Assembly: GCA_017450695.1 (NCBI GenBank)
Contig: JAFSTA010000143.1
Span: 1-43,452 of the forward strand
Length of the DNA: 43,452 bases
Direction: 5' to 3'
From: Kiritimatiellia bacterium
Lineage (GTDB): Bacteria; Verrucomicrobiota; Kiritimatiellia; RFP12; UBA1067
Shown here: piece by piece, positions 1-43,452 of the stretch
Position numbering within the stretch: the first letter of the stretch is position 1
How the letters are laid out: each line of letters opens with the position of its first letter
Translations under genes and position numbers: made by a program
Notes under the pieces: model-generated
Seen by the model: only the letters and a program-made list of their open reading frames with translations
The model's database searches: none
What the model was told of the DNA's origin: nothing

Positions 1-1495
1 GGTCCGGCTCGATGGCGAACGTGAACGTCAACGCCGACCTCTGCGCGAACAGCACGCGCTACACCCTCCCGGCCTGCCGCTTCACGCGCTCCGGCTTCGC
101 CTTCGCGGGGTGGCGCGTGAACGACTACTGCTTCTCCTACGCGAGCGTGTCGTCAATGCCCGTTCTCCCGGCGGGCTACCCCTACGGCCCGCTCTGCGGC
201 AACCTCGACCTGACGGCGGTGTGGATGCAGACCGGCAGCGGCGGCGGTTCTGGCGGTGGCGGTGGAGGCGGCTCTGGCGGCGGAGGTGGCGGCTCTGGCG
301 GAGGCAGCTATGTCGATTCGGACTACCTGATCTACTCCGTGCCGACATACGGGGGAATCGGTTCGGCGTACAAGGGATGCACCTACAACGGGTACGCGCT
401 GGACGACGGCGGAATGGTCGCGGGGACGTTCTCGCTGGCGGTGAAGAAGCCCGCGAAGGGCAAGACGACCTCCGCCGCCGCGACGCTGACGTTCATCTCG
501 CTCGCCAACGGCAAGAAGACGAAGATAACCGGGAATGTCAACCTCTCGACGGGCGCGGGAAGCGGCGGCCTCGCGGGGCTGTACCTCGGCGCGAAGTGCG
601 TCGGCGGGCGCGTCGCGAAGGTCGGCATCCTCGACGGCGGCGCGGACGCGGCGAAGGCGAAGGACGCCTCCGCGCTTTCCGTGCTGTCGAAGTTCAGCGG
701 CAAGAGCTACGTCATCGCGCTGGCTCCGGACGATCCGGACGCATACGCGCAGCGCGGCTACTCGACGCTCTCGCTGTCGATGGCGGCGAAGGGCAAGGCG
801 AAGGTGTCGGGCGTGCTGGCGGACGGCACGAAGGTGACCGCGTCCGGGATGATGACCGTGGGCGACACCTACTGCTGCGTCCCGGTGATCTACTCCAAGA
901 AGAGCCGGTTCGGGTTCGTCGCGTGGTTCGACAAGAACACGCGCGAGCTGGTTGACGTCACCGCGCTGACGCCGTGGAAGAACACGGTGAAGCCCGCGTT
1001 CACGATGGACTGGGGCGTCATCGCCTCCGGGGCGAAGGGGAACGTAGCCGCCGGGAGGCGGTCGGCGTGGATCGACGCGGACGGGATGCCGGAGCTGGCG
1101 AACCTGCGCGCGCTCGTGCCGGGCGCGATCATTTCGGGCGGCGGAGGCGGCAGGTCGTACACCGGGCGAACCTGCGCGCGCTCGTGCCGGGCGCGATCGC
1201 GCAGACGCCGTACCAGATTCCGTTCACCGTGAAGGGCTCCGCTTGGACGGCGGAGAAGGCCGCGAAGGTCGCGTACAAGGGCGGCGTGACGGTGACCGGA
1301 GCGAACGTCTCCGGGATGAAACTGTCCTACACGGCGAAGACGGGGCTGTTCAAGGGATCGTTCACGGTTTACGCCGTGAAGGGCGGCAAGCTGGTGAAGA
1401 GCAAGTTCAGCGTCTTCGGCGCGGTCACCGACGGCGCGGGCTGGGGCACCGCCGTGCTGAAGGGCAAGGGCAGCGTCACCGTGTACGTGGATTGA
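1..1495 (+). pseudogene. 3' part of a large secreted InlB-repeat protein, frame-broken
   Basis: The reading frame is already open at the left edge, so the gene begins outside the window. The first ~75 residues end in a pattern typical of InlB/Listeria-Bacteroides B-repeats (FAFAGW...LDLTAVW). A natural Gly/Ser linker follows (nt ~237-305), then a ~380-residue region rich in Lys, Gly and beta-strand-like motifs (AVKKPAKGK, FTVYAVKGGKLVKSKF) that resembles a conserved C-terminal module of secreted proteins in this kind of genome. The frame from position 3 ends at 1232 in low-complexity Arg-rich sequence. The sensible C-terminus (ANLRALVPGAIAQTPYQ to TVYVD) continues in another frame to the stop at 1493-1495. 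Removing 68 bp between two 33-bp direct repeats restores one frame. Export is inferred, since the signal peptide lies outside the window. Function is unknown; adhesion or carbohydrate binding is possible. Confidence 0.7.
1098..1198. repeat. 33-bp direct repeat flanking a frame-breaking insert
   Basis: Copies at 1098-1130 and 1166-1198 are identical (beginning GCGAACCTGCGCGC, ending GGCGCGATC) and lie 68 bp apart. The 35 bp between them encode a short Gly-rich stretch (SGGGGGRSY). Because 68 is not a multiple of three, the duplication moves the protein out of frame; one copy plus the spacer is exactly what must be lost to restore it. Confidence 0.9.
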
Positions 1496-1886
1496 GCTTG
1501 TAGCTTGTAGCTGGTAGCTGAGAAGCTGAGAAGCGGGGAAGCTGAGAAGAAGTTGAGAAGTGGGCAAGCGGGGAAGCTAGCGGACGCGACGGAGCGCGTC
1601 CCTCCCGATCGGATGAGCCGCCGGTCAAGATGGGCGGGACGGCTCGCCCCACCTTATGTGTCAGCCCCGCCATGCGTATTTCCTCCCAGTGATTTCGTAC
1701 AGGGCATTCCAGGGCCTCTCTTGAGATCACGGGGGAGGGTCTTTTAGGCGTTTCGCGCCAGCTGAAAGGCGGGGGCGGCTGACGCCGCCAGTTGAGAAGC
1801 TGACCAGAGGGGCTAGCGGACGCGACGGAGCGCGTCCCTCCCGATCGGGTGAGTCGTCGGTCAAGGTAGGCGGGGACGGCTTGACC
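1496..1886. repeat. Intergenic repeat block: AGCTGAGAAG repeats and a duplicated hairpin
   Basis: From 1496 to ~1575 the sequence is a degenerate run of AGCTGAGAAG and AGCGGGGAAG units. A 37-bp stretch starting GCTAGCGGACGCGACGG occurs identically at 1576-1612 and 1812-1848; each copy holds a 7-bp hairpin (GGACGCG, loop ACGGAG, CGCGTCC; first copy 1582-1601). Between them are small hairpins such as GGCG-TTTC-CGCC-like at ~1747-1760 and GGCGGC-TGAC-GCCGCC at ~1773. No gene is supported here. The remaining 1887-2146 is AT-rich and holds the htrA promoter region. Confidence 0.8.
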
Positions 1887-2081
1887 CGCCATGTGCTGCT
1901 TCCGAATCGGGCGGGCGCGACAATTTGTTGCGCCGTCTCAAGATGTCGCGTGCAACATGGGAAAGTGAGACACAGAAGCGAATGGGGATATTTGAAACGA
2001 TACGCTGAAATTGATCGAAAATAGGCGAGATTATTTGGATTTTCTTCCTGTTTTTGCTGGTTATGTATTGATTTTGTGATT

Positions 2082-2096
2082 TGGCACGGAAGTAGC
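2082..2096 (+). promoter_or_regulatory. Possible sigma-54 promoter of htrA
   Basis: TGGCACGGAAGTAGC matches the -24/-12 consensus TGGCAC-N5-TTGC with one mismatch. The GG and GC dinucleotides have the exact spacing sigma-54 requires. Transcription would start near 2107, about 40 nt before the htrA start codon. No upstream activator site was identified, and a chance match is possible. Confidence 0.45.
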
Positions 2097-2146
2097 TTCT
2101 TTCTCTTGTGTCTGAAAACGGACGTGTTACAGAAAGGAAGAACAGT

Positions 2147-3616
2147 ATGAACATCAAATCGAGTGTAATGGCGTTTGTCATGGGAATGGCGCTTTTCGGT
2201 GCCTCGGCGTTTTCGGCTCATGCCGAAGAGGCGTTCGATTTCCGCAAGGGATTTTCGGGGGTTGCCGCGAAAGCGACGCCTGCGGTTGTTTTTATCCAGG
2301 TGGAGAAGGAGGTCGCAACGGGGAACCGGATGTTCTTCAACGATCCCTTTGATCTCTTCGGCGAGGAGTTCCGGGAGCGTTTCTTCGGGTTGCAGCCGAG
2401 GGACGGGCAGCGCTTCCAGCGGCGCCGTCAGAATTTCCCGAAGAAGTATCGCCAGACCGGGCAGGGATCCGGGTTCCTGATCAGCAAGGACGGTTACATC
2501 CTCACCAATACGCACGTGGTCGGTGACGCCGACAAGATCACCGTGAAACTTGCCGACGGGCAGGAGTTCAAGGCGAAGAAGATCGGCGCCGACGCCAAGA
2601 CCGAGGTCGCGGTGGTCAAGATCGAGTCCAAGAAGGACCTTCCCTTCCTGAAGGTCGGCAACCCCGATAAGTTGCTGACGGGCGAATGGGTGATCGCGAT
2701 CGGCAACCCCTTTGGACTAAAGGAGACACTTACGGTCGGCGTAGTGAGTGCTAAAGGACGCAGTGGGATGGGGATTACGGACTACGAGGACTTCATCCAG
2801 ACGGATGCGGCGATCAATCCCGGCAATTCCGGCGGCCCGCTCCTGAACATTGACGGCGAGGTGGTCGGCATCAATACGGCGATCTATTCCCGCAGTGGCG
2901 GCAACATGGGAATCGGCTTCGCGATCCCGATCGACATGGCGATGAACGTCAAGGAGCAGCTTGTTGTAAATGGCACGGTGACAAGGGGTTACATCGGCGT
3001 GATGCTGAATCCGGGTGAAGTCACGGAATCCCTGGCGAAGAAATTCGGACGGAACGAGGCGGGCGGCGTGTTGATCGCCGAGGTCTTGAAAGACGGTCCT
3101 GCGTACAAGGCCGGGATCAAGGACGGAGACATCATCGTGCAGTTGAACGGGCAAAAAGTTGAGAATAGTTCTCACTTCCGCAACAGTGTGGCACAGATTA
3201 TGCCTAACAAGAAAGCGGAGGTCATCCTCTTCCGTGACGGGAAGGAAATGAAGAAGACGATTACCGTCGGCAGTCTGCAAGGTGACGGAACCGGTGCAGA
3301 GGGAGAAACGGAAGGATCCGTTTCCACGAAGCTGGAAAAGATGGGGTTGTCGGTTCAGAACCTGACCGGGGAACTGGCTGAACAGCTGAGGCTGGATGCG
3401 AAAGAGGGTGTTGTGATCGCCGATGTGGAGAACGGTTCTGCGGCGGAAGACGTGGGACTGAAGACCGGGATGTTGATTATCGAGGTCAATCGCCACACGG
3501 TGAAGGACGTGAAGGATTTTGAGAAGGAGATCGGGCAGGCGAAAGGCGACAATGTACTGCTTCGCGTAAAGATAGAGAAGAATACATTCTTCGTCACGCT
3601 GCCGATTGCGGATTGA
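2147..3616 (+). CDS. htrA: HtrA/DegP-family periplasmic serine protease (Glu at the catalytic Asp position)
   Basis: This is a 489-residue envelope protease/chaperone of the HtrA family, which degrades or refolds misfolded periplasmic proteins. The start is ATG 2147, behind AGAAAGGAAG; an in-frame GTG 39 nt upstream lacks a ribosome site and would spoil the signal peptide. Residues 1-26 form a signal peptide ending AHA. The trypsin-like domain spans ~75-245, with His123 (TNTHVV) and Ser228 (GNSGGPL). The residue where DegP has its catalytic Asp is Glu153 (DAKTEVAVV); the spacings of 30 and 75 residues match DegP His105/Asp135/Ser210 exactly. Two PDZ domains follow (~255-345 and ~395-480), as in DegP and DegQ. 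A strong terminator closes the gene, so it is probably a single-gene unit, perhaps read from the sigma-54-like site upstream. Family assignment is certain; proteolytic activity with Glu is not. Confidence 0.95.
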   Translation: MNIKSSVMAFVMGMALFGASAFSAHAEEAFDFRKGFSGVAAKATPAVVFIQVEKEVATGNRMFFNDPFDLFGEEFRERFFGLQPRDGQRFQRRRQNFPKKYRQTGQGSGFLISKDGYILTNTHVVGDADKITVKLADGQEFKAKKIGADAKTEVAVVKIESKKDLPFLKVGNPDKLLTGEWVIAIGNPFGLKETLTVGVVSAKGRSGMGITDYEDFIQTDAAINPGNSGGPLLNIDGEVVGINTAIYSRSGGNMGIGFAIPIDMAMNVKEQLVVNGTVTRGYIGVMLNPGEVTESLAKKFGRNEAGGVLIAEVLKDGPAYKAGIKDGDIIVQLNGQKVENSSHFRNSVAQIMPNKKAEVILFRDGKEMKKTITVGSLQGDGTGAEGETEGSVSTKLEKMGLSVQNLTGELAEQLRLDAKEGVVIADVENGSAAEDVGLKTGMLIIEVNRHTVKDVKDFEKEIGQAKGDNVLLRVKIEKNTFFVTLPIAD

Positions 3617-3704
3617 ACACAATTTCAAGTTCATACACACACACAACAAAATTTATAAACCACACAACCACAAAAAAATATAGACCACTCCTGTCATGCA
3701 GCGA

Positions 3705-3742
3705 CGGGGAGATCGGGGCAACCCGGTCTCCCCGTTTTTTTT
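3705..3742 (+). terminator. Rho-independent terminator after htrA
   Basis: An 8-bp perfect outer stem (CGGGGAGA / TCTCCCCG) with an inner GGG/CCC pairing around a GCAA loop is followed directly by eight T residues (3735-3742). It is the clearest intrinsic terminator in the window. Confidence 0.93.
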
Positions 3743-4065
3743 GTGGCGCGACGTCTTTCGCCGTCGCCGCAGAACAAGTTGAAACCGCGAAATACACAGA
3801 GGCGCTACGCCTCAGCTTCCCAACTGAACACGCTTACGCGTATCCAGCTTGACACGCTTCCCCAGTCAAGGCATGGAGGAATGCGTACATCCGTTCACCT
3901 GCTACCTGTTGTATGCAGGTGGCTGAAAAAACTTTGAAAACGATGCGGAGAATGCTCGACAAACGCCTTGGGTTATGCTTGAATATCCTTCTCAATGTGC
4001 GGGTATTGGACTGTTGGTCATGATGACGTCCTGCCAGGCGCAGCGAAGCGAAAGGGGAGTGTACC
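3743..4065. other. Intergenic region with small hairpins
   Basis: I see no gene here. The region holds a variable-stem hairpin at 3799-3813 (GAGGCG, loop CTA, CGCCTC) followed by CAGCTT, which is the reverse complement of the AAGCTG repeat core. A second palindromic stretch lies at ~3834-3845 (ACGC-TTAC-GCGT). A 7-bp stem pairs 3896-3902 (CACCTGC) with 3915-3921 (GCAGGTG). The latter could be a leader structure for the gene at 4066, but nothing identifies it further. Confidence 0.5.
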
Positions 4066-4818
4066 ATGTTCAGAATTGTTTTTGTGGCCGGCGCCTTGAT
4101 GGGTGCCGCCGTTCTTCATGCGGCGATGCCGGATGTGCAGCAGATCAATTGTCCGGGGACATTCACGGGACATTTGCAGGATGTCTGTACGGATGGGGAA
4201 TTTCTCTATTGGGCGCATACCGTCGCCATTGTGAAATCGGATCTCACCGGGAAACAGGTGGCGCGGGTGGAGGTGCCGGAGCACAATGCCGGAATCGCCG
4301 CATTGGATGGGTTGCTTTACGTGGCAGTCTGCCCGCTGGCGGATCTGGATCATCCCAAGCAGGACTATCCCGTGCAGGTGTGGATTTACGACGCGAAAAC
4401 GCTCGCGCTGAAGGAGAAGAAGGTGTTGCCGCAGAAAGACCGCGCCGGTTCCCTCGCGGTTACGCCCAACGGTTTTATCGTCGGATGCCTGCGCGGCAAG
4501 AACCTGACCAAGCGCCAGGTTCGCGTGCATCTCTACGACCGCCAGTTCAAGTATATCGAGAGCCGCATCATCGAGTGCCCTCGCATCATCAATCTTGGAA
4601 CGGAGGTAATCAAATACCGCGACGGCCACTACTGGTTCGCCATGTATCCGGATCACGTTCAGGAACTGGACGAGCATTTCAACACCGTTGCCTCCTACAA
4701 AGCGCAGGGACAGACCGGGATGATTTTCGACGGCCAGTGGTACTGGTACGGCGTCACCTGGTCGAAAGACGGCAAGCATCAGTCCTGCATCCGTCGTCAG
4801 GCGATCCCGAAAAAGTAA
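4066..4818 (+). CDS. Secreted protein of unknown function, paralogue of 12239-13063
   Basis: The protein has 250 residues and starts at ATG 4066 behind GGGGAG. Residues 1-~20 look like a signal peptide (FVAGALMGAAVLHAA). The mature part is a string of short beta-strand segments with Asp/Gly turns, such as GHLQDVCTDGEFLYWAHT, DGLLYVAVCP and DRAGSLAVTPNGFIVGCLR; this suggests a small beta-propeller or NHL-like fold, inferred from pattern only. A paralogue about 8 kb away (12239-13063) shares the order PDV-GHLQDVC-YWAHT-IVK-DL-G, then VAVCP, then DRAGSLAV and VGCLR. The gene stands alone after the htrA terminator and before a convergent kinase gene. I do not recognise a named family; periplasmic or extracellular ligand binding is possible. 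Confidence 0.75.
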   Translation: MFRIVFVAGALMGAAVLHAAMPDVQQINCPGTFTGHLQDVCTDGEFLYWAHTVAIVKSDLTGKQVARVEVPEHNAGIAALDGLLYVAVCPLADLDHPKQDYPVQVWIYDAKTLALKEKKVLPQKDRAGSLAVTPNGFIVGCLRGKNLTKRQVRVHLYDRQFKYIESRIIECPRIINLGTEVIKYRDGHYWFAMYPDHVQELDEHFNTVASYKAQGQTGMIFDGQWYWYGVTWSKDGKHQSCIRRQAIPKK

Positions 4819-4833
4819 GCCGGGGAAGTGGGG

Positions 4834-4870
4834 GGCGCTTCGAGCCAGCTGAGAAGCTGAGAAGCTGAAG
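4834..4870 (+). repeat. Short hairpin plus AGCTGAGAAG repeat copy
   Basis: GGCGC-TTC-GAGCC (4834-4846, one mismatched pair) is followed by two to three AGCTGAGAAG units. This is the same composite seen at 8168, 8321, 39879 (reversed) and 43066. Confidence 0.7.
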
Positions 4871-4943
4871 GAATGCGGTAGGGAGTAGTGAATCATCGAT
4901 AGCTATCGAATGCGATCGATTGCAATCTATTGCCGAACCGCCC

Positions 4944-5044
4944 GACCACCTAACCACCCAACCACCGAACCACCGAACCACCCAACCACCGAACCACCGA
5001 ACCACCCAACCACCGAACCACCGAACCACCGAACCCCCCAACCA
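4944..5044. repeat. Tandem 8-bp repeat AACCACC(C/G) with a 24-bp superperiod
   Basis: Twelve consecutive octamers run from 4944 to 5039. The last base of successive octamers follows C,G,G repeatedly, giving a 24-bp higher-order period (three clean rounds from 4952). The block sits between the convergent ends of the genes at 4818 and 5058. A 14-bp perfect palindrome, TCGATAGCTATCGA, lies just to its left at 4896-4909. Slippage or slipped-strand variation is likely; no coding role is supported. Confidence 0.9.
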
Positions 5045-5057
5045 ATTTCCAGGCGGG

Positions 5058-8000
5058 CTAGGCGTTCGTGTCGTTTTCCAGGGGGACGCGGAATTCGACG
5101 CAGGTCCCTTCGCCGGGTTTGCTTTGGATGGAGATCGTGCCGCCGGCCAACCGCATCCGGCGTCCCATGTTTTCCAGCCCGTCGTGACCGACCCCCGCCT
5201 TTTTTTCCAGCGAGAAGCCTTTGCCGTCGTCTTGTACGCGGACGGAGAGGATCGTTCCGTTCTCTTCGACGGTCATCGTGATTTTGACCTGCGTCGCCTC
5301 CGCGTGTTTCAGGACATTCCCGACCGCTTCTCGCGTCGCCAGCAACAGGTGGTGCCTCGCTTTCGCCGCGATGTTCTTTCCGGTCAGGGAATCGGGACGG
5401 ATGATGCGGAAGCGCAGTCCCGAGGAACCGAGGAAGTATTCCGTGTACTGTTCGAAGTAGCTCACGAACGCATCCCATCCGTCGTTCGCGGGATTCACCG
5501 CCCAGACGATTTCATCGACATTCCGCGCCAGTCCGTTCGCGACTTCGTAGATTTGGTCCAGCCGCTTGTGGGCGCTTTCGGATTCGACATCGTTCTGTGC
5601 CAGTTCGCTCAACGTGGCGATTACCGACAACCCGTTTCCCAAGTCGTCATGGATGTCGCGTGAAATGCGGGCGCGTTCCTCCGACAGCGCCTCCTCGCGC
5701 TTCAGCACCGCCATCTGGAGCTGGTAGCGGTGCGAGAGCAGCTTGCGGGCGATCCACGCGACCAGTCCGGCGAAGAGCAGCGAGACGGTCAGGTAAAACG
5801 GGAGCGTCTGCCAGAAATACGCGCCGACGACAAACGTGCAAACCGCATCGTTCTCGCCCGCGTGATTCCAGATGCCGCCTGACTCCGCACGAATTCGTAA
5901 CGTGTAGTCGCCCGGTGGCAGCCACTCGAATTTTACCGTGCGTTCGCGCTGGATAGGGGACCATTCCCTGTGTCCTCCCTCCAGCCTGTACCGATAGCGA
6001 ACCGTCTCCGGAATGCCGGGCGCCAACGCGATGAAGGTGAAGGAGATGTCGCGCGCGCCGGGCGGAATCAGCAAGAGTCGGTTTTGCTCAAACGCAACCG
6101 GCTTCTCCTCGACGGCGATGGACTCGAATAGCACGACGGGAAGGCGTTTGGAAAAGGCGACCTCCTTCGGATTCACGACGGCGATCCCGCCCTCGTTCGG
6201 GAACCAGATGTTGCCGTCGTTTTTCCCTTGCCCCGGCGCGATGCCGCCGAGGCAGCGTTTGCCGGGAAGACCGTCGGAGACGCCCAGCTGGAGGAAGCGC
6301 GGCATCTGTTCTTTCTTTTGCGGCGCGGATTTCAAGCCCGCGAGCAGGTCTTGGATTTCGACGCACTGCAATCCCTCCGTCGTGCCTAACCAGAGACGCT
6401 GGTTTCCGTCCTCGGAGATTTGCAGGATGGAGTTGTTGGAGATTTCGGTGGGCAGGGGAATCGGGACGAGTTGATCCGCCAGAAGGCAGAAGAGTCCCGA
6501 GGTCGTACCCAACCAGAACCGGTCGCCTTCGCGATACATCGTACGCGGTGATCCGCGCAGACCGGCTGCTTCGCCTAGTTGCGTCTTGCCGCCATCCGGT
6601 GCGATCCGCAGAATCCCGAAGGCATCGCCGCAGAGCGTGAAACGCCCGTCGTCCTCGCGGATCATCGCACGGATCGGACCGTTCACCTGGTTCCCGTAGA
6701 GAACGCACGGCTCCAATTCGCGTTGGGCGTTGACGCGGAGCAACCCCTGATGCGTTCCGACCAGAAGCCCCAGCTTGGGATCTTGGGTCAATGAATAAAT
6801 GGTGTGAATCTGCGGAAGGCTGTAGTCGTTCTGCGGAATGGTGAAGAGCTTGTTGTGCTGCTGCATAAAAAGTCCCGCGCCCAATGTTCCCAGCCAGACG
6901 CGCCCCTCCGGATCCTGAAGAATCGCGCTGATCGGCACATCGATGCCGAGGTAGATCGTCTGCAACAAACCGCCGTCCGCCTTGACGTGGACGGCGCGTT
7001 CCTTATATCCGATCCACGCCGTGTTGTCGGGCTGCCGCCACAACGAGTAGGCGGAGTTCCCCGACGCGCTGCTTTCGGTCTTCAGCTCCTGCACGACCTT
7101 CGGACGGATCCGCAACAGCCCGCCTTCACAGGCCGCCCACAGCGTTCCGTCGGAGTCCTCGATCAGCGAGTTGATCGACAGGGAGCCTGGCACATCCTGG
7201 GACGCGACGCTTTGCCAGACGTTGTTCTGCCAACGGAAGAGACCGGTTGAGTTGCCGATCCACAGCGAACCGTCCGAGACCTCCGTCATCACAGTCGCCA
7301 TACCCGCGTTGGGCGGGAACCCGATCGGCGTCCAGATGTCGTTTTCGCAGTAGGCGACGCCGTTCGGACCGTACACCCAGAGACGCCCGGAGTTACCCGC
7401 GCAGACGCCGGTGACGGCTTCCACGAGGAAGTCGGGCAGGTGTACCCGCTTCTCGTCGAACTTGCCGTCCGTGAACTCCGCAAGGCCGTTCCATGCCGTG
7501 ATCCAGAGCCGTCCGTGACGGTCCAGCGCCGCTCCCGTCAACGCGCCCATCGTGGCGCGGTCGTCCGACGGAACAGGGCAGGGGAGTGCGGTGAAACGCG
7601 GCGCGGCATCTTTCGTTTTCGACTGTCCGATCAAGATGCCGCGTTCCGCGTAGGCGTAGAGACACCCCTGTTCGGTTTCGTACAAGCCGAGAATCTTGCC
7701 GACATCGCTCTCTTCCGCATTCCCAATCAACGCTGGCGACCAGGCGTTCTTCGCGAACCGGATTAGTCCCTTCTCTCCGAAAACCCAGATTTGATCATTC
7801 CGTTCACAGAAGACGCCGCGAAATTCTCCACAGGCGAGACGCGCTTCTTCGGGGATCGGGATGGAAAGGAATTCCTCTCCGTTGAAGCGGATGAGACGGT
7901 TGCGCGAGACCATCCAGAGGTACCCGGACGAGTCCTGTGCGATATCGAGGACAGGACTGTCGGGAAGCCGGTCTTCCACCGTCCAAAGGTGCAGGGTGTA

Positions 8001-8075
8001 TTCCGGCAGCTTCGCGAAGCCGGAGAAGCAACACGCGGAAAGAAAGGCGAATAAAGCGATGAACCGTGCAGACAT
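5058..8075 (-). CDS. Orphan hybrid-type sensor histidine kinase with N-terminal propeller repeats and Y_Y_Y domain
   Basis: This is a ~1005-residue membrane sensor kinase. After a signal peptide (MSARFIALFAFLSACCFSGFA), residues ~25-650 carry two-component regulator propeller repeats (for example DIAQDSSGYLWMVSRNRLIRF and LIEDSDGTLWAACEGGLLRI). A Y_Y_Y-like domain follows (WLPPGDYTLRIRAESGG), then one membrane helix (~750-772). The cytoplasmic part has a HisKA_3 dimerisation helix (RISRDIHDDLGNGLS, His near 805) and an HATPase domain (REAVGNVLKHA, DDGKGF, PGEGTCVEF). This is the architecture of polysaccharide-sensing kinases, but it has no receiver or DNA-binding domain, and no response regulator lies in the window. 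ATG 8075 is chosen over an in-frame GTG at 8093 because it follows a TATAGT box by 6 nt and begins the signal peptide; there is no ribosome site. The signal sensed is unknown. Confidence 0.92.
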   Translation of the reverse strand: MSARFIALFAFLSACCFSGFAKLPEYTLHLWTVEDRLPDSPVLDIAQDSSGYLWMVSRNRLIRFNGEEFLSIPIPEEARLACGEFRGVFCERNDQIWVFGEKGLIRFAKNAWSPALIGNAEESDVGKILGLYETEQGCLYAYAERGILIGQSKTKDAAPRFTALPCPVPSDDRATMGALTGAALDRHGRLWITAWNGLAEFTDGKFDEKRVHLPDFLVEAVTGVCAGNSGRLWVYGPNGVAYCENDIWTPIGFPPNAGMATVMTEVSDGSLWIGNSTGLFRWQNNVWQSVASQDVPGSLSINSLIEDSDGTLWAACEGGLLRIRPKVVQELKTESSASGNSAYSLWRQPDNTAWIGYKERAVHVKADGGLLQTIYLGIDVPISAILQDPEGRVWLGTLGAGLFMQQHNKLFTIPQNDYSLPQIHTIYSLTQDPKLGLLVGTHQGLLRVNAQRELEPCVLYGNQVNGPIRAMIREDDGRFTLCGDAFGILRIAPDGGKTQLGEAAGLRGSPRTMYREGDRFWLGTTSGLFCLLADQLVPIPLPTEISNNSILQISEDGNQRLWLGTTEGLQCVEIQDLLAGLKSAPQKKEQMPRFLQLGVSDGLPGKRCLGGIAPGQGKNDGNIWFPNEGGIAVVNPKEVAFSKRLPVVLFESIAVEEKPVAFEQNRLLLIPPGARDISFTFIALAPGIPETVRYRYRLEGGHREWSPIQRERTVKFEWLPPGDYTLRIRAESGGIWNHAGENDAVCTFVVGAYFWQTLPFYLTVSLLFAGLVAWIARKLLSHRYQLQMAVLKREEALSEERARISRDIHDDLGNGLSVIATLSELAQNDVESESAHKRLDQIYEVANGLARNVDEIVWAVNPANDGWDAFVSYFEQYTEYFLGSSGLRFRIIRPDSLTGKNIAAKARHHLLLATREAVGNVLKHAEATQVKITMTVEENGTILSVRVQDDGKGFSLEKKAGVGHDGLENMGRRMRLAGGTISIQSKPGEGTCVEFRVPLENDTNA

Positions 8076-8081
8076 GACGCC

Positions 8082-8110
8082 ACTATACCGCACTGCGGCA
8101 AAAACATAAA
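8082..8110 (-). promoter_or_regulatory. Possible promoter giving a leaderless kinase mRNA
   Basis: On the minus strand, TATAGT (8082-8087) ends only 6 nt before the kinase ATG. A weak -35 (TTTATG, 8105-8110) lies 17 nt upstream of it. If used, transcription would begin at or next to the start codon, which would explain the missing Shine-Dalgarno sequence. Confidence 0.35.
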
Positions 8111-8138
8111 GAAGAAAAGAGGGAGTAGGGGAGCGGGT

Positions 8139-8532
8139 GGCTGGTAGCTGAGAAGCTGAGAAGCGGGGGCGCTACGCGCCAGCTGAGAAGCTGAGAGGCT
8201 GAGAGGCTGAGAAGCGGTGCGGGGAGGGACGCGCTTGTCACGTACGTTATGGCTCGCATGTCGCATGTCGCAGATCGGATGTCGGATGTCGAGTGTCGGG
8301 TGTCCATGCGCGCAAGCGGGGGCGCTACGCGCCAGCTGAAAAGCTGAGAGGCTGAGAAGCTGAGAAGTGAGGGGCGGGGACGCACTCCGTCGTGTCCGGT
8401 TATGTAGCGACTGCGGGCGTATGTCGCAGATCGGATGTCGGATGTCGAGTGTCGGGTGTCCATGCGCGCAATCGGGGACGCTACGCGCCAGCCGAGAAGC
8501 GGAGTGGGGGAGGGACGCGCCCCGTCGCGACC
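8139..8532. repeat. Composite intergenic repeat block with two ~156-bp units
   Basis: This stretch between the kinase and the E1-like gene holds no gene. A 51-bp sequence occurs identically at 8265-8315 and 8421-8471. Each copy is followed by a GCGCTACGCGCC hairpin (8168-8180 precedes the first unit; 8321-8333 and ~8478-8489 follow the copies) and by AGCTGAGAAG-type units. The block therefore reads as two degenerate units of about 156 bp plus a partial third. It ends in a GGACGCG-CCCCGT-CGCGACC hairpin (8513-8532). Confidence 0.85.
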
Positions 8533-8556
8533 GTGCGAGCAAGGATGTTCGCTGGC

Positions 8557-9306
8557 CTACCGGCCACTTCCCTGGCAGACGGGACAGCGGGGATTACGGG
8601 ACAGGCGGAAGGAGCGGGCGGTTCCATCCCAAACGGAGAAACGGATCACCGTGTCGGGGATGACGGTTCCGAGGAGGATGCGGATCGCCTGGGCGACCTG
8701 GAGGGAAACCGCGAATCCGGGCGTGATCGGCAGAATGCCGTTTCGCTTGCAGTTCGCGACTTGCGCATCGTCCGGATCTTCTGGAAACAGGCAGCGCAAG
8801 CAGGGGCCTCTTCCGGGAAGAATCGGCATCACGATTCCCTCTGTTCCCGCCACGCCCGTGTAAATCCACGGAATGTTTTGACGCACGGCGAAATCGTTGA
8901 TCACAAAGCGCGTCGGCATACTGTCCGTTGCGTCTATGATCAAATCCGAATCCGCGACGAAATCCGAGATGTTCTCCCGCGTGATCATCTCTCGGATGCC
9001 CACGATGCGGGCGTCCTTTTGGAATCGGCGTAATTCGCGCACGGCTGCATCGACCTTGGGCGTCGCATTCGACGCGTCCTCTTCCGAGAAGAGGATTTGC
9101 CGATGCAGGTTGGCGAAGGATACCGTGTCGCCGTCTGCGATACGGAGTTGCCCGACACCCATGCGGATGAAATACTGAGAGGAAAAGCAGCCGAGCGCAC
9201 CGGCTCCGACAATCGCCACTTTCGCGGATGCCAGTTTCCGCTGCCCCTCCTCCCCGAATACGGGGACGGCCATCTGCTTTTCATAACGGTTTGAGCAATC
9301 CATCAT
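8557..9306 (-). CDS. MoeB/ThiF/HesA-family E1-like adenylyltransferase
   Basis: At 249 residues it has the length of E. coli MoeB. Enzymes of this family adenylate the C-terminal Gly of a ubiquitin-like sulfur carrier (MoaD or ThiS). Visible motifs are the nucleotide-binding GAGALG (~34-39), NLHRQILFSEEDA (~66-78), DATDSMPTRFVIND (~125-138) and two Cys pairs for zinc (CLRC near 170 and CPVC at 241-244). RYEKQMAVPVFGEEGQRKL at the N-terminus is typical of MoeB/ThiF. No moaD, thiS or JAMM protease gene is nearby, so the partner carrier and pathway (molybdopterin, thiamin or another sulfur transfer) cannot be decided. It is encoded downstream of the isomerase on the same strand, 106 bp away with a hairpin between, so it may be a separate unit. 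Confidence 0.88.
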   Translation of the reverse strand: MMDCSNRYEKQMAVPVFGEEGQRKLASAKVAIVGAGALGCFSSQYFIRMGVGQLRIADGDTVSFANLHRQILFSEEDASNATPKVDAAVRELRRFQKDARIVGIREMITRENISDFVADSDLIIDATDSMPTRFVINDFAVRQNIPWIYTGVAGTEGIVMPILPGRGPCLRCLFPEDPDDAQVANCKRNGILPITPGFAVSLQVAQAIRILLGTVIPDTVIRFSVWDGTARSFRLSRNPRCPVCQGSGR

Positions 9307-9342
9307 GTCGGCAGTATCCTTCCGCGCACTTCACGGCGACGC

Positions 9343-9367
9343 GGCGGACGCGACTGTCGCATCCGCC
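9343..9367. repeat. Intergenic hairpin between isomerase and E1-like genes
   Basis: Arms 9343-9353 and 9357-9367 (GGCGGACGCGA / TCGCATCCGCC) pair with one mismatch around a CTG loop. The GGACGCGA core resembles the hairpin family at 1582, 8513 and 43212. A second small hairpin, AGCCG-AAAAAA-CGGCT, lies at 9369-9384. Either could end transcription of the isomerase gene, although no clear U-tract follows. Confidence 0.55.
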
Positions 9368-9412
9368 TAGCCGAAAAAACGGCTCGCGCCGCCGCGTATG
9401 CGCTGGAATGTT

Positions 9413-10894
9413 TTACAGGAAGGGATTCTCGTCCGGGTAGGGGACGCCCGCCGGTTTCGGGGTGTAGATATTCTCGATTCCGAGAAGCTTCAACGCCTCG
9501 AAGATGATGCCGCCGACATGGGCGAATCCGAATCCGCCGTGATGCGGGAAGTGCTTCTCCACCAGCACGTGACGGTAGAACCGCGCGAATTCGGGAATTC
9601 CGACTACGCCGATGCTGCCGAAGGAATGCGGTGTGATGTCGAGGAACTGGCCTTCCGCCAGATAACTCGCCAGCTTGGCGTCCGCCGTTCCCTGGAGACG
9701 GAAGAGCGTGGTCGGACCGGGCTTGATCTGGCCTTCCATCGTGCCGCGCGTGATCACCGGCGTCCCGCTGTTTTCCAATCCGCGGTTCATGATGAGCTGG
9801 TATTTCAGGCCGCAGTTCTTCAGGCAGCTGGAGCAGGTGTTGCCGCAGTGGAAGCCCATGAAGAGGTCGCGCACGGCGATACCCTTCAACGCTTTCTTGT
9901 CAAGGATGTCGGCCGGTACGGAGTTGTTGATGTCCAGCAGGGTCGCGCACTTTTGCGAGGCGCACTGCAGGATGAACTCGGTGACCGCGCCGTAGAGATC
10001 GACTTCACACGCGACCGGGATTCCGCGTCCCGTCAAGCGGCTGTTGACGTAGCAGGGAACGAAACCGAAGGCGGGCTGGAAGGCGGGCCAACACTTGTCG
10101 GCGAACACCGCGAAACTGCAGTCGCCCAGGTTCTTCTCGTAGAAGTTCAAGAGGGCAAGCTCGAACTGCGCCATCTGCGGCAGGAGGTCAGGCCACTTGC
10201 ACTTGCCCTTCAGTTCCTTGGCCATGTCCTTCGCCACCGCGTCGATCTCCGACTTGCGCGAAGCCTGTTTCTGGAACTCCTGCAACAGATCGAGTTCGGA
10301 GTTCTCCATCACCTCCACGCCCAGATCGTAGAGCGGCTGAATCGGCGCGTTGCAGGCAAAAAAGTCCTGCGGACGCGGCCCGAACCCGAAAACCTTGAGG
10401 TTGTTCAGCCCGACCAAAATGCGGGCGATGTCCGTGAACTTGGCGATCTCCGGCGCGAGGTCTTTCGGCAACCCCACGGGAAGTTCGGGAATGTACGCGG
10501 TGAGACGGCGCAGGGCAAGGTTGTAGGAGCAGTTCAGCAGCCCGCACAGCGCGTCGCCACGGTCGCGGCTCAAGACAGCCTTGTTCTCTTCGGCGGCGGC
10601 GCAGACCATAATCGGACCGGGGAACTTTTCCAGGAAGATCGTGGTCGGGCCTTCCGGACCGAAGTTTCCGAGATACGCGACAGCCGCGTTGCAGCCGGCG
10701 TCCAACAACTCGTCCATCGCTTCCTGCGCCTGCGACTCGCGTTCAATGATCACGGTTGACGCGACGGCCGGAACGCGCAGTTTCTTCAATTCGGCCATCA
10801 AAGTGTCGAGACGCCTCTTCGTAAGGGAGGCAGGGAAACAATCGCGGGAAACACCGACGATTCCCAGCTTGATTTCAGGGGTGTTGATCAACAT
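9413..10894 (-). CDS. L-fucose/L-arabinose isomerase-family protein
   Basis: The protein has 493 residues and starts at ATG 10894, 7 nt after GAAAGGA; an upstream in-frame TTG is disfavoured. It resembles the L-fucose isomerase-like family, which interconverts aldoses and ketoses with Mn2+. It opens with a Rossmann-like strand (IKLGIVGVSRDCFP). Candidate metal-binding segments are VACEVDLYG, LLDINNS and PHHGGFGFAHVGG, by analogy with Glu/Asp/His ligands of FucI. It is ~100 residues shorter than E. coli FucI (591), as is usual for this subfamily. It also carries a Cys cluster (HCGNTCSSCLKNCG) that I cannot assign. The divergent AraC-type regulator (11168-12063) suggests sugar-responsive control. 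The substrate is not known, and transferase or epimerase activity cannot be excluded. Confidence 0.8.
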   Translation of the reverse strand: MLINTPEIKLGIVGVSRDCFPASLTKRRLDTLMAELKKLRVPAVASTVIIERESQAQEAMDELLDAGCNAAVAYLGNFGPEGPTTIFLEKFPGPIMVCAAAEENKAVLSRDRGDALCGLLNCSYNLALRRLTAYIPELPVGLPKDLAPEIAKFTDIARILVGLNNLKVFGFGPRPQDFFACNAPIQPLYDLGVEVMENSELDLLQEFQKQASRKSEIDAVAKDMAKELKGKCKWPDLLPQMAQFELALLNFYEKNLGDCSFAVFADKCWPAFQPAFGFVPCYVNSRLTGRGIPVACEVDLYGAVTEFILQCASQKCATLLDINNSVPADILDKKALKGIAVRDLFMGFHCGNTCSSCLKNCGLKYQLIMNRGLENSGTPVITRGTMEGQIKPGPTTLFRLQGTADAKLASYLAEGQFLDITPHSFGSIGVVGIPEFARFYRHVLVEKHFPHHGGFGFAHVGGIIFEALKLLGIENIYTPKPAGVPYPDENPFL

Positions 10895-10927
10895 AAGCAA
10901 ATCCTTTCTTCACATAAAACGGTTTCC

Positions 10928-10956
10928 ATTCTATAAAATTTCCCCACGGTTGGCAA
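10928..10956 (-). promoter_or_regulatory. Sigma-70-like promoter of the isomerase gene
   Basis: On the minus strand TTGCCA (10951-10956) and TAGAAT (10928-10933) are separated by 17 nt; each hexamer matches its consensus at five of six bases. The predicted transcript leader is about 25-30 nt and contains the GAAAGGA ribosome site. Confidence 0.7.
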
Positions 10957-11007
10957 TTTCAAAATATGCAGAAATTTACCAGTCACAGGGACAAGGGCGC
11001 AGAGGGT

Positions 11008-11051
11008 GCTTCACGCCAGCTGAGAAACGCGGGGGCTGACTCCGCCAGCGG
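11008..11051. repeat. Degenerate AGCTGAGAA/hairpin repeat copy
   Basis: A short copy of the composite repeat (CACGCCAGCTGAGAAACGC, then GGGGGCTGACTCCGCC) lies between the divergent isomerase and regulator genes. Confidence 0.5.
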
Positions 11052-11119
11052 AGAGGGCGTGCGGCGTGGTATGCCTCTCTCGCTTGCCGATCCCTTCTTC
11101 CGCCGCTTACTGCGCGCGC

Positions 11120-11148
11120 TTGCGCCCACCATGCGCCTGTGGTAAGAT
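11120..11148 (+). promoter_or_regulatory. Possible promoter of the AraC-type gene
   Basis: TTGCGC (11120-11125) and TAAGAT (11143-11148) are spaced by 17 nt. The site lies 20 nt upstream of the ATG at 11168 and before its GAGG ribosome site. Confidence 0.45.
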
Positions 11149-11167
11149 TGCGCGTCGAGGAAAACGG

Positions 11168-12063
11168 ATGAAAGAGATCGAACTCAGCTATGGGGAAAAC
11201 GAGGACGGTAGGACCGTCAATCCGGAGGCGTTCGGAGTTTCGGGAATTGTTCAGCTCGGGATCACCCGGCTTTCGCGACGGCAGGAACCGACGGAAAACC
11301 ACATCCACCGGAATCTGACCGAGATCGGTTTCTGTTTGCGCGGTTCGTCGGTACTGCATTCGCGGGATCAGGCCTTTCCGGTTCTGGCTGGCAGCTTCTT
11401 CGTCAATCAGCCGAACCTGCCACACGATCTCTCCACCCGGCCCTGTGGCCTCTACGTCTATTCCTTCCTCTTGCGGAATCGCTGGGATGATGGCGGCATT
11501 TTCTAGACCTGCCGCCAGCGGAGGGCCGCGAGATTTTACGCCGTGTTCGACATCTCCCCCCTACGTTGCGCGCCGAGCAGTACGCCTCGCGCATCCGTAC
11601 GCTCTTTACGCGGTTGTTCCTCCTGATCGACGGACCCAAGTCAACCTGGCAGACGATCTGCCTTCGCCAGACCTTTCTCGATCTGATTGTCCTGATGCTG
11701 GAAGTAGGGGATGGAACCGTCAGCAACACGGTTTCGGATCGAATCGCATCCGTCATCGAGCTGATCCGGAAGAATCCCGAACGGCATTATTCCATTGACG
11801 ACCTTTCCCGCATGGCTGCGCTTTCGCCGACCCATTTCATCAACCAGTTTCGCAAGGGAACGGGGTTCCCTCCGATCCGTTTCCAGCTGGAGTGTCGAAT
11901 CCAAGAGGCGAGGCGATTGCTCCAGACAACGGAGTTGCCGGTTTCCGAGTTGGCCATGCGTCTCGGCTTCAGTTCTCTCCAGCACTTTTCCGACACCTTC
12001 ACCCGCTTCGTCGGTTGTTCACCCAGCAACTGGCGTCGTACCCAGTTGCCGGAACGCCGGTAG
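11168..12063 (+). pseudogene. AraC-family transcription regulator, broken by one frameshift
   Basis: The first frame starts at ATG 11168 behind GAGG and encodes ~112 residues of a cupin-like sensing domain (EPTENHIHRNLTEIGFCLRG, LAGSFFVNQPNLPH). It stops at TAG 11504-11506. Another frame then carries a sensible linker (LPPAEGREILRRVRHLPPTL) and a complete AraC HTH domain near the C-terminus (YSIDDLSRMAALSPTHFINQF, LAMRLGFSSLQHFSDTF), ending at 12063. One base missing between 11491 and 11503, in or next to the ATTTTC run, joins both parts into a ~298-residue regulator of normal size. It is divergent from the isomerase gene, so regulation of that gene is the natural guess. Whether the gene is dead, or the base is a sequencing error, cannot be told here. 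Confidence 0.85.
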
Positions 12064-12131
12064 ATTCCTCACGCTATGGCGCGGAGTCCGTAGATGTGCT
12101 TTTCTCATCTCGCTTCCCTGCTGCTCAGCGG

Positions 12132-12144
12132 GGCGTGTAACGCC
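12132..12144. repeat. Small variable-stem hairpin
   Basis: GGCGT-GTA-ACGCC is a perfect 5-bp stem with a 3-nt loop between the AraC-type gene and the secreted protein gene. It has the same design as the hairpins at 8168, 28744-28832 and 39879. Confidence 0.5.
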
Positions 12145-12238
12145 GCCGTTTCCTTCTTGATGGAGCGGGAAAATTTTGTTAAAATCAACCCCAATTTAGG
12201 TTTGTTGTGTTTGCTTTTCTGAAAAGGAGCAGGTCGAG

Positions 12239-13063
12239 ATGCAGATGAGAAAGTCTATTTTCGCGTTCGCGCTTTGCGCGGTGTTTTGTGCGACGGCGGA
12301 AGTGGCCGTACAGAAGGATGGGAACCCTCGTCCGGTAGCCACCGGGCGAATGCCGGACGTCAATGAGATCGTCCTGCCCGGCGAGTATCCGGGGCATCTT
12401 CAGGATGTCTGCTGGGACGGGCGCGAGTTCATTTACTGGGCGCATACGTGGCAGATCGTCAAGACGGATCTGCGCGGCAATGTCGTCGCCAAGATCGACG
12501 CCGAATGGCACAACGCGGGGTGTGAGTTGAAGGACGGCGTCCTCTACGTGGCTGTTTGCCCCACCGCGCAACCGCACGGGGGAAAGATTCTGCCGTGGGG
12601 GCCGCAGAGTCAGCTTCAGGTGAACGAGTACGATGCCCAAACGCTGCAGTTCCGGAAGAAGCACCTGCTTCCTGTTGCCGACCGCGCCGGTTCCCTCGCC
12701 GTCCTCGATGACGGTTCGTTCGTCGTCGGCTGCCTCCGCCCCGGTGACATCACGCCGTCGCAAGTGCGCTTCCATCATCTCAGCGCCGACCTGCAGTTGC
12801 TTTCCACGCATCTCCTCGATAACGTGAAGGTGAAGATGGGCATTGAGACCATCCACCTCCATGACGGCGTTCTCTACATGTCGTGCTACGGCGGCCCGAC
12901 GCTTCTGGTCGATCCCAAGAGCCTGAAGGAGACGGGGCGTGTCAAGAGCCTCGGCGGGGTGAAAGGAATGATCCTGGAGGGCGACTGCCGCTGGATCGGT
13001 GTCTCACGCAGGGACTCCGAAACGAAACGGTGGCGTTCCAAGCTGGTGCGGGTGAAGAAGTAG
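12239..13063 (+). CDS. Secreted protein of unknown function, paralogue of 4066-4818
   Basis: The protein has 274 residues and starts at ATG 12239, about 8 nt after AAAAGGAGC. It has a signal peptide (residues 1-~21, KSIFAFALCAVFCATA) and then the same ordered motifs as the protein at 4066: MPDVNEIVLPG, GHLQDVCWDGREFIYWAHT, IVKTDLRGNVVAKI, LYVAVCP, DRAGSLAVLDDGSFVVGCLRP, and a C-terminal Arg/Lys-rich end. The segment LHDGVLYMSCYGGPTLLVDPKSL also fits a propeller blade, so a small beta-propeller is plausible but unproven. The next gene, for the LamG protein, starts 60 bp downstream with its own strong ribosome site, so the two may be co-transcribed. I do not recognise a named family. Confidence 0.75.
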   Translation: MQMRKSIFAFALCAVFCATAEVAVQKDGNPRPVATGRMPDVNEIVLPGEYPGHLQDVCWDGREFIYWAHTWQIVKTDLRGNVVAKIDAEWHNAGCELKDGVLYVAVCPTAQPHGGKILPWGPQSQLQVNEYDAQTLQFRKKHLLPVADRAGSLAVLDDGSFVVGCLRPGDITPSQVRFHHLSADLQLLSTHLLDNVKVKMGIETIHLHDGVLYMSCYGGPTLLVDPKSLKETGRVKSLGGVKGMILEGDCRWIGVSRRDSETKRWRSKLVRVKK

Positions 13064-13122
13064 ATCTGGGTTTGGCTCACGGGGCCGAAAGGGTTTTGTG
13101 ATTTCAGCAGGAGGGTTCAGAT

Positions 13123-13545
13123 ATGTCAGGACTGGTTACTGGCAGGAATGGAGTCGCGGCAGCGGTGTGTGCCGTCCTGTTCGCGATGGTATCGGTGCGG
13201 GCGGATGTGGTCACGAACGTGTGGATCGCGCCGAATGGCGGCGGCTGGTTTGACACGGAGAATGTCGTAGTCACGAACTGGTTGGAAGAAACCCCTTTCC
13301 TCGTATCCACCAATTGGTTAGACGAGGAGTCCTACGAAGTTTCGACCAACTGGCTGGACAACTTCGAGGTCTCCACGAACACCGTGTACAAGAACTGGCT
13401 GAACGGCGCGAACTGCATTTCGACGAACGTTGCCTACTTCTGCCTGTCGAACAGGGTGACGATCTCGGCTGCGAAGGATACGGCGCCGCGCACGGACGGA
13501 CTCGCCTTCTGCCCGGCGGAGTCGGGTGAAACAGGGGGGGTATGA
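13123..13545 (+). CDS. N-terminal part of a LamG/autotransporter-repeat secreted protein
   Basis: It starts at ATG 13123 behind a strong AGGAGGG (13109-13115). After a signal peptide (GVAAAVCAVLFAMVSVRA) comes an Asn/Trp-rich stretch with four spaced copies of a TNWL(D/E) motif (VVTNWLEE, VSTNWLDEE, VSTNWLDN, YKNWLNG) and then TDGLAFCPAESGETGG. The frame stops at 13543-13545, immediately after a run of seven G (13534-13540). The next frame, open from 13542, continues in the style of the same protein. With eight G residues, the two parts form one protein of ~1338 residues. As written, this piece is a 140-residue secreted fragment. Confidence 0.85.
   Translation: MSGLVTGRNGVAAAVCAVLFAMVSVRADVVTNVWIAPNGGGWFDTENVVVTNWLEETPFLVSTNWLDEESYEVSTNWLDNFEVSTNTVYKNWLNGANCISTNVAYFCLSNRVTISAAKDTAPRTDGLAFCPAESGETGGV
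13534..13540 (+). repeat. G7 homopolymer at the frame break of the LamG protein gene
   Basis: The tract GGGGGGG sits exactly where the reading frame changes. One extra G would join 13123-13545 with 13542-17138. Poly-G tracts are known contingency sites for slipped-strand phase variation, and are also a common place for sequencing error. Confidence 0.8.
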
Positions 13546-16500
13546 ATACGTGGTGGATGAAGAACTATGCAGGTTCTGCGTTCCACTTGTACACGTCTTC
13601 GCTCGGCTATTGCCCGTTCGATGTTTCGGGCGGTACGCTCGTGATGGGATCGGACACGACCTGGGCTGCCGAGGACAACGGTCCCGTGCGCAAGGAAGGT
13701 GACGGCATCATTCGCATTTCGGCTTTCTACAAGGAAGAGTATTCCCGGCGCGAGTTTCAGGTGGCGGCGGGGACGGTCTTTCCGATGACGCAGGACGCGC
13801 TCTTTTGGACGGACGTGCGCGTGACGGATCCCGCCGGACGCTTCCTCTTCACCAACTACACCTCGCGCGTCGGCGTCGGTTCGCTCCGGAGCGACGCGGG
13901 CGGCGAGTTCGACCTCGCGGGCAACACGGTGCTGATGGGCGCGACGGGGCCGGGCGCGCTCACGGTAGATCTCACGGGTACGGGCGGCGTGAGTGCCGTG
14001 TTGAGCAGTCTCACGGTCACGAACATCCGTCCGAACATCACATACGGCGCGCGTGAGGGCGTGTTGCACCTCGATTCCCGCACGGGACTCGCGAAGCCGT
14101 TCGTGAAGTACGACTTCGAGACCTCACTGACGACGGATTCATCGGGACACGGATACGACCTCTCGGCGGACGGGGCCGTGACGTGGATCGAGGACGCCGA
14201 ACGCGGTGGCAAGGTGGCGCATTTCGAGGGTACGTCGAATGCGGGCGGCAAGCTGGTCGCCACCATCACGGGGCAGTCCGCGTTGACCGGCGACTCCGAC
14301 TACACGGTGAGCCTGTGGGCGAAGACGAAGGCGACGCCCGTGGCGAACAACTATCCGACGATGCTGTCGATCGGCAGTTCCCAGACGGATAGCCAAATCA
14401 TCCAGTTCCGCTTCGCCAATCAGAACTGCGCCAATCTGCTGCTCGGGCATTGGAATGCGGCGGGTGACTTCTCGAACCTGTCGGCACCTTCCGACCCGGA
14501 CGAGTGGCACCACTATGTGATCATGCGCGAAGGACTGCATGTCGGCGTGTGGTACGACGGCGTACAGGTACTCGACAAGACGGATATGCGGTTGGAGCTT
14601 GAGTTGCCGAAGACCGTGCAGATCAATCTGGGGTGGCTCGCTGCGAGCAGACGTTATTTCTGCGGCGATCTGGATGACGTGGTCATCTATTCGTACGCGG
14701 TGGGGCGCGAAGGCGTGTCGCGCCTCTTCGCGGGCGAGGAACCGTTTGCGGCGGGGTTGGTTGAGGCGGCGGGAGAACCGCTGGAGATTCCCGGGGGAAC
14801 GAAGCTCCGGACGGAACTGGACGGGCGGATCATGCTCGCCGGCTCGCCCGTGATTCCCGCCACGAACATTCTTAGCGAGGGTGTGCGCGGTACGCTCGCC
14901 ATGCCGTCGGGCGGTACGCTCACGCTGACGGGCCCCGGCACGTACAACGGGGAGATCGTCGGGGCGAACGCCCTCGTGAAGGACGGCGACAAAGAACTGA
15001 AGCTCACAGGCGCGGCGAAGCATACGGGCGGTACGGAAGTGAGGGCGGGACGCCTTACGCTCATGAACTTCGCCACGCAGCCGGAAACGCTCGGCATCTA
15101 TGACTTTGAAGATGACAACATCGGATACGAACGGAGCGGCTCCTACCGTCAACTCGGTGCGCAGACCGGCGTGACGCGCGAATGGGATGAGTCCCGCGGC
15201 TGGGTTGCGTCTTTACCGGGCACGTCGAGCCAGAAGTTGGAAACAACGGTCAATTCGCCGGTCCTCTCGGGCGACACGGACTACACGATCAGCGTGTGGG
15301 CAAAGCCGGACGCGTCGGGCGGAAACAAAGGTACGCTTGTCTCGATCGGTACGGAAAGTGACTTCAAGGAAATCGTCTTCCGCTATCAGGGCGCGCCGTC
15401 GGCCGGTACGCTCGTCCTGACGCACTGGGGAGGTACGCTCGACTTCACCGACATCCCCGGCGTGGCGAATCCCGCCGGTGCCTGGCACCACTACGTCGCC
15501 GTTCGCAAGGGATCGTCGTTTGCCGTTTATTGCGATGGTGTGAAGGTCTGGACAACGAGTCATTCCCATGTTCTCAACATCCCCGAGTCGAAGGGCGTGT
15601 GCATCGGCCGTCAGGTCAACAAGACCGACCGCCAGTTCAAGGGACTGCTCGACGACGTGCGCATCTACGCGCAGGCGCTCGACGAGTCGGACGTGGCGCG
15701 TCTCTACGCGGGGCGCGATCCGGCGGGGGCGGCGCGCGGCGCGGCGCCCGATGCGCTGGCGCACGTGCCCGATCCCGTGTTGCACTACGCTTTTGAGGAC
15801 GCCTCCAACCTCGGCAAGGACTCCGCACCGGGCGGCGCCCACCTGCGGAAGGCCGGGAATGGCAACCTCACGCAGGTCGATTCCCCGCTCGGAGGCAAGG
15901 CGCTCAAATTCGGCGCCCGGCTGGAGAGCGCCACCTTCCCGGAAGCGATCCCCGATGACGGCAAGCCGTTCACGGTGACATTGTGGGTCCAGGGGTCCCG
16001 CGCGGATGACAGGCAGTGGGTCGCGGCGGCCAACAGTGCGCATTCCCCGTCGTTCTTCTGCTGGGGGAATCCCTCGGCAAGCACGATTTCTGCCATGTAC
16101 TCCTACCATCACGAAGTAGCGATGTGGAACGGTGTCCGTTGCTACGTGAGGGGCATGAACAACACAGGCACCAAGGACATCAATCTGGAAAACGGGCTTG
16201 TGGGCCTCCGGTATTCCGAATCGGATCTTCGCTGGCACCATCTGGCGCTCACCTACGATCCTCTCCGCGGTGTCCACAACTACGTGGACGGAGAGGACGT
16301 GGGGAAGAACGACGGAAACGCGTTCACGCATGACTCCTGCCGCGAGGGTGGCGTGTTCTACCTGGGCGCGAAAACGACGGCTCCTACCGTGGCGTTCAGA
16401 GGCTGCCTCGATGAGGTGCAGGTCTTTGACAAGGCGCTGAACGTTTCGCAGGTGCGCGCCGTGATGCGCGCGGACGCCGGTGCGCTGCGTGTGCTGCCGG

Positions 16501-17138
16501 AGGGCGGCGCGGTCACGGTGGACGCCGGTGCGACACTGGAGGTGAACGGCACGGACGAGTCCTTCGCCTCGCTCACGGGCGCGGGTACGCTCGACCTCGC
16601 GAGCGGCCGCCTGTCAATCACTTCGACCAACACCTTCGCGGGTACGCTCGTGGGCGATGGCCTGCTCGTGCTGCCGACCGGATCGGAACTGACGCTCGGC
16701 GAGAATCCGACCAACTTCACGGGATACTTCGAGATGGCGGGCGGCTCGCTCGTGCTGCCGTCCGGCGTGACTTCCATCCCCGCCACCTTCCGTCCGCTGG
16801 CGGTCGATCCGGCGGCGAGCGTCGCCTATCCGGGCGACGTGGAGATTCTCGACGGCACCGCGCTGACGGTTTCGCAGGGCGTTCCGGGGCCATTCGTTTC
16901 GACGTCTCGCCGGGTTCTCATCTGCGGCGGCGGCACGGTAACGGTCCCGTCGCAAAATTCAACCGGCGTCTGGGTGATCGGCAGCGGCGAGGAGATCGTC
17001 GATAACAGCACGGGTGAACTCGAAGAGCGCTGGACGGTGACGAACCTCGGCGCGGGCCGCCGTGCGCGTTTCACGACCTCCGGCGGACGTTTCGTCTGCA
17101 CCGTGTACGGCGCCGGCACAGTCTTGAGCATCCGCTAG
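13542..17138 (+). CDS. Main part of a LamG/autotransporter-repeat secreted protein
   Basis: This frame encodes 1198 residues; its ATG at 13542 has no proper ribosome site, so it is better seen as the continuation of the preceding frame. It holds three LamG/concanavalin-like modules at ~184-395, ~517-723 and ~743-970, each with the pattern YDFE...SLWAK...WHHYV...GDLDDV.IY. Such modules bind carbohydrate or protein ligands. Autotransporter-associated beta-strand repeats lie between and after them (GTLTLTGPGTYNGEIVG, GAAKHTGGTEVRAGRLTL, AGTLDLASGRLSI). The C-terminus (GGRFVCTVYGAGTVLSIR) lacks a recognisable beta-barrel translocator or sorting signal, so surface anchoring is unknown. A GC-rich hairpin follows the stop. 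A role in attachment or polysaccharide contact is inferred from the domains. Confidence 0.88.
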   Translation: MNTWWMKNYAGSAFHLYTSSLGYCPFDVSGGTLVMGSDTTWAAEDNGPVRKEGDGIIRISAFYKEEYSRREFQVAAGTVFPMTQDALFWTDVRVTDPAGRFLFTNYTSRVGVGSLRSDAGGEFDLAGNTVLMGATGPGALTVDLTGTGGVSAVLSSLTVTNIRPNITYGAREGVLHLDSRTGLAKPFVKYDFETSLTTDSSGHGYDLSADGAVTWIEDAERGGKVAHFEGTSNAGGKLVATITGQSALTGDSDYTVSLWAKTKATPVANNYPTMLSIGSSQTDSQIIQFRFANQNCANLLLGHWNAAGDFSNLSAPSDPDEWHHYVIMREGLHVGVWYDGVQVLDKTDMRLELELPKTVQINLGWLAASRRYFCGDLDDVVIYSYAVGREGVSRLFAGEEPFAAGLVEAAGEPLEIPGGTKLRTELDGRIMLAGSPVIPATNILSEGVRGTLAMPSGGTLTLTGPGTYNGEIVGANALVKDGDKELKLTGAAKHTGGTEVRAGRLTLMNFATQPETLGIYDFEDDNIGYERSGSYRQLGAQTGVTREWDESRGWVASLPGTSSQKLETTVNSPVLSGDTDYTISVWAKPDASGGNKGTLVSIGTESDFKEIVFRYQGAPSAGTLVLTHWGGTLDFTDIPGVANPAGAWHHYVAVRKGSSFAVYCDGVKVWTTSHSHVLNIPESKGVCIGRQVNKTDRQFKGLLDDVRIYAQALDESDVARLYAGRDPAGAARGAAPDALAHVPDPVLHYAFEDASNLGKDSAPGGAHLRKAGNGNLTQVDSPLGGKALKFGARLESATFPEAIPDDGKPFTVTLWVQGSRADDRQWVAAANSAHSPSFFCWGNPSASTISAMYSYHHEVAMWNGVRCYVRGMNNTGTKDINLENGLVGLRYSESDLRWHHLALTYDPLRGVHNYVDGEDVGKNDGNAFTHDSCREGGVFYLGAKTTAPTVAFRGCLDEVQVFDKALNVSQVRAVMRADAGALRVLPEGGAVTVDAGATLEVNGTDESFASLTGAGTLDLASGRLSITSTNTFAGTLVGDGLLVLPTGSELTLGENPTNFTGYFEMAGGSLVLPSGVTSIPATFRPLAVDPAASVAYPGDVEILDGTALTVSQGVPGPFVSTSRRVLICGGGTVTVPSQNSTGVWVIGSGEEIVDNSTGELEERWTVTNLGAGRRARFTTSGGRFVCTVYGAGTVLSIR

Positions 17139-17143
17139 GCGGG

Positions 17144-17168
17144 GCGGCGGCGCCTTTTGCGCCGCCGC
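17144..17168 (+). terminator. GC-rich hairpin after the LamG protein gene
   Basis: A perfect 10-bp stem (GCGGCGGCGC / GCGCCGCCGC) encloses a CTTTT loop, 6 bp after the stop codon. An A-rich stretch, not a T-tract, follows, so intrinsic termination on the plus strand is uncertain. Confidence 0.5.
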
Positions 17169-17215
17169 AAACAAAAAACAGCTGACGAGCGTCGTGGCGT
17201 GGACGCGTTCTGTGC

Positions 17216-17233
17216 TGCGGCATACATGCCGCA
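17216..17233. repeat. REP-like palindrome copy 1
   Basis: TGCGGCATACATGCCGCA is one copy of the dispersed palindrome. It shares the following AGCTCTCAAA with the copy at 20018, so the repeat unit extends beyond the palindrome. It lies just upstream of the flavodiiron gene promoter. Confidence 0.85.
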
Positions 17234-17252
17234 CAGCTCTCAAAACTCGTTC

Positions 17253-17281
17253 TTGGTAGTCTCGCCGAAATATGCTATACT
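17253..17281 (+). promoter_or_regulatory. Sigma-70-like promoter of the flavodiiron gene
   Basis: TTGGTA (17253-17258) and TATACT (17276-17281) are separated by 17 nt and lie 29 nt before the ATG at 17311, with GAGGTG between. The position rules out the in-frame upstream start at 17272, which would lie inside the promoter. Confidence 0.75.
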
Positions 17282-17310
17282 GCTTCTTCTGTTTTCAAAC
17301 GAGGTGTACC

Positions 17311-18498
17311 ATGACGAAACAAGTGACTGAGGGAATTTTTTGGGTTGGCTGCGTGGACTGGGGCGTCCGTGACTTTCACGGCTACCAGACGAAGCGCGGC
17401 TCCACGTACAACGCCTATCTGGTGAAGGGGGAGAAGATCGCCGTCATCGATACGGTGAAGGCGCCGTTCGCGGCGGATTATATCTCCAACGTGCTGGAAC
17501 TGGTTCCGGCGGATCAGGTCTCCTATGTGGTCTGCAACCACGCGGAGCCGGACCACGCCAGTTCGCTGCCGATGGCGATGACGGTATTCCGGAACGCGAC
17601 GCTTCTCTGCAACGCGAAGTGCAAGGAGGAGCTGGGGCTTTACTTCGACATCTCCGGATGGAAGATTCAGGTCGTCTCCGATGGCGAGACGCTGGCGCTG
17701 GGCGGCGGCAAGACCTTGCAGTTCTTCAACACGCCGATGGTACACTGGCCGGAATCGATGGTGACCTACGTGCAGGAGGACGCGCTGCTCTTCTCGATGG
17801 ACGCCTTCGGGCAGCACTACGCCTGTTCGGAACGGTTCGACGAGGACGCGAACATGGCGGAGGTCATGCAGGAGGCGAAAACCTACTACGCCAATATCGT
17901 CGCGCTCTACGGCGCCCCGGTGAAGGCGGCGTTGACCCGTCTCGGCAAACTGAAGCTGGACATCGTCTGCCCGAGCCACGGCATCATCTGGCGCAAGGAT
18001 TTCTCGCGGATTCTCACCGCGTACCTCGACTGGATGCTCTGCAAGCCGACGAAGAAGGTGCTGGTGATCTACTGCACGATGTGGCACAGCACCGAGATGA
18101 TGGCGAAGGCGATTGCCACCGGCGCGGAGGAGTTGGGCGTCGATGTGAAGCTGATGAATCTGGCGGCGTTCCACGATACGCGCGTGGTCGATGAGGCGCT
18201 GGACTGCGCGGCGATCGCCGTCGGTACGCCCACGCTGAACATCGGGCTGATGCCGCGCATGGCGGCGGCGCTGACCTACCTGCGCGGGTTGAAGGTGGTG
18301 AACGGCAAGGCGAGTCTGGCTTTCGGTTCCTACGGCTGGGCGTCGAAGGGCGCGGAGGAGGCGGCCGCCTACCTGGAGCAGATGCACACCGTTCCCGTCG
18401 CCCCCACGCTCACCTGCCGGTTCAAGCCGACAGGCGAGGTGCTGGCCTCCTGCCGCGAGGCGGGACGCAAGCTCGCGGAAGTCGCGTTGAAGGCCTAG
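17311..18498 (+). CDS. Flavodiiron protein (O2/NO reductase, FprA type)
   Basis: This 395-residue cytoplasmic protein has a metallo-beta-lactamase-like diiron domain (1-~250) followed by a flavodoxin domain (~255-395). Such enzymes reduce O2 to water or NO to N2O in anaerobes, with electrons from rubredoxin or a related donor. The diiron ligands are all present: H77-x-E79-x-D81-H82 (NHAEPDHAS), H145 (MVHWPES), D164 (SMDAFGQ) and H223 (CPSHGI). The FMN-binding loop of the flavodoxin part is YCTMWHSTEMMA. The start at ATG 17311 is supported by GAGGTG and by the promoter just upstream. No rubredoxin or reductase gene is next to it. It suggests an anaerobe that meets oxygen or nitrosative stress. 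Confidence 0.95.
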   Translation: MTKQVTEGIFWVGCVDWGVRDFHGYQTKRGSTYNAYLVKGEKIAVIDTVKAPFAADYISNVLELVPADQVSYVVCNHAEPDHASSLPMAMTVFRNATLLCNAKCKEELGLYFDISGWKIQVVSDGETLALGGGKTLQFFNTPMVHWPESMVTYVQEDALLFSMDAFGQHYACSERFDEDANMAEVMQEAKTYYANIVALYGAPVKAALTRLGKLKLDIVCPSHGIIWRKDFSRILTAYLDWMLCKPTKKVLVIYCTMWHSTEMMAKAIATGAEELGVDVKLMNLAAFHDTRVVDEALDCAAIAVGTPTLNIGLMPRMAAALTYLRGLKVVNGKASLAFGSYGWASKGAEEAAAYLEQMHTVPVAPTLTCRFKPTGEVLASCREAGRKLAEVALKA

Positions 18499-19938
<1,440 letters not shown>

Positions 19939-19960
19939 CTCGGCTGGCGGCTGGTCGCTG

Positions 19961-19975
19961 GCGGCTTTTCGCCGC
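19961..19975 (+). terminator. Hairpin after purB
   Basis: GCGGC-TTTTC-GCCGC forms a 5-bp stem (extendable by neighbouring pairs) 22 bp after the purB stop codon. No T-tract follows, so termination is tentative; it may be one of the variable-stem hairpins. Confidence 0.35.
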
Positions 19976-20017
19976 TCGCGTTCGGGCGCCAGCTTGAGAT
20001 GCGAGGCGCGTCCGGTT

Positions 20018-20037
20018 GTGCGCCATACATGCCGCAC
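20018..20037. repeat. REP-like palindrome copy 2
   Basis: GTGCGCCATACATGCCGCAC has one mismatch to the consensus. It is preceded by GCGTCCGGTT and followed by AGCTCTCAAA, as in other copies. It lies just before the NERD-domain gene. Confidence 0.85.
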
Positions 20038-20059
20038 AGCTCTCAAAGGCTAGAAAACG

Positions 20060-20830
20060 ATGAAAAACGAGATTGATTTACTCCCCGAAATAAGAGAAAA
20101 TAACTCCTTTATGACCGAGGGAAAACATGCTGTGATACATGGGACGCCGGGGGACAGCGCACGTGCCTCCGGGATCGTTCGCGCGTTGTGGCCGCTCTTG
20201 CTCGCCCTGCCGATCTGCGGGGTCTGCGCCGGGTTAGCCTGTCCCGTGCGCTACCGTCCGCCGTTGACCGTTGCGGGTGCGTTGTTGATCGGCGCGGCGC
20301 TGCTCCTGACCTTCTTCGCGTATCGTGGCGTTCAGGGGATCAACGCCTGGTTCAAGGGGGCGCGTGGCGAAGAGCAGATCGCGTTTCTTCTCGCGGGACT
20401 GCCGGGCGACTGGCACGTCTTCCACGATTTCTCCCTCGCGCAGGGAGTTCGCGCCGACCATGTGGTGGTCGGCCCCGTCGGCATCTTCGTGATCGAGACC
20501 AAGTTCTGGCAGGGCGAGGTGCGCCTGCTGGAGAACGGACAGATTCTGGTGAACGGGCTGAAGCCCTCGCGGCCGCCTCTGGATCAGGCGCGGCGGCAGG
20601 GCCAGCTCTTCTCCGAGTGGTATGCGCGTTCCAACGGGCAGGGGGTTACGGCAATCCCCGTCCTCTGCTTCGCGGGCGAGGCGTTTTCGCAACAGAGTCA
20701 AAAGCGGGACGGCGTTCAGGTTTGCAGCGCATCCCGTTTGGTTCCCCTGTTGCAGGGGTGGTCCGGACACCTTTCGAATGAAACGGTGGAACGGGTTGTC
20801 AAGTTGATGGAACAGAAGGCGGGCGAATGA
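20060..20830 (+). CDS. Membrane-anchored NERD-domain protein
   Basis: This is a 256-residue protein. Two hydrophobic helices (~43-64, LWPLLLALPICGVCAGLA; ~70-90, TVAGALLIGAALLLTFFAY) precede a NERD (nuclease-related) domain at ~100-205: GARGEEQIAFLL, then RADHVVVGPVGIFVIETKFW. Its conserved Glu, Asp and Glu-x-Lys residues match the putative restriction-endonuclease-like active site. The family's biological role is poorly known; DNA processing is assumed from the fold. The stop codon overlaps the prc start by 4 bp (ATGA), so the two are translationally coupled. ATG 20060 has only a weak AAAGG upstream; ATG 20111 is an alternative with no better site. Confidence 0.82.
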   Translation: MKNEIDLLPEIRENNSFMTEGKHAVIHGTPGDSARASGIVRALWPLLLALPICGVCAGLACPVRYRPPLTVAGALLIGAALLLTFFAYRGVQGINAWFKGARGEEQIAFLLAGLPGDWHVFHDFSLAQGVRADHVVVGPVGIFVIETKFWQGEVRLLENGQILVNGLKPSRPPLDQARRQGQLFSEWYARSNGQGVTAIPVLCFAGEAFSQQSQKRDGVQVCSASRLVPLLQGWSGHLSNETVERVVKLMEQKAGE

Positions 20831-23007
20831 AAAAGAACCATTGGAATCAGTTGATTGTCGGATTGGGAACGTTGGCGGTGGCGGTGACCGCGCTGTTGGC
20901 TGCGGAGACGGCGACGGCGCCGAAAGACCCGGAGCCGCTGCCTTACTACGGAACCATCGCGAAGAAGGTCGCGCGCGTTGTGCCCGCCGCGCATCTGTTG
21001 CAGCATCCCCTTGACGACAGCATCTCGCAGAAGGCGTGGACGAATCTGATCACCCTCTTCGATTTCGACCACAGCTATTTCCTCCAGAGCGATCTCGACC
21101 GCTTTTCCCGGATGCAGTTCCAGATCGACGATGCGATCAAGGAGGGGGACGTCTCCTTCGGGTTTGAGGTGTACCGCGTCTTCCGTACCCGCCTGCAGGA
21201 ACGGTATGCGTTCGTGACGAACGAGCTGAAGAAGCCCGTCTCCTTCACGGTCGATGAATCCTACCGCTGGCGCCGGAAGGATGCGCCGTGGCCCGCGAAC
21301 GCGCAGGAGCAGGATGAGCTGTGGCGCAAGCGCGTGAAGAACGAGCTGCTCGTCTCCAAGCTGGCGCGCGAGCTGGAGGCGGAGAAGGCGGCGAGCAACA
21401 AGACGGCCAAGGCAGCCGCGGAGAGCGCGAAGGAGAAGAATTCTTCGACCAACAAGCCTGCCCTCACCCCCGAGGAGAATATCGCCGAGAAATACAAGCA
21501 GTACATGCTCGTCATCCAGGACATGGACGAGGAGTCGATCCTGCAGCGTTACCTCAGCGCCGTGACGATGGCCTATGACCCGCATTCGGAATACATGTCG
21601 CCGATGCGCAAGGAGGACTTCGACATCGATATGAATCTTACGCTCTGCGGAATCGGTGCGCAGCTCCGTTCGACGGACGGCACGGCGATGATCTCGGAGA
21701 TTATTCCGGGCGGCCCCGCCGACCGCGACAAGCGTCCGTGCAAGCTGGTCAAGGGCGACAAGATCATCGGCGTCGGCCAGGGGGATGGCGAGATCGAGAG
21801 CATCCTGCACTGGCCGCTGAACAAGGCGGTCCGCAAGATTCGCGGCACGAAGGGGTCGAAGGTGGTGTTGCGCGTGATTCCCGCCTCCGATCCCAGCGGC
21901 ACGACGACCAAGCTGGTCGATCTGATCCGCGAGGAGATCAAGCTGGAAGAGCAGGCCGCCACGGGGCACGTTTCCCGCGTCACGCTGAAGGACGGCTCTG
22001 TCCGCGCGCTCGGATACGTCCGGCTGCCGACCTTCTACGGAACGATGGAGAAAAAGCAGGGGCAGCCCGGTTTCCGCAGCGCGACGGCGGACGTCGCGGC
22101 GCAGATCGCGAAATTCAACAGCGCGAACGTCTCCGGGTTGATCCTCGACCTCCGCAACAACGGCGGCGGTTCCCTGCGCGAGGCGATCGATCTCGTCGGG
22201 CTGTTCATCCGCAGCGGCCCCGCCGTGCAGGTGCGCGAGCCGAGGCAGACCGTCGCGCTCAAGGTGCAGAACGAGCTGGGGGCGATGGCCTTCCGCAAGC
22301 CGCTGATCGTGATGATCAACCGCGCCTCTGCATCGGCCTCCGAAATCGTGGCCGCCGCGCTTCAGGATTACGGCCGCGCGGTGATCGTCGGCGACACCAA
22401 GTCGCACGGCAAGGGCTCCGTGCAGTCTGTCATGCCGCTGGGGAATCCGAAGTACGGTTCCATCAAGGTCACGACGGCGAGCTTCTACCGGATCAACGGT
22501 TCCTCCACCCAGATCAAGGGTGTCCATTCGGATATCGTGATCCCGTCCGCCCTGGACGGGCTGGAGATGATGGGCGAGGAGAAGTTGCCGGGCGCGCTCC
22601 CCTGGACGCAGATGGAACCCGCGCTCTACATTCCCGTCTGCGATGTCTCGAAGTTCATTCCCCAGCTGAAGGAAAAGTCCGCCGTGCGCCTGGCGAAGAA
22701 CGAACGGTACGCCCGCCATGCCCGGAACGCGCAGCACATCCGCGACGTCAACGAGCGCGTGGAGGTGCCGCTGGAAATCAACGAGCGCCGGAAGCTGATG
22801 AAGTCCGAGGACGAATTGCAGAAGCTGGAGGACGAGGAAGAGGAGAACGCGAATCAGAAAAACAAGGACAAGGACGACGTGATTTTGGAGGAGACCTTCA
22901 ACATTCTTTCTGACTTGATCGATCTGCAGGGGGATGAGGATATCCCGATGGAGACGGAGGGGGATCTCCGTTCCCGCATGATGCGGATCTTCGGAGTCGG
23001 GATTTAA
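20827..23007 (+). CDS. prc: C-terminal (tail-specific) processing protease, Prc type
   Basis: This 726-residue periplasmic S41 protease degrades or processes envelope proteins from the C-terminus. A signal sequence or anchor occupies residues 1-~25 (LIVGLGTLAVAVTALLAA). An N-terminal helical region (~35-240) includes LFDFDHSYFLQSDLDRF and a charged Lys/Ala/Glu insert. A PDZ domain follows (~265-350, GIGAQLRS...ISEIIPGGPA), then the S41 catalytic core (~395-590) with Ser503 in RASASASEI and Lys529 in HGKGSVQS, matching the Ser/Lys dyad of E. coli Prc. A DUF3340-like C-terminal tail follows, rich in Glu and Lys (ELQKLEDEEEEN). The gene overlaps the NERD gene by 4 bp and is followed 51 bp later by dapF, suggesting one envelope-related operon. 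Confidence 0.94.
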   Translation: MKKNHWNQLIVGLGTLAVAVTALLAAETATAPKDPEPLPYYGTIAKKVARVVPAAHLLQHPLDDSISQKAWTNLITLFDFDHSYFLQSDLDRFSRMQFQIDDAIKEGDVSFGFEVYRVFRTRLQERYAFVTNELKKPVSFTVDESYRWRRKDAPWPANAQEQDELWRKRVKNELLVSKLARELEAEKAASNKTAKAAAESAKEKNSSTNKPALTPEENIAEKYKQYMLVIQDMDEESILQRYLSAVTMAYDPHSEYMSPMRKEDFDIDMNLTLCGIGAQLRSTDGTAMISEIIPGGPADRDKRPCKLVKGDKIIGVGQGDGEIESILHWPLNKAVRKIRGTKGSKVVLRVIPASDPSGTTTKLVDLIREEIKLEEQAATGHVSRVTLKDGSVRALGYVRLPTFYGTMEKKQGQPGFRSATADVAAQIAKFNSANVSGLILDLRNNGGGSLREAIDLVGLFIRSGPAVQVREPRQTVALKVQNELGAMAFRKPLIVMINRASASASEIVAAALQDYGRAVIVGDTKSHGKGSVQSVMPLGNPKYGSIKVTTASFYRINGSSTQIKGVHSDIVIPSALDGLEMMGEEKLPGALPWTQMEPALYIPVCDVSKFIPQLKEKSAVRLAKNERYARHARNAQHIRDVNERVEVPLEINERRKLMKSEDELQKLEDEEEENANQKNKDKDDVILEETFNILSDLIDLQGDEDIPMETEGDLRSRMMRIFGVGI

Positions 23008-23058
23008 TCCCCGGGTCCTGGAAGCGACGGAGGTCGCGGGGGCGATTGGAGGTCGGAT

Positions 23059-23898
23059 GTGAAGATACATTTTACCAAAATGCATGGGGCGGGCAACGAC
23101 TTCATCATGATTGACGATCGTGCCGGAACGATCCCCTGGCAGGATCATTTTCTGATGGCGGCTTTGGCGGGCCGCCGGACGGGCATCGGCGCGGAGGGGA
23201 TCATTCTGATCCAGCAGTCCGAAAAGGCGGACTTCTTCCTCCGCTTCCTGAATCCGGACGGGACGGAAGCCGACCTCTGTGGGAACGGCTCGCGCTGCTC
23301 GGCGGCGTTCGCCCACGCCATCGGCGCGTGCGGCACCTCGCTCACGATGGAGACACGGGCGGGCGTGGTCGATGCGCAGCTGCTGGAGAACGGCACGGTG
23401 CGCATCTGGATGCCGGAGCCGCTGAACCGGAACTACGGGATGGAACTGAAGATCGGGGAGACGACCTGGAAGTGCGATTATATCGTCACGGGCGTTCCCC
23501 ATTTGGTCGTGCCCGTTCCCAGTGTGGCGGAGGTCGATGTGGCGGGCTTGGGAAAGGTGCTCCGCCTCCATGCCGCCTTCGCGCCCGACGGCACGAACGT
23601 CGATTTCGTCTCGATGCGCCAGCCGAACCGCATGATCATGCGGACATACGAGCGCGGCGTGGAAGGGGAGAGCGGCGCGTGCGGCACCGGCGCGGTCGCC
23701 TGCGCGGTCGTCGCCGTGGAGCGGTTCGGCTTCACCCTGCCCTCGCAGATCAAGACCTCTTCCGGGTATGACCTGACGGTGGACGGGGACTGGCGCCGGA
23801 AGAAATGTACCGGCATGACCCTGACCGGCCCGGTCAAGTTTGTTTTCAGTGGGGATGTCGAGCTAGACGAAGTCGATCTCGGCAATGAGATTGACTGA
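23059..23898 (+). CDS. dapF: Diaminopimelate epimerase
   Basis: This 279-residue enzyme converts LL-DAP to meso-DAP for lysine and peptidoglycan synthesis. The start is GTG 23059, with GGAGG 7 nt upstream; KIHFTKMHGAGNDFIMID is the classical DapF N-terminus. Both catalytic Cys motifs are present (DLCGNGSRC near 75 and GACGTGAVAC near 213), as is the PHLVV substrate loop. The usual GIGADG reads GIGAEG here, a mild variation. It is encoded after prc on the same strand. Its presence implies a DAP-containing cell wall. Confidence 0.96.
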   Translation: MKIHFTKMHGAGNDFIMIDDRAGTIPWQDHFLMAALAGRRTGIGAEGIILIQQSEKADFFLRFLNPDGTEADLCGNGSRCSAAFAHAIGACGTSLTMETRAGVVDAQLLENGTVRIWMPEPLNRNYGMELKIGETTWKCDYIVTGVPHLVVPVPSVAEVDVAGLGKVLRLHAAFAPDGTNVDFVSMRQPNRMIMRTYERGVEGESGACGTGAVACAVVAVERFGFTLPSQIKTSSGYDLTVDGDWRRKKCTGMTLTGPVKFVFSGDVELDEVDLGNEID

Positions 23899-23946
23899 CA
23901 TGAAGCCGTATTCCTCCCTTCTTTTTACCGGACAACGCTTTTTATC

Positions 23947-23972
23947 TCACGCAGAGACGCGGAGACGCGGAG
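23947..23972. repeat. ACGCAGAGACGCGGAG low-complexity repeat
   Basis: CACGCAGAGACGCGGAGACG is a short run of an ~9-bp unit (GAGACGCG), between dapF and the GHL10 gene. Similar stretches rich in ACAGAG and ACAAAG occur at 3791-3800 and 43344-43369. Confidence 0.55.
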
Positions 23973-24042
23973 ATCTTGTCGGGCGGGGGACGGCTTTTGA
24001 TTTCACCCGGACACTCTGCGCCCTTTCAACCGAGGTTTTAGG

Positions 24043-25998
24043 ATGAACCGTATTCTTCGATCCATACGTCTTTTTTTCGGTGTCGCTTTGGTCTCGCTGG
24101 GTTGCGGGACTGTCGCCGCCGCGCCCATCGCCATCGTGCAGGGCGCCGAGTCCATCGCCGAATCGGAACAGCGTTTCGCCGCTTCGCTGGCGAAGCATGT
24201 CGAACGCTGGTACCGCTCCGCGGGCGTGCAGACCCTTCTCTGTGACGATACGGCGCTGGGCCAGTCCCTTTCGGGGAAGACCGTTGCGGTCTTGGTTTAC
24301 CTCTCCCAGCCCAAACCCCCGCAGATCGCCGCCCTCCGCGCCTTCGTGCAACGCGGCGGCAAGCTCATCGTCTGCTACTCCGCCTCGCCCGCGCTCGCGG
24401 CGTTGATGGACGTGCAGGTCGTCCGCTACCTCAAGGATACGACGGACGGACGCTGGTCGCGGATGTGTTTCGTGGAGGATCGCCCGCAGGGTGTCCCCGC
24501 ATCCATCCTGCAAACCTCCAGCAACATCTTTCAGGTACAGCCGATCCCCGGCCGCTCCAGCGTGCTGGCGTGGTGGCACGACCGGCAGGGCAAGAAGACC
24601 GAGCAACCCGCCTGGCTGCGCTCGAAGAACGGGTATTGGATGACCCACGTGCTGCTGGCGGACGGCGACGCGGAGGCGAAGGGGCGTCTGCTGCTGGCGC
24701 TCGCCGCCTCCTTCGATCCCTCGCTCTGGATCCCGGCGGCGGACAACGTGATCCGTCACGGCCGCGCCGCCGAGCGCACGGTCTGCAATGCCGTCAAGTC
24801 CGCCCCCCGCGATTGCCAGAAGCGCGTGGCGGGAAGCGTGGATACGATGATCAAGTGCAACGCCGCCGCCGACCGCGCCCTTCGCGAGGGACGTGGGTTT
24901 GAGGCGTGGATGGCGGGCAGCGAGTTGCAGAATCGCGCCGCCGAGGTTTACGGGATGCTGCAGGTGCCGCGCAAGGGCGAGATTCGCGCCGTGTGGGACC
25001 ATTCCGGCATGGGGCTTTTCCCCGGCGATTGGCCGCGTACCATGAAGCTGCTCGCCGAAGCGGGGATGACCGACATCTACGTGAACGTCGCGGGCGCGGG
25101 CTTCGCCCATTTCCCCAGTTCCGTCCTGCCGCGTTCGCGCGTCTATGAGGAGCAGGGCGACCAGCTGACCGCCTGCATCAAGGCCGCCAAGCCCTATCAC
25201 ATCAGTGTCCACGCCTGGATTCTCTGCTTCTCCACGGAGGGCGCGACGCAGGATCGGATCCGCATCTTCAGCTCCCGCGACAACTGGCTGCTGGAGAATT
25301 CCGGCGGACGCCCTTGGCTGGATCCTGGCTCGCCCGAGGTGCGCGCGTATCTGTTGCGGGCGGTACGCGAGATGGCCCGCTCGTATGCGGTGGCGGGCAT
25401 CCATCTGGATTTCGTCCGCTACCCGGATTTCGTCTCCTGCCTGAACGCGAACACGAAGCAGCGTTTTGAGCAGGGGATGGGAAAATCGTTTGCGGACTGG
25501 CCCGAAACGGTGCGGCGGGCGGGAAAGATCCGCCAGAGCTTCTTCGAGTGGCGGGCGGAACAGGTGACGGATTTCGTGCGGCGCGTGCGCACCATGATGC
25601 AGCGCGAGGCGAAGGGGAAGGTGTTGAGCGCGGCCGTCTATGGCAAGTATCCTTCCTGCTACGAGGCGGTCGGGCAGGACTGGCAGTCGTGGATCGATCT
25701 GGGCCTGGTGGATTTCGTCATGCCGATGAACTACACCGAGAACATGGACCGCTTCCAGGAATGGGTGAAGGATCAGACCAAGACGAAGAAGATGGCGAAT
25801 GCGATGATTCCCGGCATCGGCGTGACGGCGGCGGAGAGCCGCCTCGACGCGATGCAGGTGATCGACCAGATCAAGATGGCGCGAGCCGCCGGATGCGCGG
25901 GCTTCGCGCTCTTCGACCTGGACACCACCCTGCGCCAGGAAATCCTCCCGATCCTCCGCCTCGGCATCAGCCGCAAGCCGCTCCCGCCGCCCCGCTGA
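24043..25998 (+). CDS. Secreted GHL10-type glycoside hydrolase-like protein
   Basis: The protein has 651 residues with a signal peptide (FFGVALVSLGCGTVAAA). ATG 24043 follows GAGG by 7 nt. Residues ~27-300 form an N-terminal region with a flavodoxin/class-I-amidotransferase-like look (AFVQRGGKLIVCYSASP). The C-terminal ~340 residues are a TIM-barrel of the GHL10 (DUF187) family: EIRAVWDHSGM, DIYVNVAGAG, HAWILC, GIHLDFVRYPDF, LVDFVMPMNYTE and GCAGFALFDLD. The acidic residue of HLDFVRYP is where related enzymes place a catalytic or substrate-binding group. Substrate is unknown; a peptidoglycan-related or exopolysaccharide glycan is plausible. It is 144 bp from dapF, with its own ribosome site. 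Confidence 0.87.
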   Translation: MNRILRSIRLFFGVALVSLGCGTVAAAPIAIVQGAESIAESEQRFAASLAKHVERWYRSAGVQTLLCDDTALGQSLSGKTVAVLVYLSQPKPPQIAALRAFVQRGGKLIVCYSASPALAALMDVQVVRYLKDTTDGRWSRMCFVEDRPQGVPASILQTSSNIFQVQPIPGRSSVLAWWHDRQGKKTEQPAWLRSKNGYWMTHVLLADGDAEAKGRLLLALAASFDPSLWIPAADNVIRHGRAAERTVCNAVKSAPRDCQKRVAGSVDTMIKCNAAADRALREGRGFEAWMAGSELQNRAAEVYGMLQVPRKGEIRAVWDHSGMGLFPGDWPRTMKLLAEAGMTDIYVNVAGAGFAHFPSSVLPRSRVYEEQGDQLTACIKAAKPYHISVHAWILCFSTEGATQDRIRIFSSRDNWLLENSGGRPWLDPGSPEVRAYLLRAVREMARSYAVAGIHLDFVRYPDFVSCLNANTKQRFEQGMGKSFADWPETVRRAGKIRQSFFEWRAEQVTDFVRRVRTMMQREAKGKVLSAAVYGKYPSCYEAVGQDWQSWIDLGLVDFVMPMNYTENMDRFQEWVKDQTKTKKMANAMIPGIGVTAAESRLDAMQVIDQIKMARAAGCAGFALFDLDTTLRQEILPILRLGISRKPLPPPR

Positions 25999-26001
25999 GA
26001 G

Positions 26002-26022
26002 ACGGGGCGCTTCGCGCCCCGT
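26002..26022. repeat. Perfect 9-bp hairpin after the GHL10 gene
   Basis: ACGGGGCGC-TTC-GCGCCCCGT is a perfect stem with the same TTC loop as unit 4 of the array at 28744-28832. It lies 4 bp after the stop codon. There is no T-tract. Confidence 0.7.
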
Positions 26023-26033
26023 GGTTGGATGAT

Positions 26034-26249
26034 GTGCGGCATGTCTGCCGCACCGCAGAACCCTGCCGCGTCCGGTTGTGCGGCATACATGCCGCACGCT
26101 CGCCGCACCCTCCGCTGCCCCGTCCGGTTGTGCGGCATACATGCCGCACGCTCCAGGGACACGCCGCAAAAAACAAGGGGGCGCGAAGTGCGCCCCCCGT
26201 TTTCCCGTCCGGTTGTGCGGCATACATGCCGCACGCTCCAGGGACACGC
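26034..26249. repeat. Cluster of four REP-like palindromes (copies 3-6)
   Basis: Copies lie at 26034-26053 (GTGCGGCA-TGTC-TGCCGCAC), 26078-26097, 26130-26149 and 26215-26234 (the last three are GTGCGGCATACATGCCGCAC). The last two sit in a 43-44 bp identical direct repeat (26121-26164 and 26206-26249) that extends from CGTCCGGTT to GCTCCAGGGACACGC. The cluster fills the gap between the convergent GHL10 and guaA genes; the last copy overlaps the region just before the guaA stop codon. Confidence 0.93.
26177..26203. terminator. Bidirectional terminator between convergent genes
   Basis: GGGGGCGC (26177-26184) pairs with GCGCCCCC (26190-26197) around GAAGT. It is followed by CGTTTT on the plus strand; on the minus strand, TTGTTTTTTG follows. 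Its position between the GHL10 gene (+) and guaA (-) fits termination in both directions. Confidence 0.7.
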
Positions 26250-26253
26250 TCGC

Positions 26254-27231
26254 CTACTCGTACTCGATGGTGCCGGTCGGTTTCGGGGTCAGGTCGTACA
26301 GGACACGGTTGACGCCCGGCACCTCGTTGACGATGCGCTGGGTGATGTGGTGCAGCAGCGGGTAGGGGATTTCCTCGACCGTCGCGGTCATCGCGTCGCG
26401 CGTGTTGACGGCGCGGATGATCACCGGCCACTCGAAGGCGCGCAGGTTGTTGCGTACGCCCGTCGATTGGAAGTCGGGCACCACGGTGAAATACTGCCAG
26501 ACCTTGCCTTCCAGCCCGTTCTTCGCGAACTCCTCGCGGAGGATCGCGTCGGATTCGCGCACAGCCTCCAGCCGGTCGCGGGTGATCGCGCCGGGGCAGC
26601 GTACGCCGAGCCCGGGACCGGGGAACGGCTGCCGGAAAACCATCTCGTCGGGCAGTCCCAGTTCCTTGCCGACCACGCGCACCTCGTCCTTGAAGAGCAG
26701 CTTGATCGGCTCGACCAGCTCGAACTGCATATCCGGCGGCAGCCCGCCGACGTTGTGGTGCGACTTCACGGGGCCGCTTTCGAGGATGTCGGGATAAATC
26801 GTGCCCTGCGCCAGAAACGCGATTCCGTCCAGTTTGCGCGCCTCTTCCTCGAAGACGCGGATGAACTCGCCGCCGATGATCTTGCGCTTCTGCTCCGGAT
26901 CGGAGACGCCCGCCAGCTTGTCCAGGAAACGATCCACCGCATCCACATAGACCAGCTCCGCGCCGAGTTCGTCGCGGAAGACCTTGATGACCTGTTCCGG
27001 CTCGCCCTTGCGCAGAAGCCCGTGGTTCACGTGGACGCAGACCAGCTGCTTGCCGACCGCCCGGATCAGCAGGGCCGCGACGACGGACGAATCCACTCCG
27101 CCGGAGAGCGCGAGCAGAACTTTCTTGTCGCCGATTTGTTTCCGCAGTTCTTCCAACTGCTCGTTGATGAACGCCCGAGCGAGTTCGGGCGTCGTGATGC
27201 GTTGCATATCATCTGGACGTTTTGATGCCAT
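26254..27231 (-). CDS. guaA: Stand-alone GMP synthase ATP-pyrophosphatase subunit
   Basis: This 325-residue enzyme activates XMP with ATP for amination to GMP. It has the P-loop-like SGGVDSSVVAALL near residue 41, the ATP-pyrophosphatase core, and the complete C-terminal dimerisation domain (FRQPFPGPGLGVRC, VNEVPGVNRVLYDLTPKPTGTIEYE). The ~200-residue class-I glutamine amidotransferase domain that starts E. coli GuaA is absent. ATG 27231 has AAGGAG upstream and there is no further coding sequence before it. It is thus like the GuaAb half of split GMP synthases, or like short bacterial GuaA forms that may use free ammonia. No partner amidotransferase is in the window. Confidence 0.92.
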   Translation of the reverse strand: MASKRPDDMQRITTPELARAFINEQLEELRKQIGDKKVLLALSGGVDSSVVAALLIRAVGKQLVCVHVNHGLLRKGEPEQVIKVFRDELGAELVYVDAVDRFLDKLAGVSDPEQKRKIIGGEFIRVFEEEARKLDGIAFLAQGTIYPDILESGPVKSHHNVGGLPPDMQFELVEPIKLLFKDEVRVVGKELGLPDEMVFRQPFPGPGLGVRCPGAITRDRLEAVRESDAILREEFAKNGLEGKVWQYFTVVPDFQSTGVRNNLRAFEWPVIIRAVNTRDAMTATVEEIPYPLLHHITQRIVNEVPGVNRVLYDLTPKPTGTIEYE

Positions 27232-27249
27232 CTCTTCTCTCCTTTACAC

Positions 27250-27266
27250 GCCCCGCTCCGCAGGGC
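27250..27266. repeat. Small hairpin upstream of guaA
   Basis: GCCCCGC-TCC-GCAGGGC forms a 7-bp stem (one G-T type pair) between the MFS gene and guaA. It has the size and loop style of the other variable-stem hairpins and may attenuate or end read-through from the MFS gene. Confidence 0.45.
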
Positions 27267-27323
27267 AAATCCCTTTCAGTTTAGTTGATTTCCCGCGATT
27301 CGAACAGAACAAAGTGGCTACCC

Positions 27324-28580
27324 TCACACCGCGCTCCGCTGGCGCATCCGCAAGAACAGCACGTTGATGTAGTTCAGCGAATAAAAGACCACGAGCAGCA
27401 GGACGACGCCGGTCAGACCCCATTTCTTGAAGACCGGGAGCGCGACCTGGTTGCCGACGAGTCCCGCCACGCCCCACGCCGACAGGACGGCGCCGTGGAT
27501 CTTGGAAATGTTCGTCATGCCGTAGTGGTCGGCGAGTACGGCGGGAATCACCGAGAATCCCGCCCCGTAGCAGGCGGGGATGATGACCAGGCCGACGGCG
27601 AGCAGGACCGGGAGGAAGGAGACCATCATAACCCCGGCGGAAATCGCGAGGATGATGAGCAGGATGTTCACGCGCCGCGCCAGGCGGTCCGACCACCAGG
27701 CGAAGAGGAAGCGCCCCGCCCCGTTCATCAGTCCCATCAGCGTGATGATAAACGTGATGAATCCGTCGGTGTAGGACGGAACGGTCGCCATCAGCTGCTT
27801 CGCCAGCGGAATCAGGCAGAGGCCGCAGGAGATGTTGAGGAACATGAAAAGCCAGGTCTGGAGGAAGTAGCCGTTTTTCGCGAGGCGGACATAGGAGAAC
27901 TCCAGCGCGGGGATGTCATGCGCGAAGGTCATCTGCTGCTGTTCCGGCTTTTTCAGGATCATCGACGAGACCAGCATCGGCACGGCGTAGAAAATCGCGA
28001 AGACGAAGAATACCGTGGTGATGCCGAAGATCTCGAAGCCCTTGAAGCTCATGGAGAAGAGCCGCGTGGAGAATCCGAACCCCTTGTACAGGAGCGTGCA
28101 GAGCGAGGAACCCAGCCCGAAGGAAATGATGGGAACCGCCGCCGCGATCGCCTTCGCGTTCGGAAACCAGAGCATCATGGTCTTGACGGGGGAGATGTAG
28201 ATGACCCCCGTGCCCGTGCCGAGCAGGAAGCCGTAGCCGAGATAGATCAGCGTCAGCGACTTCACGCGCACGCCGATCGCGGTGACGACCAGTCCCGACA
28301 GGAAGAGGATCGTCCCGATCAGGGTGGAGAGCCGGATGTTCTTCTCGACGATCTTCCCGAAAAAGGCTGCGCCCATGCCGAGGAAGAAGATGCCGAGCGA
28401 GAAGGCGAACTGCACCTGCGGTCGAATCGCCTCCGCCGCCTTGATGTCCCCTCCGGTGAGGTATTGGGCGATGGGATCCGAGAATATCGTGAACGCGTAG
28501 ATTTGACCGACGGAAACCGCCAGCAGAAAGGCGGGAAGGACAGCGCGGAAAATCCGCTTGACACCAACTGCATTATTCAT
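27324..28580 (-). CDS. MFS transporter, oxalate/formate antiporter-like (OFA family)
   Basis: The gene encodes a 418-residue inner-membrane protein with 12 predicted helices. The family (OxlT-like) exchanges small carboxylates or related anions. Typical segments are AVSVGQIYAFTIFSDPI, GYGFLLGTGTGVIYISPV, LMGLMNGAGRFLFAWWSDRLARR and YGAGFSVIPAVLADHYG, with a long cytoplasmic loop at the centre (LKKPEQQQMTFAHD). The start ATG 28580 is chosen because AGGAG precedes it by 9 nt. An ATG 9 nt upstream touches the ribosome site, and the longer open frame lacks one. A good promoter lies at 28703-28731. Substrate is not deducible. guaA follows 92 bp downstream on the same strand. Confidence 0.88.
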   Translation of the reverse strand: MNNAVGVKRIFRAVLPAFLLAVSVGQIYAFTIFSDPIAQYLTGGDIKAAEAIRPQVQFAFSLGIFFLGMGAAFFGKIVEKNIRLSTLIGTILFLSGLVVTAIGVRVKSLTLIYLGYGFLLGTGTGVIYISPVKTMMLWFPNAKAIAAAVPIISFGLGSSLCTLLYKGFGFSTRLFSMSFKGFEIFGITTVFFVFAIFYAVPMLVSSMILKKPEQQQMTFAHDIPALEFSYVRLAKNGYFLQTWLFMFLNISCGLCLIPLAKQLMATVPSYTDGFITFIITLMGLMNGAGRFLFAWWSDRLARRVNILLIILAISAGVMMVSFLPVLLAVGLVIIPACYGAGFSVIPAVLADHYGMTNISKIHGAVLSAWGVAGLVGNQVALPVFKKWGLTGVVLLLVVFYSLNYINVLFLRMRQRSAV

Positions 28581-28702
28581 CTGAAACATCTCCTGGTTTG
28601 AATAATGCCCAGACGAACGACTTTGCGAAGGCCTGTGGTTCATGTGGTAAACTCCACCGGAAGGCACCCGCCTTCTTTTCGTCAGTTCCACAGACGGGGA
28701 AC

Positions 28703-28731
28703 ATCATAGCACAAGCCCCCGGAAAGGGCAA
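28703..28731 (-). promoter_or_regulatory. Sigma-70-like promoter of the MFS gene
   Basis: On the minus strand, TTGCCC (28726-28731) and TATGAT (28703-28708) are spaced by 17 nt. The predicted leader is about 115 nt. The tandem hairpin array starts 13 bp upstream of the -35 box. Confidence 0.65.
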
Positions 28732-28743
28732 TCCCTTTTTTGA

Positions 28744-28832
28744 GGCTGCGCCTAAATGGGGCTGGTGCCCCTAAGTGGCGGCTACGCCGCTGAAGTGGCA
28801 CTTCGTGCCTAAGTGGGGCTGTGCCCCTAAGT
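28744..28832. repeat. Tandem array of five short hairpins with different, self-complementary stems
   Basis: The five units are GGC-TGC-GCC (28744-28752), GGGGC-TGGT-GCCCC (28758-28771), GGCGGC-TAC-GCCGCT (28777-28791), GGCAC-TTC-GTGCC (28797-28809) and GGGGC-TGT-GCCCC (28815-28827). They are separated by nearly constant 5-nt linkers TAAAT, TAAGT, GAAGT and TAAGT, and closed by TAAGT (28828-28832). Unit spacing is 14-20 bp. The stems differ between units yet remain paired, so structure rather than sequence appears conserved. The array lies in the divergent-free gap between the beta-helix gene end and the MFS promoter. Confidence 0.9.
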
Positions 28833-28857
28833 TGGAAAGGCGGCGGCACGTTCGGTT

Positions 28858-28942
28858 GTGCGGCATATATGCCGCACACACGCCGCCGCCCTCTGCGCTG
28901 TTTTGCGGGTGGGGTTCTGTGGTGCGGCATATTATGCCGCAC
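28858..28942. repeat. REP-like palindromes, copies 7 and 8
   Basis: GTGCGGCATATATGCCGCAC at 28858-28877 is a perfect 20-bp palindrome and is preceded by CGTTCGGTT. A second copy with an ATATTAT centre lies at 28922-28942. Both are followed by ACACGCGCC-type sequence. They sit just past the stop codon of the beta-helix gene. Confidence 0.9.
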
Positions 28943-28963
28943 ACGCGCCGCCGCCCCAGCCCG

Positions 28964-31124
28964 CTACTGCTTCACGTCGATACGGACGCGGAAGAAGCGG
29001 TTCGGGTTGTACTCTTCCGCGATAATCGTGATCCCGTCTGGATCGTCCACCGCGAGCGGATACTCCGCCACGTTCCCCGTGCCGTCCACGTTGTCGGACG
29101 CGACAATCGTGAACGTGAAGACATCCTTTCCGTTCACCACGGGCAGCGTCTGGATGGCAACCGCGCCCTCGCCGTCGGTCTCGAAGCCGATGATGACGGC
29201 TCCCGCGAAGCTGTCGTCGTCCGCCTTGTCGAACGCATAGCGCAGCACGTTCGGGACCCCGTTCGCGTCCGTCGCGTCCCACGCGCCGCTCAAGCTCGCG
29301 CCGCTCGCCGCAGCCCATGCCTGGATGGCGGCGCTGGCGCTGGCGTTGACATCGTGTGCAAGCGTCCGGACGAGATACGTCGTGGTGGTGTCGTAATACG
29401 GCAGTTCCGCCTCGGTGTCCGTGACCAACAGGCTCGAATCGATGGAGAATCCTCCGCCCTGGGAAACCGGCCTGCAGCCTGACTCCGGCCCGATCAAGTC
29501 GGCATACGTATATTCCACGTATGTGCTTCCATTCCAGAATGGCCCGGTGGGGGCGGCCGCCACCACCTTTACGACATCCGGCCCGATTGCAACCCTGGTG
29601 TACGCGTTTGCGTCACTGTAGTCGGAGGATCCAATCGCGGACGAACCCGAACCGCCGTATGCGGTGACGGTGCCGCCGACGATGGAGATGCTGCCGCCGC
29701 CAGCGGTCGCATACCGATTTTCGCCGATGGCGGCAGCCAGGCTCCTGTAGGTGTTTTGAGCCACAAGCGATCCATCGCCGTCGATCGTGACGGAAGAACC
29801 ATACGGCACGCGTATCGCGGGCATGGTCGGATCGGACGAATCGGTGCCATTCTTGGTCACCGCGATTGCGTTCTCGCCTGCAAGAACAACCGTCACATCG
29901 CCGTTGCAGGTCAATCCGGCCTTCTTTTCCTTTGTGATCGACGCCTCATCGAGCGTCACGGTCACGCCGTCCGCGATGGTGATGTCGTATTCGGCCGTGG
30001 AAGAGCCGAAGATGACCAGGTCGTGCCGCACGGTGATGTCGCGCGTCAGCGTCGAAAGATCGCCGTCCCAGTCCTGATAGTATGTCCGCCTCGTCATCTT
30101 GTTGGACAGGAGGCCGTTCGACACATTGTTGAGCACCTCATCCTCGTAATCCTCGATGCCGTTCAGCGTGACGGTGCCGCAGCTGGAAGGATGGCCGCTG
30201 ACGTCGCCGCCCTTGCCAATCGGATTTGCGACCTTTAGGTGATCCCACTGGACGACGAGTTTCTCCACTCCGGGCTCGATCATGATGTTGCCGCACGACG
30301 TTCCGCATCCCGCGCCGATTGCGGCGGACTCGTTGGCGCCGTATGCCGTGATCGTGCCGCCGCGGATGGTGATGTCGCCGCATCCCTGCCCGGGGTAGTC
30401 GGCATTGTAGCCCGAACCGCTCGTACAGGTACTTGAGCCGATCGCGGCTGCATACTCACCGAACCACTGCGTTTTCGTCGCGTTTATGACGCCGCCCTCG
30501 ATGACGATGTTGCCGCACGAGTCTTCGTTGTCAACCCCCGCCCTGCTGGAGCATCCACCAATGGCGGCGCTGCGCAACGCGCCCCCCACAGACAGCGAGC
30601 CTTCGCCCTGAATCGTCAAGGTGTAGCCTTTCTTGACGTAGATGCCGGAGATGAAGTCGAACCCCATGACCGAGTTTGCCCCTTCGAGCACGATCGTCGC
30701 GTCCCCGAGACACTTGATGCCGGGCCATATATGGGAATTGTTCGGGTCGTTCTCGGGACCGATCACGGCGTCTTTCAGCCATACCTTCGCCCCAGCCGCG
30801 ACCTCTACCTGGTAATTGCCGGACAAACGACCGGTGGCCCGGTTCCCGTTCCTGAGAATGATCTTGCCCGTCGCCTGGGAAAGATCGACCTCCGAGTAGC
30901 CGACGAGCGTCCGCGTCAGGTATTCGGTCGTGTCGTCGATATCCGGGTCGATCATCACGCCGACGCAGGAAGCGACGCCGTTTTCGCTGTAGGGGTTGCT
31001 CTGCCCTTTTCCGATGGGCTCGTTTCCGTCAGACTGCACCCGTGTAGCCGTCACAGAAGTGATGCCGGGGCCAATCGTGATCGTACCACACGATGACGCG
31101 TAGCCGCCGCCAATGCCGCCGCCT
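28964..31124 (-). CDS. C-terminal part of the giant repeat protein (continuation of 31051-36861)
   Basis: This frame is open well upstream, but only the part after about 31124 is sensible. It takes up the module exactly where the other frame loses it (GGGYASSCGTITIGPGITSV). It holds modules 9 and 10 (IKCLGDATIVLEGANSV..GIYVKKGYTLTI and LTCNGDVTVVLAGENAI). After these comes a ~115-residue C-terminal domain (ATDANGVPNVLRYAFDK, FTFTIVASDNVDGTGNVAEYPL, NRFFRVRIDVKQ) also found at the end of the neighbouring gene 37055. That domain is probably a folding or secretion module common to this protein class. The fusion product with 31051-36861 would have ~2630 residues. Confidence 0.85.
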
Positions 31125-34100
31125 GATTGCCGCCGTAGGCGTAAATCGTGCCGCCGTTGATGGTGATGTCGCCGCAGGGGTAGGTGCCGCCGCCGATACC
31201 GGCGCAGTAAGTGCCGCCCCTTGCCGTAACATGGCCGCCGTCGATCACGATGTTGCCGCACGCCGTGTAGCCTCCGGCGCCGATGCCTGCCCCCCAACCG
31301 TTGCTGGAGGCCGTGAGGCTTCCCGTCCCGTTGATCGTCAGCGTACAGCCTTCGGGCACGTAGATGCCGGGGTAGTCCTCGTAGAAGCCGCGAACCGTGC
31401 TGGCGTTCCGGAGGGTAATCGTGGCGTCGCCAAGGCAGGTGAGCCCCGCCCACTGGTAGTCGGGGTAGGCATTCACACCCAGTATCGTCGCCTGCTTGAG
31501 CGTGACGTGCGCGCCGGCGGCGATGGAAATCTTGCAGGCGTGGCCGAGCGTGCCGCTCAGCGTCGCGCCGTCGCGGACCGTGATGGCCGTCACGCTCTCC
31601 GGCAGCGTCGAGAGGTCGAGGTTGAGGGGATAGATGGTGCGGGTTATCGTGCCGATTCCCGCTCCGTCCAGATTCTCCTCTGTTTCGTCGCAAAGTCCGC
31701 CCTGCACCGTAACGCCGCTCGCGTTGTCCATGCTCGTGCCGACCGGCACGGTGCCCAGACCGGCGCTTTGCGCGGTAATCACGCACGTGGCGGAGACGAA
31801 GCCAACGCCCTTCTCTACGGACACGCCGGCGCAACGCGCTTCCCTGCCGCCGCCGATGCCGTTTGCGCGGTCTCCGCCGGTCGCCCTGACGGTTCCGCCC
31901 CTGATCGTGACGGTGCCGCAGTCGGCGTGGTCGCCGCCGCCGATGCCCGCGCAGTACGTGCCGCCATTGGCATTGATCACGCCGCCCTCGATCACGATGT
32001 TGCCGCACGATATGTTGCCGCCGCCGCCGATACCCGCGCCGCGTCCGTTGCTGCTTGCGTCGAGCGAGCCGTCGCCCTTGATTGTCAGCGTCTTGTACCT
32101 GGGAACGTAGATGCCGGGATATTCCTCGTAGAATCCCTTGACGGTATTCTCGCCCACGAGAATGATCGTCGCGTCGCCGAGGCAGGTGATGCCCGCCCAC
32201 GGATAGCCGGAGTTGTTCACGCCGTTGATGGTCGCGTTGTCGAGCGTCACCGTGGCGCCGGCGGCGATGACGATCTGGCGGTTGGCGCCGAGCGTGCCGC
32301 TGATCGTCGCGTTGTCCCGCGCAACCACCGCCTCTTCGCCGCCCGCAAGCGAACCAAGCGCGACGTTCGGGAAGATGACGCGCCGCGAGCCGCCGTCAAG
32401 CGTCGTGTCCGAGAGACCCGACACGACGGTGATCGTGCCGCAGCTTGAGTATTGGTTTGCGGCACCTATCGGAACGGCGGTATTGTCGCCGCGAATGGCC
32501 TCCACGTACGTGATGCCGTAGTTGATCGTGACGTCGCCGCAGGAGGAGTGACCTGTGCCGGCGCCGATACCGCATCCGCCGCTGCCGCCCTTCGCGGTCA
32601 CGACGCCGCCGTTGATCGTAATATTCCCGCAGGAGGCAGAACTCGTGCCCGCGCCGATGCCGGCGCACTGCGCACCGCCCTCGGCGTAGATCGTGCCGCC
32701 CTCGATGACGATGTTGCCGCAGGACAGTGCCCATCCGCCGCCGATGCCCGCCGCGTAGTCGAAGGCGTAAGCGTTGAGTTCGCCGTTCTCGTTCTTGCTC
32801 TTGATCGTGAGCGTGTACCCGCTCGGCACATGGATGCCGGGGCAGCGGTAGGAACCCCGGACAATGTTTGTCCCCTCAAGCCAGATCGTGGCGTCGCCGA
32901 GGCAGTTGATGCCCGCCCACGCGCAGCTGCTGTCGTTGTTGCCCGGGATGACCACGTTGTTGAGCGTCACCTCCGCGTCGGCGGCGAGGGATATCTTGCG
33001 GTCCGCGCCAAGCGTGCCTGTCACGATGGCGCCGCTTGCGATCACCTTTTCGCCCGTCCCCGTCAGCTCGGAGAGGTCGGTGTTCGGGTCGGGTTCGAAT
33101 TGGCGGTAATAGCTGATTCCGCCGCTGGGCGTCGTTTCGATTACGCCTTTGGCAATATGGAAGTAGCCTCCGAGAGTCGATCCGTAAGAGCCGAACCCAA
33201 TCTCGTACGGGCAGTTTTCACCGCGCTGGGCCTGCACCTTGACGATTCCCGGATTGATCTGGACGCCGTCGCACCAGCCGTTGTAGCCGAAACCGATGCC
33301 CGAGGCCGTGTCGCCGCCGTAGCACTCTATATCGCCGCCGTTGATCACGATCTCGCCGCAATCAAGGCAATCCGCCGCAGAGCCGCCGCCGATGCCGGCG
33401 CCGCCGCTCGCGCCGTAGTTGTTCGCCGTAAGCGTACCCTTCCCCTCAATGGTGAGCGTGCAGCCCTGCGGCACGTAGATGCCGGGATAGTCGGCGTAGA
33501 ACGAGGAGACTTCGTTCGTGTTCATCAGCGTGATCGTGGCGTCGCCGAGGCAGGTGATGCCCGCCCACGGCGTGTCGTCGCTCTTGGCCGTCGTCTTGTT
33601 GATCATCGCGTTGTTGAGCGTCACGTGCGCGCCGGGCCAGATTTTCACCTTTACCTTCTTGTTGCTGTCGGAGATTGTACCCGTGATCGTTTTGCCGTCG
33701 AGCGCCGTGAACTCGAGCGTATCGCTGCTTTCGCTGCCCGCAAGGCTCAAGTTGCCGTTCCACGAATAAGTTCTGGTGTTGCCGCTATCCGTGTAATTCA
33801 GGCAGACGCTGATGTCGATGTGACGAAGCGAACCGCCCTCGCCCGTGCCGATATAGGCCGGAGCGCCTTCACCCTTTGTCGCCACGACCTTGGCGATACC
33901 TGATCTGACATAGACGGCGTAGCCTGCGCCGTTATAGCCAACGCCGATGCCGGGCGCATTCGCACCGCCGGTGGCGTTCACGATGCCGCCTTCGATGCTG
34001 ACGGTGCTGCAATTGCCCATGTAGGCACCGCCGATGCCAGCAGCCCCATATCCGCCCGTCGCCGTGACGTCGCCGCCCGCGACCACGATGGAACCGCTTA

Positions 34101-36861
34101 ATTGTTCGCGCACGCCGCCGATGCCCGCGCCGCCGGACGTGCCGCCGACGGCTTCAAGGCTGCCAGTCCCCCCGATCGTGAGCGTGTAGCCCGAAGGAAC
34201 GGATATGCCGGGGAAGTATTCGTTGAACGACCCGACGCAGTTCGTGCCCTCGAGGATGATCGTCGCGTTGCCGAGGCAGGTGAGGCCCGCGTAGGGGCTG
34301 TCCATGCTGGAGGACGTGGGCCAGATCGTCGCGTCGCGCAAGGTCACCGTCGCGTCCGGCGCGATCGCGATCTTGTGCCGCCCGTGGAGCGTACCCGTGA
34401 TGACCGTGTTGCTTCCGGCAATCGCCTCGCTGTCGGGTTCTTCAGTGCCTGAAAGGTCAAGGTCGGTCTCGCCGGCACCAAGAAGTTTTGGCAACGCGCT
34501 CGCCAACTTCATCGTCTTCTTGGCTCCCTTCGCCCCGCCGCTTTCCTCGTCGTCATCGCCAAGCCCGTCAAGATTTCCGTTGAACGAAATCTTTTCAGTG
34601 CAGTTCTTGAAGTAGCCGGACCCGTTGAAGCCTGATACTTCTTCGGTCTCGCGTTTCAAACTGCTCCCGATTACGATCTCCGAATTGTCGCTGTTGCTAA
34701 ACGCATGAAATCCCGCAAGCTCGGCGGACGCTCCGGTTTTGTATGCGATGGCCGTCGTGCTGCCGCCGACGAACTCAATGCGCTTGCCCACTATGCCTCT
34801 GCCGCCGTCGCCGCCGTATGCGTTGATTACGCCACCTTCGATGACGACGTTCGATCCACCCTCGATGCCGTCGCCGCCCCTGCCGCCTTGGAGCGTGAGC
34901 GTGCCGTTCCCCTTTAACGTGAGCTTCTTGCCGTTGGCGACGGATATGCCGGCCCGCGAATCGGTCGCCTCTATTAGATTGTCTCCCTTGATCTTGATTT
35001 TTGCATCGCCCATGCACCTGATCCCGCTGTGATATCGAGGCGTCGTTGCCATCATGCTATAGTCAGGCCAATCCACCGCATCCTTCTTGTGGCGGGAAAA
35101 AACTGCGCCCTCTTCCATCGAACGTTCAACGCCGCATTCTGGGCGCATTATCACCGCGTCCTTGAGCGTAACTCTCGCGCCATCTGCAATCCGAATTTCC
35201 CGATCGTATACAAATCCAAAATAATCGATTCTCTTGGGGGATGGCAAATTTCCTGTAATGGTAATGTCGTCGTGCGCCACGATATAGACTTCATCTCCCG
35301 CATCGTCGATTATGGCGTCGGGGACTTTGTCAAGGCGGCCGTTCCAGCGGAAGAACTCCTCGTCGCCGTCTGAAGTCACCTTGACGCCGTCCGAAATAAA
35401 GGTTTTCTCCTGGTCTGCGAGGGGAACGCCGCCCCGGGCGCGGAGAGAGCCGCCGTAGATCATGACATCGTCCCCGAAGACGCGCGTCGAGCCGTCTTCC
35501 TTGAAGAAGCCGCCTAGCGCCGATGCAGACTCGCCGCCAATGGCGGTAATTTCCCCGCTAAGGATTCTGATTTTGCCGCACGGTTTGATTGAAGATGCTC
35601 CCCAACCAAAGCCGCCAATGGCGGCTGCGCTCTTGCCGCCGCTGACTACGGTCAGAGAACCATCGCCTTGTATGCTGAGAGTGGCACCTTCGGGAACGAA
35701 GATCCCGGGACTGTATTCGCCATGTCCCTTGATGTAGTTCTCTCCCTTGAGGATGATTATCGCGTCACCCATACATGTGATGCCAGGAATATCGCTCCTC
35801 AGCCCGCCGGCAACCGTCACGCCGTCAAACACGATTTCCGCACCTTTGTCGATGGTAATCTTGTAGTCTCCAGACACCTCGCCTCTTAGGCAGCTTCGCC
35901 TCCATTCGACGTATTTTCCCTGGACATGCTCGTCGCTGATGGTTTTGTTCCGAAAGCCGCCGAGCTGGCTGGCGACGGTAAGTGTTCGGTGGCTGTTCCA
36001 GTCGAGTGCGCTTTCCTTGCCGCCGGGATAGCCGTCATCCACCTTTTTGGTGTTGGTGCCGGCATACCCGTCGCTCAGGCCGTCCACGACGCCGTAATCG
36101 ACCGATTTGGCGTGGACGAGGTAGGAATCGGGGAGGCCTTCGCCGACGACGGCCCTCACCCTTCCGATGGTCTGCTCGAATACGACGCCTTCGCATAGGT
36201 CGGGTTCGTAGCCGCCGATTGCAGGCTGTGAAAGGCCGGAGCCCCAGGAGATCACGTTGCCGCGCTCGAAGGTGATCGTGCCGCAGGTGGCGCCCTGGCC
36301 GCTGCCGATGCCGGGGCCGCCGTAGGACCCGCCAGGATGGACGATGACGACGCCCGAGCCGTATTCGGTCTCCCCGTCTTCCGACTGTCCGCCCCAGGCT
36401 TCTATCCAGCCGCCCGCGATGACGATGTTTCCGCAGTCCTTCATGTAGCCGCCGCCGATACCCGCGGCCAGCCCGCGCCCCCAAACGGTGAGATTGCCAA
36501 AGCCCTTGATCGTGAGCGTGTGGTCCGGCGGGACGAAGATGCCGGCGTTGTCGCCGCCGAGCGCGCGGATGTAGTTTTCGCCCTCGAGGATGATCGTCGC
36601 GTCGCCCTTGCACGTCAGGCCGGCGCAATCCTTGTAGAGGTTCAAGCCTTTGTTGATATCGACGTTTTTCAACGTCACCGTCGCGCCCTCGGCAATGGAT
36701 ATCCTGTAGTCGCCGGAAAGCGTGCCGGTTATGACCGACCCGTCCTTTACGACCTTGTTGCCGGTCACCTTACCCAGTTTGACCGTGTCGGCGAATGAAC
36801 CTGCGGCCAGGCAAAGAACCGCCGCGAAGGTTGCGAGTCTTGGATGCGTATGTGTCATCAT
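31051..36861 (-). CDS. Giant secreted beta-helix-like repeat protein, N-terminal part
   Basis: The start is ATG 36861 (or 36858), with AAGGAAACGG upstream. The signal peptide is LATFAAVLCLAAGSFA. The rest is built from ~150-200-residue modules with the order VITGTLSG-YRISIAEGATVTL, then AGLTCKGDATIILEGEN, then PGIYVPEGCTLTI-G-GSLTA, then GAGIGGG--CGNIVI-GG and CGTITI. Eight modules lie in this frame. The short Gly-rich, Val/Ile-rich repeats suggest a parallel beta-helix, as in carbohydrate-binding or adhesin-like surface proteins; this is inference. The frame fails near 31117-31124: one base is missing in a GGC-rich run, and the C-terminal part continues in 28964-31124. The last ~20 residues of this frame (TRHRVVRSRLAPASLL) are out-of-frame junk. 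Confidence 0.88.
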   Translation of the reverse strand: MMTHTHPRLATFAAVLCLAAGSFADTVKLGKVTGNKVVKDGSVITGTLSGDYRISIAEGATVTLKNVDINKGLNLYKDCAGLTCKGDATIILEGENYIRALGGDNAGIFVPPDHTLTIKGFGNLTVWGRGLAAGIGGGYMKDCGNIVIAGGWIEAWGGQSEDGETEYGSGVVIVHPGGSYGGPGIGSGQGATCGTITFERGNVISWGSGLSQPAIGGYEPDLCEGVVFEQTIGRVRAVVGEGLPDSYLVHAKSVDYGVVDGLSDGYAGTNTKKVDDGYPGGKESALDWNSHRTLTVASQLGGFRNKTISDEHVQGKYVEWRRSCLRGEVSGDYKITIDKGAEIVFDGVTVAGGLRSDIPGITCMGDAIIILKGENYIKGHGEYSPGIFVPEGATLSIQGDGSLTVVSGGKSAAAIGGFGWGASSIKPCGKIRILSGEITAIGGESASALGGFFKEDGSTRVFGDDVMIYGGSLRARGGVPLADQEKTFISDGVKVTSDGDEEFFRWNGRLDKVPDAIIDDAGDEVYIVAHDDITITGNLPSPKRIDYFGFVYDREIRIADGARVTLKDAVIMRPECGVERSMEEGAVFSRHKKDAVDWPDYSMMATTPRYHSGIRCMGDAKIKIKGDNLIEATDSRAGISVANGKKLTLKGNGTLTLQGGRGGDGIEGGSNVVIEGGVINAYGGDGGRGIVGKRIEFVGGSTTAIAYKTGASAELAGFHAFSNSDNSEIVIGSSLKRETEEVSGFNGSGYFKNCTEKISFNGNLDGLGDDDEESGGAKGAKKTMKLASALPKLLGAGETDLDLSGTEEPDSEAIAGSNTVITGTLHGRHKIAIAPDATVTLRDATIWPTSSSMDSPYAGLTCLGNATIILEGTNCVGSFNEYFPGISVPSGYTLTIGGTGSLEAVGGTSGGAGIGGVREQLSGSIVVAGGDVTATGGYGAAGIGGAYMGNCSTVSIEGGIVNATGGANAPGIGVGYNGAGYAVYVRSGIAKVVATKGEGAPAYIGTGEGGSLRHIDISVCLNYTDSGNTRTYSWNGNLSLAGSESSDTLEFTALDGKTITGTISDSNKKVKVKIWPGAHVTLNNAMINKTTAKSDDTPWAGITCLGDATITLMNTNEVSSFYADYPGIYVPQGCTLTIEGKGTLTANNYGASGGAGIGGGSAADCLDCGEIVINGGDIECYGGDTASGIGFGYNGWCDGVQINPGIVKVQAQRGENCPYEIGFGSYGSTLGGYFHIAKGVIETTPSGGISYYRQFEPDPNTDLSELTGTGEKVIASGAIVTGTLGADRKISLAADAEVTLNNVVIPGNNDSSCAWAGINCLGDATIWLEGTNIVRGSYRCPGIHVPSGYTLTIKSKNENGELNAYAFDYAAGIGGGWALSCGNIVIEGGTIYAEGGAQCAGIGAGTSSASCGNITINGGVVTAKGGSGGCGIGAGTGHSSCGDVTINYGITYVEAIRGDNTAVPIGAANQYSSCGTITVVSGLSDTTLDGGSRRVIFPNVALGSLAGGEEAVVARDNATISGTLGANRQIVIAAGATVTLDNATINGVNNSGYPWAGITCLGDATIILVGENTVKGFYEEYPGIYVPRYKTLTIKGDGSLDASSNGRGAGIGGGGNISCGNIVIEGGVINANGGTYCAGIGGGDHADCGTVTIRGGTVRATGGDRANGIGGGREARCAGVSVEKGVGFVSATCVITAQSAGLGTVPVGTSMDNASGVTVQGGLCDETEENLDGAGIGTITRTIYPLNLDLSTLPESVTAITVRDGATLSGTLGHACKISIAAGAHVTLKQATILGVNAYPDYQWAGLTCLGDATITLRNASTVRGFYEDYPGIYVPEGCTLTINGTGSLTASSNGWGAGIGAGGYTACGNIVIDGGHVTARGGTYCAGIGGGTYPCGDITINGGTIYAYGGNQAAALAAATRHRVVRSRLAPASLL

Positions 36862-36968
36862 GATCCGTTTCCTTTTCGTATGATTGGGTTTCCTGTAACT
36901 CCACAAAAGAATCGTATCGCATTTCCCGGCCGCGACTTGCGGCCTGCGGCCGGCGGGTGCGTCTCATT

Positions 36969-37026
36969 CCCCGCCGTCCGCTTCCGGGCGGCGGGGGTGT
37001 CCTGCGGTGCGGCAAATCTGCCGCAC
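36969..37026. repeat. GC-rich hairpin and REP-like palindrome copy 9
   Basis: The gap between the two beta-helix genes holds an 8-bp hairpin (CCCCGCCG at 36969-36976 with CGGCGGGG at 36989-36996). It also holds the palindrome GTGCGGCA-AATC-TGCCGCAC at 37007-37026. The latter is followed by AACCGAACGCGCC, so this copy is in reverse orientation relative to the one at 28858. The hairpin may end transcription of the gene at 37055. Confidence 0.8.
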
Positions 37027-37054
37027 AACCGAACGCGCCCTCGCCCGCGCTTTC

Positions 37055-39709
37055 CTACTGCGTGACCGCGCGTAAGCGGAAGAAGCGGCTTGTGGAAGGC
37101 GTTTCGTCGATGACCGTTTCGCCCGTGCCCAAGGGATCGAGCGGGTAGGTCGCGACATGCTCCGTGCCGTCCACGGAGTCGGAGGCGACGACGGTGAAGG
37201 TGAAGCCAGCCGAGTTCACCTGCGGAGGCGTGGTGATGACCGCCTTGCCCGCTTCGTTGAACCGGATGCCGAGGATCGCGGCGTCGCCCGTCGGCAGGTT
37301 GAACGCATAGCGGAAGACGTTCGCGACGCCGTTCGCGTCCAGCGCGTTCCATGCGCCGCTCACGCTGTTTGCCGTCGCCCACGCCGTGTAGCCGCTGGCT
37401 CCGCTGGCGATCGTGCGGGTGCTGCCGTCTGCCGAAAGCGTGTCGGTCAGGCCGGACGGCACGTTGGAGAAGGCGGCCGCTCCGTCGTAGATCGGATCGT
37501 GCTCGAAGTCCTCGCCGCGCGTGGCGACGACACGGGTGATGCCCGCGCCGATGGCGATTGTACCAGAGCTGCCATCATAACCGCCGCCGATGCCCGCGGC
37601 ATCGCTTCCGCCCGTGGCGGTGATGGTACCGCCCGTGATGGTGATGTCGCCGCAGTCACTACTCTCGCCGCCGCCGATCCCGGCGGCCCAGTTGCCACCT
37701 GTGGCGGTGATCGTGCCGCTCGCAATCACGATGTTGCCGCAGGCGAGCTGGTAGCCGCCGCCGATGCCCGCGCCGGAGCCGTTGCTGCTGGCGTCGAGCG
37801 CGCCGGTGCCGGAGATGGTCAGCGTCGAGCCGGATGGCACATGGATGCCGGGATACGTGTAGTCGAACCCCTTCACGGTGTTTGTGCCGGAAAGGACGAT
37901 CTCGGCGTCACCACGGCAGGTGAGTCCCGCCCACGCGAAGCCCGTGATCCCTTCGATCGTCGCGTTCGAAATGGTCACCCGGGCGTCATCGGCGATGGAC
38001 ACCTTCACTGCTCTTAGGAGCGTACCGGTGATGACCGTGCCGTCGCGCGCGACGATGTCGGAGGTCAATGTCGCGAGATCACCGTCCCACGGCTGGATGG
38101 TGCGCGTGTTGCCGGAGGTGGAGTCGATCAGTCCGAGACTGTTGACGGATGCCGTGGAGTGCTCGTCATTCAAGCCTGCGCCGATGGGGTTGTTGCAGTC
38201 CTCGCCGCAGGTCGCGACGACGCGGGTGATCTCAGCGGCGATGCCGACGTCGCAGAATGAAGCGGGGTTCTTGCCGGTGCCGATACCGGCGGCGCACGCA
38301 CCGCCGACGGCTTCGACCGTGCCGCCATTGATCCGGATGTCCGCACAGGCGCCCAAGTAGCCGCCGCCGATACCGGCGTTCCATAGACCGCCCGCCGCGA
38401 AGATGTTGCCGCCGCGGATAGTGATGTATCCGCACGCAGCGTATTTTGCACCGCCGATGCCTGCGGCGTTGGAGTTTGCGCTGTTGAACTCGCCGAGGTT
38501 GTTCAGGGACCCCCCGTAGGCGTAGATCGTGCCGCTTTCAATGGTGATTTCGCCACAGGGGATGTGGTACGCGGCACCGATACCCGCCCCCCAGCCATTG
38601 CTGTACGCCGTCAGGGATCCGGTGCCGGAGATGGTCAGCATCGCGTTGTTTGTGACGTAGATGCCGGGGTAGTCCTCGTAGAACCCCTTGATGGCATTGT
38701 CGCCTTCCAGAACGAGGGTCGCGCTGCCGAGGCAGGCGAGACCAGCCCAGCTATAGTCGCTGTTGTTCGATCCACAGGTGATATTCGCGTTGCTCAGGAC
38801 CACCGTCGCGCCGGGGGCGATGGAGACCTTGTAGTTGCCGCCGAGCGTGCCGGTGATGACCATGCCGTCGTAGGCAGTGGCGTCGGAGGTGAGCGTCGAG
38901 AGGTTGCCGTCCCACGACAGGATCGTGCGCGTCGCGCCGGAGGTGGTGTCGAGGAGTTCCGGGGCGACGGTAACGGTTCCGCAGTTGCCGCCGAGTCCCG
39001 CGCCGATCGCATCGACTTGATCCTCAAAACCGTCGGCGGGACCGCGGGTGGCGATGACGCGGATGATGTCCGAACCGATCGTGATGTCGCCGCAGCGGCC
39101 TCTGTACACGCTGCCGATGCCGGCGCTGCGCGTACCGCCGTTCGCGATGATCGTGCCGCCCGAAAGGACGATGTTGCCGCAGTTCTGGGGAGTGAACGTA
39201 CTGAAGTCGAAGCCGCCGCCGATGCCCGCGCTCCAGCTGCCGTCGCTGTGTACGCTCGCCGTCAACGAGCCGTCTCCCTGAATGGTCAGCGTCTTGTTTT
39301 CGGGCACGTAGATGCCGGGCCTGGAGTCATCGAAACTCGTGACGGTGTTGTTGCCCAAAAGGATGATCGTGGCGTCGCCGTAACAGACGAGGCCGGCGGA
39401 GTCCCCGCTGAGGGTTCCGTCGGCGTTGATGGTCGCGTTCGAGAGGGTTACGGTCGCGCCGTCGTCGATGGTAAGCAGACAGCTGGCGCCGAGTGTTCCC
39501 GTGACGACATCTCCATCGGCAAACCTTTTTCCGGTGTTGAGCGTGTCGAGGTTGATCGTGGCAGCCTCTGAGCGAGCCGCCGCCGATGCCCGCGCCGCCG
39601 CTCGCGCCGTAGTTGTTCGCCGTAAGCGTTCCCGTTCCTTCTATGGTCAGCTTCCTTTTTTCGAATGATGGGGCAACATAACCCACAACAAAAAGAAACT
39701 TTTTAGCAT
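37055..39709 (-). pseudogene. Second beta-helix-like repeat protein gene with displaced 5' end
   Basis: The main frame runs from ~39570 to 37055. It begins AATINLDTLNTGKRF and VVTGTLGASCLLTIDDGA, which aligns with the mature N-terminus of the neighbour (ADTVKLGKVTGNK, VITGTLSGDYRISIAEGA). Three modules and the same C-terminal domain follow (NALDANGVANVFRYAF, FTVVASDSVDGTEHVATYPL, SRFFRLRAVTQ). No start codon with a signal peptide joins it in frame. Directly upstream, another frame (39686 to ~39570) encodes a stray piece of module (KLTIEGTGTLTANNYGASGG). An ATG at 39709, in the main frame, encodes a signal-peptide-like MLKSFFLLWVMLP but stops after 20 codons. The 5' end thus looks interrupted by a module fragment, so the gene is probably silent as written. 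Confidence 0.8.
39574..39629 (-). repeat. 56-bp segment nearly identical to 33380-33435
   Basis: The two segments (plus strand beginning GAGCCGCCGCCGATGCC) differ at one base. In the giant gene the segment encodes the module part TANNYGASGGAGIGGGS; here it forms the stray fragment at the broken 5' end. Similarity continues beyond the 56 bp with more differences. This marks a recombination or mis-assembly boundary. Confidence 0.85.
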
Positions 39710-39922
39710 TTCAGACCGATGGTCTTCAAGCCAAAGTTGCGAGGCTGTCGGCTTTTAATCCCGTGTCCATCCATGTCCATCCGGTGTGCCGATTTCAAGT
39801 CGCGTCAGCGACGATTTAACCCCGCAACCACTTATACCCACCGGCTTCCCCGCCTCTCAGCTTCCCCTCTTCTCAGCTGGCGCTACGCGCCACCACCCAA
39901 ACCATCGAGGCAAGCTTTTCAA
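39710..39922. other. Intergenic region with a reversed hairpin/AGCTGAGAAG repeat
   Basis: I see no gene here. At ~39856-39891 the composite repeat appears on the minus strand: GGCGC-TAC-GCGCC (39879-39891) preceded on the plus strand by CTTCTCAGCT and CTCTCAGCTTCC. The open frame that precedes the TPR gene through this region is low-complexity and is not coding. Confidence 0.65.
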
Positions 39923-39951
39923 TGGACTTTACGGTGGAAAACGGGTAAAAT
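39923..39951 (+). promoter_or_regulatory. Possible promoter of the TPR/exbB operon, near-leaderless
   Basis: TGGACT (39923-39928) and TAAAAT (39946-39951) are separated by 17 nt. The -10 ends 7 nt before the ATG at 39959, so the transcript would begin at or beside the start codon. This resembles the arrangement at the kinase gene. Confidence 0.4.
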
Positions 39952-39958
39952 GTACGGC

Positions 39959-42460
39959 ATGATTTTTGGAATCAGTAAAGCTTGGGTGGCGGGGTTCCTG
40001 TTGTCTCTGGCGGGGATGGCCTTCGCGGATGATTTATCGACGGCGCGTAGTGCGCTTCGGGATCGGCTGTATCCGATTGCGAGGAAACACGCGGAAACGG
40101 TTCTTCAGGCGGAGACGGCGGAAAAATCGGCGGTGCGTGAGGCGCTGCTGATCCTGTTGGAATCGTATGCGCGTGAAGGGAACTATCGCGAGGTGCTGGC
40201 GCGCGTTTCCACTGCGAAAGCGACGGGGCAGGTGATCGGCGATGATGTCGAGGTTGCCTACTGGACGGCGCAGGCGCTTCTCGCCGTCGGCGATTTGGGC
40301 CAGGCCGCATCCCTCGCCGCGACCGAAACCAACCGTCCCAGCACCCGCCTCGATTCCTTCCTGCGGATTCTGGCGCGGGTCGAGGTGAAGCAGGGGAATT
40401 CCGCGAATGCGCTCCAGCTCTTCAAGCTGATCGACACCACCTCCTCCAATTCCGTCACGCGGGCGGATAACGCGCTGGAATGGGCGCAGACGCTGCTCCA
40501 GCAGGACAAGCGGCAGGAGGCGTTGCAGGTCTTGCAGCACCAGTCCGAACTGCCGGCGGTAACGGATTCCGTCAGTCGCGGCAAATTGATGCGCGGGCGT
40601 CTGCTGATGCAGGACGGGAAGACGACAGAAGCGGCCTCACTCCTCAGCCAGCTCTCGATGGATGCCCATGCCGATGAGTCCTCACGCGTCGAGGCCCTGC
40701 TGGAGATGAGCGTGTTCAGCTGGAACGGCGGGCAGACGAACGAGGCGGTCGCGTTTGCGCGTACCGCCCTCGCGCGCGCGTCGCAGCGAGAGACGCGGCA
40801 TCTCGCGGGATTCCGTCTGGGCGACCTGCTGATCGCGTCTCCCGAAACGCTGGCGGAGGGAGCCTCGCTGATCCGCAAGCTCATCCGGGAAGACCCCGAA
40901 TCGCAACAGTCGATGCGGGCGATGTTGAAAGTTGCCGACGCCTTCCTCCGGTTGGACAAACCGAAGGAGGCTGCCGACGAATACAAGATCTTTCTTGAAA
41001 CCTATCCCGCCTCCTCGCTGGATTCACGCGTACTGGAAGGACGCGGCTACGCCTTGCTCAAACTGGGGCAGTACGCGGCGGCCAGTACCGCGTTCGGTCA
41101 GGCGGCGGACCGGAGCACACAGGGGCTTCACCGGGTGCAGTGCCGGCTGAAACAGGCGGATGCGCTGGTTGCCGACAAGCAGTTCTCCGAGGCGGCGACC
41201 GTGTATGAAAAGACCTACCGGGCGAACACCAATTCGCCGCTGGCGGCGTTCTCGCTCTTCCAAAGCGCGGACGCGCTGGAGCGGGCGCAGCAGACGAAAG
41301 AGGCGATCGCGCGTTTCGGGAGCGTGATCCGCGCCTTCCCGCAGGACGAGATCGCGACAGAGGCGATGCTGCGGCTCGCCAGTCTGCAGACGAAGTCCGA
41401 GCAGTATGCGGACGCGATCCAGACGTACACGGATGTGGTTGCCTCCAAGTTCGCGAACAAACAGACGTTGCGCACGGCATGGATGGAACGCGGGAAAGTA
41501 TTGTACCGCATATACCGGTTCAGTCAGGCGTTGCAGGACTTTGCGGCGGTGGCGGAAGACCCGGGGGGCGAGCGGGATGAGGCGCGTTTTCTCATGATAC
41601 TTTGCATCTACGGGCTGGGGCGCGACGGCGAGGCGAAAAGCGCGGCTTCCGCCTTCCTCGTCGATTTTCCGCAGTCCGCCAGACTGCCCGACCTGATTCT
41701 CTGGCTCGGCAAGTTCTCGTTCAATCACGGGGAATTTGCGACCGCGCAGAAGTACTTCCTGGAATTCATCACGCGCTGGCCGGAGAACCGCTGGACGGAG
41801 TTCGCCGCAATCTGGGCGGCCCGTTCCGCGTTTTCCGCAAGCGACTTCACGGGGTGCGTCGATCTGATCTCCAAGTTCCGGTCTCTCCGTCCGAACTCCC
41901 CGCGTATTCTGGAGGCGATGCTGATTCAGGCGAACGCCTTAATCGAGCTGGCGCGTTTCGACGAGGCGATCTTGTTGCTGGATCGACTGATCATTCTCGG
42001 CCCGGAAAGCGAATGGGGACACCAGGCGCTCTTGCGCAAGGGGGACTGTCTCTTCACGATGGGGGCGAGCAACGAGACGCGCTATGAGGAATCCCTGCAG
42101 GCCTATCGGAAACGGCTGGAGAAAAGCGATCTGCCGGAGTCCGCCGTCCTTCAGCTCCATTTCAAAATGGCGCGTTGCCTGGAGAAACTCCGGCGGAGGC
42201 AGGATGCGATCGATGAGTATTACGCGGGGGTGATCGTACGGTACCTGGAAAACCGTGAAAAGCAGGTTTGGATGGACGACAGTTCCACCGCGCTCTTTCT
42301 CCGCTCCGTGCTGACGGTCTCCGAACTGTACGAGCAGCAGGGCGAACGGGAACAGGCGATTCGCGTGTTGCGCAAGGCTCTTCCCGTGCAGGGGGGCGGA
42401 AGCGAGGAACTGAAACAACGGATTGACCGGCTCGAAAAAGGTCAGAAGGCAGGTGTGTGA
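39959..42460 (+). CDS. Periplasmic tetratricopeptide-repeat protein
   Basis: The protein has 833 residues. ATG 39959 begins a good signal peptide (IFGISKAWVAGFLLSLAGMAFA); an ATG at 39950 is an alternative, and codons further upstream lie in repeat sequence. The mature part is an alpha-solenoid of at least a dozen TPR or YbgF/BamD-like helical repeats, for example YAAASTAFGQAADRSTQG, TKEAIARFGSVIRAFPQDE and FATAQKYFLEFITRWPENRW. Such proteins act as scaffolds in envelope machines. Its stop codon overlaps the start of the exbB gene (TGATG), so the pair is translationally coupled. This points to a Tol- or Ton-like energy-transducing system; the exact role is inferred from context only. Confidence 0.87.
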   Translation: MIFGISKAWVAGFLLSLAGMAFADDLSTARSALRDRLYPIARKHAETVLQAETAEKSAVREALLILLESYAREGNYREVLARVSTAKATGQVIGDDVEVAYWTAQALLAVGDLGQAASLAATETNRPSTRLDSFLRILARVEVKQGNSANALQLFKLIDTTSSNSVTRADNALEWAQTLLQQDKRQEALQVLQHQSELPAVTDSVSRGKLMRGRLLMQDGKTTEAASLLSQLSMDAHADESSRVEALLEMSVFSWNGGQTNEAVAFARTALARASQRETRHLAGFRLGDLLIASPETLAEGASLIRKLIREDPESQQSMRAMLKVADAFLRLDKPKEAADEYKIFLETYPASSLDSRVLEGRGYALLKLGQYAAASTAFGQAADRSTQGLHRVQCRLKQADALVADKQFSEAATVYEKTYRANTNSPLAAFSLFQSADALERAQQTKEAIARFGSVIRAFPQDEIATEAMLRLASLQTKSEQYADAIQTYTDVVASKFANKQTLRTAWMERGKVLYRIYRFSQALQDFAAVAEDPGGERDEARFLMILCIYGLGRDGEAKSAASAFLVDFPQSARLPDLILWLGKFSFNHGEFATAQKYFLEFITRWPENRWTEFAAIWAARSAFSASDFTGCVDLISKFRSLRPNSPRILEAMLIQANALIELARFDEAILLLDRLIILGPESEWGHQALLRKGDCLFTMGASNETRYEESLQAYRKRLEKSDLPESAVLQLHFKMARCLEKLRRRQDAIDEYYAGVIVRYLENREKQVWMDDSSTALFLRSVLTVSELYEQQGEREQAIRVLRKALPVQGGGSEELKQRIDRLEKGQKAGV

Positions 42461-43092
42461 TGTGGATGGAAGGGGGAGTCGTTTTTTGGGTGATTGTCGT
42501 AATCGGTGCGTTGGCGCTGCTCGTCTTCTTCGAACGGTTGCTCCATTTGCGCCGGGCTCGGATTGATTACCGCGATTTCATCAAGGGCGTCTGCAATGTG
42601 CTGGAGAAGGGGAACACCGACGAGGCGCTGATGCTCTGCGAGGAGACGCCCGGCCCCGTCTCGGCGGTGGTCGATGCCGCCGTCAGCCATCGGAACGAAT
42701 CGCACGAGACGCTTCGCGACGTCGTGGGAACGACGGGACACGCCCAGCTCTCCTTGCTGGAAAGGCGACTGGTCTTCCTTTCGCTGAGTTGCGAGATCGC
42801 GCCGCTCTGCGGGCTCTTCGGCGCGGTGCTCTCCGCGTTGCAGATCGCGCAGACGCTTTCGGCGCAGTCGCAGGTCGTGGTGACGACCGACCTGAGCGGC
42901 GGTCTGACGCGCGCGATCCTCTGCGTGCTGGCGGGCATCCTCGTTTCGATCGAGTGCCATGTCCTCTACGCCATGCTGATGTCCCGCATCGAACGGATCG
43001 CACTGGAGATCGACGCCGGCTCCGCCGAAATCGTCGCCTTCCTCACACGCCGTGGCGGCGGGGAAGCTGAGGCGGCTGATGCCGCCAGCTGA
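42460..43092 (+). CDS. ExbB/TolQ/MotA-family proton channel protein
   Basis: This 210-residue inner-membrane protein has three helices: ~7-27 (VVFWVIVVIGALALLVFFERL), ~107-129 (LSLSCEIAPLCGLFGAVLSAL) and ~149-170 (AILCVLAGILVSIECHVLYAML). The large cytoplasmic loop (DYRDFIKGVCNVLEKGNTDEAL) between helices 1 and 2 is typical of ExbB/TolQ. Such proteins with ExbD/TolR use the proton gradient to energise TonB- or TolA-like partners. The start overlaps the TPR gene stop. No exbD follows in the remaining 360 bp, which is unusual. The last codons (EAEAADAAS and the stop TGA) lie inside a copy of the intergenic hairpin/AGCTGAGAAG repeat, so the natural C-terminus may have been altered by repeat insertion. 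Confidence 0.88.
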   Translation: MWMEGGVVFWVIVVIGALALLVFFERLLHLRRARIDYRDFIKGVCNVLEKGNTDEALMLCEETPGPVSAVVDAAVSHRNESHETLRDVVGTTGHAQLSLLERRLVFLSLSCEIAPLCGLFGAVLSALQIAQTLSAQSQVVVTTDLSGGLTRAILCVLAGILVSIECHVLYAMLMSRIERIALEIDAGSAEIVAFLTRRGGGEAEAADAAS

Positions 43093-43155
43093 GAAGCTGA
43101 GAGGCTGAGAAGCTGAGAAGCGGGGAAGCTGAGAGGCTGAGAAGCTGAGAAGATA
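43066..43155 (+). repeat. Hairpin plus AGCTGAGAAG tandem repeat overlapping the exbB end
   Basis: GGCGGC-TGAT-GCCGCC (~43071-43086) is followed by about seven AGCTGAGAAG, AGCTGAGAGG and AGCGGGGA units up to 43155. This is the longest clean copy of the composite repeat, and it supplies the stop codon of the exbB-like gene. Confidence 0.88.
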
Positions 43156-43452
43156 GGGACAGGCGATGAGTGCCTGTCCTCCGTTTCATTTCCGTGCGCT
43201 AAGATCGGGAGGGTCGCGCCCCGTCGCGACCGCACCGCGTGAAACGACAGGTGCCGCATCCCCGAATGTCCCGCGCAGAACTGCGGCGTTACAAATGCCG
43301 CCCCTGTTCACCCTAAAATCCTCTGTTGAGATTTTTGTTGAGCCACAAAGATCACAGAGATCACAAAGAAATGAAGGCTGGATAGGAAGAATATCGGCAT
43401 TCCGGAAGAAGCCGGACTTTCACCATTTGGGTGAATCAGTTTTCTGCCGCAA
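43156..43452. other. Gene-free right end with hairpin and ACAAAG repeats
   Basis: No gene is visible. GGTCGCG-CCCCGT-CGCGACC (43212-43231) is a perfect 7-bp hairpin of the GGACGCG family and is preceded by ATCGGGAGG, as are the reversed copies at 1582 and ~1818. At 43344-43369 a short ACAAAG/ATCACAGAG repeat occurs (CACAAAGATCACAGAGATCA). Confidence 0.65.

Follow-up and report, generated by a model that had tools for sequence, protein, structure and literature searches.

The DNA analysed here (hereafter the window) is a 43,452 nucleotide stretch from a Kiritimatiellia bacterium (assembly GCA_017450695.1, contig JAFSTA010000143.1), the genome of which, designated G000, comprised 5.0 Mb on 287 contigs. 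The window was found to contain a tandem array of small hairpins between an MFS transporter gene and an upstream gene belonging to a larger beta-helix-type protein region (Table 1). The raw ORF list placed the start of the MFS gene incorrectly, at 28691; the true coding start follows the aptamer of a ZMP/ZTP riboswitch in the leader. Inspection of the promoter region placed the array upstream of the probable -35 box, with a gap of ~11 nt, and therefore outside the MFS mRNA. On the other side of the array, Beta_helix_3 was encoded by the ORF (31051-36906) adjoining the upstream gene. A search of the window against Rfam at the gathering score returned the neighbouring riboswitch as its sole match; the array was unmatched.

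Table 1. Positions of the hairpin array, its parts and its neighbours within the window.
Feature	Position (bp)	Strand	Basis or remark
MFS transporter, lactate/oxalate-formate type	27324..28589	-	Neighbour; start set behind riboswitch
ZMP/ZTP riboswitch, MFS leader	28600..28699	-	RF01750, 51.3 bits
Probable MFS promoter	28704..28732	-	-35 TTGCCC 28732-28727, 17 nt, -10 TATGAT 28709-28704; by inspection
Whole tandem hairpin array, TAAGT orientation	28744..28832	+	5 units, one arm only
Hairpin 1, GGC-TGC-GCC, stem only 3 bp	28744..28752	+	Sequence and DNA folding
Linker TAAAT	28753..28757	+	Sequence
Hairpin 2, GGGGC-TGGT-GCCCC	28758..28771	+	Sequence
Linker TAAGT	28772..28776	+	Sequence
Hairpin 3, GCGGC-TAC-GCCGC	28778..28790	+	Sequence and DNA folding
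Linker GAAGT, within TGAAGT	28792..28796	+	Sequence
Hairpin 4, GGCAC-TTC-GTGCC	28797..28809	+	Sequence
Linker TAAGT	28810..28814	+	Sequence
Hairpin 5, GGGGC-TGT-GCCCC	28815..28827	+	Sequence
Linker TAAGT	28828..28832	+	Sequence
Upstream gene, larger beta-helix-type protein region	28964..31039	-	Own gene finder; stop 136 nt from array

The sequence and coordinates of the array agreed with the original prediction of five hairpins in a row, each with its own complement, joined by near-constant linkers (TAAAT, TAAGT and TGAAGT). One cluster of at least three linker-plus-hairpin units was present in the window, compared with none in 40 first-order Markov shuffles. Folding of the array as single-stranded DNA returned exactly these hairpins (z = -4.2 and -4.6 for the two strands), whereas RNA folding gave z scores of only -2.3 and -2.8, the two GGGGC hairpins pairing mutually over a long range instead of separately. 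No hairpin of the array was followed by the T run of an intrinsic terminator; TAAGT or TAAAT (ACTTA on the other strand) was found instead.

The single hairpins at 3799, 8168, 8321, 12132, 26002, 27250 and 39879, which had been regarded as related, were real stem-loops but are not units of the same family, as the TAAGT-type linker was missing. Those at 8168, 8321 and 39879 were surrounded by a different, GCTGAGAAGCTGAGAGG-type repeat. Tandem GCTGAGAAGCTGAGAGG repeats were also observed between genes at 1517, 4848, 8147-8343 and 43088-43128 of the window, some of them beside GGCGCTACGCGCC hairpins. Additionally, a second palindrome, TGCGGCAT-N3-TGCCGCA, was found at 26035-26233, 28859-28876, 28923-28941, 17216 and 37008. 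It occurred eight times in the window (four copies clustered between 26035 and 26233) and three times on contig C191 (L164), with none elsewhere in the 0.6 Mb sampled, and possibly represents protein-binding sites or another repeat family.

Arrays like that of the window recurred in its genome and in relatives; together with the covariation described below, this means that the observation withstood the refutation originally proposed for it. In G000 the strict two-linker pattern CTAAGTGG-N5-20-CCTAAGT gave 90 matches and the reversed control gave none. The unit of this family is a TAAGT linker followed by a hairpin, most commonly 18 nt in length (TAAGT, GNNNC, TNC, GN'N'N'C); 62 of 77 triloops in G000 were TNC. 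On the opposite strand the unit reads as ACTTA and a hairpin with a GNA loop, C(TNC)G there becoming C(GNA)G. Any particular stability of C(GNA)G loops is argued here from the literature only; the parameter set used for the DNA folding energies did not distinguish GNA triloops from other triloops. Two-armed arrays were common, in which TAAGT units were followed by a centre of 1-2 nt (e.g. TAAGT-TC-ACTTA) and by mirror ACTTA units, such that a full array is a quasi-palindrome that starts with (AT)TAAGT and finishes with ACTTA(AT). Tandem duplications of several units were also found, as GCCGC/GCCCC dimers in genome G154 and as three-unit repeats on contig C147 of G000.

The stems differed from unit to unit while their pairing was retained, as predicted, to an extent well beyond chance. 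A perfect 5 bp stem was present in 45 of 88 distinct TAAGT-N13-TAAGT units, compared with a mean of 3.7 (maximum 12) when the 3′ arms were swapped between units; this set held all distinct 18-mers in the loci sampled, unrelated ones included. Among 137 distinct units of G000, the outer 4 bp were paired in 71, compared with 6.9 (maximum 16) after the arm swap. A set of 46 hand-picked units showed 97% of cells paired and 71 double changes at the three inner pairs, with far lower values for slid controls; as hand-picking favours pairing, the 88-unit test is the fair one. Single stem mismatches on the TAAGT strand were G.U in 23 cases and A.C in 22. As these were equally common, nothing pointed to selection acting on a single RNA strand, and the proposal that folded RNA is the selected form is unsupported.

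The distribution of the family was narrow and patchy. A three-linker pattern detected arrays in 9 of the 162 genomes of the order, one of which (G083) had a single, unpaired-looking match, and a single-unit pattern, TAAGTGNNNCTNCGNNNCTAAGT, was found in 11 of the 346 genomes of the class, all within one order, with no control matches. None of about 258 genomes sampled from other parts of the phylum contained arrays. Within genera, arrays were present in 2 of 4 species of the window's genus, 5 of 16 in g13 and 1 of about 60 in g6. When a narrow pattern was run against 84,980 species genomes and also against viral contigs, nearly all matches were unrelated repeats; genuine arrays came from two rumen bins, one Kiritimatiellae and one Lentisphaerae. 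A signal for the reversed pattern in three genomes was traced to unrelated tandem repeats that are not of this family. The family was undescribed in the literature searched.

The context of the arrays in the window's genus was analysed in 0.6 Mb of genome, with stretches chosen partly for containing arrays and genes called by a simple home-made codon-usage gene finder. None of 40 arrays lay in a predicted gene, coding sequence making up 78% of the sampled DNA, and the period of the intergenic units was 16-21 nt. Array ends in the TAAGT orientation sat behind genes: a stop codon lay no more than 20 nt away in 15 cases and a start codon in none, and array ends of the other kind never came as close as this to a gene. 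The neighbours of the arrays were genes of many kinds, with identical blocks beside unrelated genes throughout the window's genome; none of ten array-adjacent genes examined encoded a transposase. At 9573-9575 of L167, a GH31-type glycosidase gene ended on the TAA with which the first array linker (TAAAT) begins. This gene showed a partial family match only, and may have been truncated by the array.

The window array was absent from the orthologous locus in all four relatives (G001, of the same genus and with a 93% identical MFS protein, G002, G068 and G072) in which the MFS gene and the ZTP riboswitch were conserved. Similarly, an array lay behind an RlmB-type gene in G000 and was not present behind its orthologues in G001, G002 and G003. 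These absences indicate that copies are gained and lost quickly and that the window copy does not belong to the conserved control of the MFS gene.

In other genera, arrays were found in frame within long ORFs, in g13 (G066, G068, G069, G072 and G074), in g22 (G154, G157 and G027) and in the rumen bin RUG572 (L054). The genes concerned included those for a xylulokinase (NCBIfam TIGR01312, above the cut-off), a carboxynorspermidine decarboxylase, a glycyl radical enzyme, a short-chain dehydrogenase (by inspection) and a large protein with arrays at two sites, which hydrazine synthase alpha (HZSA) and formylglycine-enzyme (FGE)-like domains matched weakly. The period of the coding arrays was 18 nt, or six codons. 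Linker spacing was divisible by three in 122 of 135 coding-array cases compared with 110 of 211 intergenic ones (P = 1e-14), the coding cases being not independent, as several are paralogues or share ancestry. The centre gap was 2 nt in all nine coding cases, a length that leaves the two arms open in the same frame. Such a frame constraint favours reading through the insert over splicing or ribosomal bypass, neither of which needs a frame.

The flanks of the array aligned on both sides to xylulokinase and to the solved decarboxylase, the array being the sole extra sequence; a predicted insert-spanning peptide of an array-bearing g13 species is, for example, LSAASQLSGPSG. Alignment of the decarboxylase with a solved structure (9eaf) extended up to the insert, where about 48 query residues replaced two. 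At one xylulokinase (xylB) site in a single genus, the number of extra residues was 0 in G161, 26 in G157, 29 in G027 and 86 in G154, the G154 array differing by a repeated two-hairpin block. The empty site in G161, GAAGTCGGCAAGC, might be what a deletion left behind and not a site that had never held an array. The first stem of the xylB array read CGGCTGC/GCAGCC in G068 and CGGCGGC/GCCGCC in g22, both sides of the stem having changed at the same site. Because xylB arrays in two families shared their stem order, some arrays are old and either inherited or transferred with the gene.

Repeats of other kinds were also observed in these two enzymes. The decarboxylases of L091 and L092 had a second in-frame insert at residues about 146-179, formed by a different palindromic repeat (GGGAGGGACGCGCTCC... 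type) and absent from the solved structure; palindromic inserts of several kinds are thus tolerated in the coding sequence of these genomes. In the xylulokinase of G071 (L223), the loop homologous to the array site contained a different palindromic repeat of the GTTCAAAGTT...AACTTTGAAC type, and this loop may be a general landing place.

The window array is one copy of a family of dispersed, modular palindromic repeats, which we consider to be probably new, REP/REPIN/RPE-like in kind and selfish or mobile in behaviour. A selfish repeat is favoured over a switch for neighbouring genes because arrays lie behind genes in this and a sister species and in frame inside enzymes elsewhere. The building block is a fixed linker with a small C(TNC)G-loop hairpin, the stem being exchangeable as long as it is self-complementary. 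The propagated unit would be the folded DNA hairpin, given the equal numbers of G.U and A.C mismatches and the indifference of the family to being transcribed as 3′ UTR or as codons. Arrays would be seeded at new sites, would then expand or contract by tandem duplication, and would survive where harm is small, either following a stop codon or forming an open, in-frame addition to the loop of a protein. The family with its covariation and architecture, the change in block copy number at one site, the patchiness, the empty orthologous sites and the two contexts are direct observations. Against mobility, transposition went unobserved, a target duplication like that of a MITE was not definable at the filled and empty xylB sites, the empty one being perhaps a deletion remnant, and the shared stem order of xylB arrays also counts against it. 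Y1 transposases (Y1_Tnp) were present in each of 30 genomes, whether or not these carried arrays, and no family array was found at 12 Y1 loci inspected; a RAYT/Y1 transposase is disfavoured as the driver, as there was neither a correlation in presence nor adjacency.

A less likely explanation, although one to be taken seriously, is that the arrays are a by-product of mutation, in which template switching perfects short hairpins and slippage multiplies them, and neither transposition nor selection for structure is needed. The balance of G.U and A.C mismatches is as expected without strand-specific selection, and the plain multi-unit duplications in G154 and G000 and the changes in array size at the xylB site also fit. 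However, TAAGT and the C(TNC)G loop were constant across unrelated loci in several genera, with the loop tied to the orientation of the linker, and in-place repair of symmetry does not predict such constancy; the patchy presence within genera also counts against it. Strand-switching repair of symmetry could nevertheless produce part of the covariation without selection.

Protection of mRNA 3′ ends and the uncoupling of neighbouring genes have been proposed for REP sequences, and the clustering of TAAGT-orientation ends behind stop codons would suit a comparable 3′-UTR RNA element in the window's genus. We regard this as improbable, since there was no excess of G.U on the TAAGT strand, the same arrays lie within coding sequence in other genera, the RlmB-type orthologues had no array behind them and the window copy, 136 nt from the nearest stop codon, is in the opposite orientation. 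A role in MFS regulation, through RNA or the binding of a protein, was originally suggested from the position of the array next to the promoter. Although the array does end close to the probable -35 box, such a role is highly improbable and went unsupported: the array is outside the MFS transcript, it was missing from four conserved MFS/ZTP loci, one of them in the same genus, and identical blocks accompany unrelated genes. It is scarcely credible that the inserts serve a function in the protein and were selected for the LSAASQ- or REATLR-type peptides they encode, for although the coding copies were always open and in frame, DNA pairing was kept, a peptide can be no reason for intergenic blocks at 16-21 nt periods, and insert-free homologues were intact.

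A bolder formulation can be offered tentatively. The arrays may belong to a class of element whose heritable identity lies in the fold, the linker and the loop rather than in the stem, with GNA-loop tandem DNA mini-hairpins copied by a hairpin-recognising enzyme and spreading both behind genes and, at a six-codon period, in frame, where they add up to 86 residues to working proteins. The occurrence of one hairpin family in two contexts, with a free period outside genes and a strict six-codon period inside them, is an unusually clean natural experiment that separates selection on a nucleic acid fold from selection on the encoded peptide. The orthologous xylulokinase site allows empty, short and long states to be compared. 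For annotation, it is worth knowing that the low-complexity LSAASQ/REATLR stretches of such proteins are inserted sequence.

In-frame palindromic insertion is best known from the intracellular Rickettsia and Wolbachia, and the present arrays extend it to rumen bacteria. Rickettsia palindromic elements (RPEs) are repeats found between genes and also in frame in conserved protein genes, where they are apparently tolerated by the enzymes (PMC2229807), and in-frame palindromic insertion has also been reported in Methanocaldococcus (PMC2996958). The present family resembles RPEs in its in-frame insertion into conserved enzymes, which was observed in other genera and not in the window's genome. However, an RPE consists of one long stem-loop (105-146 bp) bounded by inverted repeats of 12 bp, whereas the family forms chains of 9-19 nt hairpins with termini of about 7 bp (ATTAAGT/ACTTAAT). 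Its blocks of about 18 bp, variable stems, constant linker and unrelated phylum set it apart by the features described.

With REP, REPIN and BIME sequences the family shares short dispersed palindromes, some in tandem clusters, and compensated hairpins, compensatory changes having been reported for REPINs (PMC3116915). REPs carry GTAG or CGTC tags (PMC3733652), whereas the tag in all units of the family was TAAGT. REPs are extragenic and RAYT-linked, while the family can be coding and no link to a RAYT was found; the stem is conserved within a REP/REPIN family, whereas the inner stem pairs vary freely here. Palindromic amphipathic repeat coding elements (PARCELs) are tandem in-frame repeats with dyad symmetry (PMC2996958), but these are 25-residue (75-nt) repeats conserved as protein, in contrast to a six-codon unit that conserves DNA pairing and also forms non-coding arrays. 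Hairpin elements of mitochondrial genomes (sponge and others) are dispersed between genes and sometimes tandem (PMC2800124); their stems are conserved and their loops vary, the reverse of the family, in which loops and linkers are conserved and stems vary. Although it fails the defining features of RPE and REPIN, the family is to be placed among the short palindromic interspersed repeats of bacteria.
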